From: Coprinopsis marcescibilis
Taxonomy: Eukaryota > Basidiomycota > Agaricomycetes > Agaricales > Psathyrellaceae
Length of the DNA: 64,000 bases
Assembly: GCA_004369085.1 (NCBI GenBank)
Contig: ML210232.1
Location: forward strand, 1 to 64,000
Direction: 5' to 3'
Positions 1 to 64,000 of this stretch are shown here, piece after piece. The notes beneath the pieces are model-generated. The model saw only the letters and a program-made list of their open reading frames with translations. It was not told the DNA's origin and searched no databases. Within the stretch, counting starts at the first letter, position 1. Every line of letters begins with the position of its first letter. The translations under genes were made by a program, and so were the position numbers.

Positions 1-335
1 GGATGTGCCTAAATTTGGAAATCGGCCTGATGGCACGAAAACTCTGACTTGATTGACACACCACACCTGCATGTGAAACCTCCACTCTGAGAAAACTTAA
101 TATTCGTATTCTACAAAGCTCTAGCTTTCGAACGGTACCACACATGCTCTCTCATTCTGCGAATTCACTTTGGGAAATCGACGGTGTCCCATAACATGGT
201 CCGTCCCATTCGGTGATTGCCGACTGTAAACATAATGCACCTGTTGATTTACAACAGCCAGCTACTAGTACCTGTACTCAGTTGGCAGGACCCGTGTCCT
301 TTGCCTCTTGTGACTGGAAAGTGACTTCCTGCATC
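1..335. other. Upstream flank of the first NACHT gene
   Basis: I see no coding segment, RNA gene or repeat here. It is presumably promoter and 5' leader for the plus-strand NACHT gene that follows, but no clear TATA element was found. Confidence 0.4.
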
Positions 336-2652
336 ATGATGGTAAGCCAATTAATCTCTTGAACTTTTGATACATGCCTAATCTCGAACGTGAGCAGGCT
401 GGGTCTTCTGGAATCAGTCATGCAGCACTGTTAGAAGGAGCCAGGGACCTAACCATTCGTGATGGGGTTTTTGTTGCAGTTGGACGGGACCAGATCAACA
501 ATTATGCAGTTAACGGTATGAAACCTCCTCCGTACACCGTCTCTGTTCAGCTTCTGAAAGCCAGTCTGGTGATGTAGGCGGTACACCGCTAGAGAAGCTC
601 CTTGCGCAATGTGTCATTGAAGCAACGCACGAGTCAGAAACCGCTGCGTACGCCCCGCGCTGCAAAGCTGGTACAAGACGAGAAATCCTCAGGGATATGA
701 GGTCTTGGCTGACATGCGCTTCTAACGACCGTTTGCCCGTTCTGACACTTCTCTGGCTCTCAGGGCCCGCGGGTGGACGCAAAAGCTGTATTCAGAGAGA
801 GCTGGTTGAGATCTGCAAGGAGAAAGAAGTTCTGGCGGCATCGTACTTCTTCTCAACGCGCGTGGAGAACCTCGACAGTGCGCGCCCATTTGTTGCAACG
901 CTCGCCATCCAGCTTTGTGGGTGCATCCCTGGATACAAACCTCTTGTCAAGGAGGAGATCCTCAATGACGTTTCCCTCTTTGAGAAATCGATGGAGGTTC
1001 AGTTCGAGAGGCTGATTTCAGTCCCACTGCAACGTATCAACTCCGCCAGTCCACATCCAGCCGAACCCATTACGACACCTTACACTCAACCTCTCCTGTC
1101 CAAGCCCCAGTCTTCCAGCGAAGAGGCACCACCAAGCGATTGGAACGAAGGGCGGACAAAGTCGCATCCTTTAAAGCGCAGTTTGACATCCACGTTAGGA
1201 TTGTCGACTCTGCTCCGTCTACTCCCTCGGGCCAAGGTACGCATTCTCGCAAACTGATGTGTGTCTATCTCATTGAGCTGGTTGTCTAGCCACAAGCAAT
1301 AGAACAGAAGGGTCTCCAGCCCGTGGATTCTGCCAAAGTCACGGCAGACCTTCTCTCACAGATCGACAAGATTAACTGCCTTCCACCGCACGCGGATTCC
1401 GGTTCTGCGACATCCGCTTCCAAGCCAGAGCTCCGAAACTATCACCCCCAAGATAATTATCATCGACGGTCTGGACGAGTGTCGAAACGCAAAAGACCGA
1501 GTTCGTATTATTCTGCTTTTAGCCTCTGCGCTGGCCAAGGCTACGTTCCCTTTCCGTATTGCCTTAGCCAGCAGACCAGAGTTCGACATTCGTTCGACAT
1601 TCGAAGATGAGGAAATCGAGGCCATAACCTATCGGATAATGCTGGAATCGTATGGATGCGACACCGACATCGAGAGCTATCTCATCGAAACAATATTGGA
1701 GATACGAAAGAAACACCCGTCTTCGGCGTCGATTCCACGGGACTGGCCTTCTCAAGAAGACATCCAGAAGGTTGTCCGGAAGTCATCCGGGCAGTTTATA
1801 TACGCTTCGACATTTCTCACCTTTATCGACAACCCCCGGCGAAACCTGGTAGAAATGTTTGATCTGGCTGTGAACTTTGTTCAGACCCCTTCGACCACCT
1901 TGAACCCATTTGCCACACTGGATGCGCTCTACACCTGCATACTGGATGCGGCAGACGCAGATATCAGCCTGCTGAAGCGTTTGCTGCATGCCATGGTAGA
2001 CATGGCCTCAACGGGGACAATCACAACGGATGCCATGTTGGATGAATCATTTGTGCTACCCCGAGGTACCACCGCGACAACCTTTTGCGACCTTCACTCC
2101 ATCATCCGCATCTCAGCACCCCATGCTTCGATCAACAACATCTCTTTTCATCACAAAAGCATTGAAGACTACCTGTTAAGCCCACAGCGGTCAGGAAAAT
2201 ATCATCAAAAAGTGGTTGAAACCAATCGGGATATCTTCGATCGCTGCATTGATTGTCTTTCTCCATGGGCAGACAAGACTCGATTATGCTGGAACGTCCC
2301 CTCATATATTTTTGCGGTAGACTACGCATCCAGGCGCTGGCATCTACACGCTGGTGTCTTGCTCAGTCAAACTTTTCCAGAACCAATGACCTCAGACGCT
2401 GTCGCCTCCCTTCCAACAGCAACAATGGTTTACAGGCATTGGTGTGGTGACCGTGAGGCGAGGTTATCGTTTCTCTATGGACCATACTGCTCCTTAGCAG
2501 ATAAAGTGCACGCCGAATTGGTGGGTCGAGATCTCTTTACAAACATTTGGTATCTGTCTGACCTTTATCATGGGTGGTATGTTGCAGTGTTCCCAGAATG
2601 GGGGCGGTCGCTGTCCATATTTCAAATCTGGACGTATGTACACTTCAATTAA
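336..2652 (+). pseudogene. NACHT (NLR-like) ATPase, probably decayed copy
   Basis: This is a STAND/NACHT ATPase of the mushroom NLR-like type, about 90% similar by eye to the intact gene at 11620-14030. Exons are 336-341 (ATGATG immediately followed by gtaagc), 398-515, 578-1236 and 1290-2652; an alternative ATG lies at 374. The N-terminal motif LTIRDGVFVAVGRD is shared with the paralogues. The P-loop reads GPAGGRKSC where the paralogues have GPAGGGKSC, so the Gly just before the catalytic Lys is Arg. Relative to the paralogue 8 nt are missing near 1424, shifting the frame just before Walker B (IIIIDGLDEC, near 1453-1482), which otherwise remains open to 2652. Using a TAG acceptor at 1300-1302 instead of 1287-1289 would restore the frame, so a functional product cannot be excluded. 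No C-terminal repeat domain is present. Confidence 0.75.
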
Positions 2653-2794
2653 ACGCTTGTTCCTGCGGATTTTGGGCATTTTGAGGGAATCCATTCCTCA
2701 GCCACGCAGTTGGTTTGATTTTCTAGTAGTTAAGATAATCCGAGCAAACGCGCCTAAGCTCGTCACAAAGCAATAGACCATCATTATAGTCGCA

Positions 2795-5706
2795 CTAATC
2801 AACACCAGTGTTATCCAACAGCTCCGTTTCTTCGTCGGACGAATCGTTGTCTTCAGGGGGAGCCCTGCCCCAGAATCGTCCAAGAATATTCCGAATGACA
2901 GTCGGTATAGGCTATAGAGGTCTTTGTCAATACCCATTCAAGCAACCATAGCCATTGACATGAACATACCGAAATATCCTCCTCTTCCTCCTCTTCGTCA
3001 AAGTCGCCCTCGCCCTCCAGCTCTTCGTCATCAAACTGATTACCAGCATCGAGCTGGGGCTCAAGGTCTCGGACCGGAACATTCACGGGTCCATCTCCAT
3101 TCATATCCAAAATGTCCACCAGCCCCCCAGGCATCACCTGCTCACCACCCTGTTCCGCACCCACATTGGCAATCATAATATCTTCTAACACGTCAGGCGG
3201 GAGCTGCGCGACGGCCTGAGCAAACTGCACAATGCCTCCAGGGAACCGTCCATGTAACCCCGGATTTCCATTGAAGAAACCCTGCACAAACACGACTGTG
3301 AGCCAAGGCCGAGATACAGCAGACAAATGAAAGGTAGCTGACCTCCAGCTGCTGTCTGAAACCCGCATCCGGGACCATCTGAGCCAGCCGTCGCTCGTCC
3401 ATCGCCCTCTCCCTCCTCGTCCTAGTCCGGAAGGACTGCAAGTCATCCATTCCTTTGAAGAACTCGTCGTCGTACCTGCTGATGGATGTGAGGGGCGGCA
3501 GAGGATCACAGCTCAGCGATCTCGAATCGTGTTGCACAGATTGAGGGATGAACGGGAAAAGATTGCGGTGTGTGCTCTCCAAGATAACTAGATGTCGATA
3601 AGCCGAATACCGCGGGCCTTGGTTCTCATACAGTGCCAAGAAGTCTTGCTGCCTCTGGGTGGCTGGTAAGCGTGACGGCAATTTCTCGAATACTTCGATG
3701 GCGGTGTTCGATAACCAATCAGAATGGTCTTTCCAAAGAGCAAATGACCGCTGGACGTATAGATGGGACTGCAGGTGTAGCGCTCCCATAGCTGCACCTA
3801 GTGACCTTTCAAAAACAATCAACGACCAAACCTAAAAAAAGCCACGAAAATGACTTACTGTCCATCCGTCTGGACCTTGAAATCCGGATGAGATCGTATT
3901 GAAGCGGGAAGGGCGATGTCAAGTTTGTCTGCCAATAGAGGCAATACCGATGGGAAATCCCTCAGCGCATCTCTTAATGCTTCGTTGCTGCGACTATGGT
4001 CCTAGATAAAGATGAGTGATGATCCATCACGGCGACAATGCTCTTTCATACCTGGGATTTCTCTGACACCTCAATTAACCGCAATGCTAAACTCCTAGCG
4101 TAGGTAAAACCTGGCAGGAAGCTGGGATTAATCCTCGAATCTGGCTTCGTCTTCTGCGATTCTTGACGGCGACCAGAGAAGAGGTCGAAGAGATCGACAA
4201 TCCATTGATGTAGGCCCGTTTTGGTAGCAAGATAATCGAGGTGCAACAGTGCTCCGTGTGGGTCGTTCCAGGGGTCGAGTGAGTATAACAGCTTGGAGAA
4301 CTCGAACGCAGTGCGTACGCAGCCACGACGTTGTAAATCACTACCACATCGTCAGTTAAGAGATCCCAGTCTCAAATAGGACAAAACGCACGCAACCTGG
4401 CGATGGATCGCCAAGAAGAACGGCCGGTTTTCGACATGATCAAAATCCAAACGATTATTACCGCTTGTAAAGTTGAAAGCACCGATAAATGCTCGTTCGT
4501 ATGTGAACATGGCCCGATCAACGAAGTCGACGGCTTGGGCGTACTCTAAGCCAGGATTAGCTGCTGGCGAACTTTCTGTCAAGCATGGACAAACCTTCTC
4601 TATGCCGGTATACTTCCGACAGTTGCAGCAATGTGTCTGCATGCCACGGTGATCGTGATAGGAGATCATAAAAGCCCTGGGGATCTATCGATATATTAGC
4701 CATCCCGCTAACCGAAATGAACTTCCACGTACCCCCAGACGCGACTGTGCGCATGAACACTTTGGTAAGAGCCCTATATCGCTTACTGTACTCCACAGTC
4801 CACCACCTTTCTTCGAGAACCGGTTCCCAGCGATGGGTTTTCAACTTCAACTGAACCTCCTCGTCCGAGAGCTGCCGGATAGACAGTCCTTCCCGTTGTT
4901 TGGCCGACCACCATGTTGATTGCGGTCGAGTGAGAACAGACCTCGCTGTAGCGGTTTGCCTTTTTGACGAGGATCCAGCAGCAGAAGGTGTTTTGTTGGC
5001 CTGCACGACCTTTGAGCCGAAGAACTTGCGCATCTCAGCATCAGGATCCAGGTGCTGTGGTGCGACCGACAGCAGATCTGCGAATGTCTGTCCGCTCGCT
5101 GTTTTCTGGTTGATCTTCTGCGAGGGAGGATACCTGTTTCATGTTTACGATTGCACTAGGTTATGCTTCATAGAGACCGACGTACTTGATTTGAAGCTCC
5201 TTCAAAGCTTCCTCCAATTCATCGTCCTGCGCTTTCCGTTCCTTAGCCTTCGCCTTCTTCAGAGCCTTCTTCTCGCTCTTCGCCGACGTAGATGGTATAG
5301 GTTTCGAAGGTTGTGGGGAAGGTTTAGGGGTTGTATTTGCAACAGCAGCAGTCACCGTAGTCGCAGATTTCTTCTTCTTCTTCTTCGTCTACAACGGATT
5401 GATGACCATTGGAATAATAGTGCGCCGATTGTGCTTACCTTGCGGGATTTAGATTTGGGCTCATCGTCCTCGTCCTCGCTTGCATCATCTCCAGCATCCC
5501 CCATTAGCTAGGTGATGTATGAGAATAGCGCATTGCAAGAGAACCACAGCTTGGTAAACACTCACCGCAGCGAAAGCAGCCGCTTTTGGAGCCCGAATTT
5601 GTGTTTCCTCCTCCGATTCTGAGGCATCGGCCTGTAATCCTGGGCCACCAAGAGTCTGTAGCTCCTCCAATTCACGTTGCTGTCGTTTATTCAGTCGGCC
5701 AGCCAT
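2795..5706 (-). CDS. tcf25: TCF25 / Rqc1-family protein (ribosome quality control)
   Basis: The gene encodes a TCF25 (Nulp1) family protein, the counterpart of yeast Rqc1. In that family it works with Ltn1, Rqc2 and Cdc48 on stalled 60S subunits in the cytosol. The N terminus MAGRLNKRQQRELEEL is followed by acidic and Lys-rich low-complexity segments with a KKALKKAKAKERKAQ stretch. The central TCF25 domain contains YSKRYRALTKVF, DPQGFYDLL, PWHADTLLQLSEVYRH and VDFVDRAMFTYERAF. The C terminus is an acidic tail followed by IRNILGRFWGRAPPED and the end ELLDNTGVD. Several short introns interrupt it; the last joins DIS to PIPTVIRN across about 2911-2971. I chose the ATG at 5706 because MAGR matches the family start; an upstream in-frame ATG would add only a few residues. 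It converges with the NACHT gene at 336-2652, about 140 nt apart. Confidence 0.9.
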
Positions 5707-6161
5707 GGTTTTGAACCCAAATGATATTCGAAGATGGGTGTAAGAAAAGAACAATTACAGTCCGAGTCAAACCCATGTCCCACCTCCGAGCCAAATTATA
5801 CCTTAGGGTTAGGGTTTAATTTCCCCTATTTCATTTGAGAGGAAAGGGACATCAAGGGACAGGTCTGGCAAATAGCGGAAACAACTGAGTTTTGACTATT
5901 AGAGGTCAAAATCGAATAGGATATGGTACAAGCTCAATGGGAGAGCAAGGTTGGGGAACTATGCAACTATGCTAATTCGATGACGATGGGATGAGGGATG
6001 ATTGTGATGTGATGAGGTCGGTACAAGTACAAATGCGGGATTCGGGTTCTCGATGCAGGGAGAGAATAAACGTGATGCGGGTTCAATGTCCATGTGTGAT
6101 GTAATGTATCAAGAGTCAGAGAGACCAAGATGCTTTTGGGTAGGTCGCCGATATGGCCAGT
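5707..6161. other. Intergenic: TCF25 promoter side / DUF6593 3' side
   Basis: No gene is supported. The segment lies between the start of the minus-strand TCF25 gene and the end of the minus-strand DUF6593 gene. It contains short G/A-rich stretches only. Confidence 0.5.
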
Positions 6162-6960
6162 TTAGAGATTGAACTGGGCAATATGGCGCATGATGAGCAA
6201 GCTCGCGACCAATTCTATAGGAGCAAAGGGGAAGCATTCATCGGTCAGCTCAGCGTCCGTAGCGTCATATTACACAGTCAAGTTTACTAACCGGTTGTGA
6301 GATGCGTAAAGTGGGGATAGATAGTAAGCTTGTTGCCCGAGTTGTCGTACATAGGTACACTTGGTGGCCGGACGTTGTAATGCGCAACAAGGTAGTTACT
6401 CTCGTCTGCGGTCGAGCACTGGTTCACAAATGACGACATTAGTACCAATCGCAGCGTTCATCGCAGCACATTGACTAACCGTCCATTCATGGTCATCCAA
6501 AGCTCTATAACTCCATTTATACTCCCTGCCGTCCGAGGCAGCAAACTTTCTGCACAACGATCTGTAAAGGAGCCTGAATAAGCTACCGGCCAATTATGCG
6601 CATTAACAAATATGCTTACGGTCCAAAGAAAGATAGCTTGCGAAGGTATCGGGACATGGGTATCGCCATTCGGTGTTTTGGAAACGTGACCGTCCCCAGC
6701 GTCTCGTCCTGGAGAAACTCCAACGAGATCGTAGGTTCCCGGTTCACCGTGTGCGCTTCACGACTTCTGTGTCGTGAGGCCCGTACTTGCATTTCATAGA
6801 GGTTGGTCGTGCTCTGCCCAGGAATGCGCGATATGTGGAGGAAGACTCTGTCGTACATGTCGTCAAAATCTGTGTTTGTGATGGCGGCAGTCCTATCTTC
6901 CAGGACGAGAGGGATGGATTTGAGAGAGTTCATGTTGGTGGGGTTGTATTCCGATTTCAA
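6162..6960 (-). CDS. DUF6593-domain protein
   Basis: This is a small four-exon gene matching the Agaricomycete DUF6593 pattern. The N-terminal half (SIPLVLEDRTAAITNTD, VFLHISRIPGQS) joins across an intron after FFGP to LFRLLYRSLCRKF, then the signature AASDGREYKWSYRALDDHEW. The third exon reads ADESNYLVAHYNVRP and the last ends ASLLIMRHIAQFNL with TAA at 6162-6164. Introns begin gtaagc, gttagt and gttagt and end in AG, and the frame is continuous across all of them. The start is either the ATG at 6960 or the one at 6933 (MNSLKS). A TATATAAGG box lies about 50 nt upstream. The family is widespread in mushrooms, often in stress- or development-responsive gene sets, and has no established biochemical function. 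Confidence 0.8.
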
Positions 6961-9693
6961 GTGGGTTGTTTGGGTTGATGGACTGTCTTGAGCTCCAGCT
7001 TGGGCGGCCTTATATACACTCAGGACACGAGGGGGCTAAAGACCGAGAACAGCTTCGAACCATCATCTGGAGCTACAGGAACGGACGGACGCTATCCACA
7101 TAAGTAATTCTAGTCCAATAAGGGAAACAGCGCACCAGCGATTCAACAGAACGAACTTGATGCGTCCAAACGCATGCGACTGCGGCTTCAAAGACCCCAA
7201 AGAGCCAGTAGATCTTCGTGACACAATCAGCTTTGGACGCGGGGAGACGACAAATCAATCGGGCCTGATGATTAAGGACCCCAATGAGGCAGGAACAGCG
7301 GTTGGTTAGCTTAAATTAATGACGAAAGAGGTCATTTGAGAACCCGAGGTTGTTACCAGTCTCGTATAATCGCCCCAGAAACTAGGCGCTGCACGGTGGC
7401 AACGCCGTATCGAAACCCCCGTTTTGAATGGAGCTCGAAGGGTCACAATACCATGCGGAGAAGAAAGAAATCGGGAGATGGCCCTCGTTGACACTTGGTG
7501 TGGTCAGGTGCGGTGGCGTGGATAAAGTGGTCCAAACTTGGGCTTCGAGACGCACCGGTCTTACGGTTGTTTGAGTTACCGCTGTCTGAGCGCAATATAA
7601 GCTCTGTTGCAGAATCGGCCTTGTAAAAGCAGATATGGTGGTATAAAGGGCGTCAGAGTATCTTTGGGAGGCAAAATAAGCTCAGCGTCGGAAGGAGATG
7701 TTTCCCCACAAACACGTGTAGTGTGATAGCGTTCAATTGTCGAAAGATACTTAGTTGTCACAGGAGAGCAGTCAAGAACAGCAACAAGGTCCTCGTCAAT
7801 GGGAAGCGATTACCGCCGAAACATGGGGTCCGCCGTAGGAGTGGTCAGGAGGCAATCGAGATTGAATTTATTTGGGCGAGCCCAGAGTACGGCGGAAATC
7901 TTGGGGAAGTGACGTATCAAATCGGCCGAGGAACTGCAAGGCCACGATGAAAATTTAGTTGCAACGAAGGGATACAGAGAAGATAAAACCCGATGGTCAG
8001 GTGCGGAGCTGCTGCGGCAGACATCTCTAAGGGCACATTTCGTCAAGTGGAACCTGCCCTATGGTAAACGTTGCTATATGCCTTCTGGCAGCGGGAAGTC
8101 ATTACCCTGTCACAAGCAATGAACACTGCCGAAACACACCTTCACTAAAGCTCCAGCTTTGTGTAAAGAACTTTGATATTCTGGGTCGATACCGCCTGAT
8201 TCTGCTCTATTTTGAGGTCGATATTGGAAATAACAACGGTCGGGTAAGGTGAATTGTGAAGAGGGAAAGTGACATGATATCAATATGGAGGGCAGTTGGG
8301 GCCTGGGCGCATGGCTGGGGTCAGCTGGTGTTGTCGAAGAGATACCCCAGCCTTGCTGCGTGTGTCATTACGATATCTGGGGTATAGATTCGAGTTATAT
8401 TGAAGCCCATAGCGCCGCCCAACGGGATCGGAAATAAGAACTTGAGAAGGCCCCGGGCACAGGTGCCAATTGACGCCAGTACCGTTGTGACGAATCAAAA
8501 GGGCCAAGTTCCGGGCTCTTTCAGTGTCAAGAGCTGACCTCGATGAGTACAATGGCTGATAATTAAGATCGAAAGGCCTGTCACAGAGGGCGAACTTTGA
8601 AATAGGAAGGATGCACAGAGTGACACCCACTTGAAGGCCCTTGACCCTCTTCCATGACAGCAGTTTGGGCCCGAATTTCCTGAATTACTAACCCGTGCAC
8701 CATCACAAGAAGAAGAGAACGAAAATCCGAGGGAAACGAGTCCTGGATCTCAGAGGATATGCAAAATGTGCCGCAAGCGACGTGGTGAGAGCGAAAAGAA
8801 AATCGGAGTGCGAAGCGGGATGAAATCAGATCGAGTGCCTGCGGCCTCACGGGTTCGTTGTGACTAAAATATGGCGGTTCATACATATGTTCAGGATTGT
8901 GCTGTTCATCTCTATTTTGCTTCGAGAACAAGATGATATCGATTTATTATGTTGCCATTTATCAATGTAAATGAAATTCGTATTAACCTAATAATTAACC
9001 CGGGGACGATCCTCAGTTATTATTCGAACGTACTCTCGGTAATGGAATCAAGCCCACATCGAGCTTGCTACTAACGGAAGCGAGTCGGAGGGCACATATT
9101 TGGGGGTGCACCCTAAACAACTGTGCGCTCCTATAGAAGCCGGTTAGCGAAGGAAAGGCCCAAGGTGGTCAGAATGGGTAAGCCGGAAACCAATACACGT
9201 AGTGGATGATATTCTTCAAGCATCTTAAGGTGACTTGTTACGAAACCGATGACGTTCGTACCCCAGAGCTCTCGATCCCAAAAAGCCATGTTCTGAGCGG
9301 TGTACTGTCAGGAGCCGATTTACCAGCGACATCAGCGGTAGAAATGCAGACGAAAGCAGGCGATAAGAACATATCGGCACATTCAGCCACCGGAATAGGG
9401 TTCTGATAGAGGTTGCAGTAAAGAAGCCCAATGCGACTCCTCCAGCAGCGAACATGACGAGGCGGTCATCGTGTCAGCCGATAAAGGGATATAGATAGAC
9501 TCCCAGCCAATTTTATCAACGAACGGACCTTGCAAAGGGCCCACCAAGATCATCATATCAAAGCAAAGTACAAAGTACAGATACTAGAAAATGCACAGAC
9601 GATCAAATTAGCATCGGGGGAGAGGAATCCAATCTAAACCACTCACCAATACATCGATCAATAGTACAGCAACCCAATCTAATACATTAAAAT
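6961..9693. other. 2.7 kb without a supportable gene
   Basis: Both strands were read. Open frames are short and no conserved motif, domain or splice-consistent chain was found. Two minus-strand stretches, about 8280-8930 and 9225-9455 (the latter begins MFAAGGVALGFFTATSIR, hydrophobic), could be exons of an unrecognised or decayed gene. The sequence between the DUF6593 promoter and the 3' end of RVB1 may equally be old non-coding sequence. Confidence 0.4.
7008..7016 (-). promoter_or_regulatory. TATA box of the DUF6593 gene
   Basis: The minus strand reads TATATAAGG, 48-75 nt upstream of the two candidate ATGs of the DUF6593 gene, at a plausible distance for a fungal core promoter. Confidence 0.5.
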
Positions 9694-11386
<1,693 letters not shown>

Positions 11387-11520
11387 CGTCGCGGTTTTTG
11401 GTGATGGTCGACACTGAACGACGCGTTGTCGACGCCATGATCGACGACGAGCAGAGCAGAAGTCAGTTAGCATACAAATTATATAATAATTCAATTTTAA
11501 ATTGAAATTAATTAGTTGGC

Positions 11521-11536
11521 AGATAAGATAAGATAC
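11521..11536. repeat. Tandem GATAA motif
   Basis: The plus strand reads AGATAAGATAAGATAC about 135 nt upstream of the RVB1 ATG. It contains adjacent copies of the WGATAR site bound by GATA-type zinc-finger regulators in fungi. Similar clusters recur at 14456-14498 and 19688-19711. Confidence 0.5.
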
Positions 11537-11619
11537 ATCTAACGCATCTCAAAGTTGGTGTGAAAAGCAAACAAAGAGGCAACGTTTGATCGTATTCGAT
11601 ACCCAAAGCCTCAAGATAC

Positions 11620-14030
11620 TCATTGCGCAGCGTCCAGGTATCGTCCTATATAGTCCTTGGTAGAAATGGCAAGGAAGTTGGAGTCGTAAATTGCCAAACT
11701 CCTCGCCACATCGCAGACACGGTAAAGTTCCTTACAAAGCGGCACACAGTCGTTGGGTTTAATGGTGAAGCACTGGAATGTATCATTGACATAGAGGTCA
11801 GATAGATGCCAAAAGGCTCTAAAGAAAGCTCGACGAACCAATTCGGCGTGCAGTTGATCTCGAAACAGAGCGCATTCTCCAATTGATGGCATTGGGGAGG
11901 GATATAAATGGCGGTAGATCATGGTTGCCATTGGAAGAGAAACGAGAGCGTCAGTGGTCAGGAAATCCACGCCCCCATTTATGAACAGGGATTTTGCATA
12001 TGCGAGCCAATGTCGTGAGGCATATTCTGTCGCCAATGGAGGGTGTGATGTCACCTTCCTGTAGGTGCGCGCAAGTTCCGCCCACGGAGAAAGATGGTTG
12101 ATGCAGAACCCGAGTATCTCCTTGTTGGACACCAATGGAGCACGATGATATTGTCCCGAACGCAACGGATCCAACAAATAGTCTTCAAGGCTTTTGTGGT
12201 GAAAACGGATCAAAGATTGCTGGGGTTTCTTCAGTGGTATGATGTGTATGAGGGAATGAAGGTCGCAAAAGGCTGTGGCCGTGGTTCCTGGAGTGAGTCC
12301 AAAGAACTCATCCAAAAGAGTCGTCGTGATCTTGGTTTTCTTTTCCCCCAAGGCATTCATGGTTATCACCCCATGTAACAAACGCTTTAGCAGGCTGATA
12401 TCCACGTCCGCCGCATCCAATATGCAGGTGTAGAGCGCATCCAGGGTGGTAAATGGGTTCACGGTGGTCGAAGAGGTCTGAAGAAAGTTCACGGCCAGAT
12501 CAAACATTTCCACAAGGTTTCGCCGGGGGTTGTCGATGAATGTGAGGAATGTTGAAGCGTATATAAATTGCCCTGACGACTTCCCTACAACCTTCTGGAT
12601 GTCTTTGCGAGAAGGCCAATCGCATGGGATTGACGCCGAAGACGGGTGTTTCATTCGTATCTCGAAAATAGTGTCGATGAGAAAGCTCTCAATGTCGGTG
12701 TCACTGCCGTCACGGTAGTCTTCCAGCTTGATCCGGTAGGTTGTGGCCCGGATTCCATTGTCCTCGAATGTCGAACGAATATCGAACTCTGGCCTGCTGG
12801 CTATGGCAATACGGAAAGGGAACGTAGCATTGGCCAGCGCAGAGGCTAAAAGCCGAATGATACGAACTCGATCTTTTGCGTTTCGACACTCGTCCAGACC
12901 GTCGATGATAATTACCTTGCGGGTTATCGTTTTGGAGCTCTGGTTCGTGGGCTTGGAAGCGAATGTTGCAAAACCAGAATCCGCGTGCGGTGGATGGCAG
13001 TTGATCTTGTCGATCTGTGAGAGAAGGTCTGCGGTGACTTTCGCAGAATCCACGGGCTGGGGAGCCTTCTCTTTCGTCGCATGTGGCTAGACAAGCAATC
13101 AAATGAGAGATATACACGCATCATTTCTGAGAATGCGTACCTTGACCCGATGGAGTAGACGGAGCAGAGCCGACATTCCTAACGTGGACGTCACACTGCG
13201 CTTTTCAGGACGTGACTTTGTCCGCCCCTTGTTCCAATCGTTTGGCGGTGCCTCTTTGCTGGAAGACTGGGGCTTGGACAGGAGAGGTTGCGTGTAAGGT
13301 GTCGTAATGGGTTCGGCTGGTCGTGGACAGGCGGAACTAATGCGTTGCAGTGGGACTGAAATCAGCCTCTCAAACTGAACCTCCATCGATTTCTCAAAGA
13401 GGGAAACGTCATTGAGGATCTCCTCCTCGACAAGCGGTTTGAATCCAGGGATGCACCCGCAAAGCTGGATGGCGAGCGTTGCAACAAATGGGCGCGCACT
13501 GTCGAGCTTCTCCACGCGCGTTGAGAAGAAGTACGAGGCCGCCAGAACTCCTTCCTCCTTGCAGATCTCAACCAGCTCTCTCTGAATACAGCTTTTGCCT
13601 CCACCCGCGGGCCCTGAGAGCCAGAGGAGTGTCAGAGTGGCCAAACGGTCGTTAGCACCGCATGCCCGCCATGACCTCATATCCTTGAGGATTTCTCGTC
13701 GTGTACCGGCTTTGCAACGCGGGGCGTACGCAGCGGTTTCCGAGTCGTGCGTTGCTTCAATGGCACAGTGTGCAAGGAGCTTTTCCAGCGGTGTGCCACC
13801 TACAAACACCAGTGTTCAGATTTTGTCCGAATACGTCTCTAGAGCTGGCTCGTACCGCTAGGTGCATTATTGTTAAAAATTTGATCCCGTCCTACTGCAG
13901 TGAACACCCCATCACGAATGACCAGGTCTTTGGCTCCTTCCAACACCCCTGTGGTAGTTGCAGAGCGTTCCTTCCGCTTACGAACCCAAATTAGATAGCA
14001 TTCCACCAGGGAAGAGCATTGACTTACCAT
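11620..14030 (-). CDS. NACHT-domain NLR-like ATPase (intact)
   Basis: This is a STAND ATPase of the mushroom NLR-like family. The start ATG (14028-14030) is directly followed by a gtaagt intron that resumes at CGGAAGGAACGC. The next exon carries the motif LVIRDGVFTAVGRD and ends at 13856. The exon 13799-13141 contains HCAIEATHDSETAAYAPRC, Walker A LSGPAGGGKSCIQ and FFSTRVEKLDSARPFVA. The exon from 13086 to the TAG at 11620 contains Walker B KVIIIDGLDECRNA, IASRPEFDIRST, SGQFIYASTFLTFIDNPRR and FHHKSLEDYLL. There is no C-terminal WD40, ankyrin or TPR array, so this is a short NLR-like form of about 750 residues. It is an inverted near-duplicate of the decayed copy at 336-2652. In this class NACHT oligomerisation triggers an N-terminal effector; no recognisable effector is visible here beyond the short motif. 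Confidence 0.88.
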
Positions 14031-14455
14031 TGTCTTACAACAGAAGTCTAAGTCGACCAGGTAAACCGTAAAAGAGGTGTACCGTGTGCAGGTTCGTTGC
14101 TACCGTGACGGTTGGATTGCTGTTAAATCGCTTTAGTTCGGCCTCGTGCGTGAGAACATGTTGGTTTTCCCTACAGGCCATACCTATACTTGGGGTTCTC
14201 AGCGTTCATAATACGAGCTATACACAAGTTGCAAGGTGCCTCAAAGGCCCCGAAAAGACAGCTTTACTGCTTGCTTGCTCATTGAATGGCTGGTTCTTGG
14301 CCGCTGTATCTCGAGGCTGTTAACCTTCAGATTCATATCAAGTCGGGCATGACTACCATTACTCACGTTGTATATTTAGCCCTGCATTGGGAGAAACCTT
14401 TTTGCGTGGAGGTTGATGGAAGTGGTTGAATTGACCCCGAATCATCATTTGGGAA

Positions 14456-14498
14456 AGATAAGATCTGATAAGATCCAAATTATCTTATCTGATATCCG
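14456..14498. repeat. GATAAG cluster with perfect inverted repeat
   Basis: Two GATAAG motifs are followed by CTTATC. GATAAGAT and ATCTTATC form an 8-bp perfect inverted repeat around a 7-nt spacer. It lies about 430 nt upstream of the intact NACHT gene start and may be a GATA-factor site cluster. Confidence 0.45.
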
Positions 14499-14673
14499 AT
14501 CGAGCACAACCAGATCCTCGAGTCAAATATCCACAGTGGACTGATACGTAGAACACATATATCACAGCGTAGCTACACCTCAGTCCTCACCAAAACGAAC
14601 CGCGAAAAATCAGGAACCTGACTCGCAATACAAGATGCCAAACGACATTGTACTAACGAGATTATACAAGTGT

Positions 14674-17600
14674 TCAAATCCCATAATGCACGAAGGGAAC
14701 CCATCTTGCAAACGATTTCCCTTGTCTCCGCAGTTCCTGCACTCCAAGGTGCAGTCCAAATGCTGCATCAGTCGAGTCTGGTGGAGCTTCGGTCCCATTG
14801 CGGAAAAGATGTCGATAAAATACATCCGTCACAATCGGTGCATCTCCTTCTTGCATCGACCTGAGATACATCAAAGTTAGCCACTACGATCCATTGAAGT
14901 GCAATCTCTTAGGCTCACCACATAGTACCCACAACACCTCTAAATCCCGCAAACATCATCATATCCACAATGGACACATCCGCCCCCTCATCCGTCCCTA
15001 CCGCCGTCTGACCCGCGCTAAGATACGCAAGCGCCCTGTTTGAAGCCTGACATTGGTTAATAATCCTTTCCATAGTCAGACCTTTTTCGCCCAACAAACG
15101 ACTCTGCAACGGACTTGACGGGTGGTGCAAGCTATGACACGCAAAATGAACAAAAGTCGCCAACTTCAAGCCATGAGCGATGGTATCAACAACGCCTGCT
15201 GGGCTATTTCGCGTAACAACATGTTTGACGAGGTTGTTCGCACTCGGAACTCGAGCTTCTATACTTCTCAGCTCATGTCTTGTCTCTGGAAGAGGCTCCG
15301 CCTGATGTCTGTCGCCGTCCGGCTCTATGATCGCAACAAGCTTGAAGTCGAAAGTCGGCTGCGGAGGCGAATATAACAGGTCCCGAGGAGAATGACAGTA
15401 GGAGGATACGGCAAAGTCGAGTATGCACAGAGCGTCCGACTCCACGCTCTCCTTTGGGTATATTCCCGCCGCATGGAATGGAAGTGATAGAAAGTGGCCA
15501 GTCGGGCACCACCAAATTCTCTTGGGGCAATCTGTCTAAATGATAACCGTGTTAAATGAATAGTCCGTCACCAAAAGTTGGAAGTATCATACTTTTTCGA
15601 GCTGAAGAGCTTCAACGACGGGACCAACTACCCCAACCCACAGCGTCGCTAGGATGGCTCTGAACCCGTCATTCGTCGTTCGGCGCCCTGAATCTCTATG
15701 TCCGAGTATATCTCCACCCAAGGCTTCCTCGATCTCACAAATGAGCTTAGAAGAAGCCCTCTTCTCCTTCGTTACCGTTATCTGTTGGAAAGCTGCCTTC
15801 AACGTCCGAAGGAGTGTGATACTCACACTCGGGAGAGGAAGGTTAAGAAATCCCAGTTCCGGTCGCATGATAACGGCGTTGCACCCCCGCTCATTCGCGT
15901 TAAGCAGCACCACAGGATACTTCAGCTTAGCCGATGTGAGTGAGCTACACGGAAGTGGAAGAAAGACCGGAAACGTCTCCACCGGCGCCGGCGCTTCCAA
16001 ATTCTGGCCAAACGGCCGCTCCCAATGCTGCGAAAAGCCCTGAGCTGTCCCGCCATGCGTCTCCTGGGCCGATACGGGCGTCAAGTCCTGATACATCATG
16101 AGTCGAGTGACCGAACTGAGATACCTCAATATCGTACGCAGCGGTCGAGAAAGCGGTGGGCTGACGATACTGAGTAGGTCTCCCTGAGAGCCAAGGCGGA
16201 GAGCCTGAGTCCATGCGATCGAGCGGGCCATAGACAAGAAAACTGCAGCAGCCCCGAGGTCATTGTCTTCAATGGCGCAACGGACGGCATTGCTCGAAAG
16301 CTCCGTGGATCGCGCAAAGCTGTTTCGCTGAGATGAGCTGAGGTTGCGGGATGCTAGCCACGGGAGGAGACCGATGGCATGAGAGTAGATCTTCAGGCCA
16401 ACCTTGGCTTCAAGGGGAGTCCCTCGAACATGATTGAGTAGTTTCAGGGCATGCGCCGGCCAAGATGACGTAGAATATGACTGTGCATGGCGCGGAACAA
16501 TATAGCGGGTACGTACACTCAGATTCGAGCGAACGTGGTGTGTACAGAGCTCGAGGATGTCTTCGTACGTTTCGGAAAGTGGTTGGTAGAACTTCCCCGA
16601 GCGCTCAGGCGACCATAGATAGTCCTCCAGCGTCTTGTGGTGAAATCGAATAGAAGAGGAGTGGGACTCGGGATGGGGGATGTGAATGATAGAGTGTAGA
16701 TCGCAGAAAGTCGTATCAGCTGTCCCAGGGTTGAGGTCGTAGAAATCGTCTAGGAATGCAGTGGTGATGGTGTGGTCCGAAGTCCCGCCGTCCGGACTTG
16801 TTGATAGCATAGCCGTGAGCCCATGAAGCAAGCGCTTTAACAGTACATGATCAGCCTCCGCAGACTCTAATATCATTGTGTAGAGCGCGTCCAGGGGTGT
16901 AAATGGGTTGACCGCGCTCGGCCCCATCTGGTGGTAATTGACAGCTAGCGCAAAAAGCTCCACCAGGCTTCGTCGGGGGTTATTGACGAATGTGATAAGA
17001 GTCGAGGCGTAGATGAACTGTCCTGATGCTTTTTCGACGACTTTTTGTATATCTTCTTTGGAAGGCCAGCTGGGAGGAATCTTCGATGCCGACGGGTGCT
17101 TCGAACGAATGTCGAAGAGTGCGTCAATCAAATAGTCTTCAATGTCCGTGTCGCAGCCATAGTCCTCCAACCTGATATGCTTGGTCACCGCCTTCACCAC
17201 CTTGTCGTCGAAAGTGGACCGTATGTCGTACTCTGGTCGACTCGCCATGATGACCACGAACGGTAGACCATTCTTCGTCAACACTTCGGCGAACAGACGA
17301 ATAATTCGAATCTGTTCCTTTGAGCTACGGCACTCATCCAGGCCATCGATCACAATGACCTGTCTGTGGGGAGCTTGCACATCTTGAGACGCGGAGGACT
17401 TCTGCTTCGAAAATATCAGCTTGATCTTCTTCCTGAACTTGCTCCGTCGTCCATTGGCGGAAGCCACCTTCTCCTTCTCCAATCGGTTCAGCGGCCGACA
17501 TACGAGCCTCTCGAATTGGTGTTCGAGAGATTTATCAAAGATGTTGGAATCCGCCCGTATTTCATCCTCGACGAAGGCTTGGAGGCCTGGAATGACGCTG

Positions 17601-18160
17601 CATAGTTGATTGGAGATGGTGGAAGCGAGGGGACGGCAGGTGTCGAGGTCGGGAACGCGGGTGGAGAAGAAGTACGATGCTGCCAAGGTGCCTTGTTGCC
17701 GACAGCGATCGATCACCTCTCTCTGGATGCAGGTCTTTCCTCCACCCGCAGGGCCGGAGAGCCAAGCCATTAAAGGGAGGTTGTCCGCGTTCTCCGTAGG
17801 GTAGCACGTCGATGCAGTCCACGACATGATGTCTCCCAAGATCTCCCGCCGAGTACCCTCTTTGCACCGCGGAGCATACGCCGAGGTTTCGGACTGATGT
17901 GTCGCCTCGACTGCACAATGCTTTCCAAGCAAAGCCATGGGGCTCACTGGTATGTTATTAGCAACTCAATTAGTGACAGTGCCAAACGGTGCTGCGATAA
18001 ACTTACACGGTGCATTTCCGAGGCTGTAGGCTCCTCCAACGTTGCCTATGTTCGTGATAATGTGGAGGTCTCGTCCTGCGGCATTTAACTGGGCGTTGGG
18101 CAGTGTAACATTGCTGGAATTCTGCAGTATGTTTCCACCTGTGCATGTCGTCGTTAACAA
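14674..18160 (-). CDS. NACHT-CHAT fusion protein (NLR-like, pseudo-protease CHAT)
   Basis: One spliced gene joins a NACHT ATPase to a C-terminal CHAT (caspase-like) domain. The N-terminal exon (to 18007) has VTLPNAQLNAAGRDLH. The exon 17946-about 15590 carries HCAVEATHQSETSAYAPRC, Walker A LSGPAGGGKTCIQ, Walker B VIVIDGLDECRSS and FHHKTLEDYLW. It then has the linker typical of TPR-CHAT proteins (IYSHAIGLLPWLA, AAAVFLSMARSIAWTQALRL) and the CHAT start PVVLLNANERGCNAVIM. Following exons give IWWCPTGHFLSLPFHAAG, FVHFACHSLHH and FAGFRGVVGTMW, then SMQEGDAPIVTDVFY to RWVPFVHYG. The catalytic His of VHFACH is present, but the expected SACQTA reads SAGQTA (Gly codon 15011-15013), so cysteine protease activity is unlikely. 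The start codon is unresolved: no in-frame ATG is visible, and a short upstream exon with ATG near 18160 is probable. Confidence 0.87.
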
Positions 18161-19971
18161 GGCATACTAGGAAACATCTGAACAAACCGACCAGTGTCGG
18201 TTCTCAAACCCGAAGGAGGAGATAACCCCTCTAGATCTCTTCTTGGAGAGATCATAAAAGTTGTTAGCTGCTAGACTGAGGAGAAAGGCTCCTATGAGAG
18301 GTAACTGTCACTCTGGAGTGTGGAGGAAGAAGCTGGTGGAGGTCGAAAGGGAGTGGGGATATTATCCTGTTTTCTAGGTGAGAAACACAGCTTGATAAGG
18401 GTTTATATGATCAAGAAGAAGCCGGGAGCTCATGGCAAAGCTCAGCGGGGAGAGAACAAAGACGACACGCCAATTATCCGCGCGAAGGGCGACTGCTGTG
18501 TAAATTGCACACCGTGAGATGGCACAATGACATGTGGGTGAGCTACCGCAGCATGCCCATTCAAGGAACCGGGCGGCTGTTTGTCAATCTTAGCTCTTCT
18601 CTATAGAATGAGAAGTGGAAAAGGAGCCGTGAAAAACTTCTTCCAGTTCCGAACTGGGCGGAGATTGTTACGTCTGTCTGGGCGCTGCTCGAGTTCGTCT
18701 TTGCCAAAGGAAGGACATATTAAACTTTGAAGCAGCAGGCCTTTGCAACGGATGTTAGTCAATCACGTCAGGAAGGACCCATCGTGTTGGAGCTCCAAAC
18801 ATGATATCGAGCGATAAGGTGTGAGCGGAGAATGCAGAATTTTATTACCTTTCTTTTGCATTAGCCTGAGGACAGTCTCCTATATTACTAAGCCTTTTTG
18901 ATGGGTAGGCGACACGACCAGTGAAGTTCGGCTTCACCGCGTGGCACCAGCCTGCCCTCAACGCTGTGCAAGTTTCTGAAGGGAGTTTTTTGCACTTACA
19001 AAGTTATTATTAGGAAAATACATTTAAAAAGGCGCACTGTATAAGTACTCCAAACATTCAGATCTGTGTTCGATGTGCAGCATTGGAAGTTCGAAGAGAA
19101 CTGTTCGATTTTGTTCTTGATCTCCGAGTCAACTTGATCTTTTCTTTTTTAATCCTAAGTACATTCAGGCCTCAGGGAAGGACTGCATTCGACCTTGCCC
19201 GCTAAGGTCCCTTCCACCTCCATATTACTAATCTGAACATGGTTTTTGAAGGTTTCCAAATCTCCCCAAATAAAATGACCCCTGTCGAATCCTTTCAACC
19301 ACTTAATGAAAGTTGTCCTGCAGGTCTTAAACTAAACTCAAACTTTGGTTGGTTGGACTGATATTTTTATGTCGAGACGAGCGGCGGGGTTCTCATCTTC
19401 GCCGCTTCCTTTCACTTTCCAAGCTCCATGTCCTCGAGTTAGTTTTGATTACTGACCGTCAAAAACTGAGCAAGGATTTGAGCGCTAGAGCAAGGGTCGC
19501 TTAGTCGCAGAACGCGGCCCCTGGTTTACATATCCAAACGTATAGTTTGGTCTTGTGCCACACTGTTTGGTTGAAGACCAACCCTCGAAATAAAGGGCTT
19601 GGCACGAACCTACCTTGAAGTTATTGATTTTGGTTTTATACAGCAAAAGCAAGGTTTCCTAGGGTAGCTTTCGGCGGCAGCTTCATAGATAAGATAAGAT
19701 AAGATAAGATACGGCTCCGATCGGTGTACAAGTTTAAGAGACTCGAGAGCGCATAGCCCAATCTCCAGCCAACTCCCGAGTGGACCATTTACGTTCCCGA
19801 TAAGCTGGTCCTCCTGGTATTACCTTGGGAGGCAACACTATGGCCATCGTGACCTATACTCGAGTACCTTGCTAGCATCAACCCATTCAAAAGTATCTCA
19901 GAGACATCAATAAATTGGCAACGATACTTCTATCAATACATTTCACATATTCTACTCCTCCACAAGACACA
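18161..19971. other. 1.8 kb intergenic region
   Basis: This lies between the 5' end of the NACHT-CHAT gene and the 3' end of the MTAP gene, both on the minus strand. I see no coding segment with support. It contains the GATAA microsatellite at 19688-19711. The unresolved first exon of the NACHT-CHAT gene may lie in its first 200 nt. Confidence 0.45.
19688..19711. repeat. (GATAA)n microsatellite
   Basis: Five consecutive GATAA units end in GATAC. The array could act as a GATA-factor binding cluster or be a neutral microsatellite. Confidence 0.6.
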
Positions 19972-21162
19972 TCACTGCGTCTTACTGAAATACTCGGGCA
20001 GGATGAACGCGAGCTTCTTAAAGTCCTCCGGGTTCTGCTGAGGCGAAGTAGGCATGATGCTAAACTTCATGGTACCCTTCTCCTGCAACAAAGCCTCCGC
20101 AACCGCAACCGCCTCTCCCTCTCCCTTGGCCTGGATGTGCAAATGGTGCTTGTGAAGGGTAAGGTGCAAGTCATCCAAGATGCTCGACAGCACAAGCTTC
20201 GCAGCCGACCCATTGTCATGCAGCGTCTGCACAACATCATGCGCAGTAACAGCATCCGACTGGGGTCTCCACGAATCATAGTCCGTAGCCATCGCAATCA
20301 GCGCGTACCTATAATCCACAGCCGTTAGTTAGCTCAAATCGAATCTACGATACCACACCGAAAACGCACGAGATCTCCGCCTCCCTAGCCAACTTGGATT
20401 CCGGCAGCACGCTCATGTTGATGAGATCCGCACCCCACTGGCGGTACATGATACTCTCCGCCCTCGTCGAGAACTGGGGGCCCTCCATGCAGATGATAGT
20501 CTTATCCGTAAACAGCTTCCTACCCTTCCCCTCCTCCTCCAGCACCTTCCGCACCCGGGGCTCCAGCCACGCAATCAGCTTGTTGCTGAAGGGGTCGCCG
20601 AACATGGCGTGCGCGACGACCGAGGTCTCGGTGAAGAACGACGGGTCGCGGATGCCCTTGGTGCGGTCGATGACCTGCGACGGGAGCACGAAGGAGCCTG
20701 GGGAGACCTCCTCGCGCAGGGAGCCCACGGCGCTGAAGGAGACTATGGCGGTTACGCCAATAGACTTGAGCGCCGCGATGTTGGCCGTTCCTGGGACGCG
20801 CGAAGGTGGAATAACGTGGCCGATTCCATGGCGGGCAATGAATGCGACCTTGGTGCCCGATGGAAGAGCCGCGATGGTAATAGGCGAGCTCGGGTAACCC
20901 CAGGGCTATTATTTCCAAGATCAACAAACGGTGCTAGAGCAATAGGAGCGAACATACAGTCTCAGGGTTCACGGTTTTGCTAAAAGCCCATTAGAACGTT
21001 ACGCAATACAAAGGTGATGCAAAGCGTACATGATGGTCAAATTGTCAAGCTGGTAGAGCCCGCTTCCGCCAATCACCCCAATCAAAACTGACAATCTGTC
21101 AGCCAACAACGAACATCACAGCACAGAACCTGACCAAATAACTTACCACCTTCTTCAGACAT
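19972..21162 (-). CDS. MTAP: S-methyl-5'-thioadenosine phosphorylase
   Basis: The enzyme phosphorolyses methylthioadenosine, a by-product of polyamine synthesis, to adenine and methylthioribose-1-phosphate in the methionine salvage pathway (yeast Meu1). The start [17 protein letters not shown] is split by an intron after ATGTCTGAAGAAGGTG. Further motifs are [35 protein letters not shown], the substrate-site stretch [29 protein letters not shown] and [13 protein letters not shown]. The C-terminal end is [10 protein letters not shown] with TGA at 19972-19974. Length and order fit the family. A TATTTAAGG-like element lies about 105 nt upstream of the ATG on the same strand. Five or more short introns are consistent with fungal homologues. 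Confidence 0.94.
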
Positions 21163-22109
21163 CCTGAGTTCTTAGAATAGAAGAGAGCGAGGAGAACGAT
21201 GGGAGGAACAAATTTTCCGGCTTGCTGATCGCGCTTGGAAAGACAGGGGCGTTTGATAATCGCCCCTTAAATAGGGTCACTAATCCGAGTACATCTGCTG
21301 ACTCCGCAGTACAACTATGCAAAGATACCCTGATACCCTGGATCCTCACATGGCGGACCCAAGTTGATATACGAGAACTATTTCGCAATCCGCTCACACG
21401 GATACACGGAGGGCCACTAACCAGTTTCAAAAATCATCTCATTTTCCAGAATATCACTGCCGCAAGTTCGGTAGGGAGTCGGGACAGCTACCACCGGGAG
21501 GCACATTGCTAACGGCATACCAAGATTTATGACAGATTCTCCACCCAGGGGACAACTTGGGTTAACTAACAACACCTACCGTCAAACCCCGACAATCCTG
21601 ACAAACCCCCTGCTTCTGTTAATGGGCTAGGGTAAAGTATGTAGTGCATCAGCAATTCTCTGCTCGGGGCTCGGCGAATTTAAAACTCATCCACACCGTC
21701 GTACCCAATCACAATTGCCCCATCTACCTCCGAGATGATGTGCATGATGCCAGGCCAAGTATCGTCATCCCGACAATACCGCGACGCGCGCTATGGCCAC
21801 CAATACCAATACCAACTCCACTTGTATCATCCCCCAAGTCTCAGTAAAGCACATACATTCTACATGATACTGATACAACATTTATTTACTTTTGCCATAC
21901 CACACGTAGTAACGTCCAAAAACAGCTGTCGTAATAAAATGAACGAAAGAAATAGGGTGTGTAACGGAATTAAAGAAAGCGACAGAGAGCCTCAAACGGG
22001 CTATGCACACAGAACAAGGAAAGACGAACATTATCAGGATCCACCAAGAATACTCTAAAGGACAGACATCACATAGAAAGCAACCAAAAGCAAAAGGGAA
22101 TCTAGTCAT
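21163..22109. other. Intergenic: MTAP promoter and transcription-factor 3' side
   Basis: No gene is supported in these 947 nt. Short open frames on both strands lack motifs. Simple ACCAATACCA-type repeats occur near 21800. Confidence 0.5.
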
Positions 22110-25100
22110 CTAACTGTCAGGGTTTGCATCATAGACATACGGATTTCTCCAATGCCCATCCGACTTTCGTGCACCTAGAGAGAAAGAGAAACACAATCAG
22201 CATCCTAATCCACCACTCCCAAACGAAAAAACAAGCACCCACCATACGGATCCTTCCCATTCACACCATTCACCCCCGGACCCTCCCTCTCCCTCTCCGC
22301 ACTCACACCATTCACCACACCAGGGGGCATCCCCCCACCCGCCATACCATTCCCAGCCCCAACAGGCTGCAACATCCCACTCCTCATCGTCGACGAATTC
22401 GACGCAGACGTCGAGATGCTCGCCGTCCTCGACATCCCCGGCCCATGGTCATCCACATCCTCATCATCATCCATATCCACCTCCCGCGGGGGATCATACA
22501 TTGACACGAACCTCAAACTCGACGGACGAAACCCACTGGCATGCGCCGGTCCGAGCGAGGATGGCCCCGCCGCATGAGCAGAATGCTCAGCATGCGGCCG
22601 CCATCGTTCCGCATGGTACCGTCTGTCCTCCGAACCCGCACCCCTCGACGAGGCCACATGGCTGCTCCCACCCGCACTCGCACTGCCACCCCCACCAGCT
22701 CGACGAGGCAAAGCCCGATGTGGTCGCGGATACCCCGCTGATGGCCCTGCAGACGCTGATCCTCCTAAAGCTCGCATTAGCAAAGTGCACTTCTCGCGAA
22801 CAACATGTAACATGATTAAATGACGTACGGGGTGAATCATCGATGAGCATATCGAGCCAGCCATCCTTTTGCGGTGTCGGCGCGTGGTCGTCATAGCTCG
22901 GCGGCGAACGGCCAATCATCGCTGGCTGGTACCGGGGGACCACAGGCGGAGCAGGCCCACCAAGTTGAGGATCGATCTGGAACACAAAGGGTTCCAAGGG
23001 GTTCACATGGTGATTCGGAAGCGGCAGCTTGCTTGCAGCCAATAATGCAAGAATGAGGTCACTGTGAACATCGACAAGGACGGGTCAGTGACAAAACTTT
23101 AGTTTCCTAGTATGTAGACGTACACTCTCCGACCATAAGCGGCGTTCCTATACAAAGTCAGGTTAAACGGGTTATTCCTATCCGGTCTAATCAGACACAC
23201 ACCTTCTTTCCTGCGCCTGCATAAGATTGATACACCTATGTATGTCCCGCAGCTCATCGCTCTGCTCAACGTTGACGTGGGAACGCTCCTTCCGCCAGAC
23301 CTCAATGAGCAAAAACAGGCTCGCCATCGAAAGTGCATACATCTGTCCACCACCATCAGCACACCATCCAACCCACAAGAGATGCAAGGAAGATCGTACC
23401 TGGACAGCTGGCATGAGGTAATACCCTCCTGCGGGCTGACTCTCCATCACGCGACTGCACAAACGCGCAGCCCTCGTGCACGTTTCCAGCGAAGCAGAGC
23501 GCATATTTCTGCGCGAGATGTAGGGCCGGTGCACGAGCATTTGCACATAATGGAATGTTATCCACAGCGATGCCGACTGATGCAGGAATATCCGATCCTT
23601 GTGATGCTTGTGCGGTCGGACTAGAGCGAGAAACGAAAAAGGAGAAAAGCAAACACTGTCAGCACGGGATGGCGAAGCCGTGCCAAACGGATACATACGG
23701 TGCAGCGGAACCGAATGTTCCCAAGAGTTCATGGCAGTTTCGATGCCGGTCAGGATCTGTCCCCTCTCCTGTTCGGACTCGTGTTCCTTCGGACGTACAG
23801 CGTACTAAGCCAGATCACCTCGCGTTAGTTCTAACCGGACACACCAAAATAAAGCAAAGGGGCGTACCAACGTGCGCTGGACGTTACCAAGAATGTTGAA
23901 CAACGCGATCAGCTTGATGAAATGGGCGACCGTAGACGGTTTCCCTTGGGGCTGTTTGAACGACAAGAGCGGGTCCGGATTCTCCCAGTATTCGTCATCG
24001 CAATCCGTCGGAAGGTCTACGTTATGGCTAGACGTTATATACATATCAGGAACACGAGTTTCGGCAGGAAGGGAGCAGGGATACGTACTCGGATGGATGG
24101 ATGGAGCATGGTCGGCCAACAGTGACTGATACAAACACTTCCCCTACGACTAGTGCCCACCACAGTCGATTGCGGAGCTCGCCTTGCGTCGATTTTCCTT
24201 CTGCCCTGTTCGGCCTATTCAGCCCTATATCCTGGGCCGCTCTGATCGCTAGGCCCAAAAGGTACCAGCTCTTCTCGGCTGTGGATGTAGAGTTGACGAA
24301 GAGGGCCGCCAGCTATAGGATCAATGGACGCATCAGCTCCTGCCGGATCGTATAAGCAGGTAATTCTGCTTACGAGGTATGCTTGCACAGTGTAGAGGGA
24401 TGGCAACCTCGAAAACGATAACGATGCCTCGATTTGTCTGAACCAGTGGTAACCGCAGCTAAGCTCCGAGCTACTTCGGTCCTCGACAACCCTCCTATCA
24501 TCAGTGTACCGCGAGGCTAGTGCGCAGACTGCAAGGAGGCTGGCCCCGAAATCCGGATTCGACAGATGCAAACGAGCCTTGATAGACTGCTCGAACGTCG
24601 GCCTGTGCAGGAACGGGAGGAATATGTTCACTTTTGTAAAGTAGATGTCCACGAGGTAGTCGAGAAGGTCGGGGTCTGGGAAGACGAGTATTATGCGAGG
24701 CTGTGCAGGGATGCTTTCCCACTGGTGAGAGCGCACGGTAAGCACACCAAGGAAAAAAGGCAAATGGCAAAGGATAACCTACAGTCGGCACATTCCAAAA
24801 GTGGGCCCTCTTGTGCTTTTCGATTGTGATTTCTGTAGCTTGCGGGTTGAGAATGTAGTCTTTGCTGAACTCGAGTGCTGTTGCGAGGAAATTGCTGGTG
24901 CTGGATGGACCGAAGAACCTCCCCTGATCTGATTTGAGGAAGAGAACTTCGCGCAGGTGGACCGAGATTGAGTCTGGTTCGTCTTCATTCTCCGAACCTG
25001 AGTCGTCTTCTGGTTCGCTGGATGGGGCTTTGCCGGATATCGGTGGTGGTGGTTCGTATTTTGTGGGCACCGGGGTGGTGGCCCATGATTCGCTGGGAAG

Positions 25101-25729
25101 AACCTGCTCCAACGCACGAGAATAGCGTGCTAGGCTGACCAAAGTGTCGCGTAGGATTGCTGGATGAGATGGTGCTTGATATGTCGAGGATAGGACGGCG
25201 GTCAACAGCCCATTCATCTTCTCTCGGTAATCCCCCAATGAACCTGAGCTCGCTCCTTCTACCGCCGTCTTGAGGGGTGTTCTATTTAACTTCAGCTTCA
25301 TCAAACGCAAACCGCAGTAGAGTTTACAGACCTGTTGAGTATTTGTGCGTGTTTCTGGGAAATAGGATACATGTAAATTGACTCGGATAGACGGATACGA
25401 AACGGTGATGGGTAAACTGACCTGGTTGGCGTAGAGGTGGGTGCATTCTGAACCTAGCGCAGTACAATTCGAACACTTCTTGTCTGGCATAACCGAAGAA
25501 TCGCCTAGGAAGGATAAGGTGAGGGAACAGGGGGAGAAGGGAGAAAAAGCGTACATCGTGCTGGGGAAACGAGTAATGATTATTAGGATTTTTTGAGTAC
25601 AAAGGACGAAATATAGCTACCTTTCTTTCTACGACAGTTGTCACAAGCGCCCTGAAGACGTTTGCGTTTGGTAGGAGGGGGATTGGGGGAGGATTCTGGT
25701 GGCATGGTTGGTGAGGTAGACGACGACAT
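22110..25729 (-). CDS. Zn2Cys6 fungal-type transcription factor
   Basis: This is a nuclear binuclear-zinc-cluster regulator. The DNA-binding domain is assembled from three exons. Exon 1 (25729-25621) ends RLQGACDNCRRKK. A 6-nt micro-exon (25560-25555) supplies the next Arg. Exon 3 from 25504 gives CDSSVMPDKKCSNCTALG followed by SECTH, completing six cysteines. A fungal-specific TF (Fungal_trans) middle homology domain follows: LLDYLVDIYFTKVNIFL, PFLHRPTFEQSI, LLAVCALASRYTDD, LGLAIRAAQDIGLNR and LWWALVVGEVFVSVTVGRP. The C-terminal region is rich in Ser, Gly, Pro and His, and the last exon after an intron near 22200 ends NPYVYDANPDS with TAG at 22110-22112. Targets cannot be told from sequence. 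Confidence 0.9.
25555..25560 (-). other. 6-nt micro-exon of the Zn2Cys6 gene
   Basis: The minus-strand hexamer CACGAT lies between an intron ending ccccag (25561-25620) and one starting gtacgc and ending ctag (25505-25554). Its inclusion gives ..KK-A-R-C-D.., restoring the third conserved Cys region of the zinc cluster. Confidence 0.8.
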
Positions 25730-27463
25730 TGTGGGACACGTCCAAGGGAGGCCACAGCCGTGAGAGCAATCTATATCCGTTTCAGGTCGCTCTGGGACCT
25801 TTTGATAGTGGGCGGCACGACCGAATCGGACTTGTTATTTCTTCCATCCGTGCATATCAGTACCATCACGACATCCGAAAACGCCCTGATACACACAATT
25901 TTATAAATCTCTTCCTCCCGCCCGGACGGCCAGTTGCAGGCCAAAATCAAGTTTTACAATCAGTTTCCAGACGATTTTCCGCTCTTCCGTCGCTTTCCGC
26001 GCTGCCGCACAAATGTGATTTTGGGACAACAATCGTGTCACAAGTTCTGCCACGGCGCGTGCCCAACCGGCTCCGTCCTTTGCTCATCTCGATCTCGGAT
26101 AGCCGGAGAAGCAAATATGGTATCCGACCCCGCGAAACCCGACGCTGACTCAACGCCTCAACACTGCGCGATATGCATTCAGCCCTCCAAATCTCTGCCT
26201 TGTCTCCATAGTTCCCCGCAGGAAATCGCTCTGGACACAAGGGGAACGGGGAACGGGGAACAGCCATCCACCTGGCACCCGCTAACCACCGGCAAAATTT
26301 GCCCTCTTCAGCCGCCGGAGAAATTAAAATTCTTCCAAACGTCGCTTGGTCATCAATCATTTCCTCTTTCGGACAAGGAAAATAGCCAAATCTTCGCAGG
26401 GTGTTTTGTTCTGCAAGGAGCCGATCTACGCAGTTTCTATAGGCAGTTATTCGGAAGACGTCGACGCGCAACGCACACACTGTCGGCCAAGGCGCTTTGC
26501 TTATTTTATGGTCGTTCTTGGAGCATACTAACTGCCCCGGTGCCGTGCACCGCTGTCGAGGCCCGTCGGTTTCAGGGATGAAACGGGCCCAGTAATGCAT
26601 TACGGAAAGCTCCGACCAGGTCGCGCAGCGTGCCATGACAGGCTAGAGGGTGAGAGCGCTCAACCCTTCCTTCTCGGCCACACGGACGAAGCTGCGCGGT
26701 CGTCCACCAAAAACCCATTGTGTACATTCATTTCGGCATAAATATACAAAACCATCACACATACGCAATTCATGTTGATAAAGCCTTTGATACGCACTCA
26801 AGAACTGATGCAGATGCAGATAGCCAAAGTGATAGTGATAGATGATAATAATGACACACTGCCAAACCTGTGCCGTCAACTTGCCCTTGTTTTTGTCCCA
26901 ATCGCCCTATCCCTATCCTTGCACACCCGTTTACTAATGTATCCCAGAACAACAATCCCGTTATACGTTCTAACATCCGATTAAAATCCGCGGGTTTCCT
27001 CGTAAACATCACGACAATAACATACTGCCCCTCCGAAGAGAACAAAAAAGTCTGAAACAATGCTTGATGATCATCTGGGGACACAGGGCTTTCGCTGACT
27101 CCGGTTTTTCGTATGCGTAGCCTTAGCCGAGATATCCTGATTTCCCGGGATTTATGCCCACAATCCGCACGCGCCAAAGCGCTCGACACACTCGGTAGAT
27201 CGAAAGGCTTATTCGGCTATATACACATACACATATGCAAAAAGAAGAATGAAACTCCTCGGACGGACATGCTGCGACGCCGACTAACCAAAGTATCCTC
27301 GGTGTCGACCCTCGAAACTGAAGCACGAACACGGTAAATGCCTCACGGAGAGCATGCAACGCCCATCCTGACTCCCGAGTGTAAAAAGAAACATTGCAGC
27401 GGCAAATCCGATTTGAAGCAGGCACGCCCTGGAAATCCTGGCGCCCACACCGGGCAAAATGTA
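25730..27463. other. Intergenic between transcription factor and tRNA
   Basis: This is the upstream flank of the Zn2Cys6 gene. No gene was recognised. It includes a short GGGGAAC triplication near 26245 and A/T-rich sequence near 26720-26880. Confidence 0.45.
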
Positions 27464-27540
27464 TGCATTAAGAGGGAATCGAACCCCCGGCGGGTCGAGA
27501 CAGTTGGCAACGACCCAGGTTACCACTACCCCATTAATGC
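27464..27540 (-). tRNA. tRNA-Gly (GCC), with probable 6-nt intron
   Basis: The minus strand folds as a tRNA. The acceptor arms GCATTAA/TTAATGC have discriminator A. The D stem is GGGT/ACCT with loop AGTGGTA. The anticodon stem is GGTCG/CGACC, and the T arm is GGGGGTTCGATTCCCTC. The anticodon loop region is 13 nt (TTGCCAACTGTCT), best read as anticodon GCC with a 6-nt intron after position 37. A TTTT run follows the 3' end, as for pol III termination. The isotype is less certain than the tRNA call. Confidence 0.8.
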
Positions 27541-29880
27541 GATTTGTGGTGCCTCCTCCTCGAATCACGCCTTACGTTATTTGCTGCGGTAGCAAATGTC
27601 CGTGAAGCCCTTGGGCGGCTGCGCACCTGGCACCTGGGAGGGGTATACTTACCGCACCGATCACATGGGCCCAGGGAAGTTTGGGAGTGACGTTGGACAT
27701 ATGTACATATAACCAAGTGAACAGGCTGGTCATGCTGAGTTTGCACTGTCATCGTTCCAGGGTTGGTTAGCATGTATCGTCGACAGACGCTCATCTGATT
27801 CTCCAGGTTTTTCATCAGTACAACGACGTCTCCTGCATGCCCGAGTATCGCAGAGATTGACTGACTCTTCTCTCTTCAAGGGATACCCGGGTCATCGGCC
27901 AAGCAGGCACTTGAGACGTAGTGACGCTGATACATAGCGGCGGCTCAGCTATGAATTCCCATTACTCTGGTACGGCATCAAGTAAGCTGGTTTGGGGCCT
28001 GGGCACCTCGGAAGATGCTGATGACACTCACTCATCCAACCCTCGAGATGTTTGAAATTGAACCCCGGTTGAAACTTTGATTGCATTGAAGAAACATAAG
28101 GATGTTATTCCCGATGAGTCGTTTCTAGTATACAAGGCGTCCCTATGCGACCGATCCAAACTTGAAAGCGCGCTTAGATCCTTCCGTTCCTGCATGTTGA
28201 TCTCCACTGTTACGATGCAGTACCTATTTGCGCAACAAGTACCTACGCTCGATTTTAAACATGACAGGAGTGGTGGTTATCGATCCTGAAGGCGCGATCG
28301 GTTAGTGGGCGGCAGACGGCCAGTTTCGAGGCAACGGCTCGGAGCTGTGGAAAGGATTCTGGAGTCAACGGTCGACGACGCTTCTATCTTTTCCGCTGGC
28401 ATTCAGGGACGTAGTGACCGCATCCCACACCGGCATTGATACCCGGATATCCTCCAGCCTATACCAGCCCAAACTAGGTGAGGTCCTGCGGCATCTCGCT
28501 ACCAAGTATGCTAAATTGCCTCTGCGATGAGCTGGACCTACGTCATAGGATGGTTGGTTAACTTAGTAGTCACTAGCAGTCAACAGACAATGAGGTCCCG
28601 ATGTTCAGTAAGGACTCACGCCGGGCAAGCCTAACTGCTTTTATTCCCCGCCTGCTGCCCTCATGAACAGTAACTGTTCACGGGATGTAGTATAATCATG
28701 CACACACACCGGGCAGCCAACGACCATTAATACCATAAAAGAAGGTAAAGGTAAGTAACAATAAGCGATATCTGACAACTGACGGTTACGCAGCATTCTC
28801 CTGCGTTAGGTCACCTCTCGTTGGGTGTGGTGCTTGGTTTTACAGTTCATTGAAAACTGTGTCTCCCACCTCCGTGATGTCCCTTTAAGCTACTGAACTT
28901 GTGAAACGATCTGGATATTCCTCCGCGAACAGGGTATCTTTGTGGTATGTGATTGAAAGGACACATCGAGAGCAACGGTGTCTCTCACCTCTGTGCCACC
29001 CCTGCGGTGAATGGCCCGACAAGTTCCACTGTGACATTGCATATACTTGTGTAACAAGGACTCGAGATTGGTTCCTCTGGTAAGCCCTTTCCACTGGCCT
29101 GTTAGATTTTCGGTGTCTGGCGTACCTGAGCGTACTAGCTCAAGTCGCAATCGACTCGAGGTGATGGCAGCAAACAATTAACTGAAAAGCTCGGAATGAA
29201 CTCGGGGGTATACTAAACCAGAGATTGGAACTAACTTCTTCTTGATCAACTGCCTAAAACCGGCGTTCAATTTTTCAAGCTTCAAATCAGCCTGCGACCA
29301 TCGCCTTCCCCGGGTCCGCTTTAGGCTGGGCGCCAATTTGATTTTTTAGGCCGGCGCCCGGATTATGCCGGCATCACCGAACACCGGCTCCGGATGCACA
29401 AGTTCACCAAGTCGCATGCCAGCCGCAGACAGCTTGAGCCCCTGGAGGCATTGTGCATGTCCAAGTTGAAGTTTCGCCAAGTGTTGAGCCCTCGTTCGTT
29501 TTGCTCTAACCTGCACCAAATTCATTCAAGCTCATTTCCTGCATTTCCAGGTGGATGTTGGCTACCCCACACTCGGGATTAGTCAGAAAAAGTCAAAATG
29601 AGACCTGGCCAGTTGGCAGCTCTGCATTTTCAACTTGGTCTTACTTCTGATGCCTATCTCTCCTTCCAGATCGATGATGTGCGTATTGCCTCTCTATTTT
29701 GGTGTCTGTATGAGTAAATCTGAAAAATTCACGCGTAAATTGCAGATCTAGGACAGTCGTTGAATGAACACCAGTTCGTGCATGAGGCAGACCGTGAGAT
29801 TACAAAACTGCAACGAGGATTGCACGGGGATTCTTTGTCTTCTTGACGGTTAGGAAGCTTGACAGCACTCTTTATCTGCC
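27541..29880. other. 2.3 kb without a supportable gene
   Basis: No domain, splice-consistent exon chain or RNA gene was recognised. The last few hundred bases are presumably promoter for the plus-strand gene starting at 29881. Confidence 0.45.
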
Positions 29881-32800
29881 ATGGATCCAGGACAACGGCC
29901 AGAGAACAGCTCAGCAGCACAACCGCAGCCAGGCCTTGGCAGGCAACAGGTACAATTACAAGTACATACTGCCATTCCTTCCATTCATAATGAATCGCGT
30001 TTACAGTGGCCTTTTTTCTGTTTTTTTTTAGACGATGAGTTTACCATCTTCTGTCACTTCAGCTCCCAGTTCGAGTTCTAGAGGTGCAATCGTGGGCCTC
30101 CCGAATCCTGCGGAAGACCCATCCACGCAATCGGTATGTTGTTTTTCAGTCGCGTTGCGGATTTAGCGGAGAGAGTGCATGCTAATGAATGTTATTCACC
30201 CAGAAGCAAAAGGTCGGGCTTGTCGTGTTTGTACGGCGCCGTGACACATGCTAAAGCAGTGATTAACAGGGATCGACACCGACATTGCATTTTCGTTATG
30301 ACAGGGCTCCTCCGGGGCAAGGACCATCTCAGAATGCCCCGCTTTTAGTACAGAATGGTTCTGCACCTTATCCAGGCTCAGGCTCAGGACCGTGGCCTTC
30401 ACATCCAAGCCAATCACCCCACAGCAACCACTACGGAGCACCTTTGCAGCAAGCGTCGCCCCAACGACCACCCTCGAACCCTCAACCACATTCTCCACAT
30501 GGCACCAATGCGTTCTCCACACAGATGCATGCGAATAACAGACCCAGGCCGCCGTCTCAGCAGTCCTCGCCGCAACCACAACAAAGACCGCCGTCGCAGA
30601 ACATGGGCCCGCCGCCACACGTGCGGACACCGTCGTTTCAGAGCGTGCAAAGCAGCCACTCTGGGGCATCAATGCACGCCCAATCACCGACGCACTCGTC
30701 TTTCCAGAGCGTACAGAATAGCCATCCGGGGGTGTCAGGCGGGCACAGCCAGCCGAATTTCCAAAGTGTGCAGAGTGGCCACCCTGGGGCACCGTCCGGA
30801 CACGCACAACCACCTTTTCAGACTGTGCAGAATGGAAATTCTGGAGTATCGATGCACACCCAGCCAAGCCAGCAAACGCATCTTCGGCAAAACAACGTCC
30901 AACCCCAACCCCCACCTCCCCAACCCCATGCCAATCCCGCCGGTTCGCAGTACCGAGCAGCACCCCACCCTCATCAAAGTGGCAGCAGCATGCTCCCCCC
31001 TTCCGGCGGGAAATTGCGACTGCCCGTTCCTCAAGCTGCTGCACCGCTTCCCCGACAAGTGGACCCCTTGCCCGCCCCGGCACCGGATATACCCGCCTCA
31101 TGCATCAACGACGCGCTCAACATCATCATATCGCCGCTCCAAAGCCAGGTAGAGAACGTCTGGTCGCAGAGCATCTCCCGCACGCGCGGCGTGCTCGAGA
31201 AGATCCACCAAGATTTTTCAGCGGCCATCTCCGTCGAACGCGGGCGGACAGGGCAGCTCACCCACCTCTGTGCGCGGATCGAGCAGGAGAAGGCGCAGCT
31301 GCAGCACAAAGCGGCCCTGTTGGAGCAGGACAACGCCATGCTGCGTGCGGGACAGCAGGCGCTGGTTGCGGCGCTGGAGACGGAGAATGCGAAGATGAGG
31401 GAGGATAATGCGAGGCTTTTCGCTGGCCTTAAGCAGCTGGATGAGAACAACGCGAAGCTGCGGGATGCACTGGCTGTGTCGGCTGTTGCGTTGCACAAGT
31501 CGCGGGGGGATTTGAGCGAGGTGGAGACGAGGAGGATGGCGTTGGAGGTGCAGTGTGCTGCGCTCAGCCAGCGGCAGCCGGCTTCCACGCCTAGCACCAG
31601 TGAGGGGGCGCCGGGTATGACGCAGGAGATGGCCTGGGCTAATGTTGGGAAACATCTGGTAGAGCTGCAGCAGGCGTTGCAGAATATGAATGGTGAAAGG
31701 AACGGGTTGGATGAGGCTGAACACCAATTCCAGCAGTTGATAACGAGTCTCGCGTCACGGCCTATGGTATGTCTTTGGTCCCTGCTCTCTCTGCTCGATG
31801 TTGATATATCGATGCTAGATTTCCCCGCCGCAACAGACACAGACAACCTCGACGGTCACGTCGCCGCAACAGCAAAGGAACCACCAAGGCGGACATTCTG
31901 ACGGCCGTACATCCGGTTCTGTAGCTGAAACGGCCATCGACCCCACTGGCAGTCCAAATCGCCCTACGCCCAGCACAAGCGGCCACTCAGCCCCGACCGC
32001 TTCTTCTAGTCGGAAGCGACCACGTGCAGTCTCAGATACATATGATCCAGCACACCTTGGCAATGACAGGCCGACTGTCAGACCTCGGTTGTCCACTATG
32101 CAAGGGGGAACATCGTTGGATTACATGGCGGTGAACAATGACGGTGCCGGGTCATTTGAGAATGCTCAGACGTCGTCGAATCAAGCTCATCAGCAACACC
32201 GACATCGGCAATCGCTTTCTGGGACACACGCTCGAAATACGGGGCACCCAATGTCGCCCCCACCTAGCGGTGGTGCCGGTGGACTCCCCACTCCCTCCCC
32301 AGACCTTCAGCATCGGTCGATTTTGCACTCCAGATCTGCCTCTGGGCCTATTCTCAGAACTGAGATGCGTGTGCCCCCGACACCTCCTAGCTCTGCTTCC
32401 ACGTTTAGCTTTCAAACTCAAGCTCCTTCAACAAATAATCTCCCCAATATCGCCCCCCCTCCCCGTCCTTTCACGCAACTCGCTTTTGGTAAGAATACTG
32501 CACAGCCACCATCGCGGCCCGAGCCAGCGCCGTCCACTCAGAGACAGGCCATCTTCATTCCTTCAACTGGCCAGGCTGGGAATGGTAGACCTGGTTCACG
32601 TCCAGAGAGCCCTTCCAAGGCAGTGTCAAGCCAAAGCGGTGGTTCTGAAACCCACACAGGCCCTTCTTCGCCAAAACCTATACCAATCGTACAGCCTACT
32701 TCAACGAACCCTGTCCCCGTATCGACAGCCCAACCATCCCAATCACCTCATCCTCCTGCTCCTCATGCTCGCAAACTAGCTACGCCGCCTTCAGGCCAGG

Positions 32801-34332
32801 AAATTTGCCCGGATTCAGAGGCTTCCGAGTCGAGGACGTCTCTGAACCCCGTCCGCCCACGATCTATCAATGCTCTACTTGCATCTCCTCCTCCACCGCC
32901 GCCGCCGCCTCACTCCTCGGCACCATCTGATCAAGTACCTTCTGCCAATTCCGGCGTCGACGTGATCATGGCTCATCCACCTGTCGCGCGAAAACTGGCA
33001 CGCGAATCTTCCACGCCTGTGTCCGCAACTGGCAGCAGGGCTTTTAGAGAACAAAGTCCGCCTCGGGCGGGGAATGAAGATGTGGAGATGCGACCTTTGC
33101 CGTCGATGATTAGGGTTAAACCTGACCCTGATGCAGAGATGGTCGTGGAGGAGGAGGAAGAAGAGGGCGAGGAAGAAGAGGAAGAAGAGGAAGAAGAAGA
33201 GGAGACTGGTACAGACCAAAGGATGGGAAGCCCCGAAGAGGACAGGAAAGATTTACTGCAGCAAAAGATGGGCGAAGGCAAAAAACAGGACGCGAGAAAT
33301 GAGGAAGAGAGGGAAGAAGGAGAGATCGCTGAATCTGTGGTAGGATCCGTTGCCCCTACCCCTGCTCCCGCCCCCGCTGAGGTGAAGAAGGAGAGGCCGA
33401 TGACAGTGCCGAGGCGTCCTCTTCTCTCTCATTCCGCTTCCCGTGAACCTTCAATCCAGCCGCGGTCCGCGTCTGTTCTTACTTCACATACTCCTGATTC
33501 ATCGACGACGACAGCGACGACGACAAAGGAAAGAAGCGTTGTCGCTCGCCCTGCACCTCAAGCGTCCTCGGGAAAATCGCAGTCTGCGTCCTCCGATGCG
33601 CCGGCAAGTAGCACTGTACAGCGGGTTCCTTCGGGTGAAAAACGGGATTCGCAGCCTCGCCAGGCACCTATCGTGCCCCCACCACAGCCATCCTCGGGAA
33701 AATCAAAGGAGAGGAATGTCGTACAGCCCAAACCGAAGGAAGCGAGTGACGTGCACCCCAGATCGAAAGAACCGAGCACCGTACGACCGACCGTCAATCG
33801 CCCATCGCCCATTACCGGGCGGGCAGCTAGTACGGAGAAGGTGAAAGACAGAGGGGGTTCCAGTGCTGCGCCTACGTCTGTGGCTACCCGTGCGAATCAA
33901 GTGGCGCACACCGGCTCGACGCAAGTCCACCCCACATCATGGGCGAGGAGTGCGAGTGCCAGCGTGAACACGACGGCTTCGACATCGACCTCTGCACCGG
34001 CACAACCCCAACTCGGTATGATGCACCTCCCGCTGCTGTACAACACCATGCCGAATGGGAGGATGGTTTGCCGGTTGTGTTCGTGAGTGCCATTTCCTTA
34101 ACGATCTGCTATCTGTTATCTTTCTTTCCTTTGCTAACTTTTGTATTCATTGCATAGCACACGCCATGCTGAGACTGGACGCAGCTCGAAAATTGCACGG
34201 TTTGACAAGGATGCGGCGTTTGCGGCGTTGAGAGAGCATAGCATGAGCGAGCATCCTGTTACTTGTGAGCAGATGCTGAAGCTAAGCAGGGGCAAGATCG
34301 TGGAGATGACGCAGAGGATGAGCAAACAATAG
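29881..34332 (+). CDS. Large low-complexity coiled-coil protein with C-terminal C2H2-like finger
   Basis: I do not recognise an established family. The exon chain begins MDPGQRPENSSAAQPQP, then TMSLPSSVTSAPSSSS. A Pro/Gln/Ser-rich block (30285-31060) holds four copies of an FQSVQ repeat. A coiled coil follows at about 31130-31750 (IEQEKAQLQHKAALLEQ, ENAKMREDNARLFAGLKQL). After an intron at 31767-31818 comes a long Ser/Pro-rich region with KRPR, a run of about 20 acidic residues at 33148-33205, and the end MVCRLC. The last exon continues THRHAETGRSSKIARF.. with AALREHSMSEHP. The Cys pair and spaced His form a C2H2-like finger similar to that ending the gene at 61965-63544. The third exon junction near 30240-30270 is ambiguous. 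A nuclear, chromatin- or RNA-associated role is a guess. Confidence 0.75.
30630..30870 (+). repeat. Four tandem about 20-residue FQSVQ repeats
   Basis: Within the preceding gene, units begin SFQSVQSSH, SFQSVQNSH, NFQSVQSGH and PFQTVQNGN, each followed by a Gly and later HxQ. This indicates recent in-frame tandem duplication of about 60-nt units. Confidence 0.75.
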
Positions 34333-34886
34333 GGACAATGCTTTCAGGCGGTTATTTTTTGGTGTAGCGTTGGGTCTGATTTTATTTCGGGTCTCTCTGG
34401 TGGTCTGTGTCTTGGCACCCCACACGCTTTTTTGGACTTTCTTTGATCCCTGTTCGATTGTCAAACCTAGGGTCTTGCTGTGGTATTCTTGTTATTTCGT
34501 CGCCGTTTGTCGCTTGCTATCTTGTCCTTGCAGTTAACCTCGTATTTCGCACACATATGTATCCTACCGCATCACACCTACATCATACTAATAGCTCATT
34601 GTATAATTTCTTGGTCCTTTATGAGCCTCGCCGTGGAAGGGGTAGCGACCGTAATTGTTAATGAGGTGCACCATTGATTAATTAGGCATGCATGTCAGCT
34701 TGCTAGTCGAAACTAACATCTGCACCCATCTTGACAACCAGCTAAACCACCCTATGTATTACACCCGGACCTCAGACCCCCGCTTCGGGTATGGCTGACA
34801 ATAGGCGACCAATGTTGAGGCAAATTGGGATGCATTCATGCCTCGCAGAACACTGCAGGCTGCGTCAGTCATTCGGAAATGCGTTT
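34333..34886. other. Convergent intergenic region
   Basis: The segment lies between the 3' ends of the plus-strand C2H2-tailed gene and the minus-strand NACHT gene. No gene is seen; it is presumably 3' UTR sequence. Confidence 0.5.
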
Positions 34887-36702
34887 TTAACAATCTAAAT
34901 ATCTCACCACACGATGATGGACTTTAGTGTGAAACGCATCTTGTCGCCTGAGAGGGTTTACTGGCTCTCGGCTTGATCCTTTCGGTCTGCACGACCAGGC
35001 AGCTTCGGGTAACATGGCGAATTTTTGCGAAGCCAAGACGCTCCCCACGCCATGATCAACCAAGAGGCTGGCATAAGTAGTCCAAAAGCGAGCAGCGTAC
35101 AAAGCTTCTGCTGTCGGAGAGTGATTTGAAGCGTATGTGGGGTTAGACCACGGGAGAAGATGGTGACAACAAAGTTCCAACAACCCTTTGTCTGTTTTGT
35201 AAATTGGCTGCCAGAATTTGGGAGATCGTGCCTCCGATAGGATATAGTCTTCCAAACTCTTGTGGTGGAGCCAGATAGACTCCCTTGGATGGAGGGAGGG
35301 TGGAGGGATGTGAATGAGGGAGTGGAGGTCACAGAAAGTCGTTTCTGTTGTGCCTAGCCCAAGGTTGTAAAACTTGTCCAAAAATTGGGTCGAGATGACT
35401 TGTGTTTCCAGGAGTGGAGACATATCGGCGAATTGTACAGACGTCATAACAATCAGGCCGTGGAGAAGACGTCTGAGTAAGGCAGGATCTGCGTCAACAG
35501 ACTCCAGGATCACAGAGTACAGTGCGTCCAGGGTGGCAAAAGGATTTATAGCGCTCGATGTGATGAGAGGATAATTCACGGCCAACGTGAAGGTTTCCGT
35601 GAGATTACGATGGGGGTTCTTGACGAAAGTTAGGAACGTCGATGCATAGATGAACTGGCCAGATGCCTTTTCTACCACCTTCTTTACATCTGCTTTGGAT
35701 GGCCAGTCTGCTGGGATGTTGGCAGCGGAAGGATGTTTCGCGCGGATTTCGAAGAGGCTGTCGATGAGGTAGTCCTCAATGTCCGTGTCGCAGCCATAGT
35801 CTTCCAGTTTGATGTGGTAGGTAACTTTCTTGACCTGGTTGTCTTCGTATGTCGAGCGAATGTCGTACTCTGGGCGACTTGCGATAGCAACCCTGAGTGG
35901 CAGTTTGATTTTGGACGACGCGCGAGCGAGCAAGCGTATGAGGCGAACTTGTTCTTCTGGCTTGCGACATTCATCGAGACCGTCGATGATGACAAGGTCC
36001 GGGTTCTTTGATGGGGCGGCTTTGTGGGAGAAAAAGCAGCGTATTCTCCTCCACAGTCGAAGGCGATACCTCCTCTCAGCTGCCTCTTGTTCCGTGGCCA
36101 AACAACTGAATGGACGCGCAATTAATCTCTCGAATTGGACTTCGAGGGACTTTTCGAAGAGAGATGGATCGAACTGAATTTCTTGCTCGATATGTGGTTT
36201 CAGGGCAGGTATGGATGTGCAGAGTTGATATGCGATGGTTGCGACGAATGGGCCTGCGTGGTCGAGCCCAGGTACCCGAGTTGAGAAGAAGTAGGAGGCT
36301 GCCAGGATGCCCCTTTCTTCGCATCGCTGGACCACATCACGTTGGATGCATGTCTTTCCCCCGCCCGCTGGACCAGCGAGCCAGAGCATTGAAAGATGTG
36401 CTGTTTCATCAACAACACCAGTCGTCCACCCCATAATGTCTTCTAGTACCGTCATTCTGGTCCCTTGTTTGCAGCGTGGGGCATACGCGGCGGTTTCAGA
36501 TTCGTGGGTAGCTTGAAAGGCACAGTGTCTTCGAAGCGTATCCATTGGGGTTTCTAGAACGCGATAATGAGTCTGGCTGTGATCGAGGATAAATTGCAAG
36601 AATACCTTGGGCGTAGTTAATATTCGTTGTGGTGTTAAAATCGCGCCCCACACTCACCACATTTGAGTCATGGAGTGTGACGTGTTGAGCGCCGTCAAAC
36701 AT
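34887..36702 (-). CDS. NACHT-domain NLR-like ATPase
   Basis: This two-exon STAND ATPase is of the same class as the genes at 11620 and 14674. Exon 1 (36606-36702) encodes MFDGAQHVTLHDSNVVSVG then RDFNTTTNINYAQ, the shared N-terminal motif. After a 52-nt intron exon 2 begins TPMDTLRRHCAFQATHESE. Key motifs are Walker A LAGPAGGGKTCIQ, FFSTRVPGLDHAGPFVA, Walker B LVIIDGLDECRKPEEQ, IASRPEYDIRSTYED, SGQFIYASTFLTFVKNP and LHHKSLEDYIL. It stops at 34887 with no recognisable C-terminal sensor repeats, giving a protein of about 615 residues. The P-loop and Walker B are intact, so ATP binding is expected. An additional 5' exon upstream of 36702 is possible because an AG acceptor lies just before the ATG. 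Confidence 0.88.
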
Positions 36703-37731
36703 CGTAGCACCTGAGAAGCAATTAGTTTGGTTATTCAGCAGCTTGTCGCGCAGACGTACTCGAGCGTCCTCGAGTATCTATGGATTCCATCTACAGCTGT
36801 TATGCCTGGGTTGACTCCTTGTTGCCAATTGGAAACCCCAACTGACGCAAAGAAGCAGCTAAATCTGCAGGGGATGGATGGTCGGGCAAAAGAGATGTCC
36901 TAAAAGCACTAAATACTCTGTGCTGTGCTACCACAGTGTTGCGGGCCTGTGCTCCAGCGTGGCAGTGTCATCCCTTCAAGTTTTTACTGCTTGCTAACAC
37001 CCCGCAAGTCAACATGTCAGGAATCGGATCTTCGGTCTTTACCACACGTTGAGCTGTGCCTGTCCAAAGTGTGAGATCAGAAGCGAACGCAAGGTAGTGT
37101 CTAACTTGGAGCAGAAAGGTCCTTGCCATTAAAGCGAGATGTTGAGGTGATAGCAGCGAATTTGACGCCAACCAAACGTCTGTAGTCTAGTATCCATGTT
37201 CAAGTCTGAGAGTTGGGATTGAAGGAGCACAAATACTCGTATTTACAACCGATTATCGGTAAGTAAGACGGAGGGTCAAAAAAGTTACCGACTAAATTTC
37301 TTGGTCAAACGGTGGCCGCGCGATCAGCGCGGACAAATTAGAGGCAGCCGGGATGACTTTTGGGCGAACCCGAGGTCCGAACACTCTTTCCTCTTCCCCA
37401 TCACCGCGTTCCCAGCTTTTATCCTCTTTTGTCTCCTAACACCTCCTAACATTACAATCGCGTCAGACGAGGTTAGACGCGGTAGCCCGGCGTGTGGGCG
37501 CACTGATAACTGATACAGGGAGGCAACATAGCTGGTCTCTAGGCCCTCAAACAGCCTGTGGTCAGCCGGACGGAGCCATTTAATCACATTCCAGATTCCC
37601 TATAAATGATCGCTTTGGTGACACCGGCACAATGCCTATTCAATATCCGTGCCTCGTTTCGAGCCCCTTTCCTCTCTGGAACGCGTTATAGACCACGGAC
37701 TCCTGTGCTTGTTCACTTTCAACTCTACTCA
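36703..37731. other. Divergent promoter region between NACHT and Nudix genes
   Basis: These roughly 1.0 kb lie between two divergently transcribed genes. No coding segment is supported. A TATAAAT box on the plus strand at 37601-37607 lies 125 nt upstream of the Nudix ATG; an ATG within it (37606) could add a basic N-terminal extension. Confidence 0.5.
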
Positions 37732-38866
37732 ATGGCGACTTCGACGACGTCTTCTCCCAAAAAACCTGTTCCACGACCTTCAGCGAGTCTGGTCATAGTT
37801 AACGACCGGAACGAGGTTCTTCTCGTGCAACGGAATCCAAAGGCAACCGCCTTTGGAGGGTTTCATGTTCGTCCAGGACTCCTACATTGGCAGAGCCATG
37901 TTTTAATTACCCCCCTAGGTATTTCCAGGGGGAAACTACGACCAGCAGGATAGAACTCTAGCCATTACTGCCATCAGGGAGACATTCGAAGAGTCGGGGC
38001 TGTTACTTGCTTCGTCAACTGACGCAAGCAAGTCTGTTGCGTCTGAACAGTCGCTGGACGAAGCACGTCATGTCATCCATCAACAGAGGAAGACATTCGA
38101 TTCTTTTTTGACCGAGCACAACCTCAAGGCCGATACAGGGTCTCTGCTGCCTTTCACTCAATGGATAACCCCCATCGGGCCTCCCAAGTGAGAGACATCG
38201 TCCTACTCTCTTTGCAGAGGCCTGAGTTATCCATGATAGGCGTTTCGAGACTCAATTCTTCGTCACATTCCTGCCGTCCTCATCGGCCGCCGGTTTCTCC
38301 TCTGGACAAAAACCAGAAAGGCTTCCAACACCCGGTCCGTCGTTAAGTCCTAGCATTCGTGATTATCAACATTCGCTGATCCACTCCTCGCCATTAGATG
38401 GAGGACAAGAAGTCATAGCCGCTCGATTCCTCCATCCATCTGATGCGGTCGCCGAATCAAAAGCTGGGAAACTCAACTTTATGCCGCCACAGTTCTACAT
38501 TCTGTCGACCTTGGCCGAGATCCTGAAAGGATCAGTCAACACGGCCGAACAGCGATCCAAGGTACAAGAACTTTCGAGCGGGGCATTTGGTCGTATGGTC
38601 ATCAACCCCGTTGGGGCAGGTAAAGACGATCAGGGTCGGCAGATCCTGACATATGAAGGTGATGAGCTGCGAGGTGGATCTAAAGGGCGATTGCATCGTG
38701 CTCTGCTCCGAATGACGAAGGGAGTAAGTGGTTGAAGTGTTGTATTTTGAAACGCGTGATTCTAAACCTCGGACCATAGGCACCACAGGAGATATCACTC
38801 GCCAGGAATTTCGATATATTTACCGAGATCGAAGCGATCTCACGTCCTACTTCATCGAAGCTGTGA
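37732..38866 (+). CDS. Nudix hydrolase, peroxisomal (NUDT19/PCD1-like)
   Basis: This is a Nudix pyrophosphohydrolase of the acyl-CoA/CoA diphosphatase type (NUDT7/NUDT19/Pcd1 group), hydrolysing CoA derivatives in peroxisomes. The start is MATSTTSSPKKPVPRPSASL, followed by VLLVQRNPKATAFGGFH, a 52-nt intron (37867-37918), then VFPGGNYDQQD and the Nudix box ending AIRETFEESGLL. Later come WITPIGPPK with an intron into RFETQFFVTFLP, and FMPPQFYILSTLAEIL. The last intron (from gtaagt near 38724) joins to APQEISLARNFDIFTEIEA, and the protein ends PTSSKL with TGA at 38864-38866. SKL is the canonical PTS1 peroxisomal signal. An in-frame ATG at 37606 would add a 42-residue Arg-rich, acid-free leader resembling a mitochondrial presequence. 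Confidence 0.88.
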
Positions 38867-39332
38867 GATGTGGCTGTAGGATAGGACTCAAATTTGCATG
38901 CTACCCCATCCTTGTGCAAACGATGGCCTGTGTTAGATATATTAGTACACAACAGGCCCTGCGCTCACAGGTAAGTTTATTCATAGCTTAGACGGCAAAG
39001 CGCTTGGGCTGCGCTTACTTGACTACGGATGTGTAATTAAGCATGCGGGAAACTGGACTGGCTCTGGTCCAGATGTCTGATGGGTTGTATCACAATACCG
39101 TCAGAAATAGACGCCCGTAGTACGTCATACGTCACTGTCGCGTGTTCCTCTGACCCTTTTACTCCCGGCTTTCTAAGTTCCTTGGTGGGGACCCTTATAC
39201 GGTATCGCTTTCAAGCAATTACCGTCGCACAGTGCCGAACAGAGGTCTTGTATTTATACTATCAAGTTACATTACGAGTCGTTATGCATATTAGTAGGTA
39301 TACAAGTAATGTATTGTTCGAATGCCATATGG
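38867..39332. other. Convergent intergenic region
   Basis: The segment lies between the 3' ends of the plus-strand Nudix gene and the minus-strand NACHT-like gene. No gene is supported. Confidence 0.5.
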
Positions 39333-41096
39333 TCAAGATCTCCAGACGTCATTAGAATGTAAAATGTGTCGCTCGTCAATATCCCGCTGCCCTACTCTCG
39401 GGCTGTCCGTCGGTTCGACAGCGACGTCCCACGTAAATGATGTTGGTGCAGGTGTCACAAGGGTTTCATATGTGTCGATAGACTCCCTCGAGGACTCAGG
39501 CCTATTGACGGATTCCAGTGGCAGTGGTGGTAAAAAGGCAGACTCGACGTATCGACCGAGGATCCCTCCATTTCCAAGGTAAGCTTGAAGGTAGTCCTCT
39601 GGGCGGCTGACGATGATGAAGCAGATCGGCAATTTCTGGATAGCGATCTCCACGACCCCAAAAAGATTGATCAAGGCGTCGTAGTCACATCGCTCGATGC
39701 CGTCTATGATAATCAGCAGCGGCTTCTTTTTGGCTTCTGGGATATGGTCGAATGCGGGGACAAGCAGCTCGACCAGTTGCTGATCGAGTGACCGCTTGAG
39801 AAATCGGTTATTTTCGAAGATGCCTTCCGGTGCGATTTCGTGCAAGGCCGTTCTGAACGCTGGGCCGAGATAGTGCCCAATGTCTGTGATGAGATTTGAA
39901 ATAAATATTTCGCCCAAGGTCGCTTGGTCTGTGTGCTTGTTGAACCGAAAGGTAGAGGCAACTGCCTCGTGATAATGCAGCCTTTGGAAGATGTGGTGGA
40001 CAAACACAGACTTGCCGCAGTTCGGTTCGCCATGCAGCCAGAAGATGGGTTTCGTCGTGTCCACGGTCTCTAGCCATCCGATGAGCCTTCTCATTGCTTC
40101 CGCGCGATCAGCAACATTGCAGGGAGGAGGTCGCCTATACGCGTAGAGGAAGCTAAACTCCTCCAACCTCCTATCCAATAGCTTATCGTAGGTCCCTGAG
40201 TGGGTAGGCTGTTTCGACAGAGTAGTGGGATGTAAGGGATGTAAGGAGCCCACCTCTGGATTCCTGCAGCGCTTTGAGCTCTCGCTGGCGTGAATCGGCT
40301 AGGTAGCTCGTGATCTGTATGACGATGGTAAGAAAAAGACTTGGAGGGACAGAAATTTTCGCAAGGTTGAAAGTTCCGAGTCAAACTCACTTGCTCAGTT
40401 TTTTCGAACTCCTTTACTAGTTTATTTACATGCGATGCGATCTTTTTGGCATCCTGACGCCCCACCTTTACGCCCTTCGAGCTTTCAGAGCTTTTCTCGC
40501 CACCAGTCTCCGCATGGATCGCTGAAAGCTCTTCTTGTCGTTTTCTTGCCCGCTCGGCGCTGACCTGCCAACAGGTATGGTAAGTAGGGCTTTGAAGTGG
40601 TAGGGCTAGCAAGGACAGTGGCGTCCCAACTCACTTGTTCAGTTATCTCAAATCGCTGCACTAGTGTAGTGATATGCGTTGCGATCTTTTTGGCATCATC
40701 GCACCCCACCCTCAGGCCTTTAGGCTTCCTGAGGATTTCGTCGTATGCCTGCGCCATCTCGTAGATTCTGATTACGGGTGGATGACTGAGCGGGGCAGCG
40801 TTGATGCGGTCGATGTGGACATACCTTGCGAAGGCGTCTGTTAGCTCTGCAGTCTCCTTAACCAGCAGATGATCGTTCGCTAGCGCTCTCTTGTATGTAT
40901 CTCGGGCGATGATTAACCAGCAGGAGATGTAATCCTTCCAGTAAGGGTCTGCAATGAATGACTGATAGTACCCAGGCACATTCAGTCGCGACTTGTACGT
41001 TTTCTCCGGATAAGGAATCGGCAACGCATCAGGTGCGTAAACCAGCGAGGTGACTGTGGTTGATGTAGCCGTAGAGGACAGTGATCGGGCATACAT
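39333..41096 (-). CDS. NACHT-like P-loop ATPase, second family, with duplicated exon
   Basis: This STAND-type ATPase belongs to a family different from the four genes above but homologous to the one at 52906-54298. The N terminus begins MYARSLSSTATSTTVTS, with LPIPYPEKTYKSR and a helical stretch DPYWKDYISCWLIIARDTYKR. Two consecutive exons encode related segments, RVGCDDAKKIATHITTLV..TEQ and KVGRQDAKKIASHVNKLV..TEQ, separated by introns. After ITSYLADSRQRELKALQ comes TYDKLLDRRLEEFSFLYAYRR and Walker A LHGEPNCGKSVFV. The Walker B equivalent is LLIIIDGIERCD, which lacks the usual DE, and is followed by ICFIIVSRPEDYL. The protein ends soon after the NACHT core at DVWRS. Start ATG 41094-41096. 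No sensor repeats are present. Confidence 0.8.
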
Positions 41097-41528
41097 GCAG
41101 GATTATTGGCGAAAGAGACGAACAGGATTATAGGGATTCCGATTGGGGAAAAAGCAATGAGGCCAAACCAGGGACAAGTCAAGCTTTCAAGCATGCACAA
41201 TCTGTCATTATCCCAGGCTTCACATGCAACCTCGCAGAGTGGGCCTGTGCGCACATATAAACAAGAATGACAGCGTAAAACCACCTGAAAGTGGCAAAGC
41301 CTCCAACCTCATAATACCTCATAATATACGTCAAGAATAGGCAAGAGTACCAGGTTTCCACTCATTGCCGACGTTCCCTTGGCCTCCAGGAGCAACTTGG
41401 CGGCGCTGGGAGTCGAACCTGCGCTTCGAGGAGAGGCCCTCATAGACATTCCCACGGAATACACTTGGCGACCGTTGGACGTCGGACTTTCAAGTGTGGG
41501 TGCTTGTTTGTTCGCCTTACTCTATATA
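41097..41528. other. Flank of the transposon nest
   Basis: This is the upstream region of the preceding minus-strand gene. It contains a tRNA T-arm-like string (41409-41426) that does not fold into a complete tRNA. TA at 41527-41528 is the putative target duplication of the next element. Confidence 0.45.
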
Positions 41529-41663
41529 CAGTCGGGGACAGCCAAACACGACAAAGGTACGGTGTGCGAGAAGTATATGAATCAAAATTCATGCACGAGC
41601 ACCTTTCAACTTTGATTATCAGTGTTTGATGACGAGTTATCTAACTCCGGCATCATATCAGAT
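41529..41663 (+). repeat. Left terminal inverted repeat of the 6-kb element
   Basis: A 135-bp segment whose inner part reads ACCTTTCAACTTTGATTATC and continues through TCTAACTCCGGCATCATATC. The same words occur in inverse orientation at 46841-46945. Confidence 0.85.
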
Positions 41664-42149
41664 ACATTGCGTACATCCCCTACATCCCCTCAGGTCACAG
41701 GTCAGTGTCTATTCTACCACTCATGACCACGTATGCTTGTGCCCATGCACATTTGAGCATGGCAAGGACATCTGCGAGCGTCTGAAAACTCCCGGGCATG
41801 ACATCACCCAAGTCTGTTCATGGGTGGATGCTTGTTCAGTCCACAGGGATCCAAGAACAAATCCGGATGTCACAAAATTTTGGGATAATGTAGTGTAAGA
41901 GGAGGCTTACCCATATATGGGCTTTTATTTCCTTAGCTACACATGCCAAACATTAAAATAAGACCTCATGTGCATAGCCACATCCAGCCACAGACACCAT
42001 CACGTTCACTACCACAAAAAGCCCTAGAGCTCAGCGGGCAATTAGAACACTTGAAGCTGACATCTAACCCGGTAGTGAGCTCTTAGAATAATAATATAAG
42101 ACCCTAAAACTGTCTATTCTGAATGGTTACTATTAACTACAGTGTACTT

Positions 42150-43966
42150 GAGTTATAGCCTATGGGATGTTCTGAGCTCTTGCAAGGTAGCACTCAAGCA
42201 TATCATGAAAGATTGTCCAGCCATTCATTGCAGTGAGAGAGGGGGAGCTGATCAAGTGGTAAAGATCTTTGAAGAGATGAACCATCTCATCAGTTCCAAA
42301 CTGAAAAAGCGCAGGGCCATCATAGTCAGCAAGCAGTCAATCAATGTCTTCAGAGGGAATGGGAATAAGAATGTTCTCACCATCATAATCTCTTGGACGC
42401 TTGTATAAATTGATTCATTGTGCATCCAAAGGGAGAAGTTGCTGGCTCTGCTTCTGAATACAATGAACCTGGTTCTCCTTCACATATGAATCCAATCTGT
42501 TCTGGACTACACTGCCCCAAGTCCAGTGAGCCAGCTGACTACATTACATTATCAGTGATCACCAATAGAGTAATGTATTACCAAGGGTTACTCACATGTG
42601 AAAATCATCATTCTTGTGGAACCCTGCATCCCCCTGACCAGAGTTGTAGAAATGAAGAATATTCTTGAGCTCCGCATCCCAAAGAGGCCACCACCCACAT
42701 TCACAAGTGATATTCTTGGTGGAAGTCACAGCCATATGAGAGGGAACTTGATCCTCCAAGATGTGAGGCTGGAATTTGGCTCTGAATATTGTCTGTGGGT
42801 TGTGCTAGCACCAATTTAAGAGGATGGACATATCAAAGAGATGCAACCAGTGGTATAAGCTGCCCAAGTTCTGCCCCTTTGTCACTAGTTGATGAGACAG
42901 GCATACCTAACACAGAGGAGCCAGATTAGAATATTGAAGCCTACAATATATTAAATGAAACTCACACCTCCCCATTTCTTGACCACTCGCAAATAGACTG
43001 TGATTGGGACTCCAGCATCTCTGGTGTTTGGAACAGCATATAGAGCAAGTTCCATCTGGCTGAACTTGTCTATGATGCCATAAACACCTACACCCATGGA
43101 AAGAAGAATCTTCTCATGTCTGTCAAGGTTCCACTCCTCATTTGGTCCAGCAGAGTGAATACCTGTTGCATGCTGCTTTTGCGTCAACGGATGACGATTC
43201 TCTGCAGCAATTGAATTCTCTGCTTTGAGAAACTGCCTTGTAAAATCACTGAGGCATAGTCAGTGGCTATGTCCTCCAACATAAAAAGATGAAAACATAC
43301 CACAAAACATGAACACCCTTGAGCACCAATTTCTCTTTCACCTTTCAGCATCCCCAGCGACCCAACGGATCCTCCTCTGTAATTTCAAGAATAGCAGCAC
43401 CTTTCTCTTCATTAGAAAGGTTGCTATGACGAGTAGTACTGATGTTGAATTTTTTGCATAATTTCTTGATGTACGCAAGGCTGAAGATCACGAAAAATTA
43501 GAAGCTGAACTGAGAGTGAGTATGGGCGCTTACCTGATGGCTGTTCCATTACATTCATGTGCCAAGTGCCCAGGTATGTCTTTTTGTTGAACACCCTCAT
43601 TATAGTAGCACTGAACATGCTCAACAAGATCGGGAATATCCTCAACTACTCAAAATCAGAGCTGGTGTGAGTGCATGAAAGATAAAAGACTCACTTATGC
43701 TGCATGTGCAGAACTGGTTACTACCACTTGCATTGTTTGACAAGGCAGCTCTATGTGATGGGGAATGGCGGGCCATGAGGAAACAGCTCAAGTCAAAGTA
43801 CTCAACTCGCTTTCTATATCCATGCTATATTGCTACATGTGCTAAGACCCAAGCCCCAAACAGCTGTTTCTTGAGAGCTTTGGGGTGCTACCAAGTTCTC
43901 TCTCGATTGTTATCCAGGGCAGAGCTTGCAGAAAAAAAATGGGGGTGCCTTGTTCTACCAATTTAG
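42150..43966 (-). pseudogene. Integrase-core (DDE) transposase-like gene, decayed
   Basis: Minus-strand pieces match the rve-like integrase core found in many mushroom genomes. They are HSAGPNEEWNLDRHEKIL (first acidic residue in NLD), GVGVYGIIDKFSQMELALY, then after an intron GMPVSSTSDKGAELGQL (second Asp). Further on come WWPLWDAELKNILHFYN, DYDGENILIPIPSEDID and GPALFQFGTDEMVHLF. Stop codons and frame changes interrupt the chain, for example after LIPLVASL, so it is not expected to work. Upstream minus-strand pieces at 43420-43650 probably belong to the helical N-terminal region. The exact boundaries are approximate. Confidence 0.6.
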
Positions 43967-44263
43967 AATGTAGAACAATTGTACAAAACCCCAACAGCAA
44001 CACGGAGCTTGGTCTAGGGCTGGAAATTAGTACTGTGCAGATGAACATGAGCCCAACATGAGGCAGAAGCACACGGCATGCAGTGCACGGTTCAGGGTTT
44101 GGCTGTCGGTCATCAAAATATACTCCATGATGTCTTTTGAGCCTTGTCTAGCCCAAGGCTCTGATTGACCAGTAAAATAGAGAGAATTCATATATATACA
44201 AGACAGTTTAATTGACGAACCTTACCACTAAAGTTTCCTCACTGCAAGACAGTCTTATCTACT

Positions 44264-46693
44264 ATGGGTTGTTGTGTTGGATGTTTGAAGTACTATGACC
44301 TTCTCCCCAAAGCTCAAAGTTGTGGAAAGTGCATGAAACATCCTCCCTGTTATTTTTATGACTGGGGAGTTTGCGTTAGGTGTGGTGCAATGTTTGAGTT
44401 CCTTGAACAGAGCAGATGCTCTGACTGCAAAGCTTATACTGCTGGTAAGGTCATCTTTTATTTGTTTTAGCCTATTCTAACAGTTCAATTTTGTTCAGAG
44501 TCTGGTACCCAACAGACTATTAGCACTGCTGTCTCCAACCCTGTCAACCCTCACACCCACAGCCTTGCTAATAGCATCTCATGCATGGTGCAGTCTGACA
44601 CTGCATCTGCAGATCAATTGTGCCATGATCATGCACAAAGGATCTTGTCCTCAATGGCCAATGGATACAGTAGTGCTGTAGCATGGGCAAATCCAGGAGT
44701 CTGTGTTGCACCATCAAAGCTTTGAGGTGCTGCTGCAGGCATTATAAAGCCTGTCAAGATGATCAATGTCCATGTAAGTCTGCTTTACCTTTGGCGCTTA
44801 ATTGGGGAAACTTAACCCATAACTTAGCTTGCCAAAATCACTGATCATGATAATGGCAAGTACCGGACTGGTCCCTGCTTCAATGCTACCTGCATCAGCT
44901 ATCCTGAGGACACTCCTTGCAGTGAAATCTGGAATGACATGTTTACTACCTGTGATACAACCTATACATGGGAACATGACTATCGTCTTTTTGATCTGTA
45001 TGCCATTTTTATTCCAGCTACTCTATTGACTCATAACTGATATTGTGGATACAGGAGCAAGATGACCATTCTCTGGGCTAGCTCTAAGACTCTTGTTAAT
45101 TTGGACATGTTGAACAGAACCCTTTGAGATCTCTGGAGGGCTGCATCATGAAACTCACTTTATGTCAGCCCCAGTCAAGCTAAAAGCACTGTTCTTGACT
45201 TCCATGCTGTGGTTGCTTGTAACTCTGCTTGTCTGGCAATAGCTCAAGATAGCAGTTCTAGCAACCTGGTGCAAGACTTGTTTCTGTCATATTTTTTGAG
45301 CTAATTCCCACCTTGAACAGTCACTTTTGCCTCAAAGCCATAGTAAGTGAGCAAGCAGCATTGTATCAAGTGACCTTTGCTCTGGGCTTTCATCTGTTGA
45401 TGGAGTTAAGTGCCCCTGTAAGATGTATATCATGTTTGAGTCTCTGGATATGCCTAATACTATTTTACAGGCACCAACCTTGCGAGTACTGCTGCTGGAC
45501 AGGCAGCATACGCTACAACACTCAATGGCCCTTTGGGAAAAGGGTTTAGTGTTGCGAAGGGTTACTGGAGCTTGGGGAGCTGATAATGTGACCATTTGGA
45601 CTGATGAGCCTGGTTCAATTAAGGTTACAGTTGAGAAGGAGCTGTTCGCATCTGGTCTCACAAAGCTCATTCACAAGGTATGTGTTGGATCCAAATTAAG
45701 CACTCATCACTGCCACTTAACCTTTTCTGTTCAGATGTACATTGAAACAGACATCCTTGCAGCAAAGTACTACTTTGACATTGGAGACAGCAGTCTTGTC
45801 AGCCGAGAAGAGAATACAAAAGTGCCTGAAAGAGGAGCTTCTCCAACAGAAACTGGCCTCTTGGTCTGTTACTAACTTTATGGACTATGCAAAGAGCCTG
45901 AAGGTTTCTGTCTACAGTATTCCCTCTGAGTTTCAAGTGTGTATTTTTGCTGACACTGGCTTTTAGATTTATGGGTGGCTGATGTGTTCATGCTAACTGT
46001 AACTGTGGGCCCAAAGAAGGGATACTTGTGGCTTGTTGACCCCTTGTTTTCCAATGCAAAAATTTGGAAATTTTCTGGAACAACTAAGGCTGGCTCAAAT
46101 GATGTTGACTTGGTTGGCTGGACCTGCAATGCCTTTGCGCACTTCTTGTTCTTCAACTCCAAAGGAACCATTGTATTTGTTGATATTCAGGGTATGCTTT
46201 CAGCCTTATTCATATTAAGCACTTGTATTATATGATCTAACACCGGCTCTTTCAGGCATTGACTCTAATGCCCTTCCAATGACCTCACGGAAGGGCAAAA
46301 TGTCTGCTATTGCTCTTACTCTCTTTGATCTCATGGTCCACAGGTAAGTAGATGTCCTTCCACAACATTTTGGGCAACCTAATGATGGTGATTTGAATTA
46401 GCTACAACAAGACCTATGGACTTGGCGATCTGGGGTTTGTAGGGCTTGCCAGCTTTGTTGCGCAGCATGAGTGCAACTCAATCTGCAATGCCCTTGGGCT
46501 ACTGGGCTTAGATACTATCTGGGACAAAGCTGTGAAGAAGCATACCCAGGGTGCTGTAGATGCTACTGAGCTCAGTGAAAGCAACCCAGATGAGTTTGAT
46601 ATAGTTCCCAAGACTCAGAAGGCTAAAACGCACAGCAATGATGAGGGCGACTATGGTGACAACAATGGGAATGGTGGCAACAAGTCGCAGTAA
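44264..46693 (+). pseudogene. Alpha-kinase (MHCK/EF2K type) with N-terminal Cys-rich domain, decayed
   Basis: The first exon MGCCVGCLKYYDLLPKAQSC continues with repeated CxxC pairs (CGKC, CVRCG, CSDC), a zinc-binding N terminus seen in mushroom alpha-kinases. The catalytic part reads GYLWLVDPLFSNAKIWKFSG, WTCNAFAHFLFFNSKG, TIVFVDIQGI, LTLFDLMVHS and YGLGDLGFVGL with FVAQHECNSICNALGL. These include the DxQG and GxGDxG motifs of alpha-type kinases, which phosphorylate Ser/Thr. The tail is acidic and Asn/Gly-rich, ending with TAA at 46691-46693. Three in-frame TGA codons (44723, 45126, 45150) stand where Arg is likely, and another break occurs near 45920, so no full-length product is expected. 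It lies inside a TIR-bounded element. Confidence 0.75.
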
Positions 46694-46840
46694 TTTCAAA
46701 GTAATTATAACTTATGTTCTTTGATCAACCTTAAGCTGGTCTACACATTGGTATATTCAGTAGTAATGTTTTTGATGTGCAAATTTGACTCTATTCTACC
46801 TTACCATGGACTATGAGTTTGCTGTGAGCTAGCCAGTATG

Positions 46841-46950
46841 ATCTGATATGATGCCGGAGTTAGATAACTTGTCATCAAACACTGATAATCAAAGTTGAAA
46901 GGTGCTTGCGCGTGAATTTTGAACCATATACTTCTTGCACACCATACAAA
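46841..46950 (-). repeat. Right terminal inverted repeat, inner part
   Basis: Inverse copy of the inner left TIR at roughly 90% identity. Mismatches are almost all transitions. Confidence 0.85.
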
Positions 46951-47565
46951 GGGTGTTTCTTGGGCCCCACTGAATTAAATTGTCCAATCTTTTGACAGCA
47001 AGCTTGGGTTTGGGAAAGCATTCAAAAACACATCTCTGAAGTTTTTCCCATAGCTGGTTCTTGTGGGCATACTTTTTCGGCACTTTAAATGGCATTGGAG
47101 CAGCAAGACACCCCCTCACCCAAAGTTTTGATGGCGCTCAACCATGAGCGGAAGTTGGGAAGAAGTCCACAAATGCCCCCACCATCGGTATTTGGTGATT
47201 TGGCCTACCAACTTGCTTATCCCCAACATTTAGTGTTACTTGGCCATTTGGCGGTTGGCCTGTCCACATTTCCCTCAAAGAATTGACCCGCCATTTTTGG
47301 CGCCCCCACTGAATCAAATGGCCCCAAATTTTGGGAAGATATACAACTTTTCAAAAGGAATTGATTGTGCACATTTTCATGTTCTTTGATACAGTTTTGC
47401 TCTGTTTGGCATATATTTCGCATGTCTGAACACTAAAATCGAATTTGTGGAAGAAATACTGCGCAGATTGAACTCAAACTTTGGGCTGAACACCCCCTTC
47501 ATTGAATATATAGTTTCCGATGGTTATTGGAGGTATCAAAAGGTATCAATAACTGGTGACTAAAG
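46951..47565. mobile_element. About 610-bp insertion within the right TIR
   Basis: This segment separates the inner and outer parts of the right TIR and has no counterpart on the left. It begins GGGTGTTT and near its end contains the inverse GAACACCCCC. AAAG occurs at both junctions (46948-46951, 47562-47565), possibly a target duplication. It contains a diverged direct repeat around CCCACTGAAT (46966 and 47307). No gene is seen. Confidence 0.45.
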
Positions 47566-47591
47566 TTGTTGTGTTTGGCTGTCCCTGGCTG
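47566..47591 (-). repeat. Right terminal inverted repeat, outer 26 bp
   Basis: The minus strand reads CAGCCAGGGACAGCCAAACA then CAACAA. It differs from the left end by three transitions in 26 bp. Confidence 0.75.
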
Positions 47592-47596
47592 TACTA

Positions 47597-50500
47597 CAGT
47601 AATACACCAGCCACTGATACAATTTTCAGTCGAGATGCAATTTATGAAGCAATTTTTGAATTGAGAAAAGATGAAGGATACATAAAGGAAGGCAAAGGTC
47701 TTCTCTACATGAAATATGTACAATGAGGTCCAGGGAGCAAATGTGAATAACAGGACGGCGTAAAACATTCGGGAGGTAGGGAAATCGGGATTCTGGCTCG
47801 TTGAGACACTGTGACCCGCATGTGACAAATCGTGACAAATCTGTGACAGGGCATCACAGGTCGTCGTTTTCACTCACATCCATTTCAGCATCCTCCTCAT
47901 TCTCCTCACTGTCCTCCCACTCATTCTCTTCTTTATCCAGGAATTGCTGCAGGGTGGGTCAGGGTGCCTTGGGGATGTTGCAGTAAGAAGGATCGGCTTG
48001 CTTTGGCTCAGGGTGAGTCAAAATCCAGTCCTTGACCCTTGTCCCAGCCGATTTGGCTTGATCCTTCTCCTCCTTCCATGCTGCCTTTGCTGCTTCCCAT
48101 TCCTCCTTCCTCTGATTGTTTTTAGCAGCCCTCTCTGCCTCTTCCTCCTTCCATACCACCAACACTTCCACCAGCAGCTCCTCTGCTGACTTCCGCTGTG
48201 CTTTTGCTTGCTTGGCCGCCTCCTCTGCCTCCCTCTGCAACTTGACCTTATTGAAGAAATCGTCGTCGGTAATCACCTTTCCCAAGTTCGGATTTTTCAA
48301 CTTCTGATTTGACTTCTTTGCACCCTTTGCTTCCTTCATCTTCAGCTGGTTTCGCACCCATCGGCAGTAGATCTGCTGTAGAACCAATGTCAACTGGAGG
48401 TGCATGGCCCGGGTTTTCCAGTACTGCGAGCGAGCGTGCTCTTCCTCCAGAGCATTGTGCAGCTCCTTCTCCAGCTTTGTTTTGGGTTCCTTCGATAGCA
48501 GTGCATCAATAGACTTTGTTTTGCTCAACTTTTGAGGAGAAATCATTGCAAGAGCCATAGCCAGAGGGGTAAGTGTTGATTTGATGGGAGAGGAGGAGAA
48601 CAAGGGACCTGCCGTGGTGCCCTTCAGTTTGTTCACAGCAATACGGCCTCAGTGAGTGATAGCGGCGTTGGCAGGTTGGGTGTTTGTGTGAGTTGGGGTC
48701 GGGGACTTGGGGATTATTGCAAGGGGAGCGACATCAAACAGAAGCTCAGAGATGACACGGACTGGGGTTGGAGGGACCACTGGTGTTGAAACCTGGCTAG
48801 AGCTGTCCTTGCTGGGGGCCAGGACCTTGGGTTTGAACACAGTGCAGTCTACTGGGAAGATACCTGTCTTTCGGAAGGCTGCCTTGATGAGAGCTGGTGT
48901 GAGGACGTGCAGATGGGTTTCACCATAAACCCTGAGGAAGTTCTCCTTTGTGATGTGAATGCCGTTCTCACGGAGGAGTGCATTGCGCCACTGCCCAAAG
49001 TCCAACTTCAACGGGCTGAAGCAGACCATGTCAAGACCCTGATAAATGTGAGTACCATGGGGGATATATTTTGGGACTTTGATCTTGTGCTGTTGTGCAT
49101 ACTGGATGAACTCAAATGAAAGGTGGGAGTTGTGGCCATCAATGTAGAGCACACAGGTGCGTCCTGCAGCAATATCTCGAGTTTGCACATTGAAATCCTT
49201 GAGGTAATCCAGGCCAATGACCTTATCTGTCCATCCTTTCTTGGAATACCCGAGGCTAGGCATAGTGGGTTAGAGCATGTTCAAGGAAGTTAAATCAGTT
49301 CACGTATGATGCTTTGGATGGATTATACTGCTGCCATTTCATCTGGAAGCCCTGGCCTGAATATAGCACAAGCGGCCGTAGCGCTGTGCCATCCGCGCAT
49401 ATGGTGACGCAAACCATGATATTCTTGCGGCTACCCTTCTGTTCTTGGTACTGCAACTTCTTACCAACACCCCCAATAATGTACTCATATCCCTCACCCC
49501 CGTTGGGTTGAAATCCAGCTTCATCCATTGCAAACATGCATTCCGGTGTGATCGGGTTGCCATCATCTCCACACAACTGAACCTCCTCCACTAAATCACA
49601 CCACGCCTCATGGGCAGTTTCGTTCACAGCCTGCAAACAAACATCATCAAGCCCCCTAGCCTTGTACTGATGCAGCCTGTCAGAATTCCTCTCCATGAAA
49701 TGATACAGCCATTCCTTCCCAATGCCCGATTTGGGAAATGCAGCCCCTAACCGCGCCTGCAGCATCTCGTTCACAAGCTTGCAAAGGCGGTCATAATTGC
49801 ATGGGTGCCCCCACTCCACCAGCTCCAGGAGCACTGCAACGAGCTGCTCATTCTCCTCTGGAAGGAGCCATTGCCTCTCTGAGTTGGATTGTCGAATGGT
49901 TTTGCCACTATTCACCAGCCAGCCTAGGGTAGCATGGCTGAGGTGCAACTTCCCATGCTTGTTCTTGGTTTCCTTGCTGAACTGGGCCTCCACCAACTTG
50001 CACACCTTCCTGAGCCCAAGAGGTTTATGAGGGGGAGGCTGAGCTAGCTCGTTCTGATAGAAGGTGACCGCACAAGCGTAGAGGGAATCAAGTGGGCACC
50101 AGCAATCTGGGCCTTCTTGGTTTGTGAATGTGCGTGTCGAGGCATGAAGAAGGGGGGAAAAGGAGAGGAACGAGGGTCTCTAATTGTCAGCACATATCTA
50201 TATTCAATTGGAGTCCCTAAGCAAGACAGCAGTCCTGCAGTCGGCCTCAAAATGCGAGCTTTAAGCTTGAGGAGGAGCATTACAATCACCATGCAGCTTG
50301 CATTGCGGCAACGCATGACATCATGTCCCAGCCGTGACTGTGTGGCTGTGTCACAGATTCCGCAGCCATTGTATCACAGTGGGGAAAAATACACATTTAT
50401 ACAACAACCTTGCACCTTGCGCACAAGAAAGCAACATGAAAACATGCCCCTGGGCTGTAGATGTGTCCCATAACAATTCTGTAATTACCCATGCCTTTGA

Positions 50501-50746
50501 TATTCACCAAGAGTCCAAAAGGTGCTCCATTTCGGTTACATCAAACTCAAGATTACCCTCTCCAAGTGTCCTACAATAGTCCCTACACATAATTAGAATA
50601 CATATCTGGCGTCATTACAGAGATAGAGGTAGCGTGGATATAAATCCAAGGTTTTGTGTACAGAGGCGCTGTGGTTCTCGAGAAAAGTCGCAAAGTGTTG
50701 CACTGTATCAGTGAACCCCGGTGTATCACATGCCGGTGTATTACTG
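47597..50746. mobile_element. pogo-like (Tc1/mariner superfamily) DNA transposon
   Basis: The termini CAGTAATACACCAGC (left) and the inverse of GCCGGTGTATTACTG (right) are flanked by TA (47595-47596, 50747-50748), as in Tc1/mariner elements. CACTGATAC repeats occur just inside both ends. The 3150-bp element contains a decayed pogo-type transposase on the minus strand. It lies 5 bp from the right end of the 6-kb element. Confidence 0.8.
47854..50145 (-). pseudogene. pogo-like DDE transposase, decayed
   Basis: The start MPRHAHSQTKKAQ is followed by a frame change near 50090 into LYACAVTFYQNELAQPP. A CENP-B/Tc5-like helix-turn-helix region (SHATLGWLV, GHPCNYDRLCKLVNEML, FPKSGIGKEWLYHFMER) and a DDE_1 core follow. 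The acidic triad is visible as FAMDEAGF, LYIDGHNSHLS and IYQGLDMVCFSPLK, with a KKGWTDKVIGLDYLKDF stretch between. A 48-nt intron (49256-49303, CTAAC branch site) joins out of phase, suggesting a further indel. Two in-frame TGAs (48649-48651, 47959-47961) interrupt the Lys/Glu-rich tail, which ends DVSENDDL with TGA at 47854-47856. The catalytic residues persist, but this copy should not encode a full transposase. Confidence 0.82.
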
Positions 50747-51126
50747 TATCACACCAGACGTTCGTTTTCCTCAGGTGTTTGTGTTGTCACAAAGTTCGCA
50801 CAGTGTGACCGTGACAGTTTGCATCTCAGCTGATCCCAACTCTCGGCAGGGACACCTTGAAATCTGTTGTTATACCGCACATCTACTTAGAATCTAAACT
50901 ACAAAATTAAAGGAGAACTGCTGTTCTAAATCTATACAAATGAACACAAATACATGTTCGCATACGCTGCTCATATTTGGGATCAAGGTATGCATGGCTG
51001 GCATGGCGTGTATGTGAACCACTGCTTTTCCAGTGAGTCAGACAAAAGACGGCGCCCTGCGTCAACACGTCACGGTCCTGCAGAGGAGGCAGCACTGGCC
51101 CGTCCTGGAGCCCTGAGACACATTAA

Positions 51127-52338
51127 GGGCTCGTTCGGATAAAATAATACCGTCGAAATCGAAATTTGATCCCGGCGGTATTGTTACGAATTAGGAAATA
51201 TGAAATTCCCATGCACGCTGCTATCAGCGCTTGATCAGCACTTATTGACTGTGAAGTAGATTCCTTGCGATCCTTAGTTTCTGCGAGGTTCTATCGAGCT
51301 GAAAAGTGTATATAAATTGAGTCAAAGGTAGTATGAGCATGTAGACATGTCTGATCCCCCATCCGGCTCCCATATCAGCAACCAAATCCGCAATGGTTTG
51401 GTTGCTGCCACGGCTTTTCTCGTCAATGTTGTTGCACTTGCTGCACAACTCTATTCATCACCCGGCTACTGGAGCCAGGACTTATGAGTAACAGGCAGCG
51501 AGGGTGGGGGCTAATGCAAGTCAGAATACAAAAATCAATGAAAATGCGTGTTAATTACTGATTCATCGCTACTTTGGTCCGATAAGCGATCCGGATCGCG
51601 ATCCTGCATGTCCTGGGTCTGGTCCTGCACTTGGCTAGCCCCCAAAGGCGCAACAGCACCTGTGGGATGGAAAACACCAGCACCAGTAGCAGGAGATGGT
51701 GACAGCTGCTCCATCAGGTCCAGATGGCTCCAACCCTTGTTCCGGAACGGTTTAGCACCTTCGTTATGGGCAACGGAGTCGTCCCACGATGAAGCAGTGT
51801 CTGGTGTAATTGAAGCGCCAGTTTCATCGCTCCAAGTCCACCCAGACTTGCTTTTGATAAGCTTAATCATACGGTGGGTTGTCCGGAACTATAAATAGGT
51901 TAGATTATGAGTTAAATGATTTATTTAGCCACATACCGCCGAGTACTTGTTCTGACAGACCTTGGCAGTCTTAACAGTGCCTTTGGTTAGAAGATCAGCG
52001 ATAGAGGCAGCCGCTTTTTCGAAAGTAGCGAGCTTAAACATGCCATTGTCCCCAGCCTCTGATTTGTGATCAACCAGAAACTCGAGCAATGCTGTCTCTT
52101 CAGCTGAGGTCCAGGACGCAACCATAGACACGGTAGGAGGTAAAGGAATGATGGAACTATATATTTACGAAGTCCTAAACTATATACTTGAGTACACGAG
52201 GAGAAAACGAGGATACGGCGATGCAAGCACATCTCTGATCAGGTTTGAGCAGGTGAAAGGGGCCAGCTTCCTAATTCGTAACAATACCGCCGGGATCAAA
52301 TTTCGATTTCGACGGTATTATTTTATCCGAACGAGCCC
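51127..52338. mobile_element. 1212-bp PIF/Harbinger-like element with Myb gene only
   Basis: The termini are perfect 71-bp inverted repeats (51127-51197 and 52268-52338) starting GGGCTCGTTCGG. They are flanked by a TAA target duplication (51124-51126, 52339-52341). The GG(G/C)..GTTCGG terminus and 3-bp TWA target fit PIF/Harbinger. The only gene inside encodes the Myb/SANT accessory protein; there is no DDE nuclease. Identical termini indicate recent movement, presumably driven by a nuclease supplied elsewhere. Confidence 0.87.
51535..52131 (-). CDS. Myb/SANT-like DNA-binding protein of the Harbinger-like element
   Basis: Two exons (52131-51937 and 51888-51535) separated by a 48-nt intron (gtatgt to tatag) encode 182 residues. 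The Myb/SANT-like domain spans residues 5-90: ASWTSAEETALLEFLVDHKS, ATFEKAAASIADL, VKTAKVCQNKYSA joining FRTTHRMIKLIKSKSGWTW. This pattern (tryptophan-spaced helices, QNKYxA, GWTW) is the PF12776-type domain. The rest is a Ser/Asp/Gln-rich tail. In PIF/Harbinger elements the Myb-like partner binds the termini and brings the nuclease; here it is the only gene. The reading frame is intact. Confidence 0.88.
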
Positions 52339-52564
52339 TAAACAAGCCTGATCAAAGTTTTCCTATTCCGCTACGGCCGCGGTCGGCAGGCGTGACACCT
52401 TCCCCAAAAGTAAGCTTGCTCAGTTATTCTTTTTCGCCAAATAACGACGTAGATGGATGCAGAACTAGTGTAATCAACTGAATACAAGATATGGGAGCAA
52501 GAAATGTAGAATTGGAGGAGGAATTTCAAAAAAACGAACACCTGAGGAAAACGAACGTCTGGTG

Positions 52565-52905
52565 AGTGATAGTAGGTATGATTTTGTATGTTGCGTGTTA
52601 TGTTACCCTATTTTTAGTAAGTCAAATTTCAAACATGAACGGCCGTTGACCACGCCAAAGGGTTGATGTTTCAAGCGCAGATACCAACGTTACTACATGC
52701 TATTCCGACTCAGCCTCCAGAAGGAACAATTGCTCTGCGATCTCCTTCGATCCCGACTTTAGCTGCGCAGTTTCGTTTGCCGTCTTTCTATACTTCGAAG
52801 ATTTTGCGTGTACGAGTTACGAGTTTTAACCTGCTAGAAAATACATGTTGGAAGACGAAAGTATGGGAGAAGGCGAGCACGCTAAATACATTGGTAGTGA
52901 CTACT
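52565..52905. other. 3' flank of the next NACHT-like gene
   Basis: These 341 nt downstream of the minus-strand gene that ends at 52906 hold no recognised feature. Confidence 0.5.
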
Positions 52906-54298
52906 CTAACCGGGTGGTGATACAGGAATTTCGGGTATGGAAAATTTGGTTGCTTTTGGCGTTGCAAGGTCTTCAACGAATCGGTAATCCGATATTATTT
53001 GCGACTGTACGTGTTTTGCCAGGGGACCTTGTTGAAGCTCCAACGCAATGGCGCCTTGTGGACCTGCGGTACTAGATATGAAATAACAGATGGGCAAGTG
53101 CTTGATGGATTCCTTAATGAACTCGAAGAGTGCACCAAGAGCCCCAATGTCGCACTTGTCTAAGCCGTCAAGGAGAATGAACAGGGGTTGCCGGTCCTCT
53201 GGAAGCAGTTTCCAATACACTGGAACAAGTAACTGGGTAAGCTGCAAGGTTATACTCCTTCCAAAGAATTCTTCGCCTTCTACCATCAGCGCATCACACG
53301 CATTCGCTAAGAGAATCACGAAAGCTTCCCCCAGATACTCTGCGATGTCTGTCGCGATGTTGATAAAGAAGGTTTCAACAAGGGAGTCCTTGTCTGTATG
53401 GCTGACGAACACGAAGCTCGAGGCAAGCCCGCCTCTCTTGTCGCATTCATAGGCGAAGTAGTTAGCGACGACCGATTTGCCACACCCCTTTTCGCCTGTT
53501 AGCCAGAGGATATTCTTCCCCGGTGGGATGTCTCCGAGCCATTCCGCTGCTTGTAGAATTGCGTCTTTCCTGAGATTGATATCACAGTCTTGTAGGCGCC
53601 GGTGGGCGTAGTGGTAAGTCGCCTCTTTCCGTCTCTTCGTTCTCAAGGATACATAGCCTAGCGCCAAAGCACGTCAGCCAGACTGATGGTGTTTGAGAAC
53701 GACCGTAAAGGTACTTGCCTTGAGGGGTGATAGCCACGTTGGCTTGCAAAATAGCCAGCTGGGTCATTTTGAAGAGGCTGTCCTGTTAAACCCTTTAATG
53801 AGATTTTACTAGCGTGTATGCAGGGACAATTTGAACATACGCGCTCAACCCCACGATATTTCTTCACCCGGTCACATATTGCCACAGCTACCTCCCGTGC
53901 AAAGGAGTGATCTCCTGCCTTTATACACTCGTCGTACTGCAGAGCCAGTGAGTGAATCCTGGAATATATTTAGTATATTCTAGATAGCCTTCAACTAATT
54001 CTCACCCAGAGAACGCTGTAATGAGTTTCTTCCTGTCAGCCTGCAGAAGTTGGCTCGAGTTCACTACCAGATGGCGCTGGTAGATGTCTCGTGCAAGCCG
54101 CAACCAATGGGACGTATACGCCATCCAATATGGGTCCCTCGTTGTTTGCCATTTATTCGGGACCTCAGGATCCCTCTCTGGTCCCTTCGAAGAGGACTTA
54201 GATTTGGGTGTGTCTGGATACGGTATTGGGAGAATTTCTGGCGGCAAATTACTGGTCAAAACTGCGGGAGAGCTACGGGACCTAAAGAATTTGAACAT
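52906..54298 (-). CDS. NACHT-like P-loop ATPase, second family
   Basis: Paralogue of the gene at 39333-41096. The start MFKFFRSRSSPAVLTSNLP is followed by LPIPYPDTPKSK, the shared helical segment RDPYWMAYTSHWLRLARD and IHSLALQYDECIKAGDHSF. A later small exon gives DSLFKMTQLAILQANVAITP. It is joined by an intron with a GC donor (AAG|gcaagt near 53715) to YVSLRTKRRKEATYHYAHRR. The P-loop is LTGEKGCGKSVVANYFAY. The Walker B position reads LFILLDGLDKCD, with Lys in place of the usual second acidic residue. The protein ends shortly after the NACHT core with IPEIPVSPPG at TAG 52906-52908. No sensor repeats follow, so it is a compact two-domain form. Function is inferred only from family. Confidence 0.78.
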
Positions 54299-55041
54299 GA
54301 TTAGGGGATGGATGGAAAGATTGAGAGGCACAGTGTGGAAATCCTTAATGATAATCGATGACAATAACAAGGAGCACATGATCTGCGAACGATACCCAGA
54401 GCTGCCGCATTTAGTACAAAGGCATTCCGCTGACAGTTTGGATGATTGCGCAATCAAACAGGTGTATGTACACTTCGGGGGTTTTTTGCGCATGGCAAGT
54501 TGCGAGTGGTTTCACTCTAAGTAGTACAGAGTGTTCCCCAAAGCAAGTTACATAACCGGGGAGAGACCGTATGCCTCCGGCGCCTATTGGTCGTATCCGA
54601 GTTGACGGCGCCTCGAGGGTAGAAACGTGTACAACCATATGTAATGAGCGGTCGAGTAAGAGAGAGGACTTTTGACAACGTCCGTCATGGCCGATTGTAG
54701 TTAATGGTTCTAGGCAATATGTACGGCATGGTTGGCCCAGAGTATCATGTTGTACTTATTATATTCTTTGCAGTTTCAACAACCGCTGTCGAGGGCGGCA
54801 CCTGTTTATCTCCTTGTTCTACAGCTCCTTGTTTTATAAGTTGGGTTATGTATTTAAAAAATAAAAGTAGGAGCCTTAATTAGGATGTCAGACCGAGACG
54901 TAGCGAGCAAACTCGATGCCATCAAGAAATCCGGTCACTGTGCGAGTTCGTCGATTCCGAAGCGTCCCCACACAAACAAAGACAAAGACAACCCCCAGGT
55001 CGCGAATCGAACTCTCAGGCCTCAGGCTTTGCCTTACACCT
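54299..55041. other. Divergent promoter region
   Basis: The segment lies between a minus-strand NACHT-like gene and a plus-strand kinase gene. An A/T-rich stretch occurs near 54840-54875. A tRNA T-arm-like string at 54999-55014 does not extend into a tRNA fold. Confidence 0.5.
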
Positions 55042-56375
55042 ATGGACGAGTCTCTCCCAGCGTTTCGCTTCGGTCTGGAAGAAAGCGAGCTATTCTGGCG
55101 AGATCAATACAAGTTTCTACTGGAGAAAGGGTACCGCTTGGGTTCGCGTTATGATCCTGAGTGGACGCCTTCCTGGACGTTGAACAAGAAATTGCGGGCT
55201 GGTCTAACCGCGGACTCTATCGCACTCACGGTATGTATAAACACAGACTTTCTGGCCTTTTAATCCACTGAAGGCCCATATCACAGAAAGAGGACCTCAT
55301 CGATGCCATACAAGTTTCTGACGATCAGCACGTCGTGCTCAAGAGGGTTAACAAGACACGTTACCCACATGAGACCAAAATCATGAAGTATTTCTCCGAA
55401 GGAGAGATAGCCAAGGATCCCAGGAATCATTGCGTTCCTGTCCTGGACGTGCTACAGGCCCCAAACGACGATGGGCATGAGATAGTCATCATTCCCGTAC
55501 TACGCGAATTCGACAGCCCCGACTTTGACACCATTGGCGAATGCATCGCTTTTCTCAGGCAACTTTTGGAGGTACGCACGGCTTTATGTTTATTTGCAGC
55601 AGCATTCCTGATAGTAGTCGCAAGGGTTTTACCTTCTTGCACGAGCATCGCGTAGCCCACCGGTATGATCATGTCCTGTTCTAACCATGCACGTGTTTTT
55701 GACTCATACGGTTTAGCGACATCAAGATCGAGAACGTGATGATGGACAGTGCCCCCCTGCGGATCGAACGGTTCAATTTCCACTTTCCAGACAGAACCTT
55801 TGACTACACAGGATATGTAGAAGCGAAGTCAACGCGAACAGAACATCCAACGAAGTATTTCATCATCGATTTTGGCTTCTCTTCACAATTTGAACCAGAG
55901 GAGATGCCACCAGCTTTGCCGCCTCTGCCTGCAAGCGACAATAGCGCACCGGAGTTCAAGTCACTTTCCACACCTTGTGATCCATTCCCGCTTGATGTTT
56001 ACTATGTGGGGAATATGATCAGAATGGACTTCATAGATGTAAGTCTCGTCACATAAGCAACATCGCGACTCTGCTAACTCGCATATGTAGGGCCACGAAG
56101 ATCACCCTACCAGTAAAGGAAGACTCGGATTCGAGTTTCTTCGCCCATTGATCGAGGCCATGACCAAGGAGGACCCGAGCAAAAGAATAACAATGGGGGA
56201 AGCTCTCGTCCTTTTCGACGAGTTGGTTAGTCAACTTGGCGATTGGAAGTTACGCTCTAGGCAACTTCGTGCAGGGAACACGGGAATTGAACAAATTCGA
56301 GGTTTAGCTGGGTTTTGGCGTCGTAGATTGCGGTACACAGTCACGAGATTACCTGCGATTCCGGGGTCTTCCTAA
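55042..56375 (+). CDS. Protein kinase of a mushroom-expanded family
   Basis: A multi-exon gene for a protein-kinase-fold protein with the N-terminal signature ESELFWRDQYKFLLEKGYRL and DPEWTPSW. Kinase motifs follow: HVVLKRV (ATP-site Lys), HETKIMKYF (helix-C Glu), DPRNHCVPVLDVLQAP in the hinge-side strand, FTFLHEHRVAHRDIKIENVM (HRD loop, assembled across an intron) and FIIDFGFSS (DFG). The C-lobe has YYVGNMIRMDFI, GRLGFEFLRPLIEAM and EDPSKRITMGEALVLF. A canonical Gly-rich loop is not evident, which is usual for this family. All catalytic residues are present, so activity is plausible. The ATG at 55042 was chosen because the family signature starts just after it. The C terminus is WRRRLRYTVTRLPAIPGSS. 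Pieces of a related kinase lie immediately downstream. Confidence 0.82.
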
Positions 56376-56479
56376 CTGTGTTTTATATCGTTTCCAATCT
56401 ACCATTTATACATGTTCGATTACTCTGATATTCGGCCTTTGAACTTTCAAATATGTACTCCACAGACATAGTACACCAC

Positions 56480-57053
56480 AAGCACACTACGTCGTCCCAT
56501 CTATTACATTATTGATTTTGGCCATTGGTCGCAGTACACAGATGAAGAGATGCCACCTTCCGAGCTTCCACTGCCAGCCTGTGACGGCACTCTCCCCGAG
56601 TTCGATGACCAGAGCCGCCCCTGTAACTCATTTCCGGTGGATGTGTATTACGTCGGTAATTGGCTGAGAATGGATTTCCTCTGGTACATTCTACTCCTAC
56701 AGAAGCGACGCACCGAATTGACCTGCTCATAGGGACATCCTAACTACAGCGAGCATCAAGGTCTCCGTGGGTTTGAGTTCATCTGACCTTTGTTGGAACA
56801 AATGATCAAAAAGGATCCAGAGGAAAGGATAACGACGGAAGAAGCTGTGAAGGATTTCGACAAGATCGTGGCAAAGCTCAGCCAATGGAAGTTGAGGTCG
56901 CGTCCTACCCCAGTCTCATGACATAGTATGTCACCCACAATCTCGGTGGTACAACTAGAAAAGGTGACTGGACACTGGAGTAGGAAGTTCAAATGCTTCG
57001 TAAAGCGCGTCCCTCCAACTCCTCATGCTCCTACCCGGGCCCCGCAAAAGTGA
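56480..57053 (+). pseudogene. C-lobe fragment of a paralogous kinase
   Basis: The segment matches the preceding kinase from the DFG strand on: RPIYYIIDFGHWSQYTDEEM, DVYYVGNWLRMDFL, GLRGFEFI then TGA then PLLEQMIKKDPEERIT. The tail resembles the intact gene (HWSRKFKCFVKRVPPTP). The TGA (56787-56789) stands where the intact copy has Arg, and everything upstream of the DFG strand is missing. Confidence 0.72.
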
Positions 57054-57228
57054 AATCGCTCGATTCCTAGTGGTTCGCTGTCCATCATGATGTTTTCGAC
57101 CCTCACGTCCCTGTCCCGTTGAGCTGTTAGATATATCCACCCCACCAACCAAACTGCGTACCTATGTGCTACGCGGTGCTCATGTAGAAACGCGAAGCCC
57201 TAACAAGAGTAACCCCATCAGTTTAGTA

Positions 57229-57560
57229 TCAGACTGATTCAACAAAAGACAGTGGCACCTCAAGCATCTGGCGGATGAAGTCAACCGCCTCACCAAATGT
57301 GTCAAATTGGGGCTGGTCGAAACCTCGCAATATTGGGAGAACAACTACTTTCCCGTCTTCGTCGCCAGGTGGACTCAGAACATCTAGGGTCAGTACACAA
57401 CGGTTGCGAGAATCGGTCAATAGGAGTTCCCGAGAGAAGTGTTTCGAGGACTTTCGTCTCGTGCTTGTTCTTAGTCAATGAATCATGACACTCGCTTGAG
57501 AACGACATGGTGGTCATCTTCGATTCGAATGGCATCGTTCAAATTGAAATTCTGGGATAA
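57229..57560 (-). pseudogene. N-lobe fragment of a kinase, opposite strand
   Basis: The minus strand reads FNLNDAIRIEDDHHVVLKRV, then HETKVLETLL, then after a break RNRCVLTLDVLSPPGDEDGK and FGEAVDFIRQMLE. These match the N-lobe of the kinase at 55042-56375 up to just before the HRD loop. Stops separate the pieces. It could be the missing half of the C-lobe fragment at 56480-57053, inverted. Confidence 0.68.
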
Positions 57561-59224
57561 ATCAGCTTCAGGTCGTGGATGTTGCGCAACAGGAATGGAC
57601 GACTTTCCACGGAGGTTTAGAATCCTAGATTATTTTCTAAACGAGCCCTGCCGAAAAGCCGAACGTCTTGGCTGCCCTTTGGGGAAAGGCAAAGGCTCCG
57701 CTGTCACTGCAGACCCCATTCTAAATCCTGACTCTAGACGAGGGTCCCCTACCCCCTCTCCAGACTCAGACGCACTTTCTAAACGAGATTTTGGCCGAAT
57801 GGGGAAGCTGCATGATGTCCAGACGTTGTTTCCATTCAACCCAAGACCGTGTTGCCAAATGAAGCACTCGAAACTTGGTTGGAGCCGAGACCAACATCTT
57901 CAGGAATCCCTAATAGCTCCAGATATCATGTTATCTCATGAACTGGGACTCATAAAGGGTGTATAAAGTGAAGTAAATTTCTCTGCCCAGGGCAAGTCGC
58001 GGGCGGCCGACGAGTCTGAGATGGTTTATCTCTTCCTCCTAGATGTGTCGGTGGTTTAGAACAGATATTCTAAATTCGCATTCAAAGTCCGACATCAGCC
58101 ATTTAGAAATAATCTAGGATCCTAAACACGGTGGAAAGTCGTCCAATAGTCTGAAATACCCAGAATGCCAATTATTCCTCCGCGGTAGCAGATGATTGTT
58201 GGTTGTCCGCCTGCCAAGAGGGTGTCCAGGATGGTCGGTAACGTGGCCTTAACTGGTAACCCTGCTTGAGAAACCAATTGTATTGGTCTCTCCAGTAGTA
58301 TTCGGTTTCGTCCAGGGCATAAAGCTCTGCCCTCTCGGTGTCCAAGGACATCTATTTGATTCCTGTTACTTGATGTGAGCACCGTTCAACCTAGACCTGT
58401 GACTGTTCCTTCGGCAATAGTTGTTTCCTTTTAAGCGGAACCTCGCCAGAGGGACCTGTACGATCTGCGTGGGTGCCCAAACGATCGAGCCGCAAACTAC
58501 CAATAAGTGGATTCCCATAATTCAAGCGTAGAATTAGGGGAGAGGGCGCGCGACGCAAGATCAGAGTTACATGCATACGCATTCGTATAGTAATACTATA
58601 AGCGACTTCAAGTTCAAGGCCACAATATGCCATGGCCGGTTTGCCTCCGGCTTGGCGATAAGTCCGGTGGACCACGGACCGTGGACCTTATCTTGTTTGG
58701 GATATGTTTGTGAGCCTCGTGGCCTCCGAGCGGTATCGATGGACTTGCCAGTCTTAGCCCCTGTTAGTCGACTTCCCCTTAAATCAAAGACCAGGTTCGT
58801 AACAGTAAGTCCATCCGTTACATCAAGGATCCAATTTATTAATGGAATCAGAAGACAGGCTCATTGAAGGACCTTTGCAAGGCCTGAATGCGTGTAGCCT
58901 CGTGGTATAGGGCCACAAGATGGACGTAAACTCCAGTATGGAACGAAGGACGTCCATACCCTCCACATCCATGGACTCCTATGTGAATTCCTACACAACA
59001 ACATCCAGACCTGCGAAATCCTTGCCTAGTAGCCTCAATACCGCTTCCAACAGTCGGGAATCTCCAGAACAGGTATTCGGTCTGTCTTGGCTCCGAGTTA
59101 CTACTCCTTTGACAAACCCGATCCAGGAGAAGGAAAGGTTTGCAGAGGAGTACAGGAAAACGGTCACGATCGTGTTCTGGTATAAGGTACGATTTGGAAT
59201 GTGTTTAGAGCTCAATCTCGGGTA
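57561..59224. other. 1.7 kb without a firm gene
   Basis: It contains a diverged repeat around TTTCTAAACGAG (57634 and 57777). A plus-strand open frame at 58920-59186 (MDVNSSMERRTSIPSTSMDS) could be an upstream exon of the next gene, but it does not splice in phase with it at the visible GT-AG pair (59187-59231). Confidence 0.4.
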
Positions 59225-60886
59225 ATGACAGGGGGGTCGAATCAGGGCAATACCGAGCCACTGCGCATCCAGCAGGCGGCGGCATCGTTCCCATACTTTT
59301 CGCTGTCTCGCTTGGGCAACCTCATCTCCGATCTTGGGTTGGATAGCAACTCTTATGTCGACACCTATAATTCCGGCTCTGCACAATGGGAACAGCATAC
59401 GCCGACCACAGTTCGCGTGGTAGGGATGCAGCAGCGGCTTCTGTACCGGATTCGCAAATCCCTCTTTGAAGGTTTGAGGGAGGAGGACTGCATTGGCCTA
59501 CGCGAAGAGGTCCAACTTCAGAACCACTACGCACATATGGACGGCGGCAGTATCCACGTTTCTAGCGCGACTCGCACATCGTTATCGGGGGCTTCTCAGG
59601 ATACATCAGGGTCGACGAGCCAGAAGCGCTATGCGACGGATAGCCTCGAGCATCACCATCCACCGAAAGTACATATCCCGAACTCGTACTACTGCGAGCA
59701 GGTGGATGTGCCAGGTAATAACGTGCCCCCCAGCCTCCCAACCCCACCATCGAGCGGAGACCCCATGAATACACCAACGCCATCTAACGAGTCTGATTAC
59801 CTATACCGCTCCCAGCCACAAACAAACGCGCAGCAGCAGCAGCAGCAGAGCGTGCAGGCCCCGGCGCAGCATCAACATACACAGCAGCAACACCATCATC
59901 ACGCACAACAACAACAGCAGCAGCAGCAACAAACGCAGGACCAGCAAGGCCAATCCGAGCAACATCAGCGGCGCCAACAACGAGACCAAGAGCAACACCA
60001 ACATCAGCGACAGCCGCACCCGCACACCTATTATGGTGTCCCAACCGCTCCTCCCGACCACGGGCAACTACCGGCCTATCTCACTGACCCCAAAGCCGTC
60101 GCGCCGCCAATTCCATACCACCCGCACCCACCTCTGAAGCGCTGGCCGAACGACTACACGGTATGCGAGCTCACGGCCGGGTTCACAGCCATGGACATCC
60201 TTATCGGCCAAGCCCCGTCTGGCTCCAACATGACGCAGAAGATCGCGTTCGAGCGTGTCTTTGGGAGCCGGTATGTCAAGAGCACGGTCTGTCGCCATCG
60301 GTCCATCTGGAAGAAGGCGGACCCGACGCTGAGGCAGCAGTTTGAGGCGCTGGGGACGGTGGATGGTGCTGTGTGGGGTGAGTTTGTGAGGAGGATCGAG
60401 GGGAGGCCGCCGGGGAAGGCTGGTGCGCAGGAGACGGCGCCCACGCAAGGGGTCATTGATTATGGCCAGCCGTCGTCTTCCAGCAGCTCCGGTGCCTCTC
60501 CGGAAGATCATCATGAGGACCCTGTGATGGATTCTTTGCAGATGCGAACATCGCAAGGTCGGGACTTTTCTTCGTTTCTTTTCTTTTCTCGATCCCTTTT
60601 TGTTGTCTCGTGAAGTGCTGATCATACCTCGTGTTTCGCAGGGACGGTCTCTTCTATGCCAACTGCCGGGTCGATGGGCAATCAGAGTATGTTTGGTTTT
60701 TGAATGGGCCTGGTTTTTTTGGGTAAGGGTGTGTGTTGACCCTTTTGTTCAGATTTGAATGTTTATGATACTTCGAATTCGTTGGCACAACATTTGCCAT
60801 CTGCTGCGCGCGCCTGATTGGGGGTTTGTTCGACAGACACACCTCTATACCCACCACCACCACCATCGCATCGCACCTCGGAGTAA
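59225..60886 (+). CDS. Polyglutamine regulatory-type protein with conserved C-terminal domain
   Basis: No named family is recognised with confidence. The N-terminal part includes RLGNLISDLGLDSNSYVDTY and QRLLYRIRKSLFEGLREEDC. A long Gln/His-rich stretch (59827-60020) follows. Then comes a compact domain KRWPNDYTVCELTAGFTAMD, TQKIAFERVFGSRYVKSTVC and WGEFVRRIEGRPPGK, a pattern I believe recurs in basidiomycete regulatory-type proteins. Two 3' introns lead to the end GNQNTPLYPPPPPSHRTSE with TAA at 60884-60886. The start is uncertain: ATG 59225 (MTGGSNQGNTEP) is the first in frame, but an upstream exon is possible. Composition suggests a nuclear transcriptional regulator; this is inference. Confidence 0.68.
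59827..59938 (+). repeat. CAG/CAA polyglutamine tract
   Basis: Gln-coding CAG/CAA runs with interspersed His codons lie within the preceding gene. They are imperfect, which limits replication slippage. Confidence 0.85.
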
Positions 60887-61964
60887 ATTTTCGACCTTGG
60901 TCGCCATCTTTTATGACTTTATGACAGTCTTGGATGAACATTTAGTAGGTTTATAAGGCTGCCATTCACTGCATCAATAAGTTTCATCCAACACATCGCA
61001 TCCATACCCCCCCATGCTATCCACTCACTCCATTTGTACACTACGCAAACAACATGCTTTCAAGGACTCGTATATCCCCCCAAACACAGTAGTAACCAGC
61101 TATGTAGCAACTTCAATTCAATTCAGTCACTTCCCCATGCCACACTCTTCAATCTTGCAATTTCCAGGGGTTTATCATCGCAACTTGATGATAGTAGCTC
61201 AAAAGGTCTCCGGAAAAGCGGATATATACTGTTGGATGTGGGTGGTAGAATTGTGGCGTTTATTGGATATAGGGGGCGTATGGAGGGGCTCAACGGATTG
61301 TCCCATACATTCACGCTCTCCGATGGACGATAAATGCGAGACGTTCCGAGAATTGTGGCAAGTAGCATGTACTACGTGACCCAGAAAAATGAAAACGCAG
61401 GAGCTGTCAAAACGCTCGAATGATCGCTTTAACACCACCAGCCGTGGATCCCCTTTCACTAGCAATTGTTCTATGTATCCCGGGACTTACTTATCAGGCG
61501 GCAGTTCTCTCCCCGCAGAGTAAAGACAATTAACGGCGGGGCAGAGTTAGGGGTAATCGATCGCGGCATATGCCTAAAAAGGGTACGGCACTCTCCGATC
61601 TATTCCCAGGCCTCTCTCTCGTTTTTGTCCAACCTCCAATTGTCTTCTCTCTCGCGTTTTGTGCATTTTTGGATTTCCCCGGTATGACTTCTCTTCCTAA
61701 GAGCGCAGCTTATTCTTATTGTCCCCACCCCAATTGTAAGCCAATTGTCGGCTGGGTAGACGTCAGGAACGGAAGCATAGCAACGATTTATGACAGGTTT
61801 TAGGCATGGCGGCTATTGGCGAAATCCTGATTGTTTAGGAACTCGTTCTTAATGCGTAGGTTGGAGGTTTGTGGGTACACCTCCACCCCGCATTGCCTTT
61901 GACTCGTATCCCGCCTTGCGCAACTTTCTGTCTGACGGGCTCAGCGTTTTAACTTTCTGTCGTG
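60887..61964. other. Intergenic region
   Basis: The segment lies between two plus-strand genes. Short open frames carry no motif. It is presumably 3' UTR and promoter. Confidence 0.5.
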
Positions 61965-63544
61965 ATGTCCAAGAGGAGTCCTACTACTACTGCTGCTGCT
62001 ACTACCGTTGTGGGTAACAAGACAATGCTGGTATGTAGCCAACGTCTTTCTATGCATTGTTGCATTGATGAACGTTTTTGGATGGTGAATAGAAAATTCA
62101 GACAAAGCCGATGCCGATGCCTCATGACACTGTCACTGCGTGGCTCGTCGAGGGCGGTGGGCGACCACACGCGGTGCAAGTGCAACCGCCTCCACCTCGC
62201 CCGTTAAAGGCGTCGCCCCAGCCAGCACACTCCGCCTCAGCATCAATACCAATACCATCATCATCATCCCAAGCCTACCCCAAACTCCAATTCGTCCAAT
62301 ACCCATTCATAAACCGCAACAGCCAAAGCCAAAGCCAAAGCCAAGGTGTGGTTTCGGCACCTCATGCGCAGGAAGTAGAATCGCCGGTTCCAGCACCGAT
62401 GCTTACCGCAGAGGATAAACGACAAGCCCAGCCTCAGCCTCAGCAGGCGTCGGCCGCTTCTGCCTCTGCCTCTGCCTCTGCCTCTGCCGTCCCACCTCCC
62501 CCCAACGCCCTCGAATCCCTCTTCCAAGAAGCAGCACAGAAGCTAATGTCGATCGAAGCCTGCAGTCGCCAGACACTGCTCTACTACCAGCAGGAACGGC
62601 GCAAATGGCGCAACCACTGTCTCACATTCAAGCAGGAGAGGGATGTGGCGCGTAGACAGGTTGTGGGGCTTATGCAGGAGCGGGCGGTGTTGTTGGCTCA
62701 GCAGCAGCAGCAGCAGCGGAAGGAAAGCTTGGATAGTGAGAATGAGAAGGATAAGGCACGCTCGCAGTCGCCTGAATCCCCGGCATCGGTCTCGTCGTCG
62801 TCGGGGGAACAGCGTAAAATCGCTCGCAGCTCGCGGAGGCACGCGCCGTATGCCTTTGCGGAGAGGAGGTCGCAGTCTCCGACCCTCAACTCTCTGGGCG
62901 ATTCGGATGTGCCGCCGGATTCTGGATCAGAGTCTGTTGCTTCGGTGAGGGGGGTGGAAGGGGGTGTGAAGAAGAGGGCGGCGTCGGCGCCTCCGGTTCT
63001 TGGGCATAGCCTGAGGATTGCTAGGTCTGTGTCCGAGTTGACTGTGCGGATGGGCACACCTCCGCCTGTTAGGAGTTTGCGTCAACCGAGTGTGGATTCT
63101 GTGGATGGGGAGGTGGAGATGGAGATGGAGTCGGAGGATGGGGATGAGGATGTTGGAGAACGGACGTCGGTTGTTGTGTCGAGGTTGCGGGTGTCGACTT
63201 CGCCGTCGCCTTTGCTTTTGCCCCTATCTTCGGCTCCGCCGTCGAGGACCTTGCAACTGAGGCCTGAACATGCCGAGCTTATCTATATCCCTGCTCAAGG
63301 CAGGTTGTGGTGCCGCTTATGCCTGTGAGTTTTAATACTTCTGGTTTTTAGCGTTGAAAACTGATTTTTTTTTCTTAGGTTGAGGAGATCGCAAGCTGGC
63401 GTCACGCATCTTGTTGCCAAACCGGAACCTGGGTCGACGTCTGATTTCTGTACGTTTGAACTTGGGGCGAGTTGGGATGAGCTCAAGGCGCATGTGGAGG
63501 CGAGACATCCGGGGGATTGTGCAGATTTTGCGGTGATGCGATGA
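61965..63544 (+). CDS. Low-complexity protein with C-terminal C2H2-like finger
   Basis: Exon 1 (MSKRSPTTTAAATTVVGNK, ending TML) is joined by a gtatgt intron to KIQTKPMPMPHDTVTAWLVE. Ser/Gln/Ala-rich sequence follows, with repeated SQ and SA dipeptides. A helical segment comes next (LFQEAAQKLMSIEACSRQTL, YYQQERRKWRNHCLTFKQER), then long Ser-rich and acidic stretches. The exon ends HAELIYIPAQGRLWCRLCL. The final exon provides CTFELGASWDELKAHVEARH, placing spaced His after the CRLC pair. The tail resembles that of the gene at 29881-34332 (MVCRLC..REHSMSEH), so the two appear to be members of one family despite little similarity elsewhere. TGA at 63542-63544. Function unknown; a nuclear role is a guess. 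Confidence 0.75.
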
Positions 63545-64000
63545 TCTCGGTGTGGCGACGACTTGGATGTATAGGTCGCCGGGGAGGCCGGGGATGCGCG
63601 CGAGGGTCAGGTTCGTCCGATGTGACTGCTCGCGGCTTCGAGGCTGGCTATGCATACGGTGTCGTATGCATGCATGGATTGTAACTTGGGCTTCACGGCC
63701 GGGTTTCAGGGACAATGTGCAGCGCTGGCGCGACCGAGTCCTTGGTCTCGGCAATGATATTTGACGACTTTAATGGTTTCATTTCGTTTTGCCTCGTTTT
63801 TTCTTACACCTACATGCATGGCATTGACGTTTCTGAGTTTGTACAATTCACGAATCACGAATCGATTAGCATCAGCATCGTTACGATTTTATCTTTATCT
63901 CCATCGCATCTGCATACATACAGCATACATACATACCTTTTTACATTTCATACCCATTTCTCGTTGCATCTTCCTTTTGACTGATACGAAACGTGTACTA
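63545..64000. other. 3' flank at window end
   Basis: No gene seen. Simple CATACATA-type repeats occur near 63910. Confidence 0.5.

Follow-up and report, generated by a model that had tools for sequence, protein, structure and literature searches.

A NACHT–CHAT fusion gene with a replaced catalytic cysteine in Coprinopsis marcescibilis, a possible NLR-like switch with a protease-derived sensing module

Introduction

Fungal NLRs with a CHAT domain exist, and the available text of the reports on them (PMC9815663, PMC12881547) places CHAT at the N terminus; some fungal CHAT genes adjoin gasdermin genes (PMC9815663, PMC10197012, PMC12881547). Many agaricomycete NLRs are described as carrying N-terminal amyloid-like motifs, and in one group these contain three hydrophobic residues and end in G[DN] (Wojciechowski et al., PMC9815663). 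Other fungal NLRs bear non-canonical C-terminal domains, above all kinases, and have been proposed to be integrated decoys (PMC12258605). A search of the open-access literature, covering titles and abstract openings, found no description of a NACHT protein whose CHAT is C-terminal or inactive.

Here we describe such a gene from Coprinopsis marcescibilis, in a stretch of 64,000 nucleotides (contig ML210232.1, positions 1 to 64,000), called the window below. A sequence-only reading had likened a NACHT-gated CHAT to an inflammasome-like layout, a description that is not supported for a CHAT placed at the C terminus, which is the sensor position, since CHAT is N-terminal in the fungal CHAT-NLRs cited above. 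The role of scaffold, decoy or inhibitor that it suggested for a pseudo-protease is presumptive.

The fused gene

The predicted gene runs on the minus strand from 18255 to 14674 and, in the spliced reading, has five exons with 1117 codons free of stops; its four introns (53, 60, 57 and 58 nt) all have GT-AG borders, the splicing being predicted (Table 1). The 5' end had earlier been put at 18160, which is a TTG inside the proposed intron 1 with no in-frame ATG. We replace it by the ATG at 18255, the likely start, from which the N terminus reads MISPRRDL...GGNILQNSSNVTLPNAQLNAAGRD and by eye resembles annotated sister NACHT proteins such as P0122 and P0130. Pfam finds NPHP3_N (3e-20), NACHT (1.7e-8) and CHAT (1.2e-16), all exceeding the curated cut-offs, with 61.5 bits against a cut-off of 24 for the CHAT profile PF12770; NCBIfam profiles gave no useful result. 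The protein has a NACHT with both Walker A and Walker B, as expected of NLR/STAND proteins; of the C-terminal superstructure-forming repeats also expected of them, Pfam found no family at E <= 0.1. At the N-terminal end, where an effector or signalling module would be expected, the protein has just a short motif resembling that of its sisters. An inverted repeat suspected near 14450-14500 was discarded, as a repeat search returned zero pairs.

Table 1. Features of the predicted fused gene and its sister NACHT genes, in window positions.
Feature	Position	Strand	Remarks
Exon 1	18192..18255	-	Proposed ATG 18255-18253; start inferred from the splice model
Exon 2	18007..18138	-	Holds the short N-terminal motif
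N-terminal motif NSSNVTLPNAQLNAAGRD	18068..18121	-	Similar motif in sister NACHT proteins
Exon 3	15593..17946	-	NACHT, a part that we take to be winged-helix-like, junction, pre-CHAT linker; single open frame
Walker A GPAGGGKT	17732..17755	-	Spliced reading
Walker B VIVIDGLDEC	17330..17359	-	Spliced reading
Junction of NACHT-family and TPR-CHAT-family homology	16390..16435	-	Limits of own-genome matches
TPR-CHAT linker ARSIAWTQALRL	16193..16228	-	Spliced reading
Exon 4	14919..15535	-	CHAT catalytic part; Pfam CHAT 1.2e-16, model matches Craspase TPR-CHAT
WWCPTG	15514-15497	-	Spliced reading
Catalytic His codon, kept	15134..15136	-	Spliced reading and Craspase alignment
GGT Gly codon at the catalytic Cys position	15011..15013	-	Spliced reading and Craspase alignment
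Exon 5	14674..14860	-	C terminus of CHAT, ends FARWVPFVHYGI and stop
Sister NACHT P0126, FA15DRAFT_671115	11623..13976	-	Neighbour; 93-94% to window; Pfam list without CHAT
Sister NACHT P0121, FA15DRAFT_671123	34908..36702	-	100% identity to window; without CHAT
Sister NACHT P0133, FA15DRAFT_706020	577..2649	+	99-100% in pieces; without CHAT

A single open frame, 792 codons from stop to stop, holds both the NACHT and the pre-CHAT linker, and the join, near residue 580 (about position 16405), falls stop-free within exon 3. This shared frame and the Pfam scores for both domains sustain the view, first taken from the letters, that one gene fuses NACHT and CHAT. A query of 205 residues across the join had 46 matches in the same genome, and both sides were spanned by a single one, the window itself. 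The others were one-sided, with NACHT-side matches ending at query residue 110 or before (two exceptions, at 120 and 132) and CHAT-side matches beginning at residues 95-109. No second fusion of this kind was detected in the C. marcescibilis genome. The one other spot where NACHT and CHAT lie close (C101; among the matches listed, which give lower bounds, judged by eye) was rejected as a second NACHT-CHAT gene, since it consists of two neighbouring genes, a TPR-CHAT copy with an in-frame stop and, beyond a further stop, an independent NACHT frame. Other NACHT+CHAT proteins, for which the sequence-only reading had proposed a search of Agaricomycete proteomes, were absent from the relatives listed (0/120 for the best 120 of 163, 0/120 for the best 120 of 411, and 0/47), as judged by precomputed Pfam lists, the candidates sharing most words having been scored. 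An annotated protein for the fused gene was likewise absent from the listed matches, whose lengths are about 607-1930, 607-1930 and 304-966 residues.

State of the CHAT domain

The CHAT of the fused protein has the catalytic His and carries Gly in place of the catalytic Cys, as had been read from the sequence. Aligned, though weakly (E 0.027), with the CHAT chain in a Craspase structure, the window has its His opposite a His and its Gly opposite a Cys; the Gly was read from one assembly of one genome. Comparison of this site (SACQTA) among relatives gave Cys in 158 of 166, another residue in 5 and a gap in 3 (the 166 being the best 120 of 163 plus 46 new ones from a further search).

The 17 closest CHATs of the same genome share 48 invariant columns in exon 4, of which the window keeps 38 and breaks ten (sister to window, exon 4 numbering: G107V, L120A, G132A, G135S, L149G, S150E, C175G, D181T, L189I and A191D). 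Each sister, left out in turn, breaks 0-3 columns, a few all-gap columns being counted in the denominators. In the N-terminal half of exon 4 the window keeps every one of the 18 sister-invariant columns, and the broken ones cluster in the second half (hypergeometric 0.0046, for a cut chosen post hoc). Behind the Cys, 16/17 sisters have a PDE segment, whose Glu is nearly invariant in the wider alignment; the window has lost this segment and is two residues shorter there. The conserved C terminus is retained and the frame is open.

A control with the 158 Cys-bearing relatives tempers this picture. Columns 107, 120, 132, 149, 150 and 181 are variable among them, with the window residue frequent at 132 (114), 149 (45) and 181 (54), so these six columns say little about loss of activity; a seventh, L189I, is mild (Leu in 150, Ile in 6). 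A broadly wrecked catalytic half was rejected on these grounds. The changes that remain unusual are C175G (Cys in 158/158), G135S next to the His (Gly in 140, Ser in 1), A191D (Ala in 145, Asp in 0) and the loss of the PDE segment, which make a moderate case for a wrecked active site and suggest a CHAT that is odd beyond its Cys. The proposal that this CHAT should not cut agrees with results on the Craspase TPR-CHAT, in which C627A or C627S is reported to have abolished activity (PMC9729208). The window CHAT is very probably unable to cut, and it is more likely, judging from the missing Cys, that the protein senses or binds than that it cuts.

The fold may nonetheless be preserved. Modelled by AlphaFold on its own, without exon 5, from a 38-sequence alignment that includes Cys-bearing relatives, exon 4 reached a pLDDT of 75 and a pTM of 0.76, and the best Foldseek match of the model was the Craspase TPR-CHAT (E 1.2e-5, TM 0.44 by query length). 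At E <= 0.001 all seven matches were CHAT, the first six being Craspase TPR-CHAT, followed by SAVED-CHAT; at E above 0.003 a metacaspase and caspases were intermixed with unrelated glycosidases. Given the Cys-bearing relatives among the aligned sequences and the absence of exon 5, the model supports a kept caspase-like fold without proving it.

Replacement of the Cys is found elsewhere as well. The five relatives with another residue are P0068 (Asn), P0114 (Gly), P0242 (Ser), P0256 (Arg) and P0258 (Phe), and the last four have Pfam lists without NACHT. P0258, from C. marcescibilis, had no full-identity match in the genome. P0068, from Lactarius tabidus, combines a Goodbye domain with a CHAT in which both catalytic residues are changed; Pfam names Goodbye as a fungal STAND N-terminal domain. 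Among 49 distinct CHAT loci fetched from the own genome (L080 repeats L029), the site is readable in 46 (not in L077, L078 and L079), with 45 Cys and 1 Tyr, so the Cys-bearing paralogue that the sequence-only reading had asked about exists in many copies, one of which, C226, contains stops. The Tyr is at C186, a long TPR-CHAT with open frames in which His is also replaced by Pro and which NACHT queries do not match. Cys loss unique to the window was ruled out by the five relatives and C186. Cys-less CHATs are recurrent, the NACHT fusion is not their sole setting and, contrary to what the sequence-only reading implied, the loss of the Cys is therefore not special to the fusion.

Origin and evolutionary rate

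A NACHT tree of 22 sequences puts the window in a set of 13 C. marcescibilis rows on one side of a 100/100 branch, and the other 12 rows have Pfam lists without CHAT; the sister NACHT tails listed, five of seven, all end without CHAT. A CHAT tree of 38 sequences places it inside a 22-row Coprinopsis group (99/95), where no sequence is a well supported closest relative. Given these placements, the fusion is best read as specific to the C. marcescibilis lineage. For the N-terminal motif, a pattern drawn up after the sequences had been seen matches 10/12 sister-clade proteins and 24/120 overall, at least one of these by chance. The motif ends in GRD where the published amyloid-like group has G[DN], so the likeness to that group is only partial and may serve as a lead.

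The two halves appear to differ in rate. The CHAT end branch of the window is 0.94, against 0.04-0.71 in the other Coprinopsis rows of its group except P0014 (1.68), short branches being partly due to close sisters. For NACHT, the end branch of 0.52 lies inside the range of the rest of its group (0.04-0.73). In Tajima tests of CHAT, private changes of the window exceed those of the paralogue in 51/51 comparisons, with p < 0.05 in 16, the 51 being 17 sisters by 3 outgroups and non-independent; for NACHT p < 0.05 was reached in 3/36, with the window slower in each. The CHAT half thus looks accelerated on these comparisons, and the NACHT half shows no acceleration.

Discussion

We tentatively favour, at somewhat less than an even chance, an NLR-like switch that carries a dead CHAT as its C-terminal sensing module and arose by a lineage-specific tail swap. 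A short NACHT protein of the C. marcescibilis lineage would have exchanged its tail, within an exon, for the C-terminal half, but not the TPR array, of a TPR-CHAT protease. In this CHAT part the nucleophile and a few other widely conserved residues are missing, and the frame, the conserved N-terminal half of the domain and the C-terminal tail are kept. If the gene is translated, the short N-terminal motif would provide the output, the NACHT would be the nucleotide switch, and the dead CHAT would do the sensing, most probably as a decoy or bait that attracts a binder of active CHAT proteases. A sensor or decoy is favoured because the Cys-less CHAT occupies the C-terminal position, where NLRs sense ligands. 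Of this account, the fusion in the gene model, the substitution, the uniqueness of the fusion among the own-genome junction matches and the unaccelerated NACHT are observed; the loss of activity, output via the motif and sensing are presumed steps. A narrower version appears doubtful to us: the protein would be an NLR-type receptor of a mushroom that senses through a dead caspase-like protease and guards active CHAT proteases by means of a decoy copy of them. Its architecture would be the reverse of that of known CHAT-NLRs, which carry CHAT at the N terminus, as effector.

The main rival is that the gene is a chimera in decay, a chance fusion whose CHAT is under weak or no selection and bound for loss, which we consider only slightly less likely than the account above. 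The control on the broken columns led us to raise our estimate of decay and to lower those of the decoy and guard readings. Decay agrees with a fusion found once in the genome, with no orthologue or annotated product among the listed matches, with the faster evolution of CHAT (51/51 non-independent comparisons, 16 of them at p < 0.05), and with the internal stops in other own-genome CHAT matches, for example C226 and C85:65714, some of which may be introns. The 1117 open codons, the GT-AG borders, the kept C terminus and the 38/48 sister-invariant columns retained speak against it. In a neutral simulation run without indels, 541-codon frames stay open in 0.5% of cases and 262-codon CHAT exons in 9% when replacement is about 19%, but in 34% and 55% when it is about 4%; only after a long period of drift would the open CHAT frame count in favour of retention.

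The dead CHAT might instead act as a regulator in the manner of cFLIP, pairing with a Cys-bearing TPR-CHAT and inhibiting or activating it under NACHT control. Potential partners are plentiful, given the Cys in 45/46 readable fetched loci, and the long open frames of C186, in which neither catalytic residue is kept, suggest that a dead CHAT can persist in this genome; the window's contig, however, has no second CHAT match among the matches listed, and we regard this putative role as unlikely. It is very improbable that the protease is active, with the Gly as a sequencing or assembly error or strain variant or with another residue as nucleophile: the Gly codon is one base from Cys, the reading comes from a single assembly and most other broken columns vary in Cys-bearing relatives, but those relatives or the sisters seldom or never show G135S, A191D or the missing PDE segment, and the Cys is reported as essential in Craspase (PMC9729208). 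Two separate genes, or a transcript ending before the CHAT exons, would suit the lack of an annotated fused protein among the listed matches, but the join lies stop-free inside one open exon, in a 792-codon frame shared by NACHT and the pre-CHAT part, which leaves this alternative scarcely credible.

If expressed, the switch with a dead CHAT as sensing module would be a natural case in which a caspase-like domain has changed from the output end of an NLR-type switch to its sensing end and has lost its catalysis. It would also offer a concrete, testable case of an integrated decoy in basidiomycetes and suggest that fungal CHAT proteases are themselves targeted by antagonists.

Comparison with known systems

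The two halves of the fused protein resemble two different families. The Coprinopsis TPR-CHAT proteins P0001-P0008 align at 41-43% identity from window residue ~568 (1103-residue numbering) to the end and have the same linker and C terminus, whereas the window lacks a TPR family (Pfam), has NACHT in front and has its catalytic Cys replaced. The short NACHT (NPHP3_N) proteins of C. marcescibilis (P0121-P0131 and P0133) share its NACHT at 47-55% identity over the listed alignments and, in 10/12, its N-terminal motif; unlike the window, their Pfam lists are without CHAT. The TPR-CHAT of Craspase (Csx29) has, by prediction, the same fold and the same His position, but it is described as bacterial, with an active Cys, and RNA-activated (PMC9729208).

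The gasdermin-linked fungal CHAT-NLRs (Clave et al. 2022, as described in available text of PMC9815663, PMC10197012 and PMC12881547) join NLR and CHAT in one chain as the window does, but with an N-terminal CHAT, whereas that of the window is C-terminal and without Cys. A search of the whole genome for gasdermin (PF04598), intron-blind and without a positive control for fungal gasdermins, found none at E <= 1. The putative integrated-decoy NLRs of Sordariales likewise bear an extra non-canonical C-terminal domain on a NACHT protein (PMC12258605); theirs are kinase, zinc-finger and SPRY domains, with 0 occurrences of CHAT in the main text of that report. In the window, the non-canonical domain is CHAT, and it lies in the sensor position, as expected of an integrated decoy.

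NACHT genes around the fusion gene

Three sister NACHT genes, which are related to the NACHT half of the fusion and carry no CHAT in the Pfam lists, lie within the same 64 kb, and together with further NACHT matches near 90, 106 and 116 kb of contig ML210232.1 they form a NACHT cluster. Two other genes have exons in the stretches between the NACHT genes of the window: one for TIP49 (RuvB-like helicase), the other belonging to the phosphorylase superfamily.

Location of the NACHT, CHAT and interspersed genes
Feature	Location	Strand
Sister NACHT gene	window 577-2649	+
TIP49 exons	window 9831-11147	-
Sister NACHT gene	window 11623-13976	-
Phosphorylase-superfamily exons	window 20345-20905	-
Sister NACHT gene	window 34908-36702	-
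TPR-CHAT copy and adjoining NACHT gene (locus L028)	own genome (G000) C101:73445-77056	same for both
Long TPR-CHAT gene (loci L070, L081)	own genome (G000) C186:32897-33499	-

Other CHAT genes

Elsewhere in the C. marcescibilis genome, the TPR-CHAT copy on contig C101, whose frame is interrupted by a stop, directly precedes its NACHT neighbour. The TPR-CHAT gene on contig C186 has open frames (1310 codons in the TPR exon, 210 in the CHAT exon), and both catalytic residues are changed (His to Pro, Cys to Tyr); it is likely a second pseudo-CHAT. It gave no match to the NACHT queries.

The annotated C. marcescibilis TPR-CHAT protein P0258 (FA15DRAFT_648667) has Phe for Cys. It found no match at full identity in the G000 assembly, and its contig may therefore be missing from it. 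In Lactarius tabidus, protein P0068 combines an N-terminal Goodbye domain with a C-terminal CHAT in which Cys is replaced by Asn and His by Ser, and is possibly an independent STAND-related pseudo-CHAT.
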